IMG/VR virus record: IMGVR_UViG_3300010160_000055
Span: 1 to 56,479 of that record
DNA: 56,479 nucleotides
DNA from: a virus
Reading direction: 5' to 3' (one strand)
The notes below the pieces were generated by a model. It had not been told where the DNA came from, ran no database searches, and saw only the letters and a list, made by a program, of their open reading frames with translations. This document shows positions 1 to 56,479 of this stretch, in pieces. Within the stretch, counting starts at the first letter, position 1, and each line of letters opens with the position of its first letter. The translations under genes and the position numbers were made by a program.

Positions 1-229
1 GATAGGTATTACCGTAATAAGTCGATGTTATTTGAGATCCACTATTAAATATAATAGACCCTGTTATTGTTTGATTCCCTCTAAAAGTACTTGGCCCTAT
101 TACCTCTAAAGAACCTGTTATTTGAGCTGATCCTGTATATGGGAAAGGTGATACATATCCTGATAAATAAGATGCTGTTAAAGCATTTATTGCCCAAGAA
201 GCTGTTCCAAATAAAGAACCTGTTATTCC
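1..229 (-). CDS. Fibre gene continuation beyond a frame break (partial, runs off window)
   Basis: This stretch is open for 76 codons and leaves the window still open. It has no start codon and is entered directly after a TAA at 230-232. Its translation has the same character as the fibre gene to its right: repeated T-G-S blocks such as G-I-T-G-S-L-F-G-T-A-S-W and Q-I-T-G-S-L-E-V. Reading T-K from the upstream gene and then shifting by -1 gives ...L-T-V-T-K-G-I-T-G-S-L..., the normal periodicity of these fibres. I infer it is the C-terminal part of the 223-1524 gene, separated by a single missing base (or a recoding event) in the GG at 228-229. The distal tip domain lies outside the window. 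Confidence 0.6.
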
Positions 230-1524
230 TTAGTAACTGTTAGTGATCCGGTTATAATTGCTGAGCCTGATATGTCTAGTTTTGCATTTGGGGTTGTTGT
301 TCCAATACCTACGTTACCTTTTAAAGCTGTAGTTATAATTGAATCATTTCCTAATGTTACTGTATTTGAACCTATACCACTTGCTTCATGTCCAATAACA
401 ATTTGGTTTGTTTGTGCATCTGCAAGAGGTATTGCAAAGTTTCCTACAAACACAGAATTTTCAGTATTTGTTACGTTTGCACTTAATGAGGTTTGTCTAC
501 CGGCGCTATGCCCTAAAGCTACGTTGTAACTTCCTGTTAAATTTGTGTATAAAGCAAATGTTCCTAAACCTACATTATAGTTCCCTAAAGTATTGGCTCT
601 TGACACCTCTAGGCCTATTGCAGTATTATAACTTCCTGAGGTGTTTAAGAATAAGGTTTCAGCACCGAATGCAGTATTTCTTGTACCTGCAGTATTTGAG
701 TAAAGTGTAGAGGTTCCTACTGCAGTATTATAACTTCCCACTGCATTATTATATAGAGATAAACTTCCTATAGCTATATTGTAAGATCCTCCTGCATTTT
801 TAAACAGAGGTCCTAAGCCTATTCCTATGTTTCTATCACCTGAAAAAGGTATAGCAGTAGAACCTTGCATAGCTTGGTATCCTATACCTACGTTATATGA
901 TCCTGATTGTTGATTGGATAGTGCAAAGTATCCTAAAGCTACTGAACCCGTTACACCACTTCCTGAGGTGTTATTCATAGCAGCGTATCCTATAGCTGTA
1001 TTAATTCTAGTTTGAGTTGCTCTTCTTAAGGCATAAGGTCCTATTGCTGTGGATGCTCCTGCTCCTGAAGATGCTGGATCTAAGCTCTCTAATGCATTCT
1101 TCCCAAATGCTTCGTTGTCTAATAGTGGGTTAAAACCAGGGTTACTGATATTTCCGTTATCGTAAACTCTAAAACTACCTGTTCCTAAGGCATTAGATGT
1201 TAAAAACGATAAACTACCTGAAGTGTTACCACTTCCTAGTATTTGAAGTTTTGCACTTGGAGCTGTTGTTCCTATACCTACACTAGTTCCATTATCATAA
1301 ATGGTTGAATTTCCTAATGTGTTATCTCCTGTAAATTTAGAAACATAGTTTGTAGTTCCTAGTATGTTTGTTGAGTATGAGCTTGTTAATGCATAAGAAG
1401 CACTTAATGCTTGAGTAGCATATGACCCTGTGCCATTAAAAGAACCAGAAAAGGATCCTGTAAAAGATCCTGTCAGATTAACCTTTATTTGCTTTCCTTG
1501 TATTAAGTTTAGGTTCTGTGCCAT
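223..1524 (-). CDS. Tail fibre protein with YadA-head-like repeats
   Basis: Virion surface fibre, 433 residues in this frame. The N-terminus is followed by short T-G-S-F repeats (about residues 17-35), then a G-I-G-T-T-A-P-S-A-K-L segment near 85. About ten degenerate 17-19-residue repeats with an N-T-A-I-G or N-V-G-I-G core follow (about 160-350), and a second G-I-G-T-T-T-P-N-A-K-L segment lies near the end. Such repeats form trimeric beta-roll shafts in adhesins of the YadA type and are common in fibres of Bacteroidota phages (family knowledge). The start is six bases downstream of the gp15-like gene's stop. The protein ends abruptly with no tip or S74-type chaperone domain, and homologous coding continues in another frame (1-229), so this end is probably not the real C-terminus. 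Role in host binding is inferred. Confidence 0.75.
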   Translation of the reverse strand: MAQNLNLIQGKQIKVNLTGSFTGSFSGSFNGTGSYATQALSASYALTSSYSTNILGTTNYVSKFTGDNTLGNSTIYDNGTSVGIGTTAPSAKLQILGSGNTSGSLSFLTSNALGTGSFRVYDNGNISNPGFNPLLDNEAFGKNALESLDPASSGAGASTAIGPYALRRATQTRINTAIGYAAMNNTSGSGVTGSVALGYFALSNQQSGSYNVGIGYQAMQGSTAIPFSGDRNIGIGLGPLFKNAGGSYNIAIGSLSLYNNAVGSYNTAVGTSTLYSNTAGTRNTAFGAETLFLNTSGSYNTAIGLEVSRANTLGNYNVGLGTFALYTNLTGSYNVALGHSAGRQTSLSANVTNTENSVFVGNFAIPLADAQTNQIVIGHEASGIGSNTVTLGNDSIITTALKGNVGIGTTTPNAKLDISGSAIITGSLTVTKE

Positions 1525-1529
1525 ATTTC

Positions 1530-2525
1530 CTAGCTAAATTTTCCTACTATTATTATTTGATCTGAACTATCAAGAGTAAATCCTAAATCATTAAACGTAG
1601 TCGTTATGTTTGCTCCTGATTGAATTGTTGTTCTATTTTCCTTAGGTATTAATATACCGTTTATATACACTTGGAAGTCTCCTTCATCCAGGGCTGGGAA
1701 TCCAGTTGGTGGAGATGGTATTGTATGGGTGTTAAATGTAGCAACTAATCCTACTATTGAATCTGCTAATGCTGTGTTCGACATTCCTACGTATGCTATT
1801 TCTGCTGCTGTCATTCCTGCTGTTCCTGTTCCACCTGATCCTCCACTATTTACTCCTGTAAGAGCTGTATCAAAGAAACGAGTTGGTGCTGCTTTGGCCG
1901 GTGTACCTGCTTTAGCGTTTAACATCTCAGAAGATCCTGCCATTTCTATTCCAAACTTTACTGCTGCTTTTGAAAAGAATTTATTTGGATTACCAACTGA
2001 TGTATTGATTCCATCCGATACAATATATCCTGCCATTTTAATTTGAAAAGTCGTCTTAACTGTACGATCTCCTCCATCTATAAGCTCAGTTGTTGTATTA
2101 TAGTTATCAATTGAAGCTCTAAACTTAAACCTTTCTGGATCTCCCCAATAAGAATCTGATGCAAAGTTTACAGATTCGACAATTTTATTCATTTGTTCTA
2201 CATATTCTGTAAAAATAACACACGTATAAACTATGTTTATGTAATCTGGCATGATTACTCCGTAGTATTCTTTGACTGGAATTCTGTTGTTTAAAGTAGA
2301 AAAGTGGTCATATACGTTTTTTTGTGAGTATTTTTTTTGAAAAACTCCAAAATGTACTGGATTATTTGCATCCATTTTATTACCTAGAGTTCTGTCTTTT
2401 TCTATAGAATCTCTCTTAACCATAATTAACGGAGTCTGAATTTTGCCGTTGTTATCTCGGTAAAATCCATCCTTTTGCATTGCTGCCCATCTTTCAGGTG
2501 ATCCATAAAGAACTGGTACGTTTAT
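1530..2525 (-). CDS. gp15: gp15-like tail sheath completion protein, C-terminal part
   Basis: The first ATG of this frame is at 2480, but convincing coding starts earlier, at 2525, immediately after the A-run that ends the preceding gene. The extra residues read I-N-V-P-V-L-Y-G-S-P-E-R-W-A-A and no start codon precedes them. A central segment (V-Y-T-C-V-I-F-T-E-Y-V-E-Q-M, then K-F-R-A-S-I-D, then K-T-T-F-Q-I-K-M-A-G-Y) resembles T4 gp15, the hexameric tail terminator that stabilises the contracted sheath and joins the tail to the neck. The C-terminus carries an additional I-N-G-I-L-I-P-K-E-N-R module. The stop is TAG. With 2522-2764 it would form a protein of about 411 residues. The gp15 identification is from remembered similarity, not a search. 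Confidence 0.6.
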   Translation of the reverse strand: MNVPVLYGSPERWAAMQKDGFYRDNNGKIQTPLIMVKRDSIEKDRTLGNKMDANNPVHFGVFQKKYSQKNVYDHFSTLNNRIPVKEYYGVIMPDYINIVYTCVIFTEYVEQMNKIVESVNFASDSYWGDPERFKFRASIDNYNTTTELIDGGDRTVKTTFQIKMAGYIVSDGINTSVGNPNKFFSKAAVKFGIEMAGSSEMLNAKAGTPAKAAPTRFFDTALTGVNSGGSGGTGTAGMTAAEIAYVGMSNTALADSIVGLVATFNTHTIPSPPTGFPALDEGDFQVYINGILIPKENRTTIQSGANITTTFNDLGFTLDSSDQIIIVGKFS

Positions 2526-2764
2526 TTTTTACTGTTTTGTATTACTGAAGGTCTGATTACGTTATTAAAGTAGTAGAAGATTGATTCATCTACGTCTTTT
2601 AACCCTACTTGAAACTGTTTTACGTCGTCTCCCTTTAGTGATTTTTGATTCTCTCTTCGTTTATTAGCAGGTACAGGTCCTTTACCTTGATTCAAATAAG
2701 GTGTGATTGTCTCTTGGGACAACTCAACTTGTGATTTCGGTATAGGTTTTCTTGTTAATGCCAT
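2522..2764 (-). CDS. gp15: gp15-like tail sheath completion protein, N-terminal part
   Basis: An 80-residue ORF ending ...F-Y-Y-F-N-N-V-I-R-P-S-V-I-Q-N-S-K-K-stop. Its start overlaps the stop of the previous gene as TAATG, so the start is secure. The ending is not a plausible C-terminus. Slipping back one base in the six-A run (2525-2530) continues as K-K-I-N-V-P-V-L-Y-G, matching the way gp15-like proteins of related T4-type phages run through this point (strand, then I-x-V-P-V). I therefore read this as the N-terminal part of the 1530-2525 gene. It is broken either by an undercalled A (six instead of seven) or by -1 frameshifting. The slippery site T-AAA-AAA is close to, but not, a canonical heptamer. 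Confidence 0.6.
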   Translation of the reverse strand: MALTRKPIPKSQVELSQETITPYLNQGKGPVPANKRRENQKSLKGDDVKQFQVGLKDVDESIFYYFNNVIRPSVIQNSKK

Positions 2765-3252
2765 TAAATTCTTTGTTTAAGTATTCCTACTTTATCTGCT
2801 CTTGTTAAGTGACAAATACAGATAATAGATAATGTTCCTCCAAAATCTGGTCCGTAATTGGTCATAGCATAATGCTCATCTTTACCTAAGAATAGCTGGT
2901 TCTCTGTAGTGTTATCTACTTCGTAGTAATCTTCATTCCACTGTACAATATCACCTACCTCAGGGAAAGTATTTGTGTCTACTAGATCCTGTCTTAAAAA
3001 TTTAAAACTTACAGATCTTATTGAATCTGGACCGAAATCATCTACTGTTGTTTGTTGATCTCCTCTATCTATAAGACAGTTTAACTTTACTGCTGACCAG
3101 TATACTTTTTCTTGAGCTTCTCCGTAAATGTTTGTTTGAGTTTGTTCCAAAGACATTTTATAAAAAAGAACTTCCTGCTCTATTACGTCAGAAAGTAATT
3201 CTCTATTTATTCCTACTAGGAGTTTAAAATCATTTTGGCTTCCAAATATCAT
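2764..3252 (-). CDS. Putative neck / head-tail connector protein
   Basis: 162 residues, with TAATG overlaps at both ends. It is compact and mixed alpha/beta, with no signal peptide or membrane segment. Recognisable blocks are I-N-R-E-L-L-S-D-V-I-E-Q-E-V near the N-terminus, N-I-Y-G-E-A-Q-E-K, and P-E-V-G-D-I-V-Q-W-N-E-D-Y-Y-E-V-D-N, a pattern I associate with a conserved neck-region protein of T4-type phages of marine and Bacteroidota hosts. Its place between a gp13-like candidate and the gp15-like protein fits a gp14-type or head-closure role. That role is inferred from position and weak resemblance only. Confidence 0.55.
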   Translation of the reverse strand: MIFGSQNDFKLLVGINRELLSDVIEQEVLFYKMSLEQTQTNIYGEAQEKVYWSAVKLNCLIDRGDQQTTVDDFGPDSIRSVSFKFLRQDLVDTNTFPEVGDIVQWNEDYYEVDNTTENQLFLGKDEHYAMTNYGPDFGGTLSIICICHLTRADKVGILKQRI

Positions 3253-3557
3253 TAATCTATTTTTTCAATTGATTTTAAAGAAAGCTCTACTTTCTTAATA
3301 TTAGGTACTAATTTAAAAGTATCTTTTTTTAATTTCTCAAATACAACTGTACCTGGCTTTGCTGTTAATATTTTTACTTTTAGTATAACTACATTTGTAT
3401 CTTCATTTGAATCAATTGCAGTCACTCTTGTAACACCTAGCATAGCTCTTACGAAATCGGCTACTTCTGAAGCTGTGATTTCTTCTGTATGCCCTACCCG
3501 TACCAGTCCCTGGTACATTGAAAAAGTTACTTCATTAATTAAATTTTTTATTTTCAT
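3252..3557 (-). CDS. Conserved small protein of the neck module, function unknown
   Basis: 101 residues, overlapping both neighbours as TAATG. The N-terminus M-K-I-K-N-L-I-N-E-V is one of the short amphipathic L-I-x-E type leaders seen on many proteins in this window. The rest alternates strand and helix and is rich in V, T and K, ending K-L-V-P-N-I-K-K-V-E-L-S-L. I do not recognise a domain. Translational coupling to the connector genes suggests it is made with them and acts in neck assembly or as a head component. Confidence 0.6.
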   Translation of the reverse strand: MKIKNLINEVTFSMYQGLVRVGHTEEITASEVADFVRAMLGVTRVTAIDSNEDTNVVILKVKILTAKPGTVVFEKLKKDTFKLVPNIKKVELSLKSIEKID

Positions 3558-4714
3558 TATCCTACAAATATTACCATTGGAACTTGTTTTAAAGTATCTT
3601 GCAAAAATCCAGCCTCTTGAGATTTTCTTTCCAATTGACTTACCTTTGATGTTTTTTCTAATACATCTCTTAAATTAGTAATTAATGCTTCTTTCTCCGA
3701 TCTAGCATCTGCTAATAAGTCTGCTTGATTTAATGTAGCTTCTGAACCTGGTACCGGTACTGTTGTATACTTACCTCTTACATAAGCTAAAAGTTCTTTC
3801 GAAAGAGCAAGTGCGTACTTGTATATCCACTGTCTTCCTGTAGCGTTTATATTTGCATAAGTTGGATTTTCGTACGGTACATTTGAGATATTTGAAATTG
3901 CTGATGATCCTCCTGCTGTATTTGCTGAATCGTCTAATAGTTGTTTGTCTGTTAGCTTATAGTATTCAAACCAGATTAACCCAGTTGTCTTAGGTGTTGG
4001 AAACAATCTTAATTTATTATCATGAATTTCAAAAGAATATGCTGACTTTCTTACTTGGTCGTTAAATTCAATTGCTTGTACTTTTAATAAGTCGTAAGAA
4101 ATTGGCATTAATAAAAAGTTTACCCCTGGTGAGAATGATCCAAAATCAAATGCATCCATTAAAGATTGAATACCTGTACCTGTTCCTGCATATGGGTCAA
4201 AGTATCTCATAATAGCCGGAGGTGCTTCGTAGTATACTTTTCTTATTTCTATACCTCCTGTTATTCCTTGATCTATTGCCCACTGTTTTAAATCATACTC
4301 TTGCAAACTTGAAGTAACCATTATAGACCCTTTGTTAAGAGTTACATTTCCTCCTACACCGGCTTCTGTTCCGTATGCTGATGTTATCCTGATAATATTT
4401 TGAAGGCTTGGTGTGGATACTGTACTGTTTAACGCATTGGCTGTACTACCTCCTTCTAATGAAATATAATTTTGAACTGCTAGTGCTTGGTAGACTTCAT
4501 TCCCATAAGTAGTAACTGCTTCTTCAAAGCAAGCAAAAAACGATCCTGAGTTTAATTCAACATCCATTAACGGATATCCTAGACGTATAGCGCAGAAATT
4601 AGCTACTTTTGGTGCTTCTTCTTGAAAATCTAAATCATCATCATAGAATCCAAACGGGGTTGATTGCCCTGCTGTGAATGTTGCTGTTCCATTCCATATT
4701 TGTATATTAGCCAT
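3557..4714 (-). CDS. Putative neck protein (gp13-like position)
   Basis: 385 residues, cytoplasmic type. The N-terminal part contains F-C-A-I-R-L-G-Y-P-L-M-D-V-E-L and F-E-E-A-V-T-T-Y-G-N-E-V. The middle has a Y-Y-E-A-P-P-A-I-M-R-Y-F-D-P block, and the C-terminal third holds W-I-Y-K-Y-A-L-A-L-S-K-E-L-L and a long helix with A-D-A-R-S-E-K-E-A-L. This architecture matches a conserved virion protein encoded near the neck genes of T4-type phages. By order (gp13, gp14, gp15) it is the best gp13 candidate here. The precise role is inferred from position. It overlaps the next gene as TAATG. Confidence 0.5.
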   Translation of the reverse strand: MANIQIWNGTATFTAGQSTPFGFYDDDLDFQEEAPKVANFCAIRLGYPLMDVELNSGSFFACFEEAVTTYGNEVYQALAVQNYISLEGGSTANALNSTVSTPSLQNIIRITSAYGTEAGVGGNVTLNKGSIMVTSSLQEYDLKQWAIDQGITGGIEIRKVYYEAPPAIMRYFDPYAGTGTGIQSLMDAFDFGSFSPGVNFLLMPISYDLLKVQAIEFNDQVRKSAYSFEIHDNKLRLFPTPKTTGLIWFEYYKLTDKQLLDDSANTAGGSSAISNISNVPYENPTYANINATGRQWIYKYALALSKELLAYVRGKYTTVPVPGSEATLNQADLLADARSEKEALITNLRDVLEKTSKVSQLERKSQEAGFLQDTLKQVPMVIFVG

Positions 4715-4725
4715 CTAGTACTCTT

Positions 4726-5148
4726 TTATGTAGTTGCTATTAAATACTCTATTTTTGCACTTGAGCCAGAAGGTTCTACTTTTATTGATCGTATAGTATC
4801 GTATGCAAAATTTGTTAAACTTCCTGTCATAAGTCCTGTGCTAAGAAAAAATGTTCCTCCACCGCTTATAAGCAAGTTTGCAGTACTTCTAGATGAAGAT
4901 ATCTGCAGATTTACATTTGAACCTGTAGTCATATTTGTAATTCTAATATACTTTGTGCTACTAGATACAAAAGCTCCTGCACCTGGTAAATTAGAAAGGC
5001 TAAATAATTCTGTAGTACTTCCTGTAGGTACATTTACTATTCTCTCATCTACATATTCTATATTAGGTATAGTAAATGAATAAGAAGTACCTCTTTCTTT
5101 ACCCTCAATTTTAACTCTTTCTTTTATATAGTATGTAAAATCTGCCAT
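4726..5148 (-). CDS. Small beta-rich structural protein
   Basis: 140 residues, mostly predicted beta strands with many S, T and G residues (T-T-E-L-F-S-L-S-N-L-P-G-A-G-A; Y-I-R-I-T-N-M-T-T-G-S-N-V-N-L). This composition is typical of phage decoration or fibre-associated beta-sandwich proteins. It is the first gene after a strong copy of the putative late promoter (5161-5172), 13 bases before its ATG, and is followed by the neck genes at close spacing. No domain was recognised with certainty. A head-decoration or neck-whisker role is speculative. Confidence 0.6.
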   Translation of the reverse strand: MADFTYYIKERVKIEGKERGTSYSFTIPNIEYVDERIVNVPTGSTTELFSLSNLPGAGAFVSSSTKYIRITNMTTGSNVNLQISSSRSTANLLISGGGTFFLSTGLMTGSLTNFAYDTIRSIKVEPSGSSAKIEYLIATT

Positions 5149-5160
5149 TTGAATTAGTTT

Positions 5161-5172
5161 TATTTATAAATA
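5161..5172 (-). promoter_or_regulatory. Putative late promoter box (palindromic TATTTATAAATA)
   Basis: Minus-strand context is CTATTTATAAATAAAAC, containing the T4 late-promoter octamer TATAAATA. It lies 12 bases upstream of the 5148 start. The 17-base context is identical in front of the portal gene (15354-15365). The window encodes a gp55-like sigma factor, which recognises such boxes in T4. Function is inferred. Confidence 0.55.
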
Positions 5173-5183
5173 GCAGTTTTTTA

Positions 5184-5870
5184 TCAATCTCTAAAGTCCT
5201 GGTATACTTTTAAAATAGGGGATACAATATCGTGTCTGTGGTTAGCTTTTAATGCAAATATCCTAAATCCTTTTACTTGCTCCTCAACTCTTGTAAGAAA
5301 AGAAAACCCTGTTTCTTTTTTTACTTTTAAATCTATTTGAGCCAAATCCCCGCATATTACCATTTTAGATCCTCTTCCTAGTCTTCCCAGTACTGTCTCC
5401 ATTTGATCTTGAGTTACGTTTTGTGCCTCATCCACAATTACAAAAGAGTTAACAAACGTTCTACCTCTCATAAATGCAAAAGGAACTATTTCAATATTAC
5501 CATGCTCTAATTCTTTATCTACTTTTTCTTTACCATAAAGCATATATAAGTTATGATAGATTGGTGCTAACCAAGGGTCCATCTTTTCCTTTAAATCGCC
5601 CGGTAGGAAGCCTAGTTCTTCTTTAGCTACGGTAGGCCTTGTGATAACAATCTTCTCTACTTCTTTACAGAATAACATATCAAGGGCAGCTTGTACTGCT
5701 ACTAACGTCTTTCCTGAACCTGCCATTCCTTTTAGGACGACTACTGGGTTTTCAATGATAAGTGCTTTTGCTAATTTTTGTTCTTCATTAAGTTGGAGTT
5801 GAAACTTAATTGGGTTTTTCGGTTTTCTCTTTGGAGTAAAAACCTCATCGGTGTGATGGTTAGAAGCCAT
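5184..5870 (-). CDS. phoH: PhoH-like ATPase
   Basis: 228-residue P-loop ATPase of the PhoH family, resembling the helicase part of superfamily 1 proteins. Walker A is G-M-A-G-S-G-K-T at residues 48-55 and Walker B is F-V-I-V-D-E-A-Q at 143-150. R-P-T (78-80) and a C-terminal N-H-R-H motif further support the family. Length is typical for phage PhoH proteins. These are widespread in phages, probably act on RNA or phosphate-stress metabolism, and their role in infection is not settled. It sits between the head module and the neck genes, preceded by a terminator (5905-5930) and its own AT-rich upstream region. The stop is TGA, unusual among these mostly TAA-terminated genes. Confidence 0.92.
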   Translation of the reverse strand: MASNHHTDEVFTPKRKPKNPIKFQLQLNEEQKLAKALIIENPVVVLKGMAGSGKTLVAVQAALDMLFCKEVEKIVITRPTVAKEELGFLPGDLKEKMDPWLAPIYHNLYMLYGKEKVDKELEHGNIEIVPFAFMRGRTFVNSFVIVDEAQNVTQDQMETVLGRLGRGSKMVICGDLAQIDLKVKKETGFSFLTRVEEQVKGFRIFALKANHRHDIVSPILKVYQDFRD

Positions 5871-5904
5871 AAATATAAACTGTATTTGTTTCTAATAAAT
5901 ATAC

Positions 5905-5930
5905 GAAAAAAGCCTAGTGGATACTAGGCT
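5905..5930 (-). terminator. Rho-independent terminator after the 5963-6826 gene
   Basis: On the minus strand an 8-bp perfect stem, AGCCTAGT / ACTAGGCT, with loop ATCC is followed by six T. It lies about 33 bases beyond the stop at 5963 and ahead of phoH. Confidence 0.85.
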
Positions 5931-5962
5931 CTTTATTATTTATTTTTATTTATTTTAAAATT

Positions 5963-6826
5963 TTAAGTAAAATTAACAGTAAGGGCTGATGGTACTTGTG
6001 ATGCTCCGTTTACTCCAACTCCTGTATTACCTACCAGTGTTATATTGTATGGTGTAGTTTTCTCTATTCGGTAAACATTTCCGTTTGAATTCATAGCGTA
6101 TATGTTACTGTTTTCGATATAAAGTCCATATGGGTTATTAACTGTACCGCCAATGTTAATATCAACCTCTACAGTTCCAGTAGGGTAGCTAAATTGGGTC
6201 GCGTACGTAACGCCAAGTGCAGTATTTGTAGTAATTACCTTGTTGGTTGTTGTTAAAAGTAAATCACCGGCAATATACCTATTGTTCCCGCCTACTACAA
6301 GGTCAAATTTATAAGTAGAAGTTGCAGGATTATTTGTTATATCTAATGTTACTACAGTGTTTGGAGTAACATCTACATTAGTTGTAATTAAAGTTGTATC
6401 ATTAATAGCACCTAACCCTGCTCCTATGGTATGTGGTGTATTTATTAATCTACTAAATGTAGCAGTGAACGGACTTAGTGTTATATTCCACTCTGAAATT
6501 ACAGCACCTGCATTTGTCCATAATTTAGTCTGTGTATGGGCTATGTCTGCCGTATAGATGTAGGTTGAATTTGGTATACTTAACTGTGTGGATGTATTAG
6601 CGCTTGTATTGTATGTGAAGATACGTTTATCACTAGTATTAAATAGGACTGAGGCTTCTACTAGATCTGGTCCTGCTGTAAGTGATCGTCCTTTATTTTG
6701 ATGAATAATCCAATCGTTTAACTCTGTTAAATACTTATAATAATGCTCCATTTGCTGGTTTTCGTTTAGATTTCTCATTGAATCTAAAGTTCTAAACTGC
6801 TGCCAAGTTAATTCTCCTGTACTCAT
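5963..6826 (-). CDS. Putative virion protein, beta-propeller-like
   Basis: 287 residues. The first 70 are helical (Q-Q-F-R-T-L-D-S-M-R-N-L-N-E-N-Q-Q), and the rest is a run of short beta strands rich in T, N and I with a period of roughly 35-45 residues. These resemble propeller blades (I-F-T-Y-N-T-S; L-W-T-N-A-G-A-V-I-S-E-W-N; Y-G-L-Y-I-E-N-S-N-I-Y-A-M-N-S-N-G-N-V-Y). A virion location is inferred because it lies in its own unit directly downstream of the major capsid gene, between two terminators and with a late-type AT box upstream (6837-6850). It may be a capsid decoration or host-binding protein. I do not recognise a specific family. Confidence 0.6.
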   Translation of the reverse strand: MSTGELTWQQFRTLDSMRNLNENQQMEHYYKYLTELNDWIIHQNKGRSLTAGPDLVEASVLFNTSDKRIFTYNTSANTSTQLSIPNSTYIYTADIAHTQTKLWTNAGAVISEWNITLSPFTATFSRLINTPHTIGAGLGAINDTTLITTNVDVTPNTVVTLDITNNPATSTYKFDLVVGGNNRYIAGDLLLTTTNKVITTNTALGVTYATQFSYPTGTVEVDINIGGTVNNPYGLYIENSNIYAMNSNGNVYRIEKTTPYNITLVGNTGVGVNGASQVPSALTVNFT

Positions 6827-6836
6827 ACCTTTTATT

Positions 6837-6850
6837 TTATATAAATATAG
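6837..6850 (-). promoter_or_regulatory. Putative late promoter box
   Basis: Minus strand CTATATTTATATAA about 10 bases before the start at 6826, directly after the capsid-gene terminator. It resembles the recurrent (C)TATTTATAWA box. Confidence 0.4.
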
Positions 6851-6861
6851 GAACTTTTTTT

Positions 6862-6892
6862 ATAAAAAAAAAGAGAGCTAAAAGCTCTCTTT
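6862..6892 (-). terminator. Rho-independent terminator after gp23
   Basis: On the minus strand a 10-bp perfect stem, AAAGAGAGCT / AGCTCTCTTT, with a 3-base loop is followed by a run of T. It lies about 20 bases beyond the gp23 stop at 6914. Confidence 0.9.
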
Positions 6893-6913
6893 AATTTTCT
6901 ATTCTAAGTCAGA

Positions 6914-8542
6914 TTACACTGTTGTTAAGTCTGAGATAAAGATTTTACCATAGAATTCTGGTCTGATCATTTTCTTAGCATAACGAGTCATGATACCTTT
7001 TCTTGGAGTGAAGGTAGCTGGATCGTATACTAATGGAGTCATGATTAATGGAATGTATGGAGCATAAACTGCACCTGTTTCCAAGAATTGAGATCCTCTG
7101 TATCCTAACAATACAACGTTTTCAGTCATGTAAGGGTTTTTATAAACTCTGAAACGAGAATTTAAATTTCCTACTTTTTGAACTCCCATTGCAAAGTCTA
7201 GTTTATCACCGTTTGTTTCTGCTGCATATCCAGGAATTGATTCTAAGATTGTAGCTACAGAAGGAGAACATACTAAGAAGTTAGCTCCACCTCTTAAAGT
7301 TTTTTGGTGAATTTTGTTAGATACTTTTTGTACTTTAGTACCTAAAGTTCCAAACCATTGACCTTGAGTGTTGTAGTAAGCTGATGCTGTAGTAGACCAG
7401 TTAGTACCTGTCCAAGTTTTGTTGTTAGCTGCTGACCATCTTTCAGTTGTAGCTGCATCTTGAATCAACATATCCATTAACTCTAAGTCAATCTCCATAG
7501 AGATGTACTCTGATAATAATGAAGTTAATTCTGCTTCAGCGTCAATTGAGTGGTAAGCATTCAAATCTTGTGCGAACTCTGGAGTCCATTGTGCTTTTAA
7601 TTTTCTTGTTTTAGCAACGATTGCTTCAGAAGCAAGAGTAACGTTAATTTCTGGGATAGAAATTGGAGAGTTAGTTGTGTTGTCCTCGAAGTCACCTCTT
7701 GAGTTATCAGCTGGTTGTTTTTGGTATTTAACTTGTGCTGTGAATGAACCAGTTGTTACTGCTGAGATACCGTTAGTTGTATCACCAGCTTTTGCTACTA
7801 CGAATACAACGTAAGCACCTGCTGCAGATTGAGATACGAATGTAAATTCTGGGTTAGTTGTTACGTTTATAGAAGCTGATTGTAATCTGAATGCTCTTAC
7901 ACCTTCCAAGTCTGCTCCTGATAAAGAAGAAGTTTGAACTGCCATAGTAAAGTAGTTAGCTAAAGCAAGATCTTGGTTATATCCAATTGAAGCAGATACT
8001 GCTGATCCTGAAGTAGTTAATACACCTGCATAAGAAGCAGAGTTAATTGAGTATCCAAATTGACCTGCACCGTATAAACCTCCGTTTACATCTTCGTCTA
8101 CTGACATTTTATTGTTAGCGTCAGATAGGTTACCGTATAAACTATCGTTTAAAGTTCTACCGTTTGTAGAAGTACCGTATTTAAAGTCTAAGTAAAATAC
8201 AAGACCTGAAGGTAAGTTCATTGGTTGTACAGAAACGAAGTCTTTAGCAGCGATTTGAGCGAATACTTTACGTACTAATGGTAAAGCTACTCCAGCCCAT
8301 TGCTCAGCACCTGTTCCACCTGCACCGTTTGTTGTTCCAATTGCTCCAGTACCTGTTTGAGAAGCCTCAGATACGATTTGTTTTGCTTGATTCTCAAGAA
8401 TCATAGCCATGTTGTTTCTTTCGATTTCGTTAGAAATACCTTCTAACAAACCTGATTTGGCCCATTTACCAGACAAACGAGCAGCATCTGCTTGTAAAGT
8501 CTTGTAATTGCTAGCCCCTTCGAATAATTGATTTAATTCCAT
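6914..8542 (-). CDS. gp23: Major capsid protein (gp23-like)
   Basis: 542 residues, close to T4 gp23 (521). It follows the scaffold gene and ends at a strong terminator, the canonical position. The N-terminal helical segment (M-E-L-N-Q-L-F-E-G, then L-E-N-Q-A-K-Q-I-V-S-E-A near residue 55) corresponds to the propeptide removed by gp21 in T4. Later blocks include W-A-G-V-A-L-P-L-V-R-K-V-F (about 82-94), K-L-K-A-Q-W-T-P-E-F-A-Q-D-L (about 312) and I-M-T-R-Y-A-K-K-M-I-R-P-E-F-Y near the C-terminus, all typical of HK97-fold T4-type capsid proteins. Codon use is more G/C-ending than its neighbours, as expected for a highly expressed gene. Confidence 0.95.
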   Translation of the reverse strand: MELNQLFEGASNYKTLQADAARLSGKWAKSGLLEGISNEIERNNMAMILENQAKQIVSEASQTGTGAIGTTNGAGGTGAEQWAGVALPLVRKVFAQIAAKDFVSVQPMNLPSGLVFYLDFKYGTSTNGRTLNDSLYGNLSDANNKMSVDEDVNGGLYGAGQFGYSINSASYAGVLTTSGSAVSASIGYNQDLALANYFTMAVQTSSLSGADLEGVRAFRLQSASINVTTNPEFTFVSQSAAGAYVVFVVAKAGDTTNGISAVTTGSFTAQVKYQKQPADNSRGDFEDNTTNSPISIPEINVTLASEAIVAKTRKLKAQWTPEFAQDLNAYHSIDAEAELTSLLSEYISMEIDLELMDMLIQDAATTERWSAANNKTWTGTNWSTTASAYYNTQGQWFGTLGTKVQKVSNKIHQKTLRGGANFLVCSPSVATILESIPGYAAETNGDKLDFAMGVQKVGNLNSRFRVYKNPYMTENVVLLGYRGSQFLETGAVYAPYIPLIMTPLVYDPATFTPRKGIMTRYAKKMIRPEFYGKIFISDLTTV

Positions 8543-8568
8543 TGTGGTTTTTGTTTTTTTATTTTCTA

Positions 8569-10032
8569 TTATTTAATGATTCCTGCTAACTTCTGCCATC
8601 TAGATACTTGCTCAGATACTTCTGATAGGATTTCTTTTGGTGCAGTTGTTTGTGCGTTACCTGTTGCTTTAGAAGCAAAAGATCTGTGCTCTTTGATTGC
8701 AGCTGGTTTAGCAACTACATTTTTAGAAACTGTTTCGAAAACTAATTTTACTTCTTTAACTGTTTCTGCTTTGTCAAAAGCTGCGATAACGTTTACTTTT
8801 TGACCTTCAGATAAGTTGTTTGCTTTAAATACTTTATTTACATAAAGTAATTTTGCATTTATAAGGTTAACTTCTTGAAGTTGGTTTCTTAAAATTTTAA
8901 CTGCTTTTAAAGCTTCGTTTAATTCCTCAGACTCTTCAGATACGTTTCTTGCTCCTGCTGCGGCATTACCAATATCGGTTAATTTATCTCCGATTTTTTT
9001 TCCTGCTGCACCGAAAGCACCGTCTTTAGCCATTTGGTGTACTTTAGCCATAATTGCTGATAATCCGAAAATTCCAGCTGAACCTAAAGCTCCAACAACT
9101 AATTGTGCGGTGTTGTTGTTTAAGAATGGGAAAGCATCAATAAGTTGGTAGATAATATCGATGTTTTCATCCATATTGTCAACTTCTTCATTTACTGCTT
9201 CAACTCCTTCTCTGTTTTGGGTAACTCTGGCTGCTGTTCCTCCGGCTTTTTGTAGTTTTTCAGCAAAAGATTTAGCTCCACTTCCAAATTTTCCAGCTAG
9301 AGCCATATCCATTACTTTAGCAACAACTGCAGAAAATGCTGTAAGACCTGCTGCGCCAAATGCTCCTATAACTAGTGATGCGCTTGACATGGTTAAGAAT
9401 GGGAACATTTCAACAAGCTGTTTAGCTCCTTCGATATACTCCGGTCCCATTTCGTTTAATTCACCTTCTTCCATGTACCCGTCGTTTGCACCTTTTTTGT
9501 CTAAATCTTTTGGATTTTTACTGTAAGATGTTTCATCCATACCTTCTAATTCTGCTAATAATTCGTTAATGTCGATCTCTTCAGAATCATCCATACTTGT
9601 CAAGTCGTCTCCTTCTGGAGCTTCTTCACCTGCTTCGATTTCTTCTTCGTGACCTACTTCTTGTGCAACGATGTCTTTAATAAGGTTTTTTAAATCTTCA
9701 ACAGACATGTCTTCAATTTCTAATTCCTCTTCTTCTTCGTTACCTTCTTCTTCTCCTTCTTCTTCAGCAGGAGTTTCTTCTTCCTCTTCTTCGTTTAAAT
9801 CTCCAATATTACCGTGCTTTGCTGGATCTTCAGAATAATCTTCTGATCCTGCTTGGTTTAATGTAGCTTCATCCATTTCATCCTCTTCCATTTCCTGTAG
9901 CTTTTGAGCTAACATTTCTTTTAGATGTGGAGTCAATGTTTCTTCTAAAGCTTCCTTAGCATTGGTAATTGCAGCTTCACGAATAGTTTTAGCTTCTGCA
10001 ATTGCTTGCTTAAATAAATCTTTGTTTGACAT
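8569..10032 (-). CDS. gp22: Prohead core scaffolding protein (gp22-like) with duplicated hydrophobic module
   Basis: 487 residues. Residues 1-60 are helical; 60-170 are extremely acidic (long Glu runs). Two copies of a hydrophobic Gly/Ala-rich module follow at about 206-266 and 297-357, with L-V-I-G-A-F-G-A-A-G-L and L-V-V-G-A-L-G-S-A-G-I cores. The C-terminal 120 residues (L-R-N-Q-L-Q-E-V-N-L-I-N-A-K-L-L-Y, then N-L-S-E-G-Q-K) match what I know of gp22 prohead core proteins of T4-type phages. It is larger than T4 gp22 (269 residues). The order protease, scaffold, capsid is canonical. gp22 is normally degraded by gp21 to small peptides, some kept in the head, so the hydrophobic repeats might survive as packaged peptides (inference). 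A structured leader precedes it. Confidence 0.85.
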   Translation of the reverse strand: MSNKDLFKQAIAEAKTIREAAITNAKEALEETLTPHLKEMLAQKLQEMEEDEMDEATLNQAGSEDYSEDPAKHGNIGDLNEEEEEETPAEEEGEEEGNEEEEELEIEDMSVEDLKNLIKDIVAQEVGHEEEIEAGEEAPEGDDLTSMDDSEEIDINELLAELEGMDETSYSKNPKDLDKKGANDGYMEEGELNEMGPEYIEGAKQLVEMFPFLTMSSASLVIGAFGAAGLTAFSAVVAKVMDMALAGKFGSGAKSFAEKLQKAGGTAARVTQNREGVEAVNEEVDNMDENIDIIYQLIDAFPFLNNNTAQLVVGALGSAGIFGLSAIMAKVHQMAKDGAFGAAGKKIGDKLTDIGNAAAGARNVSEESEELNEALKAVKILRNQLQEVNLINAKLLYVNKVFKANNLSEGQKVNVIAAFDKAETVKEVKLVFETVSKNVVAKPAAIKEHRSFASKATGNAQTTAPKEILSEVSEQVSRWQKLAGIIK

Positions 10033-10054
10033 TTTAATTTGTGTTTGTTTGTCG

Positions 10055-10077
10055 TACGCTTATTAAGTAGTAGCGTA
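10055..10077 (-). promoter_or_regulatory. Hairpin in the gp22 5' leader (proximal)
   Basis: Perfect 6-bp inverted repeat TACGCT / AGCGTA with an 11-base loop, about 23 bases upstream of the gp22 ATG. There is no T-run, so it is not a terminator. It may control translation or mRNA stability. Confidence 0.4.
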
Positions 10078-10099
10078 ATAGTGTTTTACTTTGTAGTAG

Positions 10100-10122
10100 A
10101 TATCACATAAGGGTCGTGATAT
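10100..10122 (-). promoter_or_regulatory. Hairpin in the gp22 5' leader (distal)
   Basis: Perfect 7-bp inverted repeat ATATCAC / GTGATAT with a 9-base loop, in the 175-base gap between the terminator at 10157-10184 and gp22. The inverted repeat could equally be an operator. No coding is seen in this gap. Confidence 0.4.
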
Positions 10123-10156
10123 ATTCTAAAATAAATATACATATATTTTCAAAACA

Positions 10157-10184
10157 TAAAAAACCCACCTTTTTAGGGGTGGGT
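10157..10184 (-). terminator. Rho-independent terminator after the protease operon
   Basis: Minus strand stem ACCCACC / GGTGGGT followed by a T-run, about 25 bases after the stop at 10208. It is nearly identical in sequence to the terminator at 16979-17007. Confidence 0.85.
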
Positions 10185-10207
10185 GTGTTGTTTTTTATAT
10201 GTTCTGC

Positions 10208-10468
10208 TTAGATTACTTCTCCTGCAATATCCTGTAACATCTCTATAGCAGTCTCTAATGTAACCTCTATCTCGTTGAATTGATTTTCTTCTGAGGATAT
10301 TTGGTTTTGTTCTTTATACTGTTCTATTATTTGCATTGCTTGTTTCATATGATTTAAAGCTTCATATGCCACTTCTTCTGCACTTTCATTTAATGGTTTA
10401 GAAGTATTTTCTTTTACTAGTTTTGTCAAGTGCTTTGCTTGCCATTGATGTATGTCAAAATTTCCCAT
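10208..10468 (-). CDS. Small helical protein between gp21 and gp22
   Basis: 86 residues, entirely helix-forming and acidic in its C-terminal half (E-E-N-Q-F-N-E-I-E-V-T-L-E-T-A). It starts at a TAATG overlap with the end of the gp21 coding stretch, so it is coupled to protease translation. It begins M-G-N-F-D-I-H-Q-W-Q-A-K-H-L, resembling the F-D-L-x-x-F-L leader of two other head-region proteins here. Position suggests a small prohead core component comparable to T4 gp67/gp68, but no family was recognised. Confidence 0.6.
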   Translation of the reverse strand: MGNFDIHQWQAKHLTKLVKENTSKPLNESAEEVAYEALNHMKQAMQIIEQYKEQNQISSEENQFNEIEVTLETAIEMLQDIAGEVI

Positions 10469-10722
10469 TATGCTCTTAATATGTTGTTAATAATAGAATC
10501 TAATCTATCGTATTTTCCTACTACTTGTTTTCCTTCGTTTAATGAAATTGGATTCATAAATGCTCCTTGTGTAGAAGGATTAGAAACGAAATCCCAACAT
10601 ACTAATTCAAAGTCTGGTTGAACCATTAAAGTTCCTTCGTTTGTTTGTGTTACTGATCCTGTTCCTCTAGAAGAAATTCCTATTGTATGTCCTCCTTTTA
10701 GTATCTCTTTTACAATATTTCC
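10468..10722 (-). CDS. gp21: Prohead protease gp21, C-terminal half (after an in-frame TAA)
   Basis: 84 codons in the same frame as 10723-11049, following the TAA at 10723-10725. They read G-N-I-V-K-E-I-L-K-G-G-H-T-I-G-I-S-S-R-G-T-G-S-V and onward, then end at a TAATG overlap with the next gene. The I-G-I-S-S-R-G segment is the conserved block that carries the catalytic serine in gp21-type (S77-like) prohead proteases (family knowledge). There is no in-frame start near the beginning; the first Met is well inside. It can therefore be made only by readthrough, or the TAA is an error or mutation. Joined protein: about 193 residues versus 212 in T4. Confidence 0.75.
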   Translation of the reverse strand, partial: GNIVKEILKGGHTIGISSRGTGSVTQTNEGTLMVQPDFELVCWDFVSNPSTQGAFMNPISLNEGKQVVGKYDRLDSIINNILRA

Positions 10723-11049
10723 TTAAGGTGTGTTTAACAATTCTACTTTTCCCATCAAGTCATCACCTTCCCACCATAATTCTTTTACGACGTGTGATGC
10801 ATTCTTAAGAGATACAATTGCTGATTCTGGGTGATCTAATTCTCCGTAGGCATTTCCTACCTTAACAAAATTCTCTACATAGTTTTTTACTTCTTCTTCA
10901 AGAATTTCTCTTTTATAGATTCTTCCGTTTTGGTTTTTAGCTCCTGCTCTTTGCATAATACCTGTTACCTCAAATACACCTGGTTTGGTTTTTGATTCGG
11001 TAAGAAGTCCTTTGAAAGGAGTTACATTTACTAATAATGGATTGTTCAT
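10723..11049 (-). CDS. gp21: Prohead protease gp21, N-terminal half (ends at in-frame TAA)
   Basis: 108 residues. It contains the hallmark Q-R-A-G-A-K-N-Q-N-G-R-I-Y block (about 32-44) and G-E-L-D-H-P-E-S (about 69-76), where the His belongs to the catalytic set of T4-type prohead proteases. The protease cleaves scaffold, capsid N-termini and internal proteins during head maturation. The ORF stops after E-L-L-N-T-P, a point where homologues continue with x-G-N-I-V or x-G-x-I-V. The reading frame continues in phase with exactly that (10468-10722). So the gene is split between its His half and its Ser half by one TAA codon. Nonsense mutation, consensus error or readthrough are all possible. Confidence 0.8.
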   Translation of the reverse strand: MNNPLLVNVTPFKGLLTESKTKPGVFEVTGIMQRAGAKNQNGRIYKREILEEEVKNYVENFVKVGNAYGELDHPESAIVSLKNASHVVKELWWEGDDLMGKVELLNTP

Positions 11050-11054
11050 CTTTG

Positions 11055-12251
11055 TTATTTTAATAATTCAGATAACGATTTTTTTGTTTCCATCATATCT
11101 CGTTGTGCCTGTACCCATGCATCTGAGTTCATTGCTCTATCTGATGGTGATTCGTATCCTTGGTATGCTGGATCTCCTTCGTATTCTGTGTCAATGTCAT
11201 TGTAGTCAACCTCATCCTGTTCTCTGTTATTCCAAATATGTTGAAGTTCTTCGATATCTCTTCTTAAGTCTACTCCTGGATGTTGAGCTTTTACACTTTG
11301 TAAAAAATCCCTTAATGTACCTGCTTCTTGAGCTAAAATATGAATATCACTCATTTTAGATTCGTCTAAGTCTCCATCAATAAAAGGATCTGAAAAGTTT
11401 TCATCATCGTAGTCGATTTCGTCTTGGTCTTCATATCCTCTTGGATGTGAAATATCGTCTGCTGGATCATCTCCGTACATATCGAACTCATCTTCACCGT
11501 TATAATCCTCAACATCTACTACCGTTTCTGATAATACTTTTTTGATAAGTTTTTTAAAGCCTTCTTTTAATGCAGCTTTTTTCATACCGTTAAAAGTATC
11601 AACAGTATTTTTTGCTGTTACAGGAATCATCTTATCATGAAGGTCTACTTTTGGATTAACTCCTGCTACTTGATTTGTATAGAAGATTGAATCTTTTGCT
11701 AAGTTTTTAGCTACTTTTGCTAACGCTTTTGCATACTCTTCTGCTGTCGGTGTTCCTTGTACTCCTAATCCTTCTAATTCAACTCTGATTCCTCTAAGTA
11801 TTTGTTCGTATGGATATTTGTCCATATCGTTAGTTGGCTTGTATCTGTAATCGGTTAAGCTTTTATTAGTAAGTCTTGCTTCTTTTACAGTTTCTTTTAA
11901 TTTTATCTCTCCTGATAAACCTTGTTCATCATTCCAGTACTTTATTACATTTGGCTCAGCGTTTGTAACTTTGTATTTAATGTCTGCACCTGCAAATCCA
12001 GCTAGTATACTTTCTTTTGTTTTGTCACCTGTCTTTGCTGCTTGTATTAGCTTTTCCATGTGAGCTTTTACTGGATTTTCTTTTTTAGTTTCTTGAATCA
12101 TTCCTCTGTTCTTTAGAATCTGAACTGCATCATCGTATCCGTTAAAACGAGTTACTAAATTTGGAAGTTCTTTTCTAGCATCAGCTAAAAAATTCTCTTT
12201 AGAAAATTTTCCTTCTTGAATTCCGTTATATTTTTCTTGTAATGTTCTCAT
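11055..12251 (-). CDS. Head-module protein of unknown function, acidic C-terminal region
   Basis: 398 residues, just upstream of the protease gene. The N-terminal 230 residues are helical and basic/neutral (M-R-T-L-Q-E-K-Y-N-G-I-Q-E-G; L-L-K style helices). Residues about 240-300 are a very acidic D/E/Y-rich segment (D-Y-N-G-E-D-E-F-D-M-Y-G-D-D), and the last 90 mix helix with D-E-V-D-Y-N-D-I-D. I do not recognise a domain. The mix of acidic segments and its location between portal and protease suggest a prohead core or internal head protein. It begins one base after the stop of the preceding gene. Confidence 0.6.
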   Translation of the reverse strand: MRTLQEKYNGIQEGKFSKENFLADARKELPNLVTRFNGYDDAVQILKNRGMIQETKKENPVKAHMEKLIQAAKTGDKTKESILAGFAGADIKYKVTNAEPNVIKYWNDEQGLSGEIKLKETVKEARLTNKSLTDYRYKPTNDMDKYPYEQILRGIRVELEGLGVQGTPTAEEYAKALAKVAKNLAKDSIFYTNQVAGVNPKVDLHDKMIPVTAKNTVDTFNGMKKAALKEGFKKLIKKVLSETVVDVEDYNGEDEFDMYGDDPADDISHPRGYEDQDEIDYDDENFSDPFIDGDLDESKMSDIHILAQEAGTLRDFLQSVKAQHPGVDLRRDIEELQHIWNNREQDEVDYNDIDTEYEGDPAYQGYESPSDRAMNSDAWVQAQRDMMETKKSLSELLK

Positions 12252-12252
12252 G

Positions 12253-12600
12253 TTATTTATTCTTTTTATCTGATGCTTTTTTAGTTTTCTTTACTAATTC
12301 GTAACCCATTTCCTCTGTATGCTTAACTGCTTCACTATTCATCATTTCTTCTTCTGATACAAAAGCATGTGGAGTGTTATAGTGAGCTTCATCTAAGTAA
12401 TCAAACATCTTAGTATGAGAAGGATGTTTTGGTCTTGGTGCTGCTTTAAACCCTAGTCTTGCCGATGCTTTAGTTGCTGCATTAGTTCCTTGCCCTGGTT
12501 TAGCAAAAGCATTTGGTGTAGAATATCCTCCTACATCTCCTGATACGCTCATTTCTTCTAATACTTCGTGTATTACTTTTACTATTTCAGATCTTTTCAT
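12253..12600 (-). CDS. Small protein with capsid-targeting-like N-terminus
   Basis: 115 residues. Residues 1-17 (M-K-R-S-E-I-V-K-V-I-H-E-V-L-E-E-M) form an amphipathic helix with I-H-E and L-E-E motifs, resembling T4 capsid-targeting sequences. The rest is low-complexity and basic with two F-like A-R-L-G-F and Y-D-E-A-H-Y-N-T-P-H-A-F-V stretches, ending K-K-A-S-D-K-K-N-K. The S-T-P-N-A-F-A / N-T-P-H-A-F-V near-repeat (about 26 and 75) suggests an internal duplication. Function is unknown; a packaged internal protein is inferred. Its start overlaps the previous gene's TGA as ATGA. Confidence 0.55.
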   Translation of the reverse strand: MKRSEIVKVIHEVLEEMSVSGDVGGYSTPNAFAKPGQGTNAATKASARLGFKAAPRPKHPSHTKMFDYLDEAHYNTPHAFVSEEEMMNSEAVKHTEEMGYELVKKTKKASDKKNK

Positions 12601-13451
12601 AAAGCTCTTAACTCGTTTACTAATTCATAGTATTGCATTAAAGAAACCAAATGATTATCATCTACCTTTTGAGTATTTCTTACAGGAATAATTGCTTTTT
12701 GAATTTCTTCTAATTTAATCTTTACTACTTTATCAGTAATGTTCTTTTTCAATTTAGAAATTTCTGTTTGCAATTTAGTCATTTCTTCGTTTACTACGTT
12801 TCTTAGTCTTGCTGAAGAGTTAACTGATACTATAAATTCTTTTAAAATGTTTTTTTGTTCTGGAAGTAGATCTTTATATTGATTGTTGAATTTTTCTAAC
12901 AGTATTTTGTATGTTAAAAGTCTTAAGTCTTTATCATATTTTGAATACTCTTCAATTAAAGCGTCTTTTACTTGTCCGCTAGCTGATTTGCTTTGAGTTA
13001 AGTGTTCAAGTATTGTAGTCTTGTTGTCAACAAATACATCTAAGTCTACAAGTCCTGCTGTTGATTGTGCTTCCATTAAGCAGTATAGAGCTGCTAATGG
13101 TTTGTAAGACTCTACTTTAATAGAGAAGAACTCTTCCAAATCGTAATGATTTTTAAGCTCTTTTATTAACTCGTACTTCTGCTTTTTAAGTAAATTAAGA
13201 TCTAGTTTTCTAGAAATCTCTATAATGGTGCTAAGTATTGATTCTGCTTTTTTTGGACCTACGCCTTTATTTTTTAATACAAAATCGTATAATTTAAACT
13301 CTCTTACTAGTGTTGTGTTTCCTGTATAAAATTTCCTTAGTACTGTTAGAGCCGGGGAATCTCTTTTAGATAAGGTATCCGCTGCTATTTGCTTTACTAA
13401 TAGTTCAAATATTAAGCCTGTGTTTTTATACTTACTGTGTTTAATACGCAT
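12597..13451 (-). CDS. Conserved head-module protein of unknown function
   Basis: 284 residues, highly helical, Lys/Leu/Glu-rich, beginning M-R-I-K-H-S-K-Y-K-N-T-G-L-I-F-E-L-L-V. A long predicted coiled-coil lies near residues 215-255 (E-M-T-K-L-Q-T-E-I-S-K-L-K-K-N-I). A protein of this type follows the portal gene in T4-like phages of marine and Bacteroidota hosts, but no biochemical role is known to me. It follows a moderate late-type AT box (13467-13477). By position it may act in prohead core assembly, comparable to the T4 gp67/gp68 region. Confidence 0.6.
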   Translation of the reverse strand: MRIKHSKYKNTGLIFELLVKQIAADTLSKRDSPALTVLRKFYTGNTTLVREFKLYDFVLKNKGVGPKKAESILSTIIEISRKLDLNLLKKQKYELIKELKNHYDLEEFFSIKVESYKPLAALYCLMEAQSTAGLVDLDVFVDNKTTILEHLTQSKSASGQVKDALIEEYSKYDKDLRLLTYKILLEKFNNQYKDLLPEQKNILKEFIVSVNSSARLRNVVNEEMTKLQTEISKLKKNITDKVVKIKLEEIQKAIIPVRNTQKVDDNHLVSLMQYYELVNELRAL

Positions 13452-13466
13452 CTTAGGTATGTCTTT

Positions 13467-13477
13467 GTTATAAATAG
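13467..13477 (-). promoter_or_regulatory. Putative late promoter box
   Basis: Minus strand CTATTTATAAC, 15 bases before the 13451 start and just inside the 30-base gap after the portal gene. It matches the recurrent box. Confidence 0.4.
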
Positions 13478-13480
13478 TAT

Positions 13481-15340
13481 CTAGTTATCTAAATCTTTGA
13501 TATTTGCTTCATTTAAGAGATTTGATTCTTTCTCTATCTCTTCTTCAAAGATATTTTGCTTTTTAGGTACAAATAAGTTTTTATTTCTAAGAAAAACAGA
13601 CATTGTATTATTTATACTTTCTTTTACATTTTCATTATAACTTGGATAACCGCCTTTCATTCCATGTACCCCTAATCTGTCTCTTCCTCCAGCTGGATCT
13701 TCCTGTGTACCTATTACTGAGAACTTCTCTCTCGGTCTTCCTATAGGTGACTTTTCATCATACCCTGCTGGTAGCTCACCTTGTTCTCTTGCTCCATATA
13801 TTGAAGCTAAGTCGTGGGGTGTTCCAAAAGATTGACCTGTTGTTACTGGATCGTTTCCTTCATTTTCAATTTGTGATAATCTAAATGCTCTCTTACCGTC
13901 TTCTCTAATAAGATCTCTCATCTCGTTATAACTGTCTTCTGAGATATCAAATAATTTATCGTAAATATAATCTGAGGAGAATAGCTTAGTTGCTTGCATT
14001 TGTGTTGCTAGATCAACTTTTTCTTTCCAAAGAGCTATTTTTTCTTGTTCATAAATGATAGAAGGAGTAGTTAACTTAATCTCAAAGTTTACTAAAGACT
14101 CTTTATCAAATCCTTGAGAGTATAAGTGTACTAGTCCAATTTTTGTCAATTCACTTTCTACAATTCTCTGAAGTCTTTCTACTGTTCTAGCAAAACGTAT
14201 GTCTTCTGCTGCAAGTGTTGCTTTACCTGTAAGGTCTTTTTCGTATCCAAAATATGCTTTAGGTACTTTTAAGGCAGCAAACATCTTATCTCTTAAGTAT
14301 TCAATATCGTTTGTACCATCATACTCTAATCCTTTTGTTGTTTCAATTTTTGTAGAAGTATCTCCTCCACGAACTGGAAGATAGAAATCCTCCATCATGT
14401 TTTGCATGTTGAATTTTAAGTTATATTGACCTGTTTGTGGATCAACATAAGGAGTTTTCTTAATACTATTGATAGTTTTTTGCATAAACTGCTCAACTTC
14501 ATTAGGTGGAATAGATCCTACGTTAATGTAGAACATTCTCTTTTCAGGAGCTCTCATGATTCTGTGAATCAACATTGCATCCTCCATTAAAGTTAACTGT
14601 TTGTAAATTTTACGAGCTGGTTCAATATATGATCTACCGTAAGGAAGGTAGTTTGTATCTGAGATTAATCTAAAATGTGCTACTTCGTAGTTGTCTAAGG
14701 TAATAGTCTCTTTGTTATTATTTGGAATGTAGTTTGGATCTGACGAAGCTGCTAATCCGTCTGGATCGATTGAGAATGTTACTTTTGTCGGATCTTGTTT
14801 ATCTTCTCCTTCATGTCTTACCATATGGTAAACTGTATAAGGAAGTACATTATAAACACCAAACTTTTCTGATATCTCTAATTTTAAAAAGAAGTCCCCG
14901 TACTTGCACATATTTCTAACCCATGACCATAGGTTAAATTCGATGTTTAATACATCGTAGTATAAATTGTAAAGGACTCTTTGTATGTTTTCGTCTGTAG
15001 ATTTAATTGAAAGAACCTCTCCCATTGGATTCTTTAGTGTAGATTCATCTGCTAATACATCTAAAGTTGATGCTATAATTGCATCTGTATCCATTGCTTC
15101 ATAGTCCGAGTAAAGCTGTACCCTTAATGTTTGGTAATTAAGGTTCGGATTAAATATATTCTTGTTATTATATATGTATAAACGAGAAAACCTATCCAAT
15201 AATGAATTGGTTTGGTATTTTCCTGTTGATTGAATGTGATTAACATCAGCAATCTTCAATTCATCTCCTCCTACATTTCTAACTAGTATATCTGTTGCAA
15301 ACAGTCTCTGGAGTGAATTGAATAAATTTCTTTCTGCCAT
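13481..15340 (-). CDS. gp20: Portal vertex protein (gp20-like)
   Basis: 619 residues (T4 gp20 is 524; the extra length is in a C-terminal tail). It forms the dodecameric portal that nucleates prohead assembly and is the DNA entry and exit channel. Typical segments are seen: L-Y-S-D-Y-E-A-M-D-T-D-A-I-I-A-S-T-L-D near 75-93, V-A-H-F-R-L-I-S-D-T-N-Y-L-P-Y-G-R-S near 220, R-A-P-E-K-R-M-F-Y-I near 264, and Y-F-G-Y-E-K-D-L-T-G-K-A near 360. It lies directly after the large terminase gene and has the best late-promoter match in the window. The C-terminal tail after about 520 is Gly/Pro/Asp-rich, with H-G-M-K-G-G-Y-P-S-Y. Confidence 0.93.
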   Translation of the reverse strand: MAERNLFNSLQRLFATDILVRNVGGDELKIADVNHIQSTGKYQTNSLLDRFSRLYIYNNKNIFNPNLNYQTLRVQLYSDYEAMDTDAIIASTLDVLADESTLKNPMGEVLSIKSTDENIQRVLYNLYYDVLNIEFNLWSWVRNMCKYGDFFLKLEISEKFGVYNVLPYTVYHMVRHEGEDKQDPTKVTFSIDPDGLAASSDPNYIPNNNKETITLDNYEVAHFRLISDTNYLPYGRSYIEPARKIYKQLTLMEDAMLIHRIMRAPEKRMFYINVGSIPPNEVEQFMQKTINSIKKTPYVDPQTGQYNLKFNMQNMMEDFYLPVRGGDTSTKIETTKGLEYDGTNDIEYLRDKMFAALKVPKAYFGYEKDLTGKATLAAEDIRFARTVERLQRIVESELTKIGLVHLYSQGFDKESLVNFEIKLTTPSIIYEQEKIALWKEKVDLATQMQATKLFSSDYIYDKLFDISEDSYNEMRDLIREDGKRAFRLSQIENEGNDPVTTGQSFGTPHDLASIYGAREQGELPAGYDEKSPIGRPREKFSVIGTQEDPAGGRDRLGVHGMKGGYPSYNENVKESINNTMSVFLRNKNLFVPKKQNIFEEEIEKESNLLNEANIKDLDN

Positions 15341-15353
15341 TTCTAAAATGTTT

Positions 15354-15365
15354 TATTTATAAATA
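15354..15365 (-). promoter_or_regulatory. Putative late promoter of the portal gene
   Basis: Minus strand CTATTTATAAATAAAAC contains TATAAATA, 13 bases before the ATG. It is identical over 17 bases to the box at 5161-5172. Confidence 0.55.
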
Positions 15366-15370
15366 GTAAC

Positions 15371-16945
15371 TTATCCTAATAGCCAGGTAAGGTCTTCTTG
15401 ACCATTAGGCGTTTCCATAAGATAAGGATTATTTTGCATTGGAGCAACGTTATATACACCTTGAGTTCTTTGATTAAGACTTACAAAAGAGTTCATTGTA
15501 GCCCTAGAAAGGTCCATTCCTTGCTGTCTCATACGGATGGCTGTATCTCTAACGTATAAAGCTGTAGCAAAAGCCATAATTAAATCGTCGTTATAACCTG
15601 ATTGTGCCTGTGCCTTACCGTTTCTCCATATGAATACTCTCATTTCGGCTAACAATCGCTTAGACTGCACTATAACCGATCTTTCCCGTATGTATTCAGT
15701 CATTTTGGCAATGACTAAAGGCCTTGTTTTTAGAGACATTGTAAATCCTGGTACTAGTTTATCTCTTTCATACTTGGCCATATATGATTCAACTGTTTCA
15801 TTATCTGATCTAGATGAATAGTACAGGTTTTTATACTCTCTGGATATTACTTGCTCAATGGTTGACCATCCTATATTAGCATTTTCTATTACAAGTAATG
15901 CATCACAGTACTCTGTTGCTATTCCTACCAGTACGTTTCCGTATTCTTTAGGAGATATCTTACCTTTATATTCGGCAACTTGTGTACAACTCTCTATATC
16001 AAAGACATGGAAGCCGGAGTAATCGGTAGAATCTCCTCTAGCGACATCGGCAACAACCATATAAGACTTTTGATAGTCAGGTGATTCCCATATCCAAAGA
16101 TTTCCATCTACACCTCTTTTTTCCATTGGTTCTTTTACATATGTTTCTTCATAGAAGGCCATATTCTCAACCTCAATTACTGAATCTCCAGATGATAGGA
16201 AGTCACAATCACACTCTTGAGCGGCTTGTTTCTCTCCTAACTGTCTTGTTTGTTCATCTCTCCAGTCTTGCTTTCTTTCTGGATGTACATCCCATTTTAA
16301 TTTAACAGGTACAAATCCATTCTCTCCTGCTTCAGCTTTTTCCCATGTTTTATGGAACCAGTTTCCTACACCATTTGGAGTAGAAAGGGCCATACACTGT
16401 CCACCTGTTGCTAAGGTTTGTTGTGCTGCAGTAAATGTTTCTTCAATATTATCAATGAAGGCTGCCTCATCTATTAACAGTAGTGATACCGCTTCCGAAC
16501 GAGCTGCATCTGCATTAGAAGATTTAGCTGTTATTTTAGAACCGTTTTTAAGTCTAAGAGATAGTTTATTCTTTTCTGTAAAAGGAAGTTGTAACCATTT
16601 TGGTAGATTCTCATACATGAAAATCGTTTTAGTTACAAGGTTTCTAGCTGTTGCTTGAGTAATTGCAAGTGCTAGTACGTTTTTATCTTTATGAAAGATC
16701 ATTAACCATAGAGCATATGCTGAGGCTAATGTGGAGATTCCTAACTGTCTTGATTTGAGAGTTACTATAAACTTTTCGTCTCTAAATAAGTGAAGTACTC
16801 CTTCCTGGAATGGATAGAGGTTAAATAAAATCCTACCTCTTGTTGGATGTTGAATATAGCAATACTTCTTCATAAAGTAAGCCGGATCTTTTGCACACTT
16901 AATGTACTCTTGCGCAACTATTTGTTTTATATCTTGTTGTGACAT
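15371..16945 (-). CDS. gp17: Terminase large subunit (gp17-like)
   Basis: 524-residue packaging motor. ATPase domain: Walker A S-R-Q-L-G-I-S-T at 65-72, Walker B L-L-L-I-D-E at 155-160 followed by A-A-F-I, and coupling motif S-T-P at 188-190. Nuclease domain (RNase H fold): first acidic residue in V-V-A-D-V-A-R-G (D300), second in L-V-I-E-N-A-N (E354), third in S-G-Y-N-D-D-L-I-M-A-F near the C-terminus. Length is slightly shorter than T4 gp17 (610). No intein or frame break. No small terminase (gp16) is recognisable next to it; the upstream gene is the 428-residue protein at 17022-18308. Confidence 0.96.
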   Translation of the reverse strand: MSQQDIKQIVAQEYIKCAKDPAYFMKKYCYIQHPTRGRILFNLYPFQEGVLHLFRDEKFIVTLKSRQLGISTLASAYALWLMIFHKDKNVLALAITQATARNLVTKTIFMYENLPKWLQLPFTEKNKLSLRLKNGSKITAKSSNADAARSEAVSLLLIDEAAFIDNIEETFTAAQQTLATGGQCMALSTPNGVGNWFHKTWEKAEAGENGFVPVKLKWDVHPERKQDWRDEQTRQLGEKQAAQECDCDFLSSGDSVIEVENMAFYEETYVKEPMEKRGVDGNLWIWESPDYQKSYMVVADVARGDSTDYSGFHVFDIESCTQVAEYKGKISPKEYGNVLVGIATEYCDALLVIENANIGWSTIEQVISREYKNLYYSSRSDNETVESYMAKYERDKLVPGFTMSLKTRPLVIAKMTEYIRERSVIVQSKRLLAEMRVFIWRNGKAQAQSGYNDDLIMAFATALYVRDTAIRMRQQGMDLSRATMNSFVSLNQRTQGVYNVAPMQNNPYLMETPNGQEDLTWLLG

Positions 16946-16960
16946 ATTATATACTTATAT

Positions 16961-16971
16961 ATTATAAATAT
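16961..16971 (-). promoter_or_regulatory. Putative late promoter box of terminase
   Basis: Minus strand ATATTTATAAT about 16 bases before the gp17 start, just after the terminator at 16979-17007. Confidence 0.35.
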
Positions 16972-16978
16972 GTAGATA

Positions 16979-17007
16979 TAAAAAAACCCACCTTTATGGG
17001 GTGGGTT
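16979..17007 (-). terminator. Rho-independent terminator after the 17022-18308 gene
   Basis: Minus strand stem AACCCACC / GGTGGGTT followed by seven T, 15 bases after the stop at 17022. Stem and loop are nearly the same as at 10157-10184. Confidence 0.88.
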
Positions 17008-17021
17008 AGTTGCTCTTTGTA

Positions 17022-18308
17022 TTAGAATCTTTCTCGTCTACCTTGAATCTTTTCTTCTAGCATATCTAACAATGTTACTGTAAATTGGAATGTTCCTTCC
17101 ATCTCACGGTCCATTAAGGTACCTGCCGTTACTACATCATGTAATAAATTTAATGCGTTTCTAGCGTCTACTATTGCTTCTGTATATTTTCTTGGAATAT
17201 CCATAGCTTGCATTCTTTCTTCTTTCAGTAATCTTGAATTAGCAGTGATTTTATTTTCTGCTAAGAATTTTCTTAGGTCGAAAGCTCCTTCCTGTAAAGC
17301 TTCTACTTTTTCTGCTTTTGCAGCTGAAGCTGGTTTGTTGTTTTTGTTAAATTTCTTATCGAATGCTGCTTTTAACTTTTCTGCTGCTTTTTCTAACTTT
17401 GCAGCATCTGTTGCTAATTGCTTTAAGTCTTTTGGACTAATGTGTGCAGCATGTTCACTTTCTTCCATTCTCTTTGCTTTCATTCTTAGAGCTTCAGCAA
17501 TCTTTTTCATTTGCTCCATTTTATGCTTTTCTGCTACCTCGTTGGTTCCGTGGTCGATGCTTTTCATTAATTCATCGATTGAGTTGTATTCAGGTATTAC
17601 AGTTTCGTCAGCCATTTCATCTTCTACAACCATTTGAGAGGCTGGATCTGGTAATGGTTTTCCTGTTAGTGCATTAGTACCAAATTCATGGTCAGGATTT
17701 TGTGGGTGTGGGTTAGGGATTTCTTCTTCTTGTATTCCCATGGCTCTTTGAACCATTTCTACTAAACGTCTTTCTTTAGCAGTTAAGTTTGTTTCTTTCA
17801 TCATTGTATTTTCGTTTACTTGTTCATGTTTTGCTGCATTTTTCCACATTGCTGCTGCTGCTACTTTTTGTCCTGCTTCTTTTGAGCCGTATTTTTTCTC
17901 TGCTGCTTTTTCTATTTTCTCAAAGCCAGCTCCTTTTTTACCAATATCTCCACCATGTTTAGCTTTTTTTACTAAAGCTGATTTTTCTTTAGCTGTCATT
18001 CCAGCTGATGGTGCTTTTTCTTGTAAGTACAATTGATTATCGTGAATTAACTCTCCTACTAATCCGTAATTTTCTTCTTGAAATTGTTCTAATTCTTCAT
18101 CTGTTAATGGAGTTCCATCTTCGTAATCTGCTGCTACAATATATGCATCTACAAAGTCTGGGTAATCATTCATGTCGATATTATCGATTTCAATTGAATT
18201 AATGTCAACTGGTTTTCCGTTAAACTCTATTCCTTCTGAAAGAAGTTGTGCATTTTTAGTAAGTTTATTCTCTGTTAAGAATGTTCTTAAGTTAAAATTA
18301 TCTGCCAT
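17022..18308 (-). CDS. Putative internal head protein with duplicated targeting-like module
   Basis: 428 residues, helical, Lys/Ala/Glu-rich. It begins N-F-N-L-R-T-F-L-T-E-N-K-L-T-K-N-A, and a second copy of the same module, A-F-D-L-R-K-F-L-A-E-N-K-I-T-A-N-S, lies inside at about 342-358. A third copy starts the separate gene 29841-30455. Around residues 100-160 is a block common in T4-like phage proteins (G-M-T-A-K-E-K-S-A-L-V-K-K-A-K then A-A-E-K-K-Y-G-S-K-E-A-G). A coiled coil follows near 290-340. I infer a virion-packaged protein, possibly a fusion of two cargo proteins, each with its own leader. It is preceded by a late-type box and followed by a terminator, so it can be a single-gene unit. 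Confidence 0.6.
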   Translation of the reverse strand: MADNFNLRTFLTENKLTKNAQLLSEGIEFNGKPVDINSIEIDNIDMNDYPDFVDAYIVAADYEDGTPLTDEELEQFQEENYGLVGELIHDNQLYLQEKAPSAGMTAKEKSALVKKAKHGGDIGKKGAGFEKIEKAAEKKYGSKEAGQKVAAAAMWKNAAKHEQVNENTMMKETNLTAKERRLVEMVQRAMGIQEEEIPNPHPQNPDHEFGTNALTGKPLPDPASQMVVEDEMADETVIPEYNSIDELMKSIDHGTNEVAEKHKMEQMKKIAEALRMKAKRMEESEHAAHISPKDLKQLATDAAKLEKAAEKLKAAFDKKFNKNNKPASAAKAEKVEALQEGAFDLRKFLAENKITANSRLLKEERMQAMDIPRKYTEAIVDARNALNLLHDVVTAGTLMDREMEGTFQFTVTLLDMLEEKIQGRRERF

Positions 18309-18321
18309 TGTGGTTTATTTT

Positions 18322-18333
18322 GTTTATAAATAG
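18322..18333 (-). promoter_or_regulatory. Putative late promoter box
   Basis: Minus strand CTATTTATAAAC, 13 bases before the start at 18308. Same spacing and sequence type as the boxes before the portal gene and the 5148 gene. Confidence 0.45.
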
Positions 18334-18340
18334 TTTATTT

Positions 18341-19474
18341 TTAGCTAACAAATCCTAACCTAGGTGTATAGTCTGATACTGTACCTAAGATTTTAATATC
18401 TACTCCTATTTTAGCTTCTAGATCTTCCTTAGTTCTAACAATAATATAGTCTGAGTTGCTACTTATAAACATTATTGGATGGTTAATTTCTTCCATATAG
18501 GCTTTAGCTAGATCCTTTGCCACTCTTAGTTGTAAGTTTTCAAATGATTTAAGATCTGCATCACCTACAGTAACAATTCCTGTTCCGTAAACATGATTAA
18601 AAAACTTTTGAAGAGCTGCTTTAAACTTATTTTCAAAATTTGTTTCTGTACTATTCTCTTTTCCGTACAGGTAGTAGCTAAATAATCTTCCTATCCAGCC
18701 TGAACCTTCTTTTTTAGAAGGTATTATTCTCTTAGCATCTTCGTCTGTAAAGAATTTTAATAGTTCATTTACTATTTGTGACGCACTACCTCCTCTACCG
18801 CCTATTGTTTTCGGTGCTAGTATCGATCCTGTTAACTTATTTGCATTTGTTATAGAAGAGGCTTTAAGCTCTACTACTCCTTCTTTTGTGCCTACATCCC
18901 CTGTCTTTGCACTCTCTGTATCTGAAAGGAAAGATACTAGTGCTATTTCTCCTCTACCTACTCCTTTTTGCCCTGCTCCTGTTGTAAACCCTATTAGCTT
19001 GCTTACATAATTAGAATCAACACCGGAAAGTTTTGATAAAGCAGTGGCGAGATTACCGGACTCTCCTAATGCGGCAAATGTGTTTGCTTTATTATCTATA
19101 GAAGCTACCATTTTATCTTCAAAATGATTTCTATCTGCATACCCTGCTACTATTAATGCCTGTTCTTCTCCTAGTTTTTTAGCTAGTAGCTTATCCATTA
19201 ATGTAGTAGTGTACCCTTTTCCTGTTTTACTTATTATATTAAAAAGTTTTTCTATTTGTTCAGGAGATAGTTCTTCAGTTTTTGCTGATAAAAGTGTTAT
19301 AAGGTCTTTTACTGTTTTAGAAGGCGCTTTTTTTGGTTCTTCTGCTTCTAATACTATTCCGTATTCTGAATAAATCTCTTTCAATATTTTCATATCGTCA
19401 GGATTATTCATATCTGGGTATCCTTTCTTACAACGGAAAGCCCATTCTGCAACTATTTTATCTACTACGCTCAT
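18341..19474 (-). CDS. Predicted PD-(D/E)xK-fold nuclease-like protein
   Basis: 377 residues. A helical N-terminal region (1-170) precedes G-R-G-E-I-A-L-V-S-F-L (E176), then G-D-V-G (D193), then G-V-V-E-L-K-A (E202 and K204). The spacing E-x16-D-x8-E-x-K fits the catalytic core of the restriction-endonuclease-like (PD-(D/E)xK) superfamily. The remainder is mixed alpha/beta and ends R-L-G-F-V-S. If active it could cut DNA during packaging or host takeover. A virion location is possible because of its position next to head genes. Assignment is from motif spacing only. Its start overlaps the previous stop as TAATG. Confidence 0.6.
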   Translation of the reverse strand: MSVVDKIVAEWAFRCKKGYPDMNNPDDMKILKEIYSEYGIVLEAEEPKKAPSKTVKDLITLLSAKTEELSPEQIEKLFNIISKTGKGYTTTLMDKLLAKKLGEEQALIVAGYADRNHFEDKMVASIDNKANTFAALGESGNLATALSKLSGVDSNYVSKLIGFTTGAGQKGVGRGEIALVSFLSDTESAKTGDVGTKEGVVELKASSITNANKLTGSILAPKTIGGRGGSASQIVNELLKFFTDEDAKRIIPSKKEGSGWIGRLFSYYLYGKENSTETNFENKFKAALQKFFNHVYGTGIVTVGDADLKSFENLQLRVAKDLAKAYMEEINHPIMFISSNSDYIIVRTKEDLEAKIGVDIKILGTVSDYTPRLGFVS

Positions 19475-21198
19475 TATAGTGCTTCTGGTGTTTCTGGTTC
19501 TGCTCCTCCTTCTTCTCCTGCTGGTGTTTCTTCTGCTCCGAATTCAGGTGCTGCTTCTCCTCCAGCTTCTCCACCACCGCCACCGGCTGCTGGTTCTGCA
19601 GGTGCTGCTCCTAACTCTTCTCCTCCTGGCTCTTCACCTTGAGAGATTGGTCCGTTTTTAAGTATATCGTTTATTTTATCTAAAGCTTGTTGATAGTCTG
19701 ATAAGTCATTTAAGTAGTATTTTTTACCCTCTACTTGTGCTTCAAATCCTTTACCCATCCATTTTAAGTTAAACGATTGACCGTTTGCTAAATCAACTGC
19801 AAATGTAGAAGGCTTAGGTACTACCCATCTTACGTCTTTTACAAATTCTGGATATTCATGTGTGAATAGGGATACTATTGTTTTTTTAACGGTAGGAAAT
19901 TTTCCTAGTATTTCATCTGAAGATGTTGGTAATACTGCTCCTTCTTCTTCTTGAAGAACTTCAACATATGCCTCTAGCATTAATTGTTGTACCTCTTCTT
20001 TAGTTATTTTTTTAGAAACGACATCTCTTCTATGTTTTAGATACTTATCTGTCTTATCAACTTTTCCATCATTATTGATATCATCATCTTCTTTTCCAAC
20101 TGGATCTAGAGTTTCGTCAACTTTTCTAAACTCACAGCTTTTCTTACCTGTTAGGTATGGAGTTGGATGTGGTGTTCCTTTTACATGAACATGTCCACAT
20201 TTAAAGCAGCAAGTTCCTTTCTTTTCATTCAATGCTACAGCTACTGTTACAGGTGCTTGTTGATCTTCATCTTCTTCTGATTCTAAGTATCCTGCTGCTG
20301 CATCCAAATAATCTTCTGCTTTTGTTAATTTAGATTGAATCCAAGCATCTAATTGCTCATCATCTCCAATAATATCTATCAACTTACTTGCATTTGATTG
20401 AATAGACTTTAACTGTGCTTTAGCCATTGAAGATTCATCATCTGGCTGCAAGTGGTCATCTTCAGCTATATTTTTATTTAATTGTGATTCATCATGTGGT
20501 GGCTCCATTGTAGCCATTTGATCATATTCAGTATCCGATGGTTCTCCAACGTACTTCTTCATTGCATCACTTAGTTTATCTTCTAGTTCAGGAGCAGGTA
20601 GAGAAACAGTATTTCCTTGTGTTATCACAAAGTCTACTAACTCTAATGGTTCGTTTCCTAAATCTAATATAATAGCTGTTCCTTCTGGGTTTAAATTAAA
20701 TTTAAAAGTATCTTGTCCTTTTTCATTTCCATACTGGACATGTATGTTAAATTTATCAACACCTAATCCTGTAAGTTTCATACTCACTACTTCATCTCCT
20801 TCTGCTCTAAGAACTTTTAAAAGAGATTTAGCAACTGCTTTACCAACTGCTGCGGCTTCTTCTGTGGTATACTTTCTTGTTTCTTCTTTTAGTTTTTTGT
20901 TTCCAATTGAAGCATGGTCTATGTTTGGATCTGTCTGAATATTTTTAATTGTTTCAGCATCTGAAGGATCTACCTTTAATACTTTATCTGGCATACCTCC
21001 TTTATAGGAAAGTGTAGCGGGAACTGTCGCTTCTTTTAGCAGTTCTGTAAGTTTAGTTTTTACGCTTTTCAATCGTGTGATCTGTTCTTGAATTACTTTT
21101 TGCTCAGATTTTGAAGATTGAGTTTTTCTTAAACTACTAATTACTGATTCTACTTGTAGTAGCTTCTTTGAAAGTTCTGATTTTGTATATTTTGCCAT
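19474..21198 (-). CDS. Large multi-module protein with Cys cluster and EF-hand-like loop, function unknown
   Basis: 574 residues. Order: N-terminal coiled coil (1-60); an alpha/beta domain (105-200); a helical module with [15 protein letters not shown] (about 284-298) that recurs in structural or internal proteins of T4-like phages; a Cys/His cluster (C330, C331, C334, H336, H338, C355) suggesting metal binding; a calcium-binding EF-hand/dockerin-type loop [12 protein letters not shown] (373-384); another mixed domain; and a Gly/Glu/Ala/Pro-rich tail from about 520. The module shuffling and low-complexity tail suggest a virion-internal or assembly protein. It precedes the PD-(D/E)xK gene with a TAATG overlap. 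Confidence 0.55.
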
Positions 21199-21233
21199 CT
21201 TCTAAAGATATAAATTTATTTTCTATTTTTATA

Positions 21234-21896
21234 CTATTTGCAATGATAATTTAGATACCTCTGCAATGCTTTTCCATAGTGAGTACCTTTATTGTCTAAT
21301 GCAGAATGTGCTGCTCTAACTTTTGTACAGGTTAGTTTTCCTAATCTGTCTTTTAGTATTCCTGGTTTAACAGGATCATCTATTCCTTCCTCCAAAGCTA
21401 TTGTAGGGTCCGGAGTCATAAACCCCGGTTTTCTCATAATAGTTTTTGCTAGTGCTTGATTTACTTGACTAACAAAAGGTATATTGATGCTACTATTTCT
21501 ATCTTTAACAACAAATTCATGATACTTTTTAACAAAGTTTATAAAAGCATCTTTTTTACTAGCTAATCTATTAAAAAATAATACTAATTCATCTGATGTT
21601 ATTTCTTTACCGTTTCTAGGATCGTTTAATCGATCAAAGAAGTGATTACCGAACTCTATATCAATAGGGTCTAGTTCTGAATCAGCATGTCTCTCTACTG
21701 AATCTAGTTCAGAAGAGGTCATCTCTTTCATAGCAAGGATTTCTTTTCCTGCCTTTACAGCTGCTTTAAAAGCTTTACTCCCTTTTCTAGCAGGCTTCTC
21801 TCCTCTTTTATGTTTTGCATTTATATTAGCCCACAGTCCTTTAGATTCTTCTTCAAGAACTTCTCTAACTAACTTTTCTAATACACTTCTTTTCAT
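21234..21896 (-). CDS. Protein with capsid-targeting-like N-terminus, function unknown
   Basis: 220 residues. N-terminus M-K-R-S-V-L-E-K-L-V-R-E-V-L-E-E-E is strongly amphipathic and contains L-V-R-E and L-E-E, like T4 capsid-targeting peptides. The central helical domain (F-G-N-H-F-F-D-R-L-N-D-P-R-N-G-K, about 83-98) is followed by a C-terminal motif L-T-C-T-K-V-R-A-A-H-S-A-L and G-K-A-L-Q-R-Y-L-N-Y-H-C. Both blocks look like conserved phage modules, but I cannot name them. It lies 3 bases from the next gene in a run of accessory genes sharing the same leader style. Confidence 0.55.
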   Translation of the reverse strand: MKRSVLEKLVREVLEEESKGLWANINAKHKRGEKPARKGSKAFKAAVKAGKEILAMKEMTSSELDSVERHADSELDPIDIEFGNHFFDRLNDPRNGKEITSDELVLFFNRLASKKDAFINFVKKYHEFVVKDRNSSINIPFVSQVNQALAKTIMRKPGFMTPDPTIALEEGIDDPVKPGILKDRLGKLTCTKVRAAHSALDNKGTHYGKALQRYLNYHCK

Positions 21897-21899
21897 CTC

Positions 21900-22670
21900 T
21901 TATTTTGTACTATCTGGTATCTTAGTATCTTCTATAAATTTCTTATGTGAATTTTTATAGGACTTCTGTGTTTCATCATTTACATTCTTAGTGTATTGCC
22001 AATTCCAGTATAAGTCATTATTTGGTTTAAATCCGTAAAACTTGTGAACGTCTTTTTGTGTTTCACTAACAACTTCTCCATTCCAGTTTTGACCCACACA
22101 TATAAAACCAGATTGAACATCTTTTATAAGATTTGATTCTCCTAAAGTTGTATGTCTATTCTCAATCCAAGTTAACCTTTCAATTAACTTTTGGTAATAC
22201 ATATTTGTTTGTCCCCATCTTATTGAACTAAAGAATACTACTGCATCTGATTCGAATAATTCTTTTGAGATTTTCCATAATTCATCTTTTGGATTATTAT
22301 AGCTTGCCCAGCATCTATGATGCCCTGATGGATTTTTATCTTTGTCTTTTAGTGCTGCTTTTAGTACTCCGCAGCTATTCCCACCTGCTCTTGATACGTT
22401 TCCTTCACAAGGAAATATGTTAAGTTCTGGTACGTCAATTAGTACTGAGTTATTCACTAACTGACTGTGAAGGTACATTGCGATCATTTTTGACTTTGGA
22501 ACGTCGATAGCATTATCATCCCAATTGTATCTATTTGAACAACTTAGCAATAGTACTTTTTTCTTTTTTTTAAGAATGTCAATAGTTTTTTGTATTGCTT
22601 TCCAAGCATCGGATTGAACCAGCTCTTCTTGCAACATCATCTCATTTATTAAATCAGTTAATTTAATCAC
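21900..22670 (-). CDS. Flavodoxin-like NAD(P)H-dependent oxidoreductase with cargo-like leader
   Basis: 256 residues. After an amphipathic leader (M-I-K-L-T-D-L-I-N-E-M-M-L-Q-E-E) and a helical linker comes K-V-L-L-L-S-C-S-N-R (about 38-47), the phosphate-binding region of the flavodoxin/FMN-reductase fold. A-V-V-F-F-S-S-I-R-W-G-Q-T-N (about 147-160) matches the flavin-contacting loop of such reductases. The family transfers electrons from NAD(P)H through FMN to varied acceptors. The unusual feature is the N-terminal leader, absent from cellular enzymes and shared with unrelated neighbours here. It may target the enzyme into the virion (inference). Two Cys-containing loops (P-C-E-G; N-S-C-G) lie mid-protein. 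Confidence 0.7.
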   Translation of the reverse strand: MIKLTDLINEMMLQEELVQSDAWKAIQKTIDILKKKKKVLLLSCSNRYNWDDNAIDVPKSKMIAMYLHSQLVNNSVLIDVPELNIFPCEGNVSRAGGNSCGVLKAALKDKDKNPSGHHRCWASYNNPKDELWKISKELFESDAVVFFSSIRWGQTNMYYQKLIERLTWIENRHTTLGESNLIKDVQSGFICVGQNWNGEVVSETQKDVHKFYGFKPNNDLYWNWQYTKNVNDETQKSYKNSHKKFIEDTKIPDSTK

Positions 22671-22671
22671 T

Positions 22672-22998
22672 CTACCTATTCTTAATTAATAGTTCACCTA
22701 ATACTTCTAGTCTTCCTACTTCTCTTTGAAATTCAATTTGAGACATATTCAAAGAAATCTTTTTATATGTATCTTCAAACTCTTTCTGTGCTTTTTCAAA
22801 ATCAAGCTTCCCTTCAGCTGCTTTCTTATAGTAAGGTAATTTAACTTTAAAATGATGCCATGTCAATAAAGCTAATCCACCTTTCTCTTTAGCATTATCT
22901 GCAATCTTTTCAGCTCCCTTTTCACGAGTTTCTGCAAACTGCTCAATTACTTCATTAGAGTCAGCTACTACTTCCTGTATTAGTTGTGATAGTCTCAT
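22672..22998 (-). CDS. Small helical protein with capsid-targeting-like N-terminus
   Basis: 108 residues. It starts M-R-L-S-Q-L-I-Q-E-V-V-A-D-S-N-E, again an L-I-x-E leader, followed by a charged helical domain with T-W-H-H-F-K-V-K-L-P-Y-Y-K-K-A-A-E-G-K (about 48-66). That block is recognisable as a recurring phage element of unknown function. It overlaps the upstream small gene as TAATG and is one base from the reductase gene, so the four genes are probably co-translated. Confidence 0.55.
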   Translation of the reverse strand: MRLSQLIQEVVADSNEVIEQFAETREKGAEKIADNAKEKGGLALLTWHHFKVKLPYYKKAAEGKLDFEKAQKEFEDTYKKISLNMSQIEFQREVGRLEVLGELLIKNR

Positions 22999-23135
22999 TA
23001 CTTTCCCTGTCCTCTATAAAGCTTCTTATAATTTTTAGAAGATTTAAGTTTTGAAGTTTTACATTTTGCATGAACTCCAGGTCTTGATACTTTAGGTCTT
23101 TCTACCTTAGTAGTAGAAGGTGCTGCTTTTGCCAT
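22998..23135 (-). CDS. Conserved 45-residue basic protein
   Basis: M-A-K-A-A-P-S-T-T-K-V-E-R-P-K-V-S-R-P-G, then V-H-A-K-C-K-T-S-K-L-K-S-S-K and N-Y-K-K-L-Y-R-G-Q-G-K. It is very basic and lacks hydrophobic segments. The R-P-G-V-H-A-K and N-Y-K-K...R-G-Q-G elements are a pattern I have met in many large phages, which argues for a real gene despite its size; function is unknown. Its stop overlaps the next ATG as TAATG, and a late-type box (23161-23170) lies 26 bases upstream of its ATG. DNA or RNA binding is plausible from charge alone. Confidence 0.65.
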   Translation of the reverse strand: MAKAAPSTTKVERPKVSRPGVHAKCKTSKLKSSKNYKKLYRGQGK

Positions 23136-23160
23136 AAGTTAAGTACTATTTACTGTTTTC

Positions 23161-23170
23161 AAATAAATAG
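23161..23170 (-). promoter_or_regulatory. Putative late promoter box
   Basis: Minus strand CTATTTATTT, 26 bases before the start at 23135, in a 48-base intergenic gap. Confidence 0.4.
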
Positions 23171-23183
23171 TAACAAAATTTTA

Positions 23184-23774
23184 TTACGAATCTATATGGC
23201 TTTTTAAATGCTTTAAATACTCTTGAAGATTTGTATTGATTTGTTGTTTAAACTGAGAGTTACTACTGTTCCAATCCTCAACATCTCCCTGTTCCGTTAC
23301 AAAAGTGTCTACCGATTGTAAACTTTCCAATACCCACTCTTCAACATCTTTAGCAAAAGCCTTAATACTTCCCTGCATCATATTTCTCTCGTACGATTCA
23401 TAAAGACCTGCTTTTCTTAATTCTGCTTCGTACTCTACAGTACAGGGATCAAAGCAAAAACCATGAATCTTATACATCTTTTGAGCTAAGTGGTGTTTCA
23501 TTGGCCCTCCGCACTTTGGACATGCTAATGGTATTTGTAAAGCTTTTTTTGCTAGGTCTAGTTTTGTAATGTTTTGCCTTAGTCCATTTTTAATAGTCCA
23601 GGTTCTTCCATTCTCTTCCCAGATATCTCCTTCTTTGTAAGCAACTTGTGCTTTTGAATATCCTACACCATCAACAGTCTTTGCCGAAAAATCTTTTTTA
23701 ACTAAATTTCTAGCTCTATTAACATCTCTAGATGAAAATTCTTTTTTAAGTAAGCTCTCTTTCGCCATAACCAA
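23184..23774 (-). CDS. Zinc-binding protein of unknown function
   Basis: 196 residues. Region 45-75 holds E-G-D-I-W-E-E-N-G-R-T-W-T-I-K-N-G, followed by a C-P-K-C-G-G pair (about 90-95) and C-F-D-P-C (about 112-116), a four-Cys zinc knuckle. The combination with Q-N-I-T-K-L-D is a conserved phage arrangement I recognise without a known function. The C-terminal half is helical and ends in a Gln/Leu-rich amphipathic segment. The start overlaps the HAD gene's end by about 29 bases. The second Met (third codon) is an equally good start. Confidence 0.6.
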   Translation of the reverse strand: MVMAKESLLKKEFSSRDVNRARNLVKKDFSAKTVDGVGYSKAQVAYKEGDIWEENGRTWTIKNGLRQNITKLDLAKKALQIPLACPKCGGPMKHHLAQKMYKIHGFCFDPCTVEYEAELRKAGLYESYERNMMQGSIKAFAKDVEEWVLESLQSVDTFVTEQGDVEDWNSSNSQFKQQINTNLQEYLKHLKSHIDS

Positions 23775-24336
23775 GTTCTTTTAGTTTATTTATAACCGAT
23801 GAAACATCTCCATCTTTACATTCTATTGCTATTCCTCCTTTAGAAGCAAATGCCTCTAGGTTAGAAGGTTTATCATCTATTAATATAGAGTTTTCATTTG
23901 CAAAATCCGACTTAGCATCTCCGAATCTAAAAATTACTTCTGGTGCTGGTGATAAGTGATTTCTTACCCATAGTTTTTTACCTAATCTTGAAGTATCATC
24001 CTCGGATGGTGATGTAAGAAGTTTTGGTCCGTATGGTTGTATAAAGTCCCATAAGACCTGTCCTTGAGGCATCCAGGGCATATCTGACCAGAACTCTAAT
24101 CCTATGTGCTGATCAATGAATTTCCAAAACTCTTCTGTTCCTTCTAGTTTATCGAAGTGCTTAGGTCTTGTTACTTGAGCAATAACTGCTTTTGAATAGT
24201 ACTTTGGACCTTCTTTTCTTAAAAGAGTAACAAATCTTCTTTCAAAGTCTGTTAATACTCCGTCCATATCACAGTATATCTGATACTTAGGTATAAAGTC
24301 TGATTCTTCTAATAATAAGTCTGTTAAATTTCCCAT
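23746..24336 (-). CDS. HAD-superfamily phosphatase / 5'-nucleotidase-like protein with cargo-like leader
   Basis: 196 residues. HAD motif I is D-M-D-G-V-L-T-D at 23-30 (nucleophile D23, acid/base D25). Motif II is L-L-T-S-P (T108 region), the motif III lysine is near K120, and motif IV is I-L-I-D-D-K (154-155 acidic pair). The fold dephosphorylates small phosphorylated metabolites or nucleotides. It resembles the deoxyribonucleotidase-type phosphatases of large phages, which adjust nucleotide pools. In front of the HAD core is M-G-N-L-T-D-L-L-L-E-E-S, matching the leader seen on several neighbours. It starts 13 bases after the big nucleotidyltransferase gene. Confidence 0.8.
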   Translation of the reverse strand: MGNLTDLLLEESDFIPKYQIYCDMDGVLTDFERRFVTLLRKEGPKYYSKAVIAQVTRPKHFDKLEGTEEFWKFIDQHIGLEFWSDMPWMPQGQVLWDFIQPYGPKLLTSPSEDDTSRLGKKLWVRNHLSPAPEVIFRFGDAKSDFANENSILIDDKPSNLEAFASKGGIAIECKDGDVSSVINKLKELGYGERELT

Positions 24337-24348
24337 AACCTTTTTATT

Positions 24349-27072
24349 TTATAATATTTGTTTTAATCCTAATGCAGGTAATCTCTTACGCCATAAGTTA
24401 AGGATTTCCTCTCTTTCTTGAGGCGTAATATCTTGAGCATCTAAATAACTGCTCACAACATCTGCAAATGGTCTTTTTTCTTTTTTAGCTCTAAAATACA
24501 TTCCCTGTAGGTTTGCATCTATCTCTTTTTTTAATTTAAAGTAGTCTCCTATTGGCTTTATTCCCGCTCTAATTTTATCTCTTTTAGATAAATCGCCTCT
24601 CATTATTTTAGAAGGGTTTGTAGATACTCCTCCTCTATTATGTGTTAAGTGTTCGATTTCATGTCTAAAAAGATCTTTTAAAGTCATTGAGACTTCTTTC
24701 CAGAAGCTAGGTAGTATTTCTGGATCTACTGCAATATCGATTATAATAAAATCTCCATCTCTATCGAAACCTGCTCCTGTACTTTCTAATACTTCCATTT
24801 TTCCTGTTCCAGGTGTTAATACTAAAGTACCTTCTACGTCGAATTCTACATCACCATTTGAATAGGTTTCTTCAAATCCTATGCTCTTTTCTCCTGCATC
24901 AAATGCTTCTTTCCAAGCTCTAAATAAATCTGATGATGCTTGATTGCTAATCTTGTCGTATCTTCCTTCTGCCATAACCTCTTTGTTGTCATTATTTTTT
25001 AACCCGTCTTCCCAGTTTCTGAATGTGATGTTACCTTTTAGGTAAGCTTCTTTTTCTATTTCCTGAAAGACGTTGTCTTCATTTGTATTGGTAGTTGCTC
25101 CTATTCCTTGAAGCCTTCCTTCCATGTTTTGCATGTGGTGAATCATTTCATGAGAAAATGATCTACAAACATCCTTTGGATGTCTTCCTAATACGTATAG
25201 AATTACTTCTTTATTGTTTGGATCATAGTATGCTGTTTTACCAAAGAAGTTATTTGCCTCATTTTCATCGTATCTAATTTTAATTTCTGGTAGTGGTTGG
25301 ATGTTCATTCCTTGGTCTAACATATACTCTATAAGAGATCCTATATATGGAGTGTAGTTGAACTTTTCTTGCTCCACTCCCTCTGGTAAGTGCTTTTGGT
25401 AAGGTGTTCCATCAAAACTTACATCTGAATAGGTTTTAATGTAGATGTCAATTCTATCCTGATTGAATACTATTGTAAATTTGTCTGGATCGATTGTTTG
25501 TTTTAAATCGTCATAAAGGTGCTCTAAAGAAGCTCTATCTTTAGAAGGAATTGCACCTCCTGGTTGAATTGGTGTTCCTGATGATCCTTCTTTTACTGTT
25601 TTAGTTTTTTTAGGAAAGAAGCCTTCAAATACTTCATCAACTGCAGCTAACATTTTATCTTCAATTGCAGGTTCTTCTTCCTGTGGTTTTATAATATCGA
25701 TAATTGCTTGCTTATCTTCTTTTGATACTACTTTTGGAATCCATTTACCGTCTAGTAAAAACTTCTCTGACTTTCTAATATCAGTTGCTGAGAATTTATC
25801 ATCTTCTTTATTCGTAATAACAGGAAGTTCTTTTATTTCTACATTCTTGTAGTCACCTTGTTTTTTCTTCTTTTCTATTCCAGAGAATTTACCCATTTCA
25901 TCAGCCATAGCTCCTGTTATAATCTTTGTTACTTTGTTTTGATTTGCATCAATCCATTCATAAGTATCTAAGATTGGAGTTACTTTACTAATATGAATCT
26001 CCATTGGTACGTTTATGTATTTAGCATAAATTTCCCAAATTGCTTTTGATTGTTCTGCTGTAATCTTTACTCCTTCTCTGATCTTAGGTCCGATGAAAAT
26101 AACAATCTTATCTGCTTTGGTAGAAAGGAATTTAGCATTCTCAAAGTGAGCAAGGTGTGGTGGTTTAAATCCTCCAGCATAAAGTGCTACAATTTCAGAT
26201 CCATCATCTAATGCTTCAGAAAGTGTTTGTGCTACTTTTTCAAGAGCATCTTCTTTACCTTTTCCTTTAGCTGTTCCAACCTCTCCTGATTTAACAGATA
26301 CCATTGATTTGAATATACCTGCTATTCTGTTCTTAGATCTCTCGTTTGTTAGTTTTCTAGCAACATCATCTAATAGATCTTCAAAAGAACCATCTATATT
26401 AAATCCTTGAAATAATATTTTAATAGTACCCCAAGCTGTTGTTGACCATACTTCTTCTCTTGCTATTTCTCTAAAGTTTTCTAATTTTACTTTTCTTAAA
26501 GATAGTTTTACCGATGATAAGTTAAATTCAAACTCTTCACCTCTTTTCAGTTTAGGTATATTTGAAATACCCATTCTTCTAAAGACATCTTGCGGATTTT
26601 GTTCCAATAGAATTACTTTTGCTAACCCTATTAATAGTCCTTGCTTTTCAGCTGGTAAATCTAGGAAAGATCCTTTAAAGGCGTGTTCTTCTTCGGTAAG
26701 AGAAATGATATTATCAACTTGAATATATTGATCTTCTTTACCTACAATCGGGTAAAGTACTGAGATTAATTCTCCTGAGTTGTAATACCTTCTGCCGGTA
26801 TATTTTTCTGATTTAAAAGGTATAATTACGTTTTGTGGAAGTGCTAAAGCTGCATCGATAAGTCTTTGTTTAACTTCTCTCTTATCGTCTCCTTCAAACC
26901 ATACTATTATATCTAAGTCTCCAAAGTCAGCTTTTGTTCCTGCTTTCACAGATCCTGATAGAGAAGCTTTTTTAAAGCCTGGTATTTTACTTAGAACTTC
27001 TTCTACGTATTTATTGAATGTAGCTTGTACATCCCCTCTTTCTATTCTATTTCCTCCTGCTACTCCTGACAT
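24349..27072 (-). CDS. Four-domain fusion: nucleotidyltransferase, NMN-adenylyltransferase-like, two HExxH protease-like domains
   Basis: 907 residues. Domain 1 (1-200): polymerase-beta-type nucleotidyltransferase with L-S-G-S-V-K-A-G-T-K-A-D-F-G-D-L-D-I (G-S at 40-41, D52, D54) and a third Asp in I-Q-V-D (D120). Domain 2 (293-465): nucleotidylyltransferase fold with G-G-F-K-P-P-H-L-A-H-F (300-310) and F-S-A-T-D-I-R-K-S (427-435), the signatures of NMNAT-like enzymes. Domain 3 (515-690): H-E-M-I-H at 641-645, a zinc-protease motif, in an S-F-S-H-E-M-I-H-H-M-Q context. Domain 4 (700-907): a second H-E-I-E-H at 804-808. Such a fusion is unusual. It may modify a host factor or NAD and act proteolytically (inference). 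No frame breaks. It is directly coupled to the second nucleotidyltransferase. Confidence 0.8.
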   Translation of the reverse strand: MSGVAGGNRIERGDVQATFNKYVEEVLSKIPGFKKASLSGSVKAGTKADFGDLDIIVWFEGDDKREVKQRLIDAALALPQNVIIPFKSEKYTGRRYYNSGELISVLYPIVGKEDQYIQVDNIISLTEEEHAFKGSFLDLPAEKQGLLIGLAKVILLEQNPQDVFRRMGISNIPKLKRGEEFEFNLSSVKLSLRKVKLENFREIAREEVWSTTAWGTIKILFQGFNIDGSFEDLLDDVARKLTNERSKNRIAGIFKSMVSVKSGEVGTAKGKGKEDALEKVAQTLSEALDDGSEIVALYAGGFKPPHLAHFENAKFLSTKADKIVIFIGPKIREGVKITAEQSKAIWEIYAKYINVPMEIHISKVTPILDTYEWIDANQNKVTKIITGAMADEMGKFSGIEKKKKQGDYKNVEIKELPVITNKEDDKFSATDIRKSEKFLLDGKWIPKVVSKEDKQAIIDIIKPQEEEPAIEDKMLAAVDEVFEGFFPKKTKTVKEGSSGTPIQPGGAIPSKDRASLEHLYDDLKQTIDPDKFTIVFNQDRIDIYIKTYSDVSFDGTPYQKHLPEGVEQEKFNYTPYIGSLIEYMLDQGMNIQPLPEIKIRYDENEANNFFGKTAYYDPNNKEVILYVLGRHPKDVCRSFSHEMIHHMQNMEGRLQGIGATTNTNEDNVFQEIEKEAYLKGNITFRNWEDGLKNNDNKEVMAEGRYDKISNQASSDLFRAWKEAFDAGEKSIGFEETYSNGDVEFDVEGTLVLTPGTGKMEVLESTGAGFDRDGDFIIIDIAVDPEILPSFWKEVSMTLKDLFRHEIEHLTHNRGGVSTNPSKIMRGDLSKRDKIRAGIKPIGDYFKLKKEIDANLQGMYFRAKKEKRPFADVVSSYLDAQDITPQEREEILNLWRKRLPALGLKQIL

Positions 27073-27073
27073 A

Positions 27074-27982
27074 TTATACTCTGTATTGTGTTAAGTTTGA
27101 ATTATCCGGTAAAAACTTACCTTTTAATCCTAATCTTTCTTGATTTTTTATCCAATAAGCTTGTAAGTCTTCTGGTATATCACATCTAGTACTATCTAAT
27201 ATTTTAAGATAAGTATCGTAAACAGCATGTAATTCTTGTTCAGATAAACCTCCTTCTAGTGTTTCTATCAACTTAAAGTAGTCTCCTATCGTATCTCTAT
27301 CTAAATTTAGATTATATGATTTGTTCAATAGGTCTATTGCTTGTTGTGGTGTATTTGCTACAATCTCTTGTGATTCTTTATCCTTTACTCCATAATTGTG
27401 AGAGAATGTAAATCCTTTCTGTGAGAATAAAGATACCAGTAATTGTGTTCTATGTAACCCTTTTACGTTTCCTGAATATGTAGCTGAATGATATGCAAAC
27501 TGTAACCAATCTACATCTCCTACATTTACATCTATTTGAACGTTTTGCCCTACTACTTCGTTATTCTCATCGTATTGTGGGAATAGAAGGAATAAAGCTC
27601 CTGCAGAAGATCCTTTTACATCTGCTATGATCTCTGTATCAGCTTCTGCAATCTTTTGTGCTATTGCTACAATTACAGCTCTTTTCATTAACTGATCATC
27701 TGAGGATGTTCTAGCTCTTTTCTTAAACCCTTCAAATAATGCTTGAACGTGTTTTTCGTCTAGTCCCCAATCTTCTACATTATCAAAGGATGACCCGGCT
27801 AGTGCTAGGTCAATATCCCCTGAATAATCTTTTTTCCCTACAGATCCTAGAGTTTTCATCTCTCTAAAGAATGGTTCTGCTTTTGGAAATATTTGTTTGA
27901 ACTGTTTAAAAAACTCTAATAGAGTTGGTTTAATATGCTCTTTTTTTATCGGTGCTGTACTATCGAATACGTTTCCTCCCAT
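27074..27982 (-). CDS. Nucleotidyltransferase-fold protein
   Basis: 302 residues. T-L-G-S-V-G-K-K-D-Y-S-G-D-I-D-L-A (about 44-60) is the G-S...D-x-D catalytic signature of the polymerase-beta-type nucleotidyltransferase superfamily. The third acidic strand is V-Q-I-D-V-N-V-G-D-V-D-W (about 148-159), and H-R-T-Q-L-L-V-S-L-F follows near 178. Related proteins beginning G-G-N-V-F are found in T4-like marine phages. Substrate is unknown: candidates are tRNA, protein or small-molecule nucleotidylation. It sits one base from the 907-residue gene, whose first domain is another nucleotidyltransferase. Upstream are both an early-type promoter (28000-28030) and a late-type box (28041-28050). Confidence 0.78.
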   Translation of the reverse strand: MGGNVFDSTAPIKKEHIKPTLLEFFKQFKQIFPKAEPFFREMKTLGSVGKKDYSGDIDLALAGSSFDNVEDWGLDEKHVQALFEGFKKRARTSSDDQLMKRAVIVAIAQKIAEADTEIIADVKGSSAGALFLLFPQYDENNEVVGQNVQIDVNVGDVDWLQFAYHSATYSGNVKGLHRTQLLVSLFSQKGFTFSHNYGVKDKESQEIVANTPQQAIDLLNKSYNLNLDRDTIGDYFKLIETLEGGLSEQELHAVYDTYLKILDSTRCDIPEDLQAYWIKNQERLGLKGKFLPDNSNLTQYRV

Positions 27983-27999
27983 TATACTTTCTATTTACC

Positions 28000-28030
28000 T
28001 AAAGATATGAATATTCTTTCGATTATCCAA
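28000..28030 (-). promoter_or_regulatory. Bacteroidota-type promoter for the nucleotidyltransferase pair
   Basis: Minus strand TTG at 28028-28030, a 20-base spacer, then TATCTTTAGGTA starting at 28007. This is the same TTG-N20-TAnnTTTA-GGTA layout as the promoters at 54276-54311 and 55269-55304. The start codon is 18 bases further on. Confidence 0.55.
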
Positions 28031-28040
28031 CGATTATATT

Positions 28041-28050
28041 AAATAAATAG
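28041..28050 (-). promoter_or_regulatory. Putative late promoter box
   Basis: Minus strand CTATTTATTT right after the stop of the RecB-like gene. It gives the nucleotidyltransferase genes a possible second, late promoter. Confidence 0.35.
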
Positions 28051-28052
28051 TA

Positions 28053-28835
28053 CTAAAGTTTGATAGTGGTTGGATATGATGTAAACTTAGGCTCTGTTGT
28101 TGGATGCTCAAGTTCGTATAATTTATAGATCAATTTGAATAATTCAAAGTTCTTTTCTATATCATCAATCACTTTTAACTCCCATCCTTTACCTTGTAAC
28201 TTCTTCCCGGCTTTATCAGCTCCTCGAGTTGATGCTTTCAACCAAAGAATAGCTGTTCTATCAATTTTAATACCTTTTGTTTCTTCAATCGACTTAGCGT
28301 ATGCTGCCAATTGTAAGTCATATGATTTATGTAAGTGATTTGAGGTTTTAAAGTCAATCAACCAATTCTCTCCATTCATCGATACAACTATATCGGCTGT
28401 TCCTGCATACTTGTGAGTATCTGAGTAAGTAAATTCTTCTGTAAAGATTAATACAGGTTTTGCTACATCCCAAAACTCTTTAAACTTTATAATCATTCCC
28501 CATACCAGTTCATTATACCTAGCATTACCGTAATCATCCATCCATTGGATTTCTTTACCCTCTAATAACTCTTCTATTGCATTATGAGTTTGAGTACCTT
28601 CATCTCCGGCTCTTCTCATTATAATGTCTGAATTGTGTCCTACGTCTTTGAGCCAAGACTCAAAGAATTTATTCTTTGGCATGTACTGTAAGATCGAAGT
28701 AACTGAAGGGTAAAATACTCCTTCCGATCGTTGATAAACCCTTCTATCTAAGAAGTTAATTTGCTTTAATTCAGGTTTAAAGTCTAACCTTTTTTTGGCA
28801 TGTTCCGATAGAACATTTTGTCCTTTTTGTATCAT
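28053..28835 (-). CDS. RecB/Cas4-like PD-(D/E)xK exonuclease
   Basis: 260 residues from the ATG at 28835, which follows the primase stop by one base. A longer in-frame ORF (to 28913) would overlap the primase by 77 bases and its extra residues look non-native. Nuclease signatures: G-T-Q-T-H (80-84), Y-A-G-T-A-D (143-148), L-I-D-F-K-T-S (159-165) and Q-L-A-A-Y (175-179), i.e. the G-x-x-H, Asp, D-x-K and Q-x-x-x-Y motifs of RecB-like nucleases. Y-P-S-V-T-S-I-L (42-49) is typical of the phage members. Likely used in DNA replication or recombination. No Fe-S cysteines are apparent. Confidence 0.85.
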   Translation of the reverse strand: MIQKGQNVLSEHAKKRLDFKPELKQINFLDRRVYQRSEGVFYPSVTSILQYMPKNKFFESWLKDVGHNSDIIMRRAGDEGTQTHNAIEELLEGKEIQWMDDYGNARYNELVWGMIIKFKEFWDVAKPVLIFTEEFTYSDTHKYAGTADIVVSMNGENWLIDFKTSNHLHKSYDLQLAAYAKSIEETKGIKIDRTAILWLKASTRGADKAGKKLQGKGWELKVIDDIEKNFELFKLIYKLYELEHPTTEPKFTSYPTTIKL

Positions 28836-28836
28836 G

Positions 28837-29757
28837 TTATGATAGTTTGTAGCGGAGTAATTTTCCGAAGTCCATTTCCTCTGCCTGTTGTACATAGCGA
28901 GTAAAGCTTGCAAATCCCATCTCGCTTGGATCCTTGTCTTGCATATCTACTAGATATACTTTCTTTCCCATATTCAGAAATTGTTCTGTATATGAGAGTG
29001 CTTTTTTAAATGCATCCCTGTCTAGGGCTACGTATATGTCTTGAACCTGACTTGATACTATCTTTTTTATCAAAGATTTTGATAAAGACTTACCAAGTAT
29101 TGGTACTGCGTTTCTTTTTACTGCTATTGCATCAAATACCCCTTCCACTAGGATTATGGGCTGGGACCAATTGATTAAGTTCTCAAACCCTATTATGTCT
29201 TTAGAACACTCTGGATTTCTGTATTTGTGGTAAGCATCTTCAAATGTTCTTCCTACAAAGAAGTTTAGTTGGTTATTCTCGTTATATGATGGAATAATTA
29301 CTCTACCGGCATATTCTCCTGATGTACAGTATCCGATGTTGTATTTTAAGAAGTCTCTGTCGGTAAAACCTCTTTTATAGAGGTATTTCCTTACTTTATT
29401 TGCTATAATAGATGTGGTGGATGCTGTATAAAGTGCTTGAAACTCTTTAGGAAGTTCTACAGAAGTTGTAGGAGTATAACCTATTTCGTCACCTTTTCTT
29501 ACATATTTAAGTATTTCATATGCTTGTTCGGCAGGTACTTGTAACTGTTTAAGTAAAGACTTAATTGTACGCCCTTTAAAGCCACATACCCAGCATTCGA
29601 AAGGATTCTCTCCTTTTTCATTGGTATGCATGTTTACTTCTAGCTTTGGCTTATGGTGATTGCATTTAGGACAGGTAAAAGCATAGTTCTCTCTTGCTCT
29701 CTTGTGAGATTTACCTAAGACATTCTCTATAAACCCTAATAATATATTACTACTCAT
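28837..29757 (-). CDS. DNA primase (DnaG/gp61-type)
   Basis: 306 residues. The N-terminal zinc-binding domain has C-P-K-C (29-32) and C-W-V-C (55-58). The TOPRIM domain has I-L-V-E-G-V-F-D-A (202-210, E205) and V-A-L-D-R-D-A (243-249, D246/D248). It synthesises RNA primers for lagging-strand synthesis. Length is similar to T4 gp61 (342). There is a plausible promoter upstream: TTG at 29810-29812, 20-base spacer, TATCTTAA at 29782-29789, inside and after the terminator of the preceding gene. No helicase gene is adjacent. Confidence 0.88.
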   Translation of the reverse strand: MSSNILLGFIENVLGKSHKRARENYAFTCPKCNHHKPKLEVNMHTNEKGENPFECWVCGFKGRTIKSLLKQLQVPAEQAYEILKYVRKGDEIGYTPTTSVELPKEFQALYTASTTSIIANKVRKYLYKRGFTDRDFLKYNIGYCTSGEYAGRVIIPSYNENNQLNFFVGRTFEDAYHKYRNPECSKDIIGFENLINWSQPIILVEGVFDAIAVKRNAVPILGKSLSKSLIKKIVSSQVQDIYVALDRDAFKKALSYTEQFLNMGKKVYLVDMQDKDPSEMGFASFTRYVQQAEEMDFGKLLRYKLS

Positions 29758-29781
29758 ATTTGTACATAACTGCTTGACATC

Positions 29782-29812
29782 TTAAGATATGAAAAAAGAC
29801 TTGAATAAACAA
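29782..29812 (-). promoter_or_regulatory. Possible Bacteroidota-type promoter for primase
   Basis: Minus strand TTG-N20-TATCTTAA, weaker at the -7 element than the others. It overlaps the terminator of the upstream gene and lies 25 bases before the primase ATG. Confidence 0.35.
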
Positions 29813-29817
29813 GCCTT
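29792..29817 (-). terminator. Rho-independent terminator after the 29841-30455 gene
   Basis: Minus strand stem AAGGCTTG / CAAGTCTT (one G-U pair) with a 6-base loop and six T, about 24 bases after the stop at 29841. Confidence 0.82.
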
Positions 29818-29840
29818 TCTTTACTTATTTTATACAGATT

Positions 29841-30455
29841 TTATACTGCTGCTATTTTATTTGCTAATTGTACAACTTCTGATGATTTAAAAGCAGATAA
29901 TCCACCTTCTAGTCCTTTTCCTATTAAGTTATGAGCTTCCATTGCTTCTGCACCACTTGATACTGCTGCTGCAACAAGCATTGCTGCGTATACTCCATGT
30001 GCTACTTTATACAATTCAGAGGTTTCATCATGTGGGTCTTGCTGTCCATATCTCTTTGGAAAAGCTTTTTTTACCATTCCTCCGATTACCTCTATGTACT
30101 TATGTTCTAAGCTATGTCCAAATTTCTTAAGAGCATTTCCAACTACTGTTCCACTTTTTTTATCTTTTTGGAATAAAGAAGACATTCCGTTTACTCCTTT
30201 TCCTAATAAAGAAATGATACCTGGTGCTCCTACTATTAATCCAAGAGTCATTGACTCGTCTAATTCCCCGTCTTTTGGAGATGGTTTAATTGTACTTGTA
30301 CCTTGTTGAAGTAAAGCTAAAGCTCCATTTAATCCTTGTTTTGCATCTTGATCTGCTTCAGGATCTGCTTGTGGTGCTACTTCTGCTTCTAATATTTTAG
30401 AGTTAGGTGTTAACTTATTTTCTACTAAGAATTTTTTTAAATCGAAATTATCCAT
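29841..30455 (-). CDS. Putative internal protein with shared leader module and hydrophobic helices
   Basis: 204 residues. It begins N-F-D-L-K-K-F-L-V-E-N-K-L-T-P-N-S, the same module found twice in the 17022-18308 protein. An Ala/Gln-rich linker follows, then two hydrophobic segments: L-G-L-I-V-G-A-P-G-I-I-S-L-L-G (about 71-85) and A-A-M-L-V-A-A-A-V-S-S-G (about 157-168). These recall the Gly/Ala-rich modules of the gp22-like scaffold. A virion-packaged, possibly membrane-active protein is a reasonable inference. It overlaps the small basic gene upstream by eight bases and is closed by a terminator. Confidence 0.55.
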   Translation of the reverse strand: MDNFDLKKFLVENKLTPNSKILEAEVAPQADPEADQDAKQGLNGALALLQQGTSTIKPSPKDGELDESMTLGLIVGAPGIISLLGKGVNGMSSLFQKDKKSGTVVGNALKKFGHSLEHKYIEVIGGMVKKAFPKRYGQQDPHDETSELYKVAHGVYAAMLVAAAVSSGAEAMEAHNLIGKGLEGGLSAFKSSEVVQLANKIAAV

Positions 30456-30573
30456 TCTGTAATTTTTTTAATATCAATTCATTCTGCTTTATTAGCTTAG
30501 CAGTTTTTGCTATTGATTTTTTTCTTTTGCTGAAATCTGTTCTTTGTGGAGAACTATGCTTACCTCTTGCCAT
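30448..30573 (-). CDS. Small basic protein (41 residues)
   Basis: M-A-R-G-K-H-S-S-P-Q-R-T-D-F-S-K-R-K-K-S, then helix-forming I-A-K-T-A-K-L-I-K-Q-N-E-L-I-L-K-K-L. Its ATG overlaps the stop of the kinase-like gene (TAATG) and its own end overlaps the next start by eight bases; this tight packing supports a real gene. It is strongly basic and may bind nucleic acid. No family is known to me. Confidence 0.5.
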   Translation of the reverse strand: MARGKHSSPQRTDFSKRKKSIAKTAKLIKQNELILKKLQNG

Positions 30574-30842
30574 TATACGTCTATTATCTTTACGTTTCCT
30601 TGTTTATCTTGCATTACATTGTCTAGCTTTATTTTCCCACCTGGTCCTTCTAGGTCAGGATAAATGTCTAGTTGATCTGCTTCTTCCATTATTTCATCAA
30701 TTGGAATTTCATCTGGATCTGCTGTATATGGTTCCAAATTTTCCATTGTAATAATTCCTAGTTTTGGATTTCTAACATCTACATCGTAAATATGCACAAA
30801 GTACTTAGTTTGAACTCCTTGTATGTTTTGAGCATCTTCTAA
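30573..30842 (-). CDS. Kinase-like protein, C-terminal part (after an in-frame TAA)
   Basis: This continues in the same frame as 30843-31013. It reads L-E-D-A-Q-N-I-Q-G-V-Q-T-K-Y-F-V-H-I-Y-D, then L-G-I-I-T-M-E-N-L-E (kinase strand 5 and hinge), and ends D-N-V-M-Q-D-K-Q-G-N-V-K-I-I-D-V. The last segment resembles the catalytic-loop Asn and metal-binding Asp of the protein-kinase/aminoglycoside-kinase fold. The first in-frame Met after the TAA is at the HIY...-M-E-N-L hinge region; a start at M-H-I-Y is only available from a GTG codon at about 30797. The domain is minimal (146 residues in total) and ends right after the metal-binding Asp, so it may be a non-catalytic or truncated kinase-like protein. 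Confidence 0.5.
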   Translation of the reverse strand, partial: LEDAQNIQGVQTKYFVHIYDVDVRNPKLGIITMENLEPYTADPDEIPIDEIMEEADQLDIYPDLEGPGGKIKLDNVMQDKQGNVKIIDV

Positions 30843-31013
30843 TTATTCTGAATCAGTTGTTACTTTTAGTACTTTATTTCCTACTAAGTAAGCTGCACCA
30901 TAATCACCTGATCCTAAGAATTCCCCTCCTTGATCGATAATATCGTTAACAAGTTCTTGATATTCTTGAGTTGGTGAAATTACTTCTTTTAGTATGTTAT
31001 AAAGACTAATCAT
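30843..31013 (-). CDS. Kinase-like protein, N-terminal part (ends at in-frame TAA)
   Basis: 56 residues plus stop. Leader M-I-S-L-Y-N-I-L-K-E-V-I is of the L-x-x-(I/L)-L-x-E type shared with neighbours. Then G-E-F-L-G-S-G-D-Y-G-A-A-Y-L-V-G-N-K-V-L (30-49) followed by K-V-T is a glycine loop and the strand-3 lysine of a kinase N-lobe. The frame stops at codon 57 (30843-30845), after T-D-S-E, and resumes in phase with L-E-D-A-Q. Homology logic suggests the TAA stands in for a charged residue (for example GAA). Five bases separate its ATG from the previous gene's stop. Confidence 0.55.
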   Translation of the reverse strand: MISLYNILKEVISPTQEYQELVNDIIDQGGEFLGSGDYGAAYLVGNKVLKVTTDSE

Positions 31014-31017
31014 TACT

Positions 31018-31434
31018 CTAGCTTACATCCATTTCTGCTGAACTAGCTTGAATACCTTTTGCTTTTAGAGCATCTACAATGTCAAGTATTTCTTTGTCAT
31101 CAAAATATGCTCTTGTTGGAAGATCTAATCCTGTATGGTTTTTTATAAATTCTTTTGCTGCATCAAATCCAGGTAATTTTATACCGTCTGCTCTTACTCC
31201 ATAGAATCTGCCACCAGGATAAATGTAGCTAATTTCAACGTTCTTTACATCTGTAGCTTCTTCTTGCATAGCTTTTTTCTCAGAATCATCTTCTTTAGGG
31301 ACACTCTTAGCAATTGTTGTTAAGATATTCCTAAAGTCATCTGTAGTACCTCCTTTAGTTTCTCCTCCTGGGGTATACTTTGAATATCCTTTCATCTCTT
31401 CCAAGATGATTTTTTTTAATTCTGATTTTTTCAT
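31018..31434 (-). CDS. Protein with capsid-targeting-like N-terminus, function unknown
   Basis: 138 residues. The leader M-K-K-S-E-L-K-K-I-I-L-E-E-M-K-G is the clearest amphipathic L/I-x-E leader in the window. It is followed by a flexible Gly/Thr segment (Y-S-K-Y-T-P-G-G-E-T-K-G-G) and, after about residue 70, a small alpha/beta domain (V-E-I-S-Y-I-Y-P-G-G-R-F-Y-G-V-R). No family was recognised. It ends with TAG and is preceded by a TAATG overlap with a very small membrane protein gene. Confidence 0.55.
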   Translation of the reverse strand: MKKSELKKIILEEMKGYSKYTPGGETKGGTTDDFRNILTTIAKSVPKEDDSEKKAMQEEATDVKNVEISYIYPGGRFYGVRADGIKLPGFDAAKEFIKNHTGLDLPTRAYFDDKEILDIVDALKAKGIQASSAEMDVS

Positions 31435-31526
31435 TATCTAGTTTGTTTAAATTCTCTTAGGATTAGTACTACACTAAGTACGGTTACTATTGCTATCCAA
31501 AAATAAGGTATACCTCCTTCTTCCAC
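31434..31526 (-). CDS. 30-residue single-pass membrane protein (GTG start)
   Basis: Starts at GTG immediately after the TAA of the cupin-like gene (TAAGTG) and ends as TAATG with the next gene. Sequence: (M)-E-E-G-G-I-P-Y-F-W-I-A-I-V-T-V-L-S-V-V, then L-I-L-R-E-F-K-Q-T-R: one transmembrane helix with a positive C-terminus. The exact stop/start junctions on both sides are the main support. Function unknown. Confidence 0.5.
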   Translation of the reverse strand: MEEGGIPYFWIAIVTVLSVVLILREFKQTR

Positions 31527-31805
31527 TTAGAATTCTTGTATTAATATGTTTAACTCCCCTGTTCCTTTGATTAACCTATGATAGGTACTCTTTGGTATAA
31601 ATATTGTGTTTTTTAGTTGTTGAGGTATTTCGTCCTCTAGTTGAAACATCCAATCTGTTTCTCCTATTATTGTTACTTCTCGATCTTTCAGATCTCTATG
31701 CCACACTAATTCTGATTCGTCAATATCCTGTTTGAACTTTCTTTGGATAATGTCGAATGTTCTTAACTCCTGGTACGGTCTATCCTTTGAAGTACTTTCC
31801 TTCAT
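31527..31805 (-). CDS. Small cupin-like protein
   Basis: 92 residues. The core V-W-H-R-D-L-K-D-R-E-V-T-I-I-G-E (about 34-49), then W-M-F-Q-L-E-D-E-I-P, then I-F-I-P-K-S-T-Y-H-R-L-I-K-G is the pattern of a small cupin: a conserved W-H-R-D, an acidic/Gln middle strand, and I-P-K-x-x-Y-H-R. Cupins bind metals or small ligands; this phage subfamily has no known activity. It overlaps the ferritin-like gene by 26 bases, which suggests the two act together, perhaps in iron handling or oxidative stress (inference). Confidence 0.55.
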   Translation of the reverse strand: MKESTSKDRPYQELRTFDIIQRKFKQDIDESELVWHRDLKDREVTIIGETDWMFQLEDEIPQQLKNTIFIPKSTYHRLIKGTGELNILIQEF

Positions 31806-32325
31806 AATACAACACTTCGAAATTATTCTCTACGTTTACCAATTGTGCTGCATTTAATAGATCAGAATATTCAGCTACTGCTGCGTTCTGTATGGTTCTT
31901 AATTCTTGTAAGAAGTCAAAAGTGTTTAAATCAATCGGAAGTATCATACTAGAATCTACATTGTATTTTGTCAATAAATTATACTCTAAAGAATAAGCTT
32001 TATTTACTACATCAATAAGAGTCATAAAGGAAGGAATCATTTTAACTGGAGGGATAACTGGAACGATGTTCCATCCTACTAGGTATGTTTGAATCTTCTC
32101 TGCATGTGTTAATTCGGATGCTGCTTCGGCTGCAAAGAATGCTGCTGCTTTCATATATGCTTTGTCACTACACCAGTTTGATGCATTTCTGTAGAAATAA
32201 TGAGCTGTATACTCATCTCCCAGTCTCTCCACTAATAGCTCTGCTACCTCTGGTGAAAGAGTTCTAGGGCTTAAGATGTCAGTCTGTAGTGCAGATTGTA
32301 TCTCGTTTAGGTTTCTTTTTTTCAT
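31780..32325 (-). CDS. Ferritin-like protein
   Basis: 181 residues, all-helical. Metal-ligand pattern: E38 in L-G-D-E-Y-T-A-H-Y, and E71-x-x-H74 in A-A-S-E-L-T-H-A-E-K, the classic E-x-x-H of ferritin-like diiron proteins. Further carboxylates are in S-L-E-Y-N-L-L and A-A-V-A-E-Y-S-D-L-L. A full diiron set appears present. Such proteins oxidise and store iron or protect DNA from peroxide. A phage copy could supply iron control in the infected cell or be virion-associated. N-terminus M-K-K-R-N-L-N-E-I has a short leader-like character. It is preceded by a late-type AT box (32339-32350). Confidence 0.75.
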   Translation of the reverse strand: MKKRNLNEIQSALQTDILSPRTLSPEVAELLVERLGDEYTAHYFYRNASNWCSDKAYMKAAAFFAAEAASELTHAEKIQTYLVGWNIVPVIPPVKMIPSFMTLIDVVNKAYSLEYNLLTKYNVDSSMILPIDLNTFDFLQELRTIQNAAVAEYSDLLNAAQLVNVENNFEVLYYEGKYFKG

Positions 32326-32338
32326 TTGTTCTTATCTT

Positions 32339-32350
32339 TTATATAAATAT
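32339..32350 (-). promoter_or_regulatory. Putative late promoter box
   Basis: Minus strand AATATTTATATA about 13 bases before the ferritin-like start. It is a weaker form of the recurrent box and overlaps the end of the preceding gene. Confidence 0.3.
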
Positions 32351-32904
32351 TACCAATATCCTGAGAAGTTCTTAGCTCCTCCTAACGACTTCCAATACCT
32401 TCCAATATGACATCCCCAATAGTTTGGTGATAGTCTATTTTTCTCTGTAGCACATTTATGTCTTGCTGCAAAAGAGTGTCTTGCTTTTGGATCATCTATC
32501 TTAACCGATAGTCCTGTTGTACCTCCAAAGTTAACTTTTTTTATCTTTTTACTTTTTGGATCTCTAACATATACATAAAACTTTTTAGGTCCTCCTCTTT
32601 TAGGTTTTCCTAAAGTAACATTCTGACCGTGGTAGTCTGCTTCGTCTACCATTGGTAGATCTAAAGGTACTTTTTGTCCTTCGTATAGATCATACTCCCC
32701 TATATTTGTCTCCTCTAAAAGGATTCTATCCTCTTCACATAATTCTAAAGAACCGTCTCTGTTAAGTGTTCTTGCTTCATTGAACAATTGTATAAAAGCA
32801 TCAGAAGAATATCGGTAGACATTCTCAAAAATAGGGATACCATGCTTTAAATGGTAATTTAAGCCTGGTGTTGTATCAACTAGTAGGTTAAGTAGTTTTA
32901 TCAT
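32350..32904 (-). CDS. Conserved phage protein of unknown function
   Basis: 184 residues. The first 95 are leucine-rich and acidic. The C-terminal half is a basic module: K-F-Y-V-Y-V-R-D-P-K-S-K-K-I-K-K-V, then G-L-S-V-K-I-D-D-P-K-A-R-H-S-F-A-A-R-H, then C-A-T-E-K-N-R-L-S-P-N-Y-W-G-C-H. This R-H-x-F-x-A-R-H-x-C...P-x-Y-W-x-C block is widespread in T4-like phages and may bind metal through its Cys/His residues. Function unknown. It overlaps the GIY-YIG-like gene by 17 bases. Confidence 0.6.
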   Translation of the reverse strand: MIKLLNLLVDTTPGLNYHLKHGIPIFENVYRYSSDAFIQLFNEARTLNRDGSLELCEEDRILLEETNIGEYDLYEGQKVPLDLPMVDEADYHGQNVTLGKPKRGGPKKFYVYVRDPKSKKIKKVNFGGTTGLSVKIDDPKARHSFAARHKCATEKNRLSPNYWGCHIGRYWKSLGGAKNFSGYW

Positions 32905-33337
32905 AAAAATCTTTTCTAAAATATCTTCCTTCTATATTATCGTTTATGTAATTTGAATCTGGTTCTATTACTCCTTTAATAAATAGGAATTTATTTTCAT
33001 AGTACGTATGCAACTTCTTATTTGGAGTAAAGATAAGAATTTCTCTTGAGAATTCCGACTGTTTACCTTCTTTTATTAAACCTTTTATTTCTGAATGGGA
33101 TCCATAATAGGTCTTCCAATCAGATTCTTTTCTAACTATTTTAGATTTACTAGCTCTTTTATCTGTTATTAAAGCTAGTTCTTTCTTTCCTAAAGCTTTT
33201 TTTGTAACAGAAATAAGTTGCTTCTTTCCTAAGTACTTTCTACCTGTTGGCAGGTGTGTTACTTCATAGATAAACCCGAAGTTGTCTCCGGGCATATCTG
33301 ATAGTTCTTTTATTTCTTTATTTTGATATAACCACAT
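32888..33337 (-). CDS. GIY-YIG-fold endonuclease-like protein
   Basis: 149 residues. N-F-G-F-I-Y-E-V-T-H-L-P-T-G-R-K-Y-L-G (19-37) matches the first two strands of the GIY-YIG domain (here G-F-I-Y ... K-Y-L-G). W-K-T-Y-Y-G-S (about 94-100) and E-N-K-F-L-F (about 135-140, candidate catalytic Glu) complete the domain. The family includes free-standing homing endonucleases and repair nucleases. No interrupted target gene is evident here, and close packing with neighbours argues for a settled phage gene rather than a recent homing insertion. Confidence 0.65.
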   Translation of the reverse strand: MWLYQNKEIKELSDMPGDNFGFIYEVTHLPTGRKYLGKKQLISVTKKALGKKELALITDKRASKSKIVRKESDWKTYYGSHSEIKGLIKEGKQSEFSREILIFTPNKKLHTYYENKFLFIKGVIEPDSNYINDNIEGRYFRKDFYDKTT

Positions 33338-33348
33338 TTTTTATTTTT

Positions 33349-33669
33349 TTATAGCCAAGGAAGTCCTCTTTCTTCTGTTATAAGTTCTTTAGCTTCTTTT
33401 CGAGCTTCAAGAATTTTTTTAATTTTATTTTCAAAATCAGTAACTTCTGCAGTTCCTAATGAAGTTTTAACCCACCCCACTATTACGTCTTCTGTTAACT
33501 CTTTAAAAGGTACAAATCCAGGTGTTGTTGGATCTCCGGTTAGAGATATAGTGCCTAGTTTTCGGTCTATTTCTCCTTCAGCTTCTATTGTACATCCGTA
33601 TAATACTTCTGTAATTAGTCCGTCTGATGATCTTCTTTTTGTATCAAAAATCTGCCAAGTTATTTCCAT
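33349..33669 (-). CDS. Conserved small protein linked to the fibre module
   Basis: 106 residues. M-E-I-T-W-Q-I-F-D-T-K-R then G-L-I-T-E-V-L-Y-G-C-T-I-E-A-E-G (20-34) and L-T-E-D-V-I-V-G-W-V-K-T-S-L-G (about 58-72), ending in a charged helix and G-L-P-W. I recognise the layout from other phages (commonly next to fibre genes) but know of no function. It begins 12 bases after the fibre gene's stop. A chaperone or assembly role for the fibre is a guess from position. Confidence 0.55.
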   Translation of the reverse strand: MEITWQIFDTKRRSSDGLITEVLYGCTIEAEGEIDRKLGTISLTGDPTTPGFVPFKELTEDVIVGWVKTSLGTAEVTDFENKIKKILEARKEAKELITEERGLPWL

Positions 33670-33681
33670 ATTTCTTTACTA

Positions 33682-34467
33682 TTATGTTATTGTTATTTTT
33701 CCCCAACCATTTCCAGCTGCTGTAACACCTCCGGTATATACATATAGGTTTAAGTTTGCTCCTGAGCTTCCTGATAATATAATACTACCTGTTGCTGCTG
33801 TTCCTGCTACCGGTGTTGTTGTAGTTGGTGTTAGTACTAGTAAATTATTTATAGTAGTTGATCCTGATACAAATAACGAACCTGTTACTGTAGTTGTTCC
33901 TATAATAGTTTTAGACCCTGTTATAAAGACTGAACCAGATATAGTTTTAGTTCCTATTAAAGTATTTGATCCTGTTACTAATAGTGACCCTGTTACTACT
34001 AGTCCACTAGTCATATTAACTAATCCCGAACCAGATATAGACATACGCTCTACTGGTGGATTTCCTGCACCTCCTGGGGATGTGTAAAATTTTAAGTTTC
34101 CTCCTCCACTATCTGACCCTCCTGGTGCACGGTCTGCAGTAGCTCTTATTTGAGCCATACTAAATGCTGTAGAGGCATCATCTTTTCCTGAGAATTGTAT
34201 AGTACCTAGAAATTCCCCAGCAGCAATTGTTGCACTAGTGTTTCTTAAGTCTAAAGTACCCCCACCAAAAACACTACTACTAAAAGCTATTATAGCTTGA
34301 GGATTAACTCCATAAGTTGGTGCACCTAATACACTAGTTGGACCTACTCTTAATGTACCTGATACACTAAATGAACCAGTTATTTGCATTTCGGATCCTG
34401 ATGCAAATATTAAATTTGATCTAGCATTATCTGCTGTACCATTTCCTACTATAAACGCAGATTGTGC
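33682..34467 (-). CDS. SHAEG fibre, C-terminal part (after a +1 frame break)
   Basis: Resumes at A-Q-S-A-F-I-V-G-N-G-T-A-D-N-A-R-S-N-L, a block that in related fibres directly follows H-V-Q-G-Q-Y-N-I-S-S, the last sensible residues of the preceding frame. An ORF start at 34497 exists but gives unrelated residues before this point. The region then has G-S-F-S-V-S-G-T-L-R-V and several x-T-G-S-x-x-V/I-T-G-S units (about 180-225 from the ORF start) and ends G-W-G-K-I-T-I-T. It probably forms the distal or connecting part of the fibre. One extra base (position 34468) or two missing bases accounts for the break. Confidence 0.65.
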   Translation of the reverse strand, partial: AQSAFIVGNGTADNARSNLIFASGSEMQITGSFSVSGTLRVGPTSVLGAPTYGVNPQAIIAFSSSVFGGGTLDLRNTSATIAAGEFLGTIQFSGKDDASTAFSMAQIRATADRAPGGSDSGGGNLKFYTSPGGAGNPPVERMSISGSGLVNMTSGLVVTGSLLVTGSNTLIGTKTISGSVFITGSKTIIGTTTVTGSLFVSGSTTINNLLVLTPTTTTPVAGTAATGSIILSGSSGANLNLYVYTGGVTAAGNGWGKITIT

Positions 34468-36043
34468 ATGAAGAAATATTATACTGCCCCTGTACATGTT
34501 GATTAGAACCTGATGCTACTGTGCTTAATCCTTCTGCATGTGAGTAGTCCCCTAATGCTTTTGTAGAATTTCCTTCGGCATGTGAAGCGTATCCAGAAGC
34601 TGTGGTATAGTATCCTTCAGCATGTGAACCTGTATTTGCACCAAGTGTATACATTCCTTCTGCGTGTGCATATTCAGTGGTAGCTCGTGTATATAGCCCT
34701 TCAGTATGTGAACCCCAAGCAGATGCTGTTGTATAATAACCTTCTGCGTGTGAATTTTGTCCTACTGATATTGTACCGTATCCTTCGGCATGTGAGTAAG
34801 AGCCTGATGCTATTGTAAGAGCACCTTCGGCGTGTGATGAGTTTCCTTTTGCTGCTGTACCGTTTCCTTCTGCATGTGAGTAAGAGCCTGATGCTATTGT
34901 AGATGCTCCTTCTGCATGTGATCCTAATCCAGAGGCTTCTGTACCGTTTCCTTCAGCGTGTGAGTATTGATTAGTTGCTTTTGTATAATAACCCTCAGCA
35001 TGTGAATTTTGGCCGTATGCTCTTGTCATAAACCCTTCTGCGTGTGTGTTTTGGCCGTATGTTGTAGAGATAAAGTACCCTACATTGCTTGATGGGTATG
35101 AGGTGATTTCAAACTGTGTCTGCCCTCCACCATAGCTTATAGAGGTTAAGGTGTATGTTCCATTAGTAATAAGATCTTCGTCTACTATAGTAATAGGACT
35201 ACCTGCTGTAAAATATGGTGTTAAATCTCCTGTTACTGATATAAATCCGTTATAGTCTGTATTATCATCTATAAAAGAAGTTCTATACCCTGCTACTGTT
35301 TGTTGACCTTCAGCATGTGTATAGCTTCCTCCTGCATAGGTATATGTTCCTTCAGCGTGTGTATAGCTTCCTAGTGCTACTGTATTTCCTCCTTGTGTGT
35401 GAGAGTATTGACCTATTGCTGTTGTTCCTGCTCCTTGAGCGTGTGAACCTGTGCCTGAAGCTGTATTTCCATTTCCTTCTGCATGTGCTGCAAATCCAGA
35501 TGCTACTGTATTAAATCCTTCAGCATGTGAATTATCTCCTGTTGCTTTTGTAACAGATCCTTCAGCGTGAGAAGAATTTCCTGATGCTGTTGTATATCGT
35601 CCTTCAGCATGTGAGTAACTTCCTGAGGCTATATTGATTTGTCCTTCTGCATGTGAGTAATCTCCTATTGCTCTTGCAAGATATCCTTCAGCGTGTGAAC
35701 CTACTCCTGATGCTATTGTAGATTGACCTTCGGCGTGTGCGTAACTATTAGATGCTGTTGTGATAAATCCTTCAGTATGTGCTCCGAATCCGGATGCAAG
35801 TGTAGTGTTTCCTTCAGCGTGTGCGTAGGTGTTTGATGCTCGTGTAGAGTATCCTTCGGTGTGTGTGTAATTTCCTGAAGCTGTAGTATAGTGTCCTTCA
35901 GCATGTGCTGATGTTGCTGTTGCAGTTGTGTAACTTCCTTCTGTATGTGATGTAGCACCTGTTGCTTTTGTATTCGAGCCTTCAGCGTGTGCGTAATAGA
36001 ATGATGCTGTTGTATTTGATCCTTCAGCGTGTGTTCCGTCGTA
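34427..36043 (-). CDS. SHAEG-repeat fibre, main shaft (after an in-frame TAA)
   Basis: This is one continuous open frame, in phase with 36044-36361. The first ATG is at 35029, but the same 14-residue repeat (H-A-E-G-x-x-T-x-A-S-G-x-Y-S) runs from 36043 onward without a stop. About 32 repeats are present, interrupted once (about 35020-35270) by a roughly 75-residue non-repeat insert containing D-Y-N-G-F-I-S-V-T-G-D-L and G-G-Q-T-Q-F-E-I-T-S-Y-P. Fourteen-residue repeats with this spacing form left-handed trimeric beta-rolls in YadA-type heads (family knowledge). The last 17 codons (C-T-I-C-V-Y-S-R-K-W-Y-S-R) are out of character because the correct frame is lost at 34468. Confidence 0.7.
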   Translation of the reverse strand, partial: YDGTHAEGSNTTASFYYAHAEGSNTKATGATSHTEGSYTTATATSAHAEGHYTTASGNYTHTEGYSTRASNTYAHAEGNTTLASGFGAHTEGFITTASNSYAHAEGQSTIASGVGSHAEGYLARAIGDYSHAEGQINIASGSYSHAEGRYTTASGNSSHAEGSVTKATGDNSHAEGFNTVASGFAAHAEGNGNTASGTGSHAQGAGTTAIGQYSHTQGGNTVALGSYTHAEGTYTYAGGSYTHAEGQQTVAGYRTSFIDDNTDYNGFISVTGDLTPYFTAGSPITIVDEDLITNGTYTLTSISYGGGQTQFEITSYPSSNVGYFISTTYGQNTHAEGFMTRAYGQNSHAEGYYTKATNQYSHAEGNGTEASGLGSHAEGASTIASGSYSHAEGNGTAAKGNSSHAEGALTIASGSYSHAEGYGTISVGQNSHAEGYYTTASAWGSHTEGLYTRATTEYAHAEGMYTLGANTGSHAEGYYTTASGYASHAEGNSTKALGDYSHAEGLSTVASGSNQHVQGQYNISSCTICVYSRKWYSR

Positions 36044-36157
36044 TTATGCTAAAGTGTTATATCCTTCAGCATGTGAATACTGTCCTGATGCTGTTGTAAG
36101 AGATCCTTCAGCGTGCGAGTAAGTACCTGTTGCGGTTGTAGAGTTACCTTCGGCGTG
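34500..36157 (-). repeat. Array of about 34 coding 42-bp repeats
   Basis: Each unit encodes 14 residues with consensus H-A-E-G-x-x-T-x-A-S-G-x-Y-S. Variants H-T-E-G, H-A-Q-G and H-T-Q-G occur. DNA-level identity between units is high around GCT-GAA-GGA or GCA-GAA-GGA. One 75-residue insert splits the array. Recombination between units could change shaft length. Confidence 0.85.
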
Positions 36158-36361
36158 TGAGTATACTCCTGTAGCAGTTGTGTTAGTACCTAATCCTAAG
36201 TTATATGGTGTAGCTGTTGCTGCTTGTACACTACTTCCTGTTGTATGGAAAACTAAGCTACTTCCTGATTGAGAGGAAGAATAGTATAGTGACGAAAAGT
36301 TTGTATCTACTTGATTGTAGGTTAGTGTTGATCCTGTTACAAGCCTTAGTGTTATTGCCAT
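36044..36361 (-). CDS. SHAEG-repeat fibre, N-terminal part (ends at in-frame TAA)
   Basis: 105 residues. M-A-I-T-L-R-L-V-T-G-S-T-L-T-Y-N-Q-V-D-T starts a virion-attachment head common to phage fibres of this type. From residue 69 three H-A-E-G repeats follow. The frame ends inside the third repeat at T-L-A-stop. The stop occupies the position that is Ser in most units, and the following residues Y-D-G-T keep the 14-residue spacing into the next H-A-E-G. A single C-to-A change (TCA to TAA) would explain it. The gene is the first after the paralogous pair at 36372-38207. Confidence 0.7.
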   Translation of the reverse strand: MAITLRLVTGSTLTYNQVDTNFSSLYYSSSQSGSSLVFHTTGSSVQAATATPYNLGLGTNTTATGVYSHAEGNSTTATGTYSHAEGSLTTASGQYSHAEGYNTLA

Positions 36362-36371
36362 GGTTTATTTT

Positions 36372-37211
36372 TTAAATATCTATTTTAACTATAATTGTCA
36401 TTTCTGTGTTTGCTGGTTTTGGAACTGGCTGTCCCATTTTACCTACTGCAATCAGTTCGTTTGCATCATTATACAACCCTACTGTTGTTACATATGGTTG
36501 AAAAGAGCTTCCTGTTACGTTACTTTTTAGTACTCCATCGCTTACACTCCCTGTTGTTGAGTATATGTTTCCATTGTTATCGTAGATCGTTCTTAAAGAT
36601 CCACTTAATGCAGATGGATTAAATGTAAAGTTATATTCTGACTCTCTTACCTTACAGTGGTAATTATACGTATAAATAGGTTGACTTGATTTAAAAGAAA
36701 TATTATTAATAGCAACACTTGCATAATCTCCCCTTGTTATTACTGCTAGTCCATGCGGGTAGATTACATCTCCTACATAAAGTCTAGGAGTAGAGCCAGA
36801 TCTATACAAACCACCTTCTCCGTCATCTAAAATAATACCTGTTGTTTTTACAAAATCTATAGATCCTTTAAAGTTTAATGATACTTTTCCTGGCTGTAGT
36901 GCATCTCCATATAATGCTCTTGGGATTGATACAATAGTTGCAACGTTTCCTCCGTAGAAATCTCTAGACTCTGGGTTAAATAGTGTTGTTTGCGGGTAGT
37001 AGTCAAAAGAATGTGAAACTACATTACCACTACTAAGGGACTTACTGGGGTAATATAGTTGATGAAGACTGTTTATATAACTATTGCTATTAGCAGTTAT
37101 TTGCTCTATACCGTAAGTAGTGTAGTTTACTCTTGGTATAGTCCATTGTTTATGAGCAACATATGTTGTTATGTAAGCATCTTGTTTGTTTAATTTTTTG
37201 TAAGCACCCAT
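36372..37211 (-). CDS. Virion structural protein, paralogue of the adjacent gene
   Basis: 279 residues, beta-rich. The last 100 residues (N-Y-H-C-K-V-R-E-S-E-Y-N-F-T-F-N-P, then Y-V-T-T-V-G-L-Y-N-D-A-N-E-L-I-A) closely match the C-terminus of the 37215-38207 protein (V-R-N-T-E-F-N-Y-S-T-N-P, Y-M-T-T-V-G-L-Y-N-D-N-N-D-L-L). The N-terminal part differs and holds K-Q-W-T-I-P-R-V-N-Y and S-H-S-F-D-Y-Y-P-Q-T-T-L-F-N-P. A shared attachment or assembly domain with different heads is inferred. A tail or fibre-base location is likely from position between fibre and baseplate genes. Confidence 0.6.
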   Translation of the reverse strand: MGAYKKLNKQDAYITTYVAHKQWTIPRVNYTTYGIEQITANSNSYINSLHQLYYPSKSLSSGNVVSHSFDYYPQTTLFNPESRDFYGGNVATIVSIPRALYGDALQPGKVSLNFKGSIDFVKTTGIILDDGEGGLYRSGSTPRLYVGDVIYPHGLAVITRGDYASVAINNISFKSSQPIYTYNYHCKVRESEYNFTFNPSALSGSLRTIYDNNGNIYSTTGSVSDGVLKSNVTGSSFQPYVTTVGLYNDANELIAVGKMGQPVPKPANTEMTIIVKIDI

Positions 37212-37214
37212 TCA

Positions 37215-38207
37215 TTAAAAATCAAGTTTAATACGTATTAATGCTTCTTTTGTAAAATCTTTAACTAATGGTTTTGATAATTTTGCTACTCCTAACAAGT
37301 CATTATTATCGTTATATAACCCTACTGTTGTCATGTACGATTGAGGAGTGTTAACCATTACACTATGTCTTAAATCTCCTGAACCTGTAATATTTGATGG
37401 ATTAGTAGAGTAGTTAAACTCTGTATTTCTAACCCTAACAAAAACGTAGTTTGAAGTAATTGTTTCTTCAGATCTTATACTAAAATTTGACCCAGATATA
37501 ATTGCATCTGAGAATGCTTTTTTGTTACCACCTTCTGCGTTGTAACTTTCTGATACAAGAAGGTTGATTCCGTAAGTATTGTCCTTAAGAGTGTTTGTAT
37601 TAAATATAAAAACACCTACATCTGGTAAGAATTTACCGTAAGATCCTGAAATAGCTACAAAGGTACTGTTACCTGTATATACTCCGTTTGCAATTGTACC
37701 GCTCACTATATCGTAAACTCTTCCTGCATCTAAGTATGAAAGAGTGCTAACAGTTGTACTATTGTCTATTAGTTTAAGAGTTTTACTTCCACTAATTAAT
37801 GTTAATTCAAAACTTCCTGGAAGTAATTTTTCTTTAAATCTAGCTCTATTAACTGTTATAATGTGAATTGAGTTTGGTGTCGGTCCTCCGAAGTTAAAAT
37901 TTGTATTTTCATCTCCGTTAATTAAAGTTCTATACTGCCCGTATATAACTGATGAAGGAGATTTTCCTACTTCAGTTGTAGTAAGTAGTGCAGAACCACT
38001 TCCGTTTACATTTCCGTATGCTGTAGAAAATTGTACATCTGTTGAAGCTGGTGTATATACGTTATAATAATACTTCCCTGAGGCTAGGTTTGCTTGTGTT
38101 CCGAGAGCCATTGAGGTTAAGGTAGTTGTCTGGTTTGACCAAGCTGGTGCTACTATTGAGTCTGCGCTTAACGCTATGTCCTCTGTGTCGAATCTTTTAA
38201 ATGACAT
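37215..38207 (-). CDS. Virion structural protein, paralogue of the adjacent gene
   Basis: 330 residues, mostly beta with many S, T and N. It opens M-S-F-K-R-F-D-T-E-D-I-A-L-S-A-D-S-I-V-A, an N-terminal pattern typical of structural proteins of Bacteroidota T4-like phages. Mid-protein Y-G-Q-Y-R-T-L-I-N-G-D-E-N-T-N-F and the C-terminal V-G-L-Y-N-D-N-N-D-L-L-G-V-A-K-L domain are recognisable as conserved, but no function is known to me. It is three bases from both neighbours, so the cluster 36372-38870 is one transcription unit. Confidence 0.6.
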   Translation of the reverse strand: MSFKRFDTEDIALSADSIVAPAWSNQTTTLTSMALGTQANLASGKYYYNVYTPASTDVQFSTAYGNVNGSGSALLTTTEVGKSPSSVIYGQYRTLINGDENTNFNFGGPTPNSIHIITVNRARFKEKLLPGSFELTLISGSKTLKLIDNSTTVSTLSYLDAGRVYDIVSGTIANGVYTGNSTFVAISGSYGKFLPDVGVFIFNTNTLKDNTYGINLLVSESYNAEGGNKKAFSDAIISGSNFSIRSEETITSNYVFVRVRNTEFNYSTNPSNITGSGDLRHSVMVNTPQSYMTTVGLYNDNNDLLGVAKLSKPLVKDFTKEALIRIKLDF

Positions 38208-38210
38208 ATC

Positions 38211-38870
38211 TTATTGATTTACTTTTGTAATTGTTACCGGAATTGTTAATCTAGCTCCTGAATCTCTACCTACTACTGTAATTGTTGTTTGTAAGGATGT
38301 ATTTGTTCCAAACAATGTATTAATAGTAGTAGCAGTTAAGTTAATAGAAGTACCAATTACTGTTTTAGAAACGTTTGTTCCTAATGTAGTTGTAGAATTT
38401 AAAGCTGTAGCTTCAGCTGTATTAATTCCTACTCCGTTAAATGTATTAAGAACTCTAGCATCTGCTATTGTTGCTACATATCCACCTGCTTCAAAAGTAT
38501 TTGTACTACTTAAGTAATTAAGTGTTTGAGGTGTTATCGCTAACGATGCTCCTTGCTTTAGTATTATTGCGGAATAACCTAAATCTATAACTGGTAACTT
38601 AGCAGTACCTCTAGGAAGAGTTGTAAGTTTATACTTCATAATTTGAGACTCATCAGGAAACGCTTCTAATAATGGCATAGCTTCAATAGCTTCACCGTAA
38701 TAGTCTGATCCAGATACGTGTGCTGGATTATATAATGTATAGTCTATTTCGTCATCTGCTAACGCAAATTGTGTTATTTTGAAAGAACCATCTCCTCTTG
38801 CAAGTAATTCTCTTCCTTTTTTTGTTAAAATTGCATCTACAGTTACTACTGTATTACTTAAGTATCCCAT
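38211..38870 (-). CDS. Virion structural protein
   Basis: 219 residues. The N-terminal 60 residues, V-D-A-I-L-T-K-K-G-R-E-L-L-A-R-G-D-G-S-F then K-I-T-Q-F-A-L-A-D-D-E-I-D-Y, form a conserved domain I associate with tail or baseplate structural proteins of large phages. The C-terminal half is a T/V/N-rich beta domain (T-I-T-V-V-G-R-D-S-G-A-R-L-T-I-P-V-T-I). It follows an intergenic region with a late-type AT box (38885-38897). Exact role unknown. Confidence 0.6.
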   Translation of the reverse strand: MGYLSNTVVTVDAILTKKGRELLARGDGSFKITQFALADDEIDYTLYNPAHVSGSDYYGEAIEAMPLLEAFPDESQIMKYKLTTLPRGTAKLPVIDLGYSAIILKQGASLAITPQTLNYLSSTNTFEAGGYVATIADARVLNTFNGVGINTAEATALNSTTTLGTNVSKTVIGTSINLTATTINTLFGTNTSLQTTITVVGRDSGARLTIPVTITKVNQ

Positions 38871-38884
38871 TTTACTTTGTTTTT

Positions 38885-38897
38885 ATTAATAAATATA
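38885..38897 (-). promoter_or_regulatory. Putative late promoter box
   Basis: Minus strand ATATATTTATTAA about 15 bases before the 38870 start, in a 41-base gap. Confidence 0.35.
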
Positions 38898-38911
38898 TCA
38901 TTTTATTGTTT

Positions 38912-40219
38912 TTATAAAAATGCCCTAGTACTTCCACTTACTATGTACCCATCTATACTAGTAGTTAAAATACCGTCAACACCTTTTATTTTTATTCTTC
39001 CCTCTTGAACTGGTATAGTTTTTGCTTTGTCTAGTTGAAGTATCTGTACTGGTACTATTCTATATACTATGTTTCCTGCATTATAATCAGCACGAGAAGT
39101 ATTAGTATAATTTCTTGTGGTGTTTATTTTAGAGGTTTCACCTGATATATCGCTTCTTATTAAAAATTCATAAGGGGAATATAAAGCAGGTGGATTAGGG
39201 TTAGTTACTCTTAATATTTCATTATTAAAACCTCCTCCATTTGTACTACCTATTTGTAATAGGTCTCCTATTGCTATATCCTTATTTGAAGCTGGGAGAT
39301 TTATAGTAACTGTCTCTATTACAGAGCTACTATATGATGTACGTGTAGATATCGATAGATTTAAAGGTTCTACTACGTAACCTGGTGTAGCTAATCTACC
39401 TACTGCAAAATAATCTTGGTAAACAATAGTTCCTTTATCTACTAAATTTTCAATGTAAGCATCTGTTACATCTTTTGTAAAAAATGCTCCTTGAAAAAAT
39501 GCTCCCTGTAGTAATGGATCTGTTCCTTTATTTGTATTAGTATCTATTTTGCTTCCTTCATATCTTGCGTTTATCCAAGGAGTACTTGTATAGTTACTAT
39601 CTTGTATACCGGCAGGTAGTGCTGCATTATTTAAAATATTAGACAGGTTTACTGGGTTTGTTTTAGAGGAAGGTGTTGGATTTACTCTATCACATTTGTA
39701 TGTGTATAGTGACTCTCTAGCTCTACTAATTGGTGATTCTATATCGTAATTACTATTACTACGTACTATAGATGTTTTTGCATATTCTAATACTACGTTA
39801 GAGGTATACTCTTCATATCCAGCAGAACCTGTTGTTGGTTGAATGATAACTTGTCTTTGATCTTCTGGTGTGATTGCGTAAATAAAATACGGACCATTTA
39901 CAGTTTTTTCAACTCTCCTATAAGGTAGATCTGAATCTGAGACCGGTACGTTTACTATTCCTCCTGCTTTAGGTATATGAACATCTATAGAAGTAACTAG
40001 TTCTAAATCTTCTAAAGTATAGTTTGAAATCTTAATACCTATTGCATCTACTTTTATTACACCTCCTGCATAAGTATTAAAAAGTATAATAACTTCACTA
40101 CCACCTGAAGACGGTATGGTATATCCTGAAGGCCAGTAGGTAGTAGCCACGTAACTTCCTAAGGTACTTAGTCCTATGGTAAGATCTGTTGCTAGGTATT
40201 TAAATTCTGCTAAAGTCAT
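38912..40219 (-). CDS. Virion structural protein, function unknown
   Basis: 435 residues, beta-dominated. Notable blocks: N-terminal M-T-L-A-E-F-K-Y-L-A-T-D-L, V-E-K-T-V-N-G-P-Y-F-I-Y-A-I-T-P-E-D-Q-R (about 105), G-A-F-F-Q-G-A-F-F-T-K-D-V-T-D-A-Y (about 238) and a C-terminal V-Q-E-G-R-I-K-I-K-G-V-D-G-I-L. The near-duplicate G-A-F-F-Q-G-A-F-F suggests a tight repeat or interface. Position between baseplate and fibre genes makes it a candidate for a baseplate-fibre connector. It follows a good late-type box (40238-40247). Confidence 0.55.
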   Translation of the reverse strand: MTLAEFKYLATDLTIGLSTLGSYVATTYWPSGYTIPSSGGSEVIILFNTYAGGVIKVDAIGIKISNYTLEDLELVTSIDVHIPKAGGIVNVPVSDSDLPYRRVEKTVNGPYFIYAITPEDQRQVIIQPTTGSAGYEEYTSNVVLEYAKTSIVRSNSNYDIESPISRARESLYTYKCDRVNPTPSSKTNPVNLSNILNNAALPAGIQDSNYTSTPWINARYEGSKIDTNTNKGTDPLLQGAFFQGAFFTKDVTDAYIENLVDKGTIVYQDYFAVGRLATPGYVVEPLNLSISTRTSYSSSVIETVTINLPASNKDIAIGDLLQIGSTNGGGFNNEILRVTNPNPPALYSPYEFLIRSDISGETSKINTTRNYTNTSRADYNAGNIVYRIVPVQILQLDKAKTIPVQEGRIKIKGVDGILTTSIDGYIVSGSTRAFL

Positions 40220-40237
40220 TATTTTTTTCTATTATTT

Positions 40238-40247
40238 TAAATAAATA
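40238..40247 (-). promoter_or_regulatory. Putative late promoter box
   Basis: Minus strand CTATTTATTT about 18 bases before the 40219 start, in the 38-base gap after 40258. Confidence 0.4.
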
Positions 40248-40257
40248 GTTAATTCTA

Positions 40258-40665
40258 TTATTGCTGCTCAAGATTGGCAATAATTATATAGTCGTATATT
40301 ACTGTAATACCGCCTGTTGGCCATGGGGTCATTCCTAGTAGCATAAATCCAGTAGTAGTTTTACTTTTAACTACTGTAACAGTTCTAGACATATTAGTAT
40401 TACCTACTGTAGCTGTAGGAGACCCTATAACTGTATAATTTGCAGTACCTACCGGGGCTGTAAAAGTTATATACCAGTAGGCATCTCTATTTGCCCAACC
40501 GCTAAGAGTAGCAGAACCTGCGGTAAGTATTCTATTATCTATATAATTTACGATAGATGTTGCTACTGTTCTGTGGTCGTATGCAGATATTTTCTGTGTT
40601 TTACCACTTGCTAACAATGTGTCTATTTGTGCAGAAATTGCATCTTTTCTTGGTGTATCTGACAT
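40258..40665 (-). CDS. Tandem paralogue C: small putative adhesin/fibre-tip protein
   Basis: 135 residues, third member of a tandem family with 40678-41085 and 41109-41480. Shared plan: an N-terminal helix with (E/D)-H-R-x-(V/I) (here A-Y-D-H-R-T-V-A-T-S-I-V), then Y-I-D-N-R-I-L-x-x-G, then a beta domain containing W-x-I-x-(F/L) and N-Y-x-V (here A-N-Y-T-V-I-G-S-P). The beta domains diverge strongly while the helix is conserved, as expected for a common trimerisation or attachment stalk bearing variable binding heads. The lectin-like idea is inference; no family is named with certainty. Confidence 0.6.
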   Translation of the reverse strand: MSDTPRKDAISAQIDTLLASGKTQKISAYDHRTVATSIVNYIDNRILTAGSATLSGWANRDAYWYITFTAPVGTANYTVIGSPTATVGNTNMSRTVTVVKSKTTTGFMLLGMTPWPTGGITVIYDYIIIANLEQQ

Positions 40666-40677
40666 TTTAACTTATTT

Positions 40678-41085
40678 CTATAAATTTGTACTAAGCGATT
40701 GTGGAGTTGATATAGCCATCCATTCAAAATTTAAAGCTTGATCATCAGTAGTAAATTCTCCCATGAATATTGTAAAGTTTGTATTAGTTTTAGCAGTAAC
40801 GCACCAATTTACATCATTATCGTCATTCCAATTCCCATACGAATAAGGGTACCCTATTACTATATAATTTGAGTTTGTTAGTACTACTCCTAGTGATATA
40901 GTCCAGTAGGATTGATGATTTGCATCCACGTCTCCAATAGATATTGCTCCATTTGCTATTATTCTTCCAGCAGTATAGTCAAGCATTGCATGCTCTACTG
41001 TTCGATGTTCAGTTGCTGTAATAAGGTTACTTGTTGTGCTAAGATTAGTAGCTATTAAAGTATCCATTTCTGCTCTTGTTGCCAT
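40678..41085 (-). CDS. Tandem paralogue B: small putative adhesin/fibre-tip protein
   Basis: 135 residues. Helix A-T-E-H-R-T-V-E-H-A-M-L-D-Y-T-A-G-R-I followed by N-G-A-I-S-I-G-D-V, Y-W-T-I-S-L-G and S-N-Y-I-V-I-G-Y-P-Y. The head contains an acidic/aromatic stretch W-N-D-D-N-D-V-N-W-C-V. Compared with its paralogues the framework residues are kept and the head loops are replaced. It is 12 bases from one neighbour and 23 from the other, with no separate promoter evident. Confidence 0.6.
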   Translation of the reverse strand: MATRAEMDTLIATNLSTTSNLITATEHRTVEHAMLDYTAGRIIANGAISIGDVDANHQSYWTISLGVVLTNSNYIVIGYPYSYGNWNDDNDVNWCVTAKTNTNFTIFMGEFTTDDQALNFEWMAISTPQSLSTNL

Positions 41086-41108
41086 TGTATTCTACTTTAT
41101 CGTTTAAG

Positions 41109-41480
41109 TTATAACATATCTTTACTAAATACCATATACCAAATTCTGCAGCTTAAGGTAGTAAAATTAGTAACATTTAATTTAAACCCGTTAACTGTTT
41201 TATTTGAAATTCCCCAAGCAGAGTTTCCTCCTTGTACTACTACGCAGTGTACTAAGTAGTTAGATGTATATAGCGGTGTTGGGAATGTTATATCTTGTGA
41301 CCAATAGCCATACGTACTACCTTTAATGTAGTCTCCTACATAAAGTATTCTAGCGTCTACACGGTCTAGTATTGCTGTCTCTATCTCCCTATGTTCACTA
41401 CTTCTAATATTGGGAGAACCATCTGCTAAGTAATCATTTACCAGTGTTAGTATTTCTGCTTTTGTTTTAGGTGCTGCCAT
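41109..41480 (-). CDS. Tandem paralogue A: small putative adhesin/fibre-tip protein
   Basis: 123 residues. Helix S-S-E-H-R-E-I-E-T-A-I-L-D-R-V-D-A-R-I, then L-Y-V-G-D-Y-I, Y-W-S-Q-D-I-T-F, S-N-Y-L-V-H-C-V-V and a C-terminal C-R-I-W-Y-M-V-F. It is the first of the three in transcription order, directly after the 1215-residue structural gene. The family probably arose by tandem duplication, giving a set of alternative or co-assembled binding proteins (inference). Confidence 0.6.
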   Translation of the reverse strand: MAAPKTKAEILTLVNDYLADGSPNIRSSEHREIETAILDRVDARILYVGDYIKGSTYGYWSQDITFPTPLYTSNYLVHCVVVQGGNSAWGISNKTVNGFKLNVTNFTTLSCRIWYMVFSKDML

Positions 41481-41496
41481 TTTTATTTAATTTTTA

Positions 41497-44400
41497 TTAT
41501 AAAGAACCTGTTTGGTAATCAGTTGCGTCGTAATCACTTGGATTGAATATTATATTTCCTACAGATACTATTCCATCAACTCCTACAAATGTATAATTTA
41601 CTGCGGATAATCCCGTCACTACTGGACGTATATACAATCCTGTCTGTCCGTTTGCAGATGCAGTTGTGTAATTAGTTGTGTATGTTACTGTTCCTGTGAT
41701 TACACTACTTGTTGTATCATTTCCTTGAAGGTTAGTTACAGTGTAGGTATTGTTTAACGCTCCTGTAACATATCCTGATCCAGTTCCTTGTGCAATTGCT
41801 CTATCGTTAGCTGTTATTGTCAGTACATTCTTATTAATAGTATAAGGTAGTCTTGAAGAACTGATATATGGATAGAAGTTATCTGCCGGAACTGCTACGT
41901 ATACTTCATACTGTCCACTAATACTAGGTAAGTTTGATTGTGTTGTAAATAAAGATCCTGTAAAAGGTTTTCCGTAATAGTAATATAATCTACTTGATTC
42001 TGGATATGTACGGTTTAACAATGTACTTGTAGAAGGTCCTTGACTTGCACTATTAAAGAAATAGTTACTTCCTGAAGTATCTACTGAAATCTGTACTTGA
42101 GGTTGTACTAGTATATTAAGTGTTCGTTGTATACATCCACCTGTTATTGCCGGATCATTTACCTGTACATATACATAACTTCCTGTATCTTCCGTAAATA
42201 AATAACTTCCTGAGTTAGTTATATTTGTGGTTGTATTTGTGGTTGTATTATACAGAGTATATGTTAATGCGTTTACATTATTATATGTAGAAGTAAACCA
42301 TGTTGTAAGATTATATGGAGTATTTTGCTGCACGACTGTAACTGACCCTGAGGTTGTTAATGCTATCGAACAAAACCCTGTTGTATAAACTTTTGTACCC
42401 GTACACCCTCCTATACTTGTCTTTGATGCAGTAATTGCAAAAGTAGTATAGTTTGTAAGCATTGGAAAAAGGCTTGCAGTAGTTGTTATATTTGTAGATA
42501 CAGAGTAATATGTAACATACCCGTCTCCTGGTATATTAAAAGCACTTCGTATATCTACGTATTGAGGTGTTCTAATATTTACAGCAGGGTATGTAGAGTT
42601 TATTGCGCATACAGTTGGTGGGAAATCTTGTATTAAGATTACGTTTCTATTTACTTCATCGTAATCTATATGCTTGTATGGATTCATGTCATTTAACTCT
42701 CCATCACTAACTGCAATTTCTGCACCTCCTAATTCTCCTGTGTATAGTGGTTGATCTGTACCTTGGTTTTTATAGCTGTTTGCTAGTCCTTGAGGTGTTT
42801 GTAGTACTTCTGTCCAAGAAGGGTCTGAATGGCCTGTAGATGTAGTAAATACTCCTCCGTCTGATCCTGTAATAAAAGCTGTATCGATTGATCCGGTATA
42901 TTCCGGTTGTGTAACAGAAACTGTTACTGATTTTGCTTTTGACCTATTAAGAAGATTTGGTTTTATAATTACACCTGTATCTGCTGTTGCTCTAGCAGGT
43001 ATAAAGTCTTTTACTGTCTTAAAGATTGTATTATCAAAAAACTTTATCAACCTTACAAAATCTTCTAGATTGTACTGATTTAAAGATCCTAGTATTGTTT
43101 CTGATACTGCCTGTAGTCCGGAATAACTTCCTGATGTTAAGTTTGTAGGATCTCCTAAGTAATCATCTATGTTAAAATTTGATAGAGAAGCTGTAGCTTG
43201 TGATGCAGAGATAATGTAATTATCTATATTATCTGTTGGTGAAAAGCCTACTTCTATAGAATGTAAATCATCTGTATATTTACTATCTCTTTTTATAATA
43301 GAAACATAGTTTGAAAGGGTACTACCTGTTACTATGCTACCAGTATTATCCAATCGTATCTTATCTAAAGAACTTGTATAATATTGATAGTCACCATAAA
43401 ATGGTCTTTCATTTACATTTCTTCCTCCTGAAAGTTTTATGTCTAAAATGTCTCCTGGTATACCGTAACAGTTTATTAAAGCTCTTAAACCTCTCTCTGT
43501 TCCTTTTGATTTTAAAAGGATAGGTAGGTTATGGTACATTCTCTTTTGAACTTCTTTTTGATAATCATCATAGGAAGTTGGCTGTATAGAGGCATTTGAT
43601 CCTGTTAAAGAACCTGTTATGTAGTGGTTAATTACTTCACTTCCTGACTGGTAAGATTGTCCTATAAAAGTCGTAAAGAGATCTTCAGTAGATTTATTAG
43701 AAGTATATAACTTTACCCCAAAATTTCTTAAAGCTTCTGCTACTAAATCTTTTGAAATACCGTGATCAATTCTATTATCATCATCGTACTTATCTGTTAC
43801 TGCTTTAGAGTATAACCATAGGTTATCGAAATGCTGACCAACCATATATACAAAGGTTAGGTAGTTTTCGTTATTCGCATCATCTCTTAAATAGGTCGGG
43901 ATACTGTAAGCTAAAGAATTATAATTTGTTAAGTCGTATTCAATTGCATTTGTAATTTGATCTGAATACCAAGTTATTGCTTCTACACTAGTACTTGCTT
44001 TATTTATGTAAGGTTTGGTTGTATTACTTTTTGGCCAAGAACTACTTCCTGATTCATAGTAAAGGAATCTTTCGTAGTGGTCAAAATTATTTACAACTCC
44101 TGTTATTAAATTTTCATAATAAAGTCTACTTCCTGATACTCCTGTCGCTCCTGTAGTTGCTGCAGCTATAGAAGCTATACTACTTGAATAGTTATCTATT
44201 AAATCTACTTTATATTTAAAATTTAAAAGTCTTTCTTGTGCAGATGAAAAATGTACAAAATCGCTAAAAGTTGTATAATCTACACTAATATCAATACCCT
44301 TTTCTTTGACTGTAGAAAATATCTGACTATTTGCATTATTAACTGGATAGCTAAATAAGTCATCATAACTGTAATATTCTGTAGGTATTACACTATGGTC

Positions 44401-45144
44401 TATTACATCGATATTAAAATTAGGAGATCTTAAGGTCGGTGTAACTGCCGGTGGAACTACTATTTCTGCATCTACTTCATATGCTACAGAATCAGACACT
44501 ACATCTACTATATTTAAAGTGTTTTTTACTCTGTATGTAATAGGTAGCGGTTCATATAACTTAACTACAACTACTTTTCCTGCATTCGTATCTACAGTGT
44601 CAATATTTGTTGCAATAAATAAGTCATTATTTTTAAAATTTAACCTAAATCCTGTAAAATAAGATTGACTTTGTAGGTTATTTTTTATCTTAGAAGTTAT
44701 TGATGTAAGGTCTTCTGGTGTAAGAGCTAAAGTAGCTAGGCTTATCTCAGTTCTATCTTCAGATATTTCTTGTATAAAGAACTCTACTTTATTATTATCT
44801 TCTGAGTATAGATCATCTAAGAAATGGTAAAGTAGTTTTACTCCTCCATTTTCGTATCCATAAGCTTTACTATCCTGTATAGGATCTATAGTTATTACAG
44901 ATACTCCACTCTGTCCTGCAGATTGTGCATTTCCTAGTAACTTATACGAACTGTAAGTATAACTACTTTCTAGTAGTTCATCTGCTAGGGATAGTATGTG
45001 TATTTCAGAATAATGCTTAGCTGGATCAAAAACACTATTAATCTGAAAAGAACTTACTAGAGCTTTATCTTCTTGAGAGAATTGTTCAAAGCCTTCTATA
45101 TTCTCTGGTGAGTCCTGGTAAGCTGTGTAGATTATGTCTGCCAT
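41497..45144 (-). CDS. Large virion structural protein with MBG-like C-terminus
   Basis: 1215 residues, the longest gene here. The first 500 are mixed alpha/beta. Around 540-570 is a highly conserved-looking block (M-Y-H-N-L-P-I-L-L-K-S-K-G-T-E-R-G-L, then A-L-I-N-C-Y-G-I-P-G) that I associate with tail/baseplate proteins of large Bacteroidota and marine phages. After about 870 the sequence becomes T/Y/S-rich with many short strands, and the last 90 residues (V-L-T-I-T-A-N-D-R-A-I-A then A-V-N-Y-T-F-V-G) resemble an MBG-type bacterial surface beta domain. A baseplate-to-fibre hub or peripheral baseplate protein is inferred. Its start lies one base from the previous stop. Confidence 0.6.
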   Translation of the reverse strand: MADIIYTAYQDSPENIEGFEQFSQEDKALVSSFQINSVFDPAKHYSEIHILSLADELLESSYTYSSYKLLGNAQSAGQSGVSVITIDPIQDSKAYGYENGGVKLLYHFLDDLYSEDNNKVEFFIQEISEDRTEISLATLALTPEDLTSITSKIKNNLQSQSYFTGFRLNFKNNDLFIATNIDTVDTNAGKVVVVKLYEPLPITYRVKNTLNIVDVVSDSVAYEVDAEIVVPPAVTPTLRSPNFNIDVIDHSVIPTEYYSYDDLFSYPVNNANSQIFSTVKEKGIDISVDYTTFSDFVHFSSAQERLLNFKYKVDLIDNYSSSIASIAAATTGATGVSGSRLYYENLITGVVNNFDHYERFLYYESGSSSWPKSNTTKPYINKASTSVEAITWYSDQITNAIEYDLTNYNSLAYSIPTYLRDDANNENYLTFVYMVGQHFDNLWLYSKAVTDKYDDDNRIDHGISKDLVAEALRNFGVKLYTSNKSTEDLFTTFIGQSYQSGSEVINHYITGSLTGSNASIQPTSYDDYQKEVQKRMYHNLPILLKSKGTERGLRALINCYGIPGDILDIKLSGGRNVNERPFYGDYQYYTSSLDKIRLDNTGSIVTGSTLSNYVSIIKRDSKYTDDLHSIEVGFSPTDNIDNYIISASQATASLSNFNIDDYLGDPTNLTSGSYSGLQAVSETILGSLNQYNLEDFVRLIKFFDNTIFKTVKDFIPARATADTGVIIKPNLLNRSKAKSVTVSVTQPEYTGSIDTAFITGSDGGVFTTSTGHSDPSWTEVLQTPQGLANSYKNQGTDQPLYTGELGGAEIAVSDGELNDMNPYKHIDYDEVNRNVILIQDFPPTVCAINSTYPAVNIRTPQYVDIRSAFNIPGDGYVTYYSVSTNITTTASLFPMLTNYTTFAITASKTSIGGCTGTKVYTTGFCSIALTTSGSVTVVQQNTPYNLTTWFTSTYNNVNALTYTLYNTTTNTTTNITNSGSYLFTEDTGSYVYVQVNDPAITGGCIQRTLNILVQPQVQISVDTSGSNYFFNSASQGPSTSTLLNRTYPESSRLYYYYGKPFTGSLFTTQSNLPSISGQYEVYVAVPADNFYPYISSSRLPYTINKNVLTITANDRAIAQGTGSGYVTGALNNTYTVTNLQGNDTTSSVITGTVTYTTNYTTASANGQTGLYIRPVVTGLSAVNYTFVGVDGIVSVGNIIFNPSDYDATDYQTGSL

Positions 45145-45483
45145 CTATACTGTCTTTGTTTCTAATGCAAGTACTTGCTGATTTAATGTAAGGTTTTCCT
45201 TTCTTAATTGAGCTATCTCATCCAATAGCGGTTGTATATCTTCTGTTACTTTGTCAAAACTTAGCAATTCAGAACTCTTTCTTACTAGATATTCATGTGA
45301 GTTTGTTTCTCCCATTACGTCTATTACGTAGTAAAGTTTCTCGTATAATCTGAATAACTCTTCCGGAGTATCAGTATCTTCAGCTGGTACCGGTTGAGTA
45401 AAAGTTTTAAACGTACTGTCAATTACTTTATTAAATTCTGTAGAACTAAAGACAGTTTTCTGTATGTTGATATCATTACCCAT
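45145..45483 (-). CDS. Small coiled-coil protein of the baseplate region
   Basis: 112 residues. The middle (T-P-E-E-L-F-R-L-Y-E-K-L-Y-Y-V-I-D-V-M-G) is helical and acidic. The C-terminus (I-A-Q-L-R-K-E-N-L-T-L-N-Q-Q-V-L-A-L) is a textbook heptad coiled coil. Its start overlaps the end of the broken baseplate gene by eight bases. It could be a trimeric connector or chaperone for the next protein. Not otherwise recognised. Confidence 0.55.
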   Translation of the reverse strand: MGNDINIQKTVFSSTEFNKVIDSTFKTFTQPVPAEDTDTPEELFRLYEKLYYVIDVMGETNSHEYLVRKSSELLSFDKVTEDIQPLLDEIAQLRKENLTLNQQVLALETKTV

Positions 45484-46090
45484 TTCTTACTACTTTAAAT
45501 ATATTCTGGTTATCTACTACTGTAGTGCTTCCATCTAAAGTCGTCTTAACTAATATACGATAATATCTCTCAGGTTGCAACCCATCCATATACACATCAA
45601 AGAATGCTCCGTTCGAATCACAACTTATCTTTGTAAAGGTTGTATCAAAATCTACAACCATTTCTTGTGTGTTTTCATCTCTCAATCCCCAATATGATGC
45701 TGAAGGGAGAGCGTAGTTTGTTAGATATGCTGAAGAGGTAGTGAAAGATCTAACTGGATATTTAGGTCTTGCTGAAACTCTAAATCTCTGTTTTCCGTTA
45801 TCTGCATACTTACCTATGTTATTTGTCAGGTTTATTATCGATACACTATTTGAAAGAACTGATAGAGATCCTGTATTAAAAGTACTATCGTCCCATTTAA
45901 ATTCTAAGAACGGTGGATAGATAGTATTTGTATCTGCACTGTAGTATTTTAATCGAATAGAGGATGTTGTATTATACTCTAAATCGTTAGGTAGTTTTAC
46001 TATAAACCCACTGTTAACTAAGGTATTGCTATTAAATAGTTGAATGGCTCTAGTTACATTTATGTTTACATCGTTTGTAGTATTTAAACC
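45476..46090 (-). CDS. Baseplate-associated structural protein, C-terminal part (after a -1 frame break)
   Basis: Open for 205 codons from 46090, reading G-L-N-T-T-N-D-V-N-I-N-V-T-R-A-I onward, then S-S-I-R-L-K-Y-Y-S-A-D-T and Y-P-P-F-L-E-F-K-W-D-D. The latter is a signature I recall from a conserved structural protein of T4-like marine phages, where it continues directly from the N-terminal part. An apparent start at 45685 (TTG) would remove two thirds of this region. The fragment ends K-V-V-R-N-G with TAG... the frame overlaps the next start by eight bases. The break is restored by one extra G in the GG at 46089-46090. Confidence 0.65.
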   Translation of the reverse strand, partial: GLNTTNDVNINVTRAIQLFNSNTLVNSGFIVKLPNDLEYNTTSSIRLKYYSADTNTIYPPFLEFKWDDSTFNTGSLSVLSNSVSIINLTNNIGKYADNGKQRFRVSARPKYPVRSFTTSSAYLTNYALPSASYWGLRDENTQEMVVDFDTTFTKISCDSNGAFFDVYMDGLQPERYYRILVKTTLDGSTTVVDNQNIFKVVRNG

Positions 46091-46587
46091 ATGTGATTAG
46101 TAAATTCTAAATTTATACCTGCCGAACCTGTGTACCAATTTCCTCCTCCTGCTGTTGATCCTGACTTATAAGAACCTGTTGTATTTGCTGCAAATCCTGT
46201 TGTTGTCCATGCACCGGCTTGTCCTGCTAATTTATATTGCCAAGAAACTCCTGTGGTGTTTATAGGAGTATCGCCAAACTTTCCTACACCACTATCCCAT
46301 GATCCATAAATTGGATATGCGTAAAGAGTGTAGTCAACAGGTATCTCGTATGCATCTGCTAGGTATAAATTTAAGCTTGCACTATACCCTACTGCTCCTA
46401 TTTTGTTAGCAATTACGTCTTGGATTTCAGAGGTTCTATATTGAACAAGTATTCGGTTTGTTTCTCCTGTACCTGTGATGTCGGAGTACCCTCCTATTTC
46501 AATTATCTCATCTTTTCCTGCATTACCTGTTGGAACTTCTGATGATATGAATGTATCTTTTTCGGGAAATATTCTGTATACTGCCAT
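46084..46587 (-). CDS. Baseplate-associated structural protein, N-terminal part
   Basis: 167 residues. M-A-V-Y-R-I-F-P-E-K-D-T-F-I-S-S starts a protein type known from T4-like phages, with Y-A-Y-P-I-Y-G-S-W-D-S-G-V-G-K-F-G-D (about 110-127) and W-Y-T-G-S-A-G-I (about 147-154). It ends T-N-H-M-V-stop at 46084, but the -1 frame continues the protein for another 205 codons. It lies two bases after the gp6 stop. Joined length is about 371 residues. A baseplate wedge or peripheral role is inferred from its place directly after gp6. Confidence 0.65.
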   Translation of the reverse strand: MAVYRIFPEKDTFISSEVPTGNAGKDEIIEIGGYSDITGTGETNRILVQYRTSEIQDVIANKIGAVGYSASLNLYLADAYEIPVDYTLYAYPIYGSWDSGVGKFGDTPINTTGVSWQYKLAGQAGAWTTTGFAANTTGSYKSGSTAGGGNWYTGSAGINLEFTNHMV

Positions 46588-46588
46588 C

Positions 46589-48409
46589 TTATAGTGTTGT
46601 TATTCTTCCTTTAATATCTATGTCTGGGTATTTTACTTCAAATATACAAGGGTCATAGGAAGGGTACACTACGTTATCCTTAGTTGCTCCTATAATATCG
46701 TATGCATATTGTGAATATACTCCTCCTACGTTATTTACTATTTCTATTTTTTGAACTGTTTGTACACCTTTCTCTTGATCTAACAAAGTGTATAGTGTTG
46801 ATACGTTAATAGGTTGATTAATATTCCATTTCGTAATATTAAAATGATCTTTTAGTCTATTTGTACAAGCAAGTAATACGTCTCTTCCTGAGAAGTTCGG
46901 TTTTACTATTATGTCAAAATTAACACCTATATTTACTATAAAAGCGTCTTTTATATTAATAGCATCTGTCAATACCATATATTCTGAAAGATATGTTTTG
47001 AGGTTGCTTTTTAATGTACCTGTTGCTAATGTTAAGTTTTTATTATTATCGTATGCTAAAGTAAATAGGGATAACGACAGTGGATTACTGTCTACTATAC
47101 TATCTGTAGCACTATTTGGATTTGTTAATTGATCTTGAGTTATATAGACTTTTGCAATTGATCCGTACTTAGAATCCATAGATAGAGCTCTAACTGTATA
47201 ATCTTGAAGTGTTACTGCTCTACCTTGCTCATTAAAAGCTCTTAAAGAATTCTCTCTTAATTCATCTACTGTATCACCATCTCTCCCTCCTGCTGCTGAA
47301 AGTACGTTATTAAACGATACTGTGTTAAGTTGTGAGGTATCTATTGCTGTAGGTGTTCCTCCGTATCCTACTAATGTGCTTATAGAATTTGCAGGAGCAT
47401 TAGCTGCTACCCCTCCTCCTACTAGGTACTTAATTGTTAGCGTTGTATTTGAAGGTGCTAATCCGTATGATTTTGTTGATAAGAAGTTAGATGGATCAAA
47501 TGCATAATCAATTCTTGAAACTCCTTGATTTGAGCCAAAACCTACATTTGTTGGATCAGGTGTAATTATTGAATCATCTTGACCTGTAATACCTGCTCCA
47601 AATTGAATCTGCAATTGGCCGTTAGCTAAAAATCTTGTTACAAATCTTCTAGGAACTCTTTGAAGTGTTAAGCTATATGGTACTACTTGTTTATCAGGGG
47701 CGTTATTAGTATTATCTACAAAAACTGTATCTTGCCCTAAAAACGGAACTTCGTACCAAATATTTCCATTACTATCTACTATAGACTGTATACCTATAAT
47801 ATTCGTATCATCTATACTAATTGTTTTAAATTTCTCTACAGTAGTAACTACCTCTGTTAGAGTCTTTACTTCTCCAGATATTGCTCTAGCTACTTTAGTT
47901 AATCTAAACTGACTAGGATTACCTCCGGATAAAGTTTCTACAGTTACGGTTGTGTCATCATACGAGCTAGAAAAAGTAAAATCAATATGCTTATCTATAA
48001 AAAAATTTACCTGATCTGCTACTGTTGATTTTAGTTTCGTATTTGCTGGTATGTATAAGGCTTGATTCCAATTAGGTTCTCCTGCAGCTGCTCCTACTAT
48101 TTGTGATACTTCAATATCGACTTCAGAAGGAGTTGTTATCTTAGGGCGATATCCCATCATATAAGCTAAGTTGTATAGATTAGCAGGATTTTTAGCATGC
48201 TGTATATATGTTTCTTGAAGCTGTGTATCTTGGTAGAATGATAGAACATCTCCTACATAAGCAGCCATCTCGATAAACATCATACCTGGTGATGAAGGTG
48301 AAAAGTCATTGTAAGAATCTGGGAAGTAGTTCTTAGCGTACTCTATTAACTGACTTCTAAAATCTCCAAAGTCTCTATTTACATATTTTATATCTCTATC
48401 TTGAGCCAT
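46589..48409 (-). CDS. gp6: Baseplate wedge protein (gp6-like, baseplate J family)
   Basis: 606 residues (T4 gp6 is 660). N-terminal Y-V-N-R-D-F-G-D-F-R-S-Q-L-I-E-Y-A and D-F-S-P-S-S-P-G-M-M-F-I-E-M-A (about 36-50), then A-Y-V-G-D-V-L-S-F-Y-Q-D, are hallmarks of gp6/baseplate J proteins. A-A-G-G-R-D-G-D-T-V-D-E-L-R-E-N (about 370) and R-A-V-T-L-Q-D-Y follow. gp6 dimers form the inner baseplate ring that dilates to trigger sheath contraction. It overlaps gp25 as TAATG, preserving the typical gp25-gp6 adjacency. Confidence 0.92.
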   Translation of the reverse strand: MAQDRDIKYVNRDFGDFRSQLIEYAKNYFPDSYNDFSPSSPGMMFIEMAAYVGDVLSFYQDTQLQETYIQHAKNPANLYNLAYMMGYRPKITTPSEVDIEVSQIVGAAAGEPNWNQALYIPANTKLKSTVADQVNFFIDKHIDFTFSSSYDDTTVTVETLSGGNPSQFRLTKVARAISGEVKTLTEVVTTVEKFKTISIDDTNIIGIQSIVDSNGNIWYEVPFLGQDTVFVDNTNNAPDKQVVPYSLTLQRVPRRFVTRFLANGQLQIQFGAGITGQDDSIITPDPTNVGFGSNQGVSRIDYAFDPSNFLSTKSYGLAPSNTTLTIKYLVGGGVAANAPANSISTLVGYGGTPTAIDTSQLNTVSFNNVLSAAGGRDGDTVDELRENSLRAFNEQGRAVTLQDYTVRALSMDSKYGSIAKVYITQDQLTNPNSATDSIVDSNPLSLSLFTLAYDNNKNLTLATGTLKSNLKTYLSEYMVLTDAINIKDAFIVNIGVNFDIIVKPNFSGRDVLLACTNRLKDHFNITKWNINQPINVSTLYTLLDQEKGVQTVQKIEIVNNVGGVYSQYAYDIIGATKDNVVYPSYDPCIFEVKYPDIDIKGRITTL

Positions 48410-48819
48410 TATTGTTCAAAATTAATTAACAATTCGTCTTGTATATTTGTCTGAGTAACGCTATATTTTATATAAACTGTTACTGTATTTGTATCAGGAG
48501 AGTTTGCAATTTTTATATCATTTACCTTTAAACTTGGAAACCAAGTTGAAATTTCTGTCCTTACTACTGCTTCTATCTCACCTTTTTTGTCTTCTGTTAT
48601 CTGATCAAAAAGTAATCTTCTTAGTCCTGCTCCTAAATTAGGGTTTAAATATCTTTCTCCTTTTTCAGTAAGAAAGTGATTAACTAAGTTTGATTTTAAA
48701 GCGTCTTGAGTTGAATATGTAGAATTAAATACAGAGGTAGAGGAGAAAGGAAGACTTACTCCAACTGCTTTCCTAGGTTGTAAATCTAGTGGATTTATTT
48801 TCTGTACATTAAATGCCAT
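48409..48819 (-). CDS. gp25: Baseplate wedge protein gp25
   Basis: 136 residues, matching T4 gp25 (132). The family core L-T-E-K-G-E-R-Y-L-N-P-N-L-G-A-G-L (about 50-66) contains the conserved Glu-Pro/Asn-Arg type sheath-contacting region of the GPW/gp25 family, followed by a beta domain V-N-D-I-K-I-A and V-T-V-Y-I-K-Y. gp25 nucleates sheath assembly on the baseplate. TAATG overlaps at both ends. Confidence 0.92.
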   Translation of the reverse strand: MAFNVQKINPLDLQPRKAVGVSLPFSSTSVFNSTYSTQDALKSNLVNHFLTEKGERYLNPNLGAGLRRLLFDQITEDKKGEIEAVVRTEISTWFPSLKVNDIKIANSPDTNTVTVYIKYSVTQTNIQDELLINFEQ

Positions 48820-49253
48820 TACGCTCCAAATCTCTGTTTATCTTTTTCTACTGATGCTTTATAAACATCTCCTGCTCTCATCATAAAATCAAATTGCGAA
48901 ATATCTAACCCCGGTTCTGGAGCTGGTTTGAACTGTTCTATTGGGTTCATTCCTAATCCTGGTGCTTGAACCATGTCAGAAGTTGCACTTATCATGCTTT
49001 GATAGTCTCCTTGAGTCATTGAATACTTTGTCTCATTCATTAGATCTGCAATAGGATTTCCAGTTGGAATTGGTCTTGCTACTACAGGTTTATGTTCTGC
49101 ATACTTCGTTACAGTACTAGGCGTACCTTGTCCACCTACTCCTACTGGTGTAGATTTAGGTTTTACATCTTCAGAAAGAATTATCTCTAACTCCTCACGA
49201 ACTGCTTCTTTTACTGCTTCCTTAATTAATTTTTTTAACAAATCTAACTTCAT
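48819..49253 (-). CDS. Protein with leader-like helix, baseplate region, function unknown
   Basis: 144 residues. M-K-L-D-L-L-K-K-L-I-K-E-A-V-K-E-A-V-R-E is an amphipathic L-I-x-E leader. The rest is low in predicted structure, with P-I-P-T-G-N-P-I-A-D-L-M-N-E-T-K-Y-S-M-T-Q-style conserved segments and F-D-F-M-M-R-A-G-D-V-Y-K-A. It is odd that a late-type box (49256-49265) lies only 2-3 bases before the ATG; either translation is leaderless or a downstream start is used. It may be a packaged or tail-associated small protein. Confidence 0.5.
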   Translation of the reverse strand: MKLDLLKKLIKEAVKEAVREELEIILSEDVKPKSTPVGVGGQGTPSTVTKYAEHKPVVARPIPTGNPIADLMNETKYSMTQGDYQSMISATSDMVQAPGLGMNPIEQFKPAPEPGLDISQFDFMMRAGDVYKASVEKDKQRFGA

Positions 49254-49255
49254 AT

Positions 49256-49265
49256 TAATAAATAG
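49256..49265 (-). promoter_or_regulatory. Late-type box abutting a start codon
   Basis: Minus strand CTATTTATTA ends three bases before the ATG at 49253, too close for a normal leader. Confidence 0.3.
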
Positions 49266-49270
49266 TTATG

Positions 49271-50089
49271 TTATATTAATTGATTATCTATTTTAAATTT
49301 TATCTCATCTAACAATACCTGTGTTGAAGAACTAAAGGATGAAGGTCCTTTTAAAACTACTATTCCTCTATTATCTATTGCTGTAGCGTACCTTTTAGGT
49401 GCTATTTTAGAAGAATCTGCATCCTGTTGGATAGCTAGTGTGTAGGTTTTTCCTGTGGTTGGGTTTGTATGTATATAGTTAGGGTCGATATTTCCTTGTG
49501 CATCTTTTGGAGTTCCTTCAGATCCTGTATTTTCTTTTGGCTGTGCTTCACTTACTATTTTAGATAAGTCTGGTGATTGTTTACTGCATTCTTGAATTAA
49601 TGCATCTAACGACTGTAATCTGCTTTTTAAATTTGCTAGAGTACTTGATGCGTTATTTACTACCCCTTCTACTCCTGCTTTATCACCTTCTAATGCATCG
49701 ACTAACTTAGTAAACTTCTCTAATGTGTCACTATATTTTATAATAATATTTATAGGTATTCCTACTCCTCCAGATAGGGGAGGTATAATTGCTGTAGGTA
49801 TAGGTAAACTCTTAATTACAGTTATTGCTGCTCGTAGAGATACTATTATTCCATCAAAAGGTGCAACTATTCCTTTAAATACAGTAATTCTACTTTCAAA
49901 AGAATCTATAACACTAATTAAATTGTTTCTTTCTTTTATTATTTTTTGCAACTCAGTTGATGTAGGGCATTGACTTGAAAATTTAGAAACCATACCAAAT
50001 ACTCTTGATTGTACTTGTGCAGTCACTTTCCCTTGAACGGATCCTACCTGTCTTGCAACTATGCCTGATATTTGAGGAAGTAGTGCCAT
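49271..50089 (-). CDS. Tail/baseplate structural protein with coiled-coil region
   Basis: 272 residues. Helical N-terminal 170 residues with two amphipathic coiled-coil stretches (L-Q-K-I-I-K-E-R-N-N-L-I-S-V-I-D and L-A-N-L-K-S-R-L-Q-S-L-D-A-L) separated by a hydrophobic Pro/Ile-rich loop (P-I-P-T-A-I-I-P-P-L-S-G-G-V-G-I-P). The C-terminal domain has Y-I-H-T-N-P-T-T-G-K-T-Y-T-L and I-D-N-R-G-I-V-V-L-K-G. The architecture recalls a tail-hub or tape-measure-adjacent structural protein. Position between the hub candidate and gp25 supports a baseplate role. Not named with confidence. Confidence 0.55.
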   Translation of the reverse strand: MALLPQISGIVARQVGSVQGKVTAQVQSRVFGMVSKFSSQCPTSTELQKIIKERNNLISVIDSFESRITVFKGIVAPFDGIIVSLRAAITVIKSLPIPTAIIPPLSGGVGIPINIIIKYSDTLEKFTKLVDALEGDKAGVEGVVNNASSTLANLKSRLQSLDALIQECSKQSPDLSKIVSEAQPKENTGSEGTPKDAQGNIDPNYIHTNPTTGKTYTLAIQQDADSSKIAPKRYATAIDNRGIVVLKGPSSFSSSTQVLLDEIKFKIDNQLI

Positions 50090-51246
50090 TATTCAGTAAA
50101 TACTTTTTTAGATTGAAATAACTTATACTGTGTTTTTAGAGATTGAATTGTTGCTTTTAAACTCGGTCCTGCTGCATTAAGTGATGGCACTGGCCCTCCT
50201 AATACTGATGTTGCAGTAGTCATAGATGTTGCTACGCTATCTAATGTATCTAATAATGCTCCTAGCCAATTTTCTAATTGTTTACCCAATACTGCAGGTT
50301 GCTGTGTACCTCCTGTAGACGTTCTTGCTTTTTTTCCTAAGTATATTTTTTTTGCATCAACACAGAAATAATCTGTAGCATCTAAGTTTAAGGTCTTTGC
50401 ATTTAATCCTACAGATTCTTTTGCAGATAATAAAATACTTTCTTCTTTTGCATTAAAGTATAATCTCCCTCCATTTAATATAACTTGATTCCCTTTATAT
50501 TGATTAGGGGCTGTAGGTTTTGTGTTATAAGAATCTCTTTTAGTATTTGCTGAGGTTATATTGATTCTATGGTCTGATAAAAAGTATAGTGAGTTTGGAT
50601 CTTTATCTATATCTTCAACAATATGATCTATTCCATTATCAGTTTTTAGCTGTCCATTACTTATTAAGATAGTAGGTTTAGAGTTATTACTCTCATCCAC
50701 TAATTTATTTTCAAGTGACATATTTCCACTTAATCTAATAGACTGTCCTTGTCTACCTTCTATTAAAATATCTCCTGGGAAGGGATACATAGGATTTATG
50801 TCTGCAAGTTCTTTTACATCCTTACCTAGTATAGTGCTGATATCTGTATTAGGTTCTGGGAGTGCATTGTGGTGATTACTTCCCCATAGGTTAACTACTG
50901 TTGAATAATACATGTCCCTAGTACTAACCTTCGATTGTATATCTGAGGTAGGCCCTTGTACGATGAGTACTACTTCGTTAAGTAAAGGGAATTGCTTCAT
51001 ATTAGTATACAAAGGCTGAGCTGGGTGCTCAGTGGCACCTGTACCTTTTTCTGCAGATATATCTCTATATACAATAGTACCTATAGGGAGTATGTTGCCA
51101 GCTGCATCTTTTATCTCTGTACTTTCATCTAAAGCTATCTTAATAACTCTACCGAAAACTAAAGATCCTTGCCCAGAACCTCCTCTACCGGTAGATTGTA
51201 CAAGACCTCCTACTTGATTGCCTAGAAAATAATTACCTCCAGCCAT
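50089..51246 (-). CDS. Baseplate hub / OB-fold structural protein candidate
   Basis: 385 residues. N-terminal Gly-rich region, then F-G-R-V-I-K-I-A-L-D (31-40) and a small barrel up to about 125 (V-V-L-I-V-Q-G-P), consistent with an OB fold. Y-P-F-P-G-D-I-L-I-E-G-R-Q-G-Q-S-I-R (154-171) is a block conserved in a T4-type baseplate/structural protein. N-G-G-R-L-Y-F-N-A-K and S-V-G-L-N-A-K-T-L-N-L-D-A (about 265-295) look like a needle-type beta repeat. This suggests a gp5-type hub/spike without a lysozyme domain, inferred from layout. TAATG overlaps on both sides. Confidence 0.5.
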   Translation of the reverse strand: MAGGNYFLGNQVGGLVQSTGRGGSGQGSLVFGRVIKIALDESTEIKDAAGNILPIGTIVYRDISAEKGTGATEHPAQPLYTNMKQFPLLNEVVLIVQGPTSDIQSKVSTRDMYYSTVVNLWGSNHHNALPEPNTDISTILGKDVKELADINPMYPFPGDILIEGRQGQSIRLSGNMSLENKLVDESNNSKPTILISNGQLKTDNGIDHIVEDIDKDPNSLYFLSDHRINITSANTKRDSYNTKPTAPNQYKGNQVILNGGRLYFNAKEESILLSAKESVGLNAKTLNLDATDYFCVDAKKIYLGKKARTSTGGTQQPAVLGKQLENWLGALLDTLDSVATSMTTATSVLGGPVPSLNAAGPSLKATIQSLKTQYKLFQSKKVFTE

Positions 51247-51596
51247 TACTCTTCGTCTTTTTTATCTAACTGCTTCCCTAGCTCTTCACTCTGTTCCATT
51301 AACTTTGCAAGTTCTTCAGGGTTAAAAAAGTCTGCTTCAGACCCCTTTGCTCCTCCTTCAAGTCTTTGAACAAGTGCTACCATTTTAATAAGATGTTCGT
51401 CATTTTTTACTCCAACTTCTAAGTACTCTTTTATCATAGGTACAACCAAAGTTGCATCACCTATGTTCTCAACAAGAGGTTTTAACTCTCCGATAAGAGC
51501 ATTGATTTGCTTTTCTTTATTCTTATAATTATCGTAAATTTCTTTTAGAACATCAGAAACAGTCTTTTTTCCAAATATTGTTGTCTCTAATCCCAT
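51246..51596 (-). CDS. Small acidic helical protein, function unknown
   Basis: 116 residues. M-G-L-E-T-T-I-F-G-K-K-T-V-S-D-V-L-K-E-I, then mostly helices and a C-terminal E-E-L-A-K-L-M-E-Q-S-E-E-L-G-K-Q. Acidic, soluble. It precedes the hub candidate with a TAATG overlap and follows a late-type box (51606-51620). A baseplate assembly chaperone is possible from position; nothing in the sequence proves it. Confidence 0.55.
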   Translation of the reverse strand: MGLETTIFGKKTVSDVLKEIYDNYKNKEKQINALIGELKPLVENIGDATLVVPMIKEYLEVGVKNDEHLIKMVALVQRLEGGAKGSEADFFNPEELAKLMEQSEELGKQLDKKDEE

Positions 51597-51605
51597 AGTC
51601 TATTT

Positions 51606-51620
51606 ATTATATAAATATCT
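51606..51620 (-). promoter_or_regulatory. Putative late promoter box
   Basis: Minus strand AGATATTTATATAAT about 10 bases before the 51596 start, in the gap behind the sigma factor gene; probable start of the baseplate operon. Confidence 0.4.
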
Positions 51621-51629
51621 GAAGATATA

Positions 51630-52328
51630 CTATTGAATAGTAAATCCTGCTTCTTGGTAGGATTTGTATACTTTATAAAATTCTTCTTTAAGTTTTGAGA
51701 TTACCTTAGTAAGTGTAGGGGTTTCGCAATCTGTCATTTCTCTAATATAAATGTACAGAGCTTTTTTTCTAAATATTTCTAAATCGTGCCTAGTTCTAAA
51801 AAGAGTAAGTATAGCATCTGCTACTTTCTGATCCTGCTCTTTAACAAAAAGTTGATCTATATTATCATAACTGTTCTCTACAAAGATATTTACTACTGTT
51901 GCTAATGTAATTCTTCTTTCTGAATCTACTAATCCTTCTACTTCGTAAGAATCTTCCATTTCTTCAAAAGATCCTACCTGTTTTAGCTTCTTGTAATTAC
52001 GGTTATTGTAATTAATAAGCCACCTTTTTACAATAGTTTGAAAGTAAGAAAATGCTTTAGCACCATTAGTAGAATCAAATCTATGTATCTTATCTTCTAC
52101 CAACATACTTACTACATCTAATTTCAAATCTTCTATACTATCTACATCTAAGTAGTAGAATTTAAAAGTATGTATAATATTCTCTGCTAATTTATAAAAA
52201 GGGAAATATATCTCTTCCTTAAAAACCTTATCCTTAAAAACAGGATAAGAGGATGCGTTATATCTTACGATTGCATCCTCTGTTTCTTGTGTAAAATAGT
52301 AATTATCTTTATTTTGCGGCTTTGCCAT
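51630..52328 (-). CDS. gp55: Late transcription sigma factor (gp55-like)
   Basis: 232 residues from M-A-K-P-Q-N-K-D-N-Y-Y-F. An upstream ATG (52352) adds eight unlikely residues. Sigma region 2 features are seen: I-Y-F-P-F-Y-K-L-A-E-N-I-I, L-K-L-D-V-V-S-M-L-V-E-D-K-I and F-D-S-T-N-G-A-K-A-F-S-Y-F then I-V-K-R-W-L-I-N-Y-N. The last block is the promoter-melting/-10-recognition helix as in T4 gp55. The C-terminus L-K-E-E-F-Y-K-V-Y-K may contain the sliding-clamp-type tail. It would direct host RNA polymerase to late promoters, matching the TATAAATA-type boxes here. The start overlaps the small membrane gene. Confidence 0.82.
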   Translation of the reverse strand: MAKPQNKDNYYFTQETEDAIVRYNASSYPVFKDKVFKEEIYFPFYKLAENIIHTFKFYYLDVDSIEDLKLDVVSMLVEDKIHRFDSTNGAKAFSYFQTIVKRWLINYNNRNYKKLKQVGSFEEMEDSYEVEGLVDSERRITLATVVNIFVENSYDNIDQLFVKEQDQKVADAILTLFRTRHDLEIFRKKALYIYIREMTDCETPTLTKVISKLKEEFYKVYKSYQEAGFTIQ

Positions 52329-52500
52329 AGTCTTCTGGGAGACGGTATTCATTTATTGTTTCTTGTATTTCTTTCATAAAATTAAAGAAGACTCCAACTT
52401 CATCATCTGACCTAAATGCACCTTTCTCATCTAATTGTTCAACATAAATTTTTGATTCATTAATAAGATACGCAACATTTCTTAAATAACCTACTTGGTA
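52309..52500 (-). CDS. Small membrane protein, cytoplasmic part (after an in-frame TAA)
   Basis: In frame with 52501-52602. It reads Y-Q-V-G-Y-L-R-N-V-A-Y-L-I-N-E-S-K-I-Y-V, then G-A-F-R-S-D-D-E-V-G-V-F-F-N-F-M-K-E-I-Q, and ends G-K-A-A-K at TAA 52309-52311. The D-D-E-V-G-x-x-F motif is a conserved feature of small membrane-anchored proteins beside gp55-like genes in T4-like phages, as I recall. The first Met after the TAA is inside this motif region, so independent translation of the piece is unlikely. Confidence 0.5.
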   Translation of the reverse strand, partial: YQVGYLRNVAYLINESKIYVEQLDEKGAFRSDDEVGVFFNFMKEIQETINEYRLPEDYGKAAK

Positions 52501-52602
52501 TTATATAATATCCTCTTGCTTTATTACTTTACGGTTTAGGTTGTAAATAATATACCCTAAAACTAAGATAACTATAACTAATACTGATAATAAAATCTCC
52601 AT
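52501..52602 (-). CDS. Small membrane protein, N-terminal anchor (ends at in-frame TAA)
   Basis: 33 codons: M-E-I-L-L-S-V-L-V-I-V-I-L-V-L-G-Y-I-I-Y, then N-L-N-R-K-V-I-K-Q-E-D-I-I, then TAA at 52501-52503. One transmembrane helix with positively charged cytoplasmic flank. The frame continues for 63 more sense codons on the far side, so the stop appears premature. The start is three bases after the HD gene stop. Confidence 0.5.
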   Translation of the reverse strand: MEILLSVLVIVILVLGYIIYNLNRKVIKQEDII

Positions 52603-52605
52603 TTC

Positions 52606-53343
52606 TTAAATATTTTTTACTAAATTCATTAATCCTTCTGAAGCATTAACTGTCTTACCAGTACTTGCTTTAGTCTTCTCTGCCTTATTCTCAGTAGTAC
52701 CTCCTTGACTTTTCCAAGTATCGTATTCTATTTTAGAAGCTAAGAAATCTGCATTATGGAGAATATATACTAAATTAGTTTTAAATTTAGCATCAGGACT
52801 AAAAGACATGTAATAAGGTTTATTTACATCATCATATAATCCATCATGTAATTTAATAGCTAAATACTCTCTCTCTGTTAATGGTATTCCACATTGTTGA
52901 AGAGTAAAAAGAGAGCGGTCTTGAATAAGCATGAAAGTTAAGTCCTTATTAGGGGTATACATTTCATTTAATTTATCCTGTCTCCATTTATCTGTCTGTT
53001 GTATATAGTTAGGTTTTCCTTTAGAACCTATTTTACCTAAATCATGATTAAGAGCAGCGAATACTAACTCTTCATCGGTAAAATCTATAGAAGTACCCAT
53101 TTCCTGCCAAAGAGCTTTAGTCTTTAAAGCACAATGAACAACACGATTAACATGGTCGATATATCCTCCCGGGAAAGCATTATGGTAAAAAGTTTTACCG
53201 GAGGCAGGAGCCACGATCATTTCATCGGACAGGTCAAGGTAAAGAGCTTTTAACTTCTCTTTACGATCTCCTGTTATAAAAGTATCTACAATTTTAAGAT
53301 GCTTTTCCCAATTCTTCTCTATTTGTTCTGCCGAAAGATTCAT
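52606..53343 (-). CDS. HD-domain phosphohydrolase
   Basis: 245 residues. Metal ligands: H64 in G-G-Y-I-D-H-V-N-R-V, H100-D101 in A-L-N-H-D-L-G-K-I-G, and a distal Asp in H-N-A-D-F-L-A-S. This H...HD...D pattern defines HD phosphohydrolases, which act on nucleotides or (p)ppGpp/cyclic dinucleotide-type substrates; the substrate here is unknown. K-T-F-Y-H-N-A-F-P-G-G precedes the first ligand as in related phage members. The C-terminal 25 residues are a flexible Lys/Thr-rich tail. A counter-defence nucleotide hydrolase is conceivable. TAATG overlap with the small gene upstream. Confidence 0.8.
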   Translation of the reverse strand: MNLSAEQIEKNWEKHLKIVDTFITGDRKEKLKALYLDLSDEMIVAPASGKTFYHNAFPGGYIDHVNRVVHCALKTKALWQEMGTSIDFTDEELVFAALNHDLGKIGSKGKPNYIQQTDKWRQDKLNEMYTPNKDLTFMLIQDRSLFTLQQCGIPLTEREYLAIKLHDGLYDDVNKPYYMSFSPDAKFKTNLVYILHNADFLASKIEYDTWKSQGGTTENKAEKTKASTGKTVNASEGLMNLVKNI

Positions 53344-53516
53344 TAGTCTTGATGCTCTGTATTTAGTAGAGTTCTCATATCCCCTATCTTCTCTAATAAC
53401 TCTTCCACTTTTACATACGCTTCCGCTTGTTCATTACGGTGAATATGATATCCTATTTTCTTTACTTCGGATTCAAATCTTTCTAATTTCTGTTCAAATA
53501 AGGTTTTGTTTCTCAT
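53343..53516 (-). CDS. Small helical protein (57 residues)
   Basis: M-R-N-K-T-L-F-E-Q-K-L-E-R-F-E-S-E-V-K-K, then I-G-Y-H-I-H-R-N-E-Q-A-E-A-Y-V-K-V and L-L-N-T-E-H-Q-D. Coiled-coil-prone. The K-I-G-Y-H-I-H-R-N-E motif is one I have seen conserved in marine T4-like phages next to the HD gene. Its stop overlaps the HD start as TAATG. Function unknown. Confidence 0.6.
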   Translation of the reverse strand: MRNKTLFEQKLERFESEVKKIGYHIHRNEQAEAYVKVEELLEKIGDMRTLLNTEHQD

Positions 53517-53604
53517 TTTTTTATTTTTTATTTATTAATACTTCTTTATACTTTATAAATCCATATAGGGGTAAGTTATGAACTTTTTTTTTGGGAAACA
53601 ACTC

Positions 53605-54258
53605 TTATGGTTCAAATGATATTTTTAACTCTTTTGTAATAGTTTCTTTATTTTCCCCTAAAGCTACCTCTATGTAAATTGTTGCTGTCATACCTTCAAA
53701 GTCATCAAAGAATACCATAGATTGCTGAGGATGGTATGTATATTTACTGTATTTAGCAAAATAAGTACGGTATGCTGGGTGATTTACATTAACGTTAGGG
53801 TTATGTTGAATTTCATATCCTGCTAAATTCTCTATAGTAACTTGTTGTACTAGTTGAGGGAATGTATAAGAAGCAGTTCCGTAAGGAATAGGTGTATTCA
53901 TTTGACTACTATTCCAAAGACCTAGGTACGAGTAAGTAGGGTAAGTCCATATAACATTTCCTAAAGTATAGAAGAAATTAGAGTCAAAACCTGTAGAAAC
54001 TAAAGGAACTCCATTTATAACGTAGTGTGGATCCAGCTCATTTATATTACCTTTTACTGTAAAGTAATCTAAATTAGCATGCTTTATATGCCAAACACCT
54101 TGAGCATCTTGGTAAGTTCCAGGGTGACCTAAAGTATCTATCCAGAATTCAGCCCCGCAATTACCATTTAAACAAACATTAGGTTCTAATTCAGGTGTTG
54201 AACAACTAAATACAAATAACGATACTACTAATAAAAATAAAATTCTTAACTGTTTCAT
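53605..54258 (-). CDS. Phage-encoded lipoprotein
   Basis: 217 residues. A type II signal peptide is evident: M-K-Q-L-R-I-L-F-L-L-V-V-S-L-F-V-F-S-C, lipidated Cys19, followed by S-T-P-E-L-E-P. The mature part is beta-rich with aromatic residues (F-W-I-D-T-L-G-H-P; W-T-Y-P-T-Y-S-Y-L-G-L-W-N). It would be anchored in a host membrane. Phage lipoproteins often block superinfection or modify the surface; no direct evidence here. It has its own early-type promoter (54276-54311) and is not coupled to its neighbours. Low-GC coding is like its surroundings. It could be a recent host acquisition. Confidence 0.75.
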   Translation of the reverse strand: MKQLRILFLLVVSLFVFSCSTPELEPNVCLNGNCGAEFWIDTLGHPGTYQDAQGVWHIKHANLDYFTVKGNINELDPHYVINGVPLVSTGFDSNFFYTLGNVIWTYPTYSYLGLWNSSQMNTPIPYGTASYTFPQLVQQVTIENLAGYEIQHNPNVNVNHPAYRTYFAKYSKYTYHPQQSMVFFDDFEGMTATIYIEVALGENKETITKELKISFEP

Positions 54259-54275
54259 AATATATCTTTTTAATT

Positions 54276-54311
54276 ATACCTAAATATACGAAGAAAAAAG
54301 GGAGGGGGCAA
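54276..54311 (-). promoter_or_regulatory. Bacteroidota-type promoter of the lipoprotein gene
   Basis: Minus strand TTG at 54309-54311, 20-base spacer, then TATATTTAGGTAT ending at 54276, 18 bases before the ATG. It matches the TTG / TAnnTTTG promoter type of Bacteroidota. Confidence 0.65.
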
Positions 54312-54404
54312 CTATTTTTTAAATTATTTTCGAAGAATCGCCGCGCAAGAATTTTTATATATCCTTCCCAAATACCTGTTAAGTTCGCAATATTTTTATA
54401 TATT

Positions 54405-55037
54405 TTAATAAGTAATAGGATTTCCTACAGAAAACACTGCTCCTATCTCTCGGACCTTATCAAAAGCCGTTAAAGGATCAAGGGTGAAGAACTCTCTAGA
54501 ATTGCCATGATCGGAATCTACCCTCTCGGAGGCAAAGAAATTATGAACGGCCTGTTCTACATAAAAAGCAGTACCCTTCTCCACCGGAAGAGCAAATTTT
54601 GGAACCCACTCCTCAACTGTCGCAGTAGCGTTAATTGACGTAACTCTCCTATGAACATCGTGAATGGTCATTCCTATCTTCACAAGTGAAGGATAACCGG
54701 GATTAACCAAGATATAGATATACTCGATATTATCCTTATTCTTATCCAATACCTTCTTATTCTCTATACCGTGAAGATATCTCCAGGAATATGTATTGGT
54801 ATCTTCATTTATAATACCTTCCGATACCTCTATGAGATATCTAGCCGAAAGGAAGTTAAGGAGTTTATCTGGGGATATATGTCTATGTTTGGTTTGTAGT
54901 CGAATGAAGTTCTCCTTCCATTGTTTTCCATCATCCCCGAAAGGGGAGATAGATTCCGAGGAAGCATCGACAATGTTTATCTCTCCGGACTCTACTAAAA
55001 CTCGGGCCTTTTCTAAAGTTATTTTATCTTTAAACAT
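54405..55037 (-). CDS. T5orf172-type GIY-YIG protein
   Basis: 210 residues. Residues 104-190 form a GIY-YIG-like domain of the T5orf172/MUG113 kind: Y-I-Y-I-L-V-N-P-G-Y-P-S-L-V-K-I-G-M-T (106-124), R131 in H-R-R-V-T-S, the aromatic strand V-E-E-W-V-P-K-F-A-L, then F-Y-V-E-Q-A-V-H-N-F-F (158-168, Glu161 and His165) and R-E-F-F (181-184). The N-terminal 100 residues are an unrelated helical/beta region that may bind DNA. Such proteins are frequent phage accessory nucleases of unsettled function. Codon use is somewhat richer in G/C (many -CGG, -GGA) than the late genes. Confidence 0.78.
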   Translation of the reverse strand: MFKDKITLEKARVLVESGEINIVDASSESISPFGDDGKQWKENFIRLQTKHRHISPDKLLNFLSARYLIEVSEGIINEDTNTYSWRYLHGIENKKVLDKNKDNIEYIYILVNPGYPSLVKIGMTIHDVHRRVTSINATATVEEWVPKFALPVEKGTAFYVEQAVHNFFASERVDSDHGNSREFFTLDPLTAFDKVREIGAVFSVGNPITY

Positions 55038-55040
55038 ACA

Positions 55041-55244
55041 CTACTCTTTTTGTCCGAAAATAAATGCTAAAAAGAAAAATACAAGAATAATAGGCCATAA
55101 CATGGTACAACCCCAAATCTCAAGTAAAGTAAAACGCGAACTTGACTTTGTGTAGTGAATGGCAATATCCATTAAAGCCGCTACAAGTACTCCTATTACT
55201 AAATAATTTACCGAAAAAATTGTGTTTAAAATAATCTCTAACAT
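55041..55244 (-). CDS. Small inner-membrane protein
   Basis: 67 residues from the ATG at 55244. An upstream ATG (55304) is rejected because a clear promoter (55269-55304) occupies that region. Two transmembrane segments: N-Y-L-V-I-G-V-L-V-A-A-L-M-D-I-A-I (13-29) and C-T-M-L-W-P-I-I-L-V-F-F-F-L-A-F-I-F (46-63), linked by a basic loop H-Y-T-K-S-S-S-R-F-T. Function unknown. Three bases separate its stop (TAG) from the GIY-YIG gene, so the two form one operon. Confidence 0.65.
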   Translation of the reverse strand: MLEIILNTIFSVNYLVIGVLVAALMDIAIHYTKSSSRFTLLEIWGCTMLWPIILVFFFLAFIFGQKE

Positions 55245-55268
55245 AACTCTTATTTTTAATTGATTTCT

Positions 55269-55304
55269 ATACCTAAATATAAGAATAAAGATCGTATGTA
55301 GCAA
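55269..55304 (-). promoter_or_regulatory. Bacteroidota-type promoter of the membrane protein / GIY-YIG operon
   Basis: Minus strand TTG at 55302-55304, 20-base spacer, TATATTTAGGTAT ending at 55269, 25 bases before the ATG at 55244. Confidence 0.65.
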
Positions 55305-55718
55305 CTATTTTATGAAAAAAAGTTCATAAAATTTATAAATAATTGCACATTTCTCATACATTTCGATTTCTTCATAGAGATTAAGCATTTCTTCCAAAGC
55401 GTATTTAATAGCCTGGGGTCCGAATTCATCTTTTAATTCCTCTACCGTATCTGATTGTATATCTTTAACCCTCTCAAGGTAATTTACAAGGCCGTTAAAG
55501 TACTTTATCTTTATAGAATCTCTTATGGAGTCATACCTCTCTCCGTATCTATTGGCATACATCTTATCTATAATAAAATAATTCTCCACACCTCTCACGG
55601 CCATACCAAAGAGTATAAAGGAATTATCAAGTAGATCCTCTATATGGTGTTCTTTAAAAACCTCTTCATCTCTTATGGAGAATATATTGAAAAGGTCATC
55701 ACTATTGAGCTTTTTCAT
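55305..55718 (-). CDS. Conserved early protein of unknown function
   Basis: 137 residues from M-K-K-L-N-S-D-D-L-F-N-I-F-S-I-R-D-E-E. An ATG at 55823 adds 35 hydrophobic/aromatic residues encoded by a promoter-like region and is rejected. Acidic and helical, with N-S-F-I-L-F-G-M-A-V-R-G-V-E-N-Y-F-I (about 33-50), Y-A-N-R-Y-G-E-R-Y-D-S-I-R-D-S-I-K and a C-terminal Y-E-E-I-E-M-Y-E-K-C-A-I-I-Y-K-F. No domain recognised. A TTG-N21-TATATTTA promoter lies about 90 bases upstream (55808-55839) and an AT box directly before the ATG. Confidence 0.65.
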   Translation of the reverse strand: MKKLNSDDLFNIFSIRDEEVFKEHHIEDLLDNSFILFGMAVRGVENYFIIDKMYANRYGERYDSIRDSIKIKYFNGLVNYLERVKDIQSDTVEELKDEFGPQAIKYALEEMLNLYEEIEMYEKCAIIYKFYELFFIK

Positions 55719-55807
55719 CTTATATAAATATATACTTAACCTATAATGAAAAATTTTCCGGAAAAAAAACTGGAGGTAGTTGGAAAATTGACCAAAAGGT
55801 TCTATAT

Positions 55808-55839
55808 TAAATATAAGAAACAATTCTTCAGTAATACAA
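55808..55839 (-). promoter_or_regulatory. Bacteroidota-type promoter upstream of 55305-55718
   Basis: Minus strand TTG at 55837-55839, 21-base spacer, TATATTTA at 55808-55815. The trailing GGTAT of the other copies is replaced by ATAT. Confidence 0.5.
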
Positions 55840-56100
55840 CAATAGAGGTAGGTTAGGGGTATAGGTGGTAACCGTGCTAGGGTTTAGCAGCTATATAGAC
55901 CAAACTTTAGAGGGAGGACACCTTAGAGGACTTGGGAGGGATCTTAAGAATCTATAACAACATTTCTCTTAAAGCTATGTAGTATATATAAATATATACC
56001 CCCATACCTCAAATTTCATCAGAAATATCCTTCTCTATGTGGCGCAGGATCCCTGAGTGCCTACCCGTTGAGGGAACTAAACTATCAAACTTCTCTCAAC

Positions 56101-56133
56101 TTGACCTCACCGTGACGTCACCTTGACCTACTG
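56101..56133. repeat. Three tandem 11-bp repeats (TTGACCTCACC type)
   Basis: Plus strand TTGACCTCACC, GTGACGTCACC, TTGACCTACTG, back to back. The middle copy with its flanks contains the palindrome GTGACGTCAC. The spacing of one helical turn suggests repeated protein binding on one face of DNA. Confidence 0.55.
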
Positions 56134-56167
56134 CAAAAAAAAAGAGGCCTAAGCCCCCTCTTTAAAT
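56134..56167 (-). terminator. Rho-independent terminator overlapping a stop codon
   Basis: Minus strand stem AAAGAGG / CCTCTTT with loop GGGCTTAGG and about nine T. The loop contains the TAG stop of the 56149-56421 gene. Confidence 0.8.
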
Positions 56168-56421
56168 TCTACCAAGTCCGAAAACTTATACCTTATTACT
56201 ACTTTCTTTTTCATTACGTAGGTGAATCCTTCAAACCCTGTCCTAGTAACCTTAGGTACATTACATTCATATTCACTCATTACTATTCTTTCATCTAGAG
56301 AAGATCTAGTTTGTCTCATCATACATCCAGCACTCTCGTTGTAAGAATAAGTACTTGCTCCTTTGTAAGTTGGTCCTCCTACTGTAAAAATTGTTCCGTT
56401 TAAGAATTGTTCTTTTGTCAT
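56149..56421 (-). CDS. Small protein of unknown function
   Basis: 90 residues. M-T-K-E-Q-F-L-N-G-T-I-F-T-V-G-G-P-T-Y-K starts a compact beta-rich protein, with G-F-E-G-F-T-Y-V-M-K-K-K-V-V-I-R-Y-K in the C-terminal half and two Cys (C33, C53). It ends E-F-K-E-G-A with the TAG inside the terminator loop. No family recognised. It has its own early-type promoter and terminator, so it is a single-gene unit. Confidence 0.7.
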   Translation of the reverse strand: MTKEQFLNGTIFTVGGPTYKGASTYSYNESAGCMMRQTRSSLDERIVMSEYECNVPKVTRTGFEGFTYVMKKKVVIRYKFSDLVEFKEGA

Positions 56422-56444
56422 AATGTTTATCTTTTTAATTATTG

Positions 56445-56479
56445 ATACCTAAATATAAGAACTATTATTTAATTAAGCA
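56445..56479 (-). promoter_or_regulatory. Bacteroidota-type promoter of the 56149-56421 gene (edge of window)
   Basis: Minus strand TATATTTAGGTAT ending at 56445. A -33 TTG would fall at 56478-56480, and the two bases inside the window read TG, as expected with a 20-base spacer. Confidence 0.55.

Follow-up and report, generated by a model that had tools for sequence, protein, structure and literature searches.

A 907-residue multidomain protein of a T4-type phage is probably a capsid-internal enzyme polyprotein

The DNA stretch analysed here (the window), a virus record of 56,479 nucleotides (56 kb), is similar to the 160-kb Flavobacterium phage vB_FspM_immuto (Immutovirus); flavobacteria appear to be the hosts of the source phage. 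Its features are listed in Table 1. The gene of interest encodes a 907-aa protein whose immuto homologue, gp088, carries no annotation beyond 'NMN adenylyltransferase, NadR'; no study of gp088 was found in a literature search, nor any virion proteomics of these phages. Genes for a primase, an exonuclease, a 302-aa pol-beta-like protein, and an NT5C nucleotidase are neighbours common to immuto and the window. Homology of the two adjoining pol-beta genes was considered and not accepted: hhalign gave an E value of 7e-4 over the nucleotidyltransferase signature, but a probability of only 26%.

Table 1. Positions of the genes, predicted domains, and putative cleavage sites in the window (arrows mark the putative cut)
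Feature	Position	Strand	Basis
907-aa multidomain protein gene	24349..27072	(-)	ATG start; homologue YP_010114595.1 (immuto gp088)
5'(3')-deoxyribonucleotidase (NT5C), downstream gene	23746..24336	(-)	Pfam NT5C 2e-5; phrog_2643 8e-22
Second pol-beta-like nucleotidyltransferase (GSVGKKDYSGDIDLAL), upstream gene, 302 aa	27074..27982	(-)	Candidate paralogue
Predicted pol-beta superfamily nucleotidyltransferase domain, residues 1-265	26278..27072	(-)	Foldseek, invariant catalytic residues
HxGH (HIGH-superfamily) nucleotidylyltransferase domain, residues 294-462	25687..26193	(-)	Profile match, Foldseek
Mini-domain (helix + two strands), residues 508-546	25435..25551	(-)	AF2 secondary structure
Zincin-like domain 1, residues 571-688	25009..25362	(-)	HEMIH 641-645; Glu in EKEAY 673-677
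Zincin-like domain 2, residues 703-907	24352..24966	(-)	HEIEH 804-808; Glu in KEIDA
Putative prohead-protease site LSE286↓A, residues 284-287, pol-beta/HxGH border	26212..26223	(-)	
Putative prohead-protease site VKE495↓G, residues 493-496, disordered linker 487-507	25585..25596	(-)	
Putative prohead-protease site LPE564↓G, residues 562-565, disordered linker 547-569	25378..25389	(-)	
Putative prohead-protease site MAE702↓G, residues 700-703, between zincins	24964..24975	(-)	
Gp23-type major capsid protein	6914..8542	(-)	Pfam Gp23 2e-81
gp21-type prohead core protease (Peptidase_S77)	10723..11049	(-)	PF03420 2.8e-20

In IMG/VR, relatives of the 907-aa protein were found at 48 loci and relatives of its C-terminal domain (zincin-like domain 2) on 398 stretches. 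The domain order is identical in immuto gp088 (80% identity over the full length) and is kept in dozens of contigs, which rules out chance and faulty assembly as its origin. Cellular relatives were sought in one scan of genome contigs, which yielded two loci, L134 with the phage-type architecture and L135, a small contig beginning with a zincin-nucleotidase pair; hence there was no host-encoded version to learn from. PADLOC reported nothing beyond one sub-significant match.

Scanned as a single sequence against Pfam and PHROG, the protein had no match above threshold (weak Pfam matches, E 0.1-0.14). An AlphaFold2 model was built with a 40-sequence alignment (mean pLDDT 80). Besides two intra-domain loops, the segments with pLDDT below 50 were 465-472, 487-507, 547-569, and 689-700, all of them between domains. 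The first-pass annotation had described a fusion of two nucleotide-transfer and two HExxH domains in this order, and the open reading frame, the invariant residues, and, for the first two domains, profile and fold searches confirmed it. Both nucleotide-transfer signatures that it had named, the pol-beta and the NMNAT-like one, are present. Residues 1-265 are predicted to belong to the pol-beta superfamily, with a GS...DxD...D triad on a palm fold: Foldseek matched DNA polymerase lambda/beta (E 9.5e-6), the Pfam models Polbeta, NTP_transf_2, and DNA_pol_B_palm gave sub-threshold matches in several members, and G40 S41, D52, D54, and D120 are invariant in an alignment of 16 relatives. The small mini-domain at about residues 508-546, kept in the relatives L032 and L036, and the four putative prohead-protease motifs at domain borders had not been described in the first-pass annotation.

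The HxGH signature of the second domain consists of GGFKPPHLAH (300-309) and SATDIR (428-433); H306/H309 and R433 are invariant in the same alignment. Its profile search returned PPAT and NMNAT structures, among them many PPATs, with the archaeal NMNAT MJ0541 as the best match (E 1.6e-7), and Foldseek matched PPAT (E 1.9e-4, TMt 0.63). The NMNAT-like SATxIR motif, the MJ0541 match, the NadR annotation in immuto, and the metabolic and replication genes next door (nucleotidase and primase) would all suit an unpackaged intracellular multifunctional enzyme, whose HxGH domain would act in NMN adenylylation and NAD+ salvage against NAD-depleting defences while the other domains assist; NAD+ salvage is known from phages (PMC9503650). 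We nevertheless consider such an enzyme quite unlikely. PPAT and NMNAT structures match the domain about equally, none of the NMNAT family models reached its cut-off (NCBIfam, 15.7 bits vs 127), and the zincins and the linker motif described below would be left unexplained. NadV (PF04095) was found in only one of seven long related records and is absent from immuto. The role in NAD metabolism proposed earlier thus keeps the HxGH and SxTxIR motifs on its side, but is weakened by the missing family match and by the lack of NadV in 6 of the 7 phage records.

The two HExxH motifs, reported earlier at 641-645 and 804-808, were found at these positions in the frame and are the only ones on the minus strand of the window. 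H641/E642/H645 and E673/E675 are invariant among the 16 relatives, and the second domain keeps H-E-x-E-H, and further downstream the Glu of K/S-E-[IV]-D-A, in 10 of 10. The first-pass annotation had asked whether the motifs might lie outside a zincin fold. In the AlphaFold2 models, both domains have a helix, a sheet, the HExxH helix, and then a helix with the invariant Glu (domain 1, H-b-H-b-b-H(HExxH)-H(E); domain 2 similar), and this core agrees with the description of the metallopeptidases of polyvalent proteins (PMC5512222). Foldseek of the two-zincin model against the PDB returned selecase (probability 0.92, TMt 0.50) and IrrE as weak matches below significance (E 0.1-0.2), and in BFVD predicted viral IrrE-like proteins matched one or the other of the two zincins (E 4e-6). 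On the basis of topology and motif, without a significant PDB match, residues 571-688 and 703-907 are regarded as zincin-like domains and putative metallopeptidases.

Architectures were sorted with profiles of the four domains among the fetched contigs; the counts, which are redundant, were 46 for pol-HxGH-z1-z2, 47 for HxGH-z1-z2, 13 for pol-HxGH-z1, 8 for HxGH-z1, 7 for z1 without the other three domains, and 5 for z2 without the other three. Locus L060 has a split gene pair, in the 1204-aa chain of L112 the HxGH domain is duplicated, and the 1,428-aa chain of L129 ends with a second pol-beta-like domain. Extra modules are inserted at linkers, namely a zinc ribbon, NT5C, a 'RHFIERVND' module, and an 'ITL' module, and in some relatives the NT5C nucleotidase is fused to the polyprotein. 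Modules have been gained, lost, or swapped among relatives. The matches of one relative to Melnitz and to a Sinorhizobium phage concern another inserted module, not the zincin.

The source phage encodes a T4-type capsid protein and a gp21-type protease, the frame of the latter being broken by an in-frame stop in this contig. In a HMMER alignment to gp23, VSE59↓A60 of the capsid protein aligns with LTE65↓A66 of T4 gp23. The latter is the known cleavage position of gp23, which fits the 456-residue mature gp23 entries in the alignment table; V at P3 is therefore plausible in this phage. The T4 prohead protease gp21 cleaves after L/I-x-E, and T4 internal proteins enter the prohead via a short N-terminal capsid-targeting sequence that is removed by gp21 (PMC9026906).

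All four candidate sites of the 907-aa protein lie at domain borders, three of them within or directly after linkers of pLDDT below 50; in two of the four, P3 is V or M rather than L/I, which counts against them. At the site 702↓703, P3 is L/M/I, P1 is E, and P1' is G in 36 of 36 aligned relatives, and P2 and the upstream linker vary. Motif counts per whole protein in the immuto proteome showed no significant excess, the capsid protein included (p 0.058). Since these counts do not discriminate, position tests in linkers and at N-termini were used instead. The linkers (62, from 29 protein clusters at 70% identity) were compared with residue shuffles in a test designed after the pattern had been seen, on homologous linkers that share ancestry and are not fully independent; so read, [LI]xE occurred 112 times vs 53.8 +/- 6.4 in shuffles (twofold), and [LI]xE↓[AGSN] 57 times vs 12.2 expected (4.7-fold). 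The folded domains showed a depletion (21 vs 48). The controls [LI]E, [LI]xxE, [LI]xK, and [LI]xD were at expectation, and the reversed motif was in mild excess (70 vs 53.8, p 0.014). The linker excess persisted at 60, 50, and 45% clustering (18, 12, and 11 clusters; 23 vs 5.8 at 45%), and each junction type was significant on its own. The candidate cleavage signal is thus positional.

A second set of positions is N-terminal. The NT5C nucleotidase next to the gene has a 10-aa leader, MGNLTDLLLE↓ES, like the T4 capsid-targeting sequence, and [LI]xE stands just upstream of the NT5C domain in 74 of 76 relatives, both standalone (e.g., MPNLLDLYE↓) and fused. The N-terminus of the HxGH-z1-z2 proteins reads MNSLVKSLIQPILE↓. 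In a standalone module the motif ends a short N-terminal leader, and in a fused module it lies just upstream within the chain. A leader-like stretch can even persist behind a fused pol-beta domain, as in L112 (DLIKPFLME↓) and L125 (LLSGFIAE↓). In immuto, [LI]xE leaders occur on 19 of 28 proteins in the 100.8-128.5 kb head region, which was picked post hoc, vs 27 of 150 elsewhere (p 3e-7).

The motifs might be incidental to an ordinary soluble fusion protein, as the Glu ends of amphipathic linker helices, with the proximity to head genes a coincidence. Over the whole proteome the excess of [LI]xE is slight (536 vs 493), and the motif is found in many non-head proteins. Of nine strict [LI]xE in the 907-aa protein only two are at domain borders, so that this protein, taken alone, is not convincing evidence for a linker motif. 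An incidental origin is nonetheless very unlikely in our judgement: the excess depends on the exact spacing and residue, extends to small P1' residues, persists at 45% clustering, and is seen at each junction type separately, and the linker motif matches that of the standalone leaders.

The predicted domains with their conserved catalytic residues, the module exchange, the T4-type head genes with their protease, and the motif-specific linker excess are best explained by a gene product that is an enzyme polyprotein inside the head of a T4-type phage, where the prohead protease divides it into pieces that are ejected with the DNA. We consider this reading likely; packaging, actual cleavage, ejection, enzyme activities, and targets are what we infer within it. 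The chain would enter the prohead core, where the gp21-type protease would cut at [L/I/V/M]-x-E↓[G/A] sites between the domains. The products would be a pol-beta-type nucleotidyltransferase, an HxGH nucleotidylyltransferase, the mini-domain, and two small zincin metallopeptidases. These enzymes would remain in the head until they are ejected with the DNA, and would act on the host early in infection. The location of the gene counts against the reading: its neighbours encode primase and exonuclease, the terminase gene is about 7 kb away, and the core head cluster does not include it. The chief weakness is the N-terminus of the pol-beta version (MSGVAGGNRI...), which has no [LI]xE in its first 25 aa; the internal leader-like stretches could serve as its prohead entry signal.

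Processing without the prohead protease was also weighed. An injected multi-effector chain of the polyvalent type might be cut by its own zincins, either before packaging or in the new host. The two HExxH...E domains fit the polyvalent scheme, in which a zincin is the hub and is thought to process the chain (PMC5512222), and zincin and transferase domains share one chain in most relatives. Self-processing appears unlikely all the same, since the linkers carry L/I-x-E, the motif of gp21-type proteases, which also ends leaders on zincin-free proteins (the nucleotidase and other head-region proteins). Furthermore, relatives without the second zincin retain the same linkers, and polyvalent Pfam families (e.g., MPTase and LPD models) gave no match in hmmscan at E <= 1 for the protein and E <= 0.01 for its relatives. 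The polyprotein processing that the first-pass annotation had advised looking for has a candidate signal in the linkers, but the signal points to a T4-type prohead protease and not only to built-in zincins.

The proposed capsid-internal polyprotein resembles several known systems in part. Like T4 IPI-III and Alt, it is encoded in a genome with a T4-type Gp23 and an S77 protease and has the L/I-x-E motif; leaders of the T4 IPIII type (9-14 aa) are present on the nucleotidase next door, on relatives of the HxGH-zincin kind, and on further genes of the head region. T4 internal proteins, however, are single effectors trimmed at their ends, whereas the putative sites here separate four enzyme-like domains; they also carry a capsid-targeting sequence, whereas the pol-beta version here has no N-terminal leader and its packaging is inferred. 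Protease self-cleavage aside, the prohead cleavages identified in SPN3US, a giant phage of Salmonella, give N-terminal propeptides (PMC10052503); the known giant-phage prohead cleavages are mostly at such propeptides, unlike the inter-domain sites proposed here, which counts against our reading.

Polyvalent proteins (Iyer et al. 2017, PMC5512222) likewise have several unrelated enzyme domains per chain, with at least one zincin, and show modular shuffling and a phage late region. In that survey, pol-beta nucleotidyltransferases occur only in conjugative-element proteins, and a search of its text found no mention of this adenylyltransferase type. The zincins of polyvalent proteins are proposed to process the chain, whereas the candidate signal here is that of the prohead protease. 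The earlier statement that no characterised protein has this domain order is in line with the survey and with the immuto annotation. The 'cytidyltransferase' genes of cyanophages and pelagiphages also place an HxGH domain beside another nucleotide-transfer domain (a ligase-like neighbour gene), and phage Melnitz has MKKFSEIIE↓-type leaders like those found here. These are, however, separate genes with no zincin in the chain; zincin fusion occurs only in some contigs (e.g., L039).

There are precedents both for internal head proteins and for multi-effector 'polyvalent' proteins. In the literature searched, no T4-type enzyme polyprotein whose catalytic domains are separated by protease sites is described, and a search for a phage head enzyme polyprotein, with most subscription journals outside its reach, found no description. 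If the proposal is true, tailed phages would carry enzyme polyproteins that mature in the head, a strategy usually linked with RNA viruses. Both nucleotide-transfer enzymes and both metallopeptidases would then be candidates for a part in host takeover or counter-defence from the start of infection. An LxE-boundary rule would provide a simple sequence test for injected enzymes of many uncultured T4-type phages, whose proteins are at present mostly labelled 'hypothetical', and would guide correct domain cutting for expression.

A broader proposal, to which we give about an even chance, is that T4-type flavobacterial phages, and to some extent cyanophages and pelagiphages, rely on a polyprotein of interchangeable modules between prohead-protease sites. 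One capsid-targeted chain would then yield several injected enzymes in a fixed ratio, and new effectors could be acquired by insertion between two LxE sites. The modules that this proposal names are the pol-beta and HxGH nucleotidyltransferases, the zincins, NT5C, and others, and the chain of L129 is the longest observed.

Proteins that differ elsewhere, two in the window and four in its relative, Flavobacterium phage vB_FspM_immuto (immuto), begin with a common leader, M(E/A)(N/D)xF(D/N)L(K/R)xFL(V/T)ENKLTxNxxLLxE, a pattern that, from sequence, would be expected of a transferable capsid-targeting sequence, the short N-terminal leader of T4 internal head proteins. Immuto has a second leader, MKKQILSEQFxRMQxLAGIITE; it is similar to the C-terminus of the window scaffold-like protein (SEVSEQVSRWQKLAGIIK), and the two stretches possibly represent a common core-binding signal.

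The RHFIERVND module also occurs in L072 and L104 (loci with relatives of the 907-aa multidomain protein), phage Melnitz gp31, and phage phiM12 gp458; across unrelated T4-type phages it is standalone, internal, or C-terminal, and is usually adjoined by LxE motifs, candidate cleavage sites of the gp21-type prohead protease. Borders within the long chain of L129, another such locus, carry LNE/LFE/LYE motifs; the chain contains an HxGH nucleotidylyltransferase remnant, the second HExxH domain (zincin 2), a zinc ribbon, HAD-like and HD-like motifs, and a pol-beta-like domain. The prohead protease frame is unbroken in immuto; in the window, the remainder past the TAA is encoded in the unchanged frame, and the TAA could be a sequencing error or reflect a defective genome.

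The second pol-beta-like nucleotidyltransferase is strongly conserved, and Pfam, PHROG, and NCBIfam gave no convincing match to it. One relative phage encodes a NadV-type phosphoribosyltransferase, and for some lineages NAD salvage may therefore be relevant.

Coordinates of the features in the window and related phages
Feature	Location	Strand	Remark
Common-leader proteins	window 17022-18308, 29841-30455	-	
Common-leader proteins	immuto 1803, 103806, 117631, 118632		
Second leader	immuto 25061 and 111675		N-terminal
Scaffold-like protein	window 8569-10032		
~110-aa module RHFIERVND...AKTVMRKKNF	window 21234-21896	-	
1,428-aa open chain	L129:3-4286		multidomain
Prohead protease (Peptidase_S77)	window 10723-11049	-	broken by in-frame TAA
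Second pol-beta-like nucleotidyltransferase	window 27074-27982	-	immediately upstream of 907-aa protein gene
NadV-type phosphoribosyltransferase	L069 contig (G003) 154549-155352
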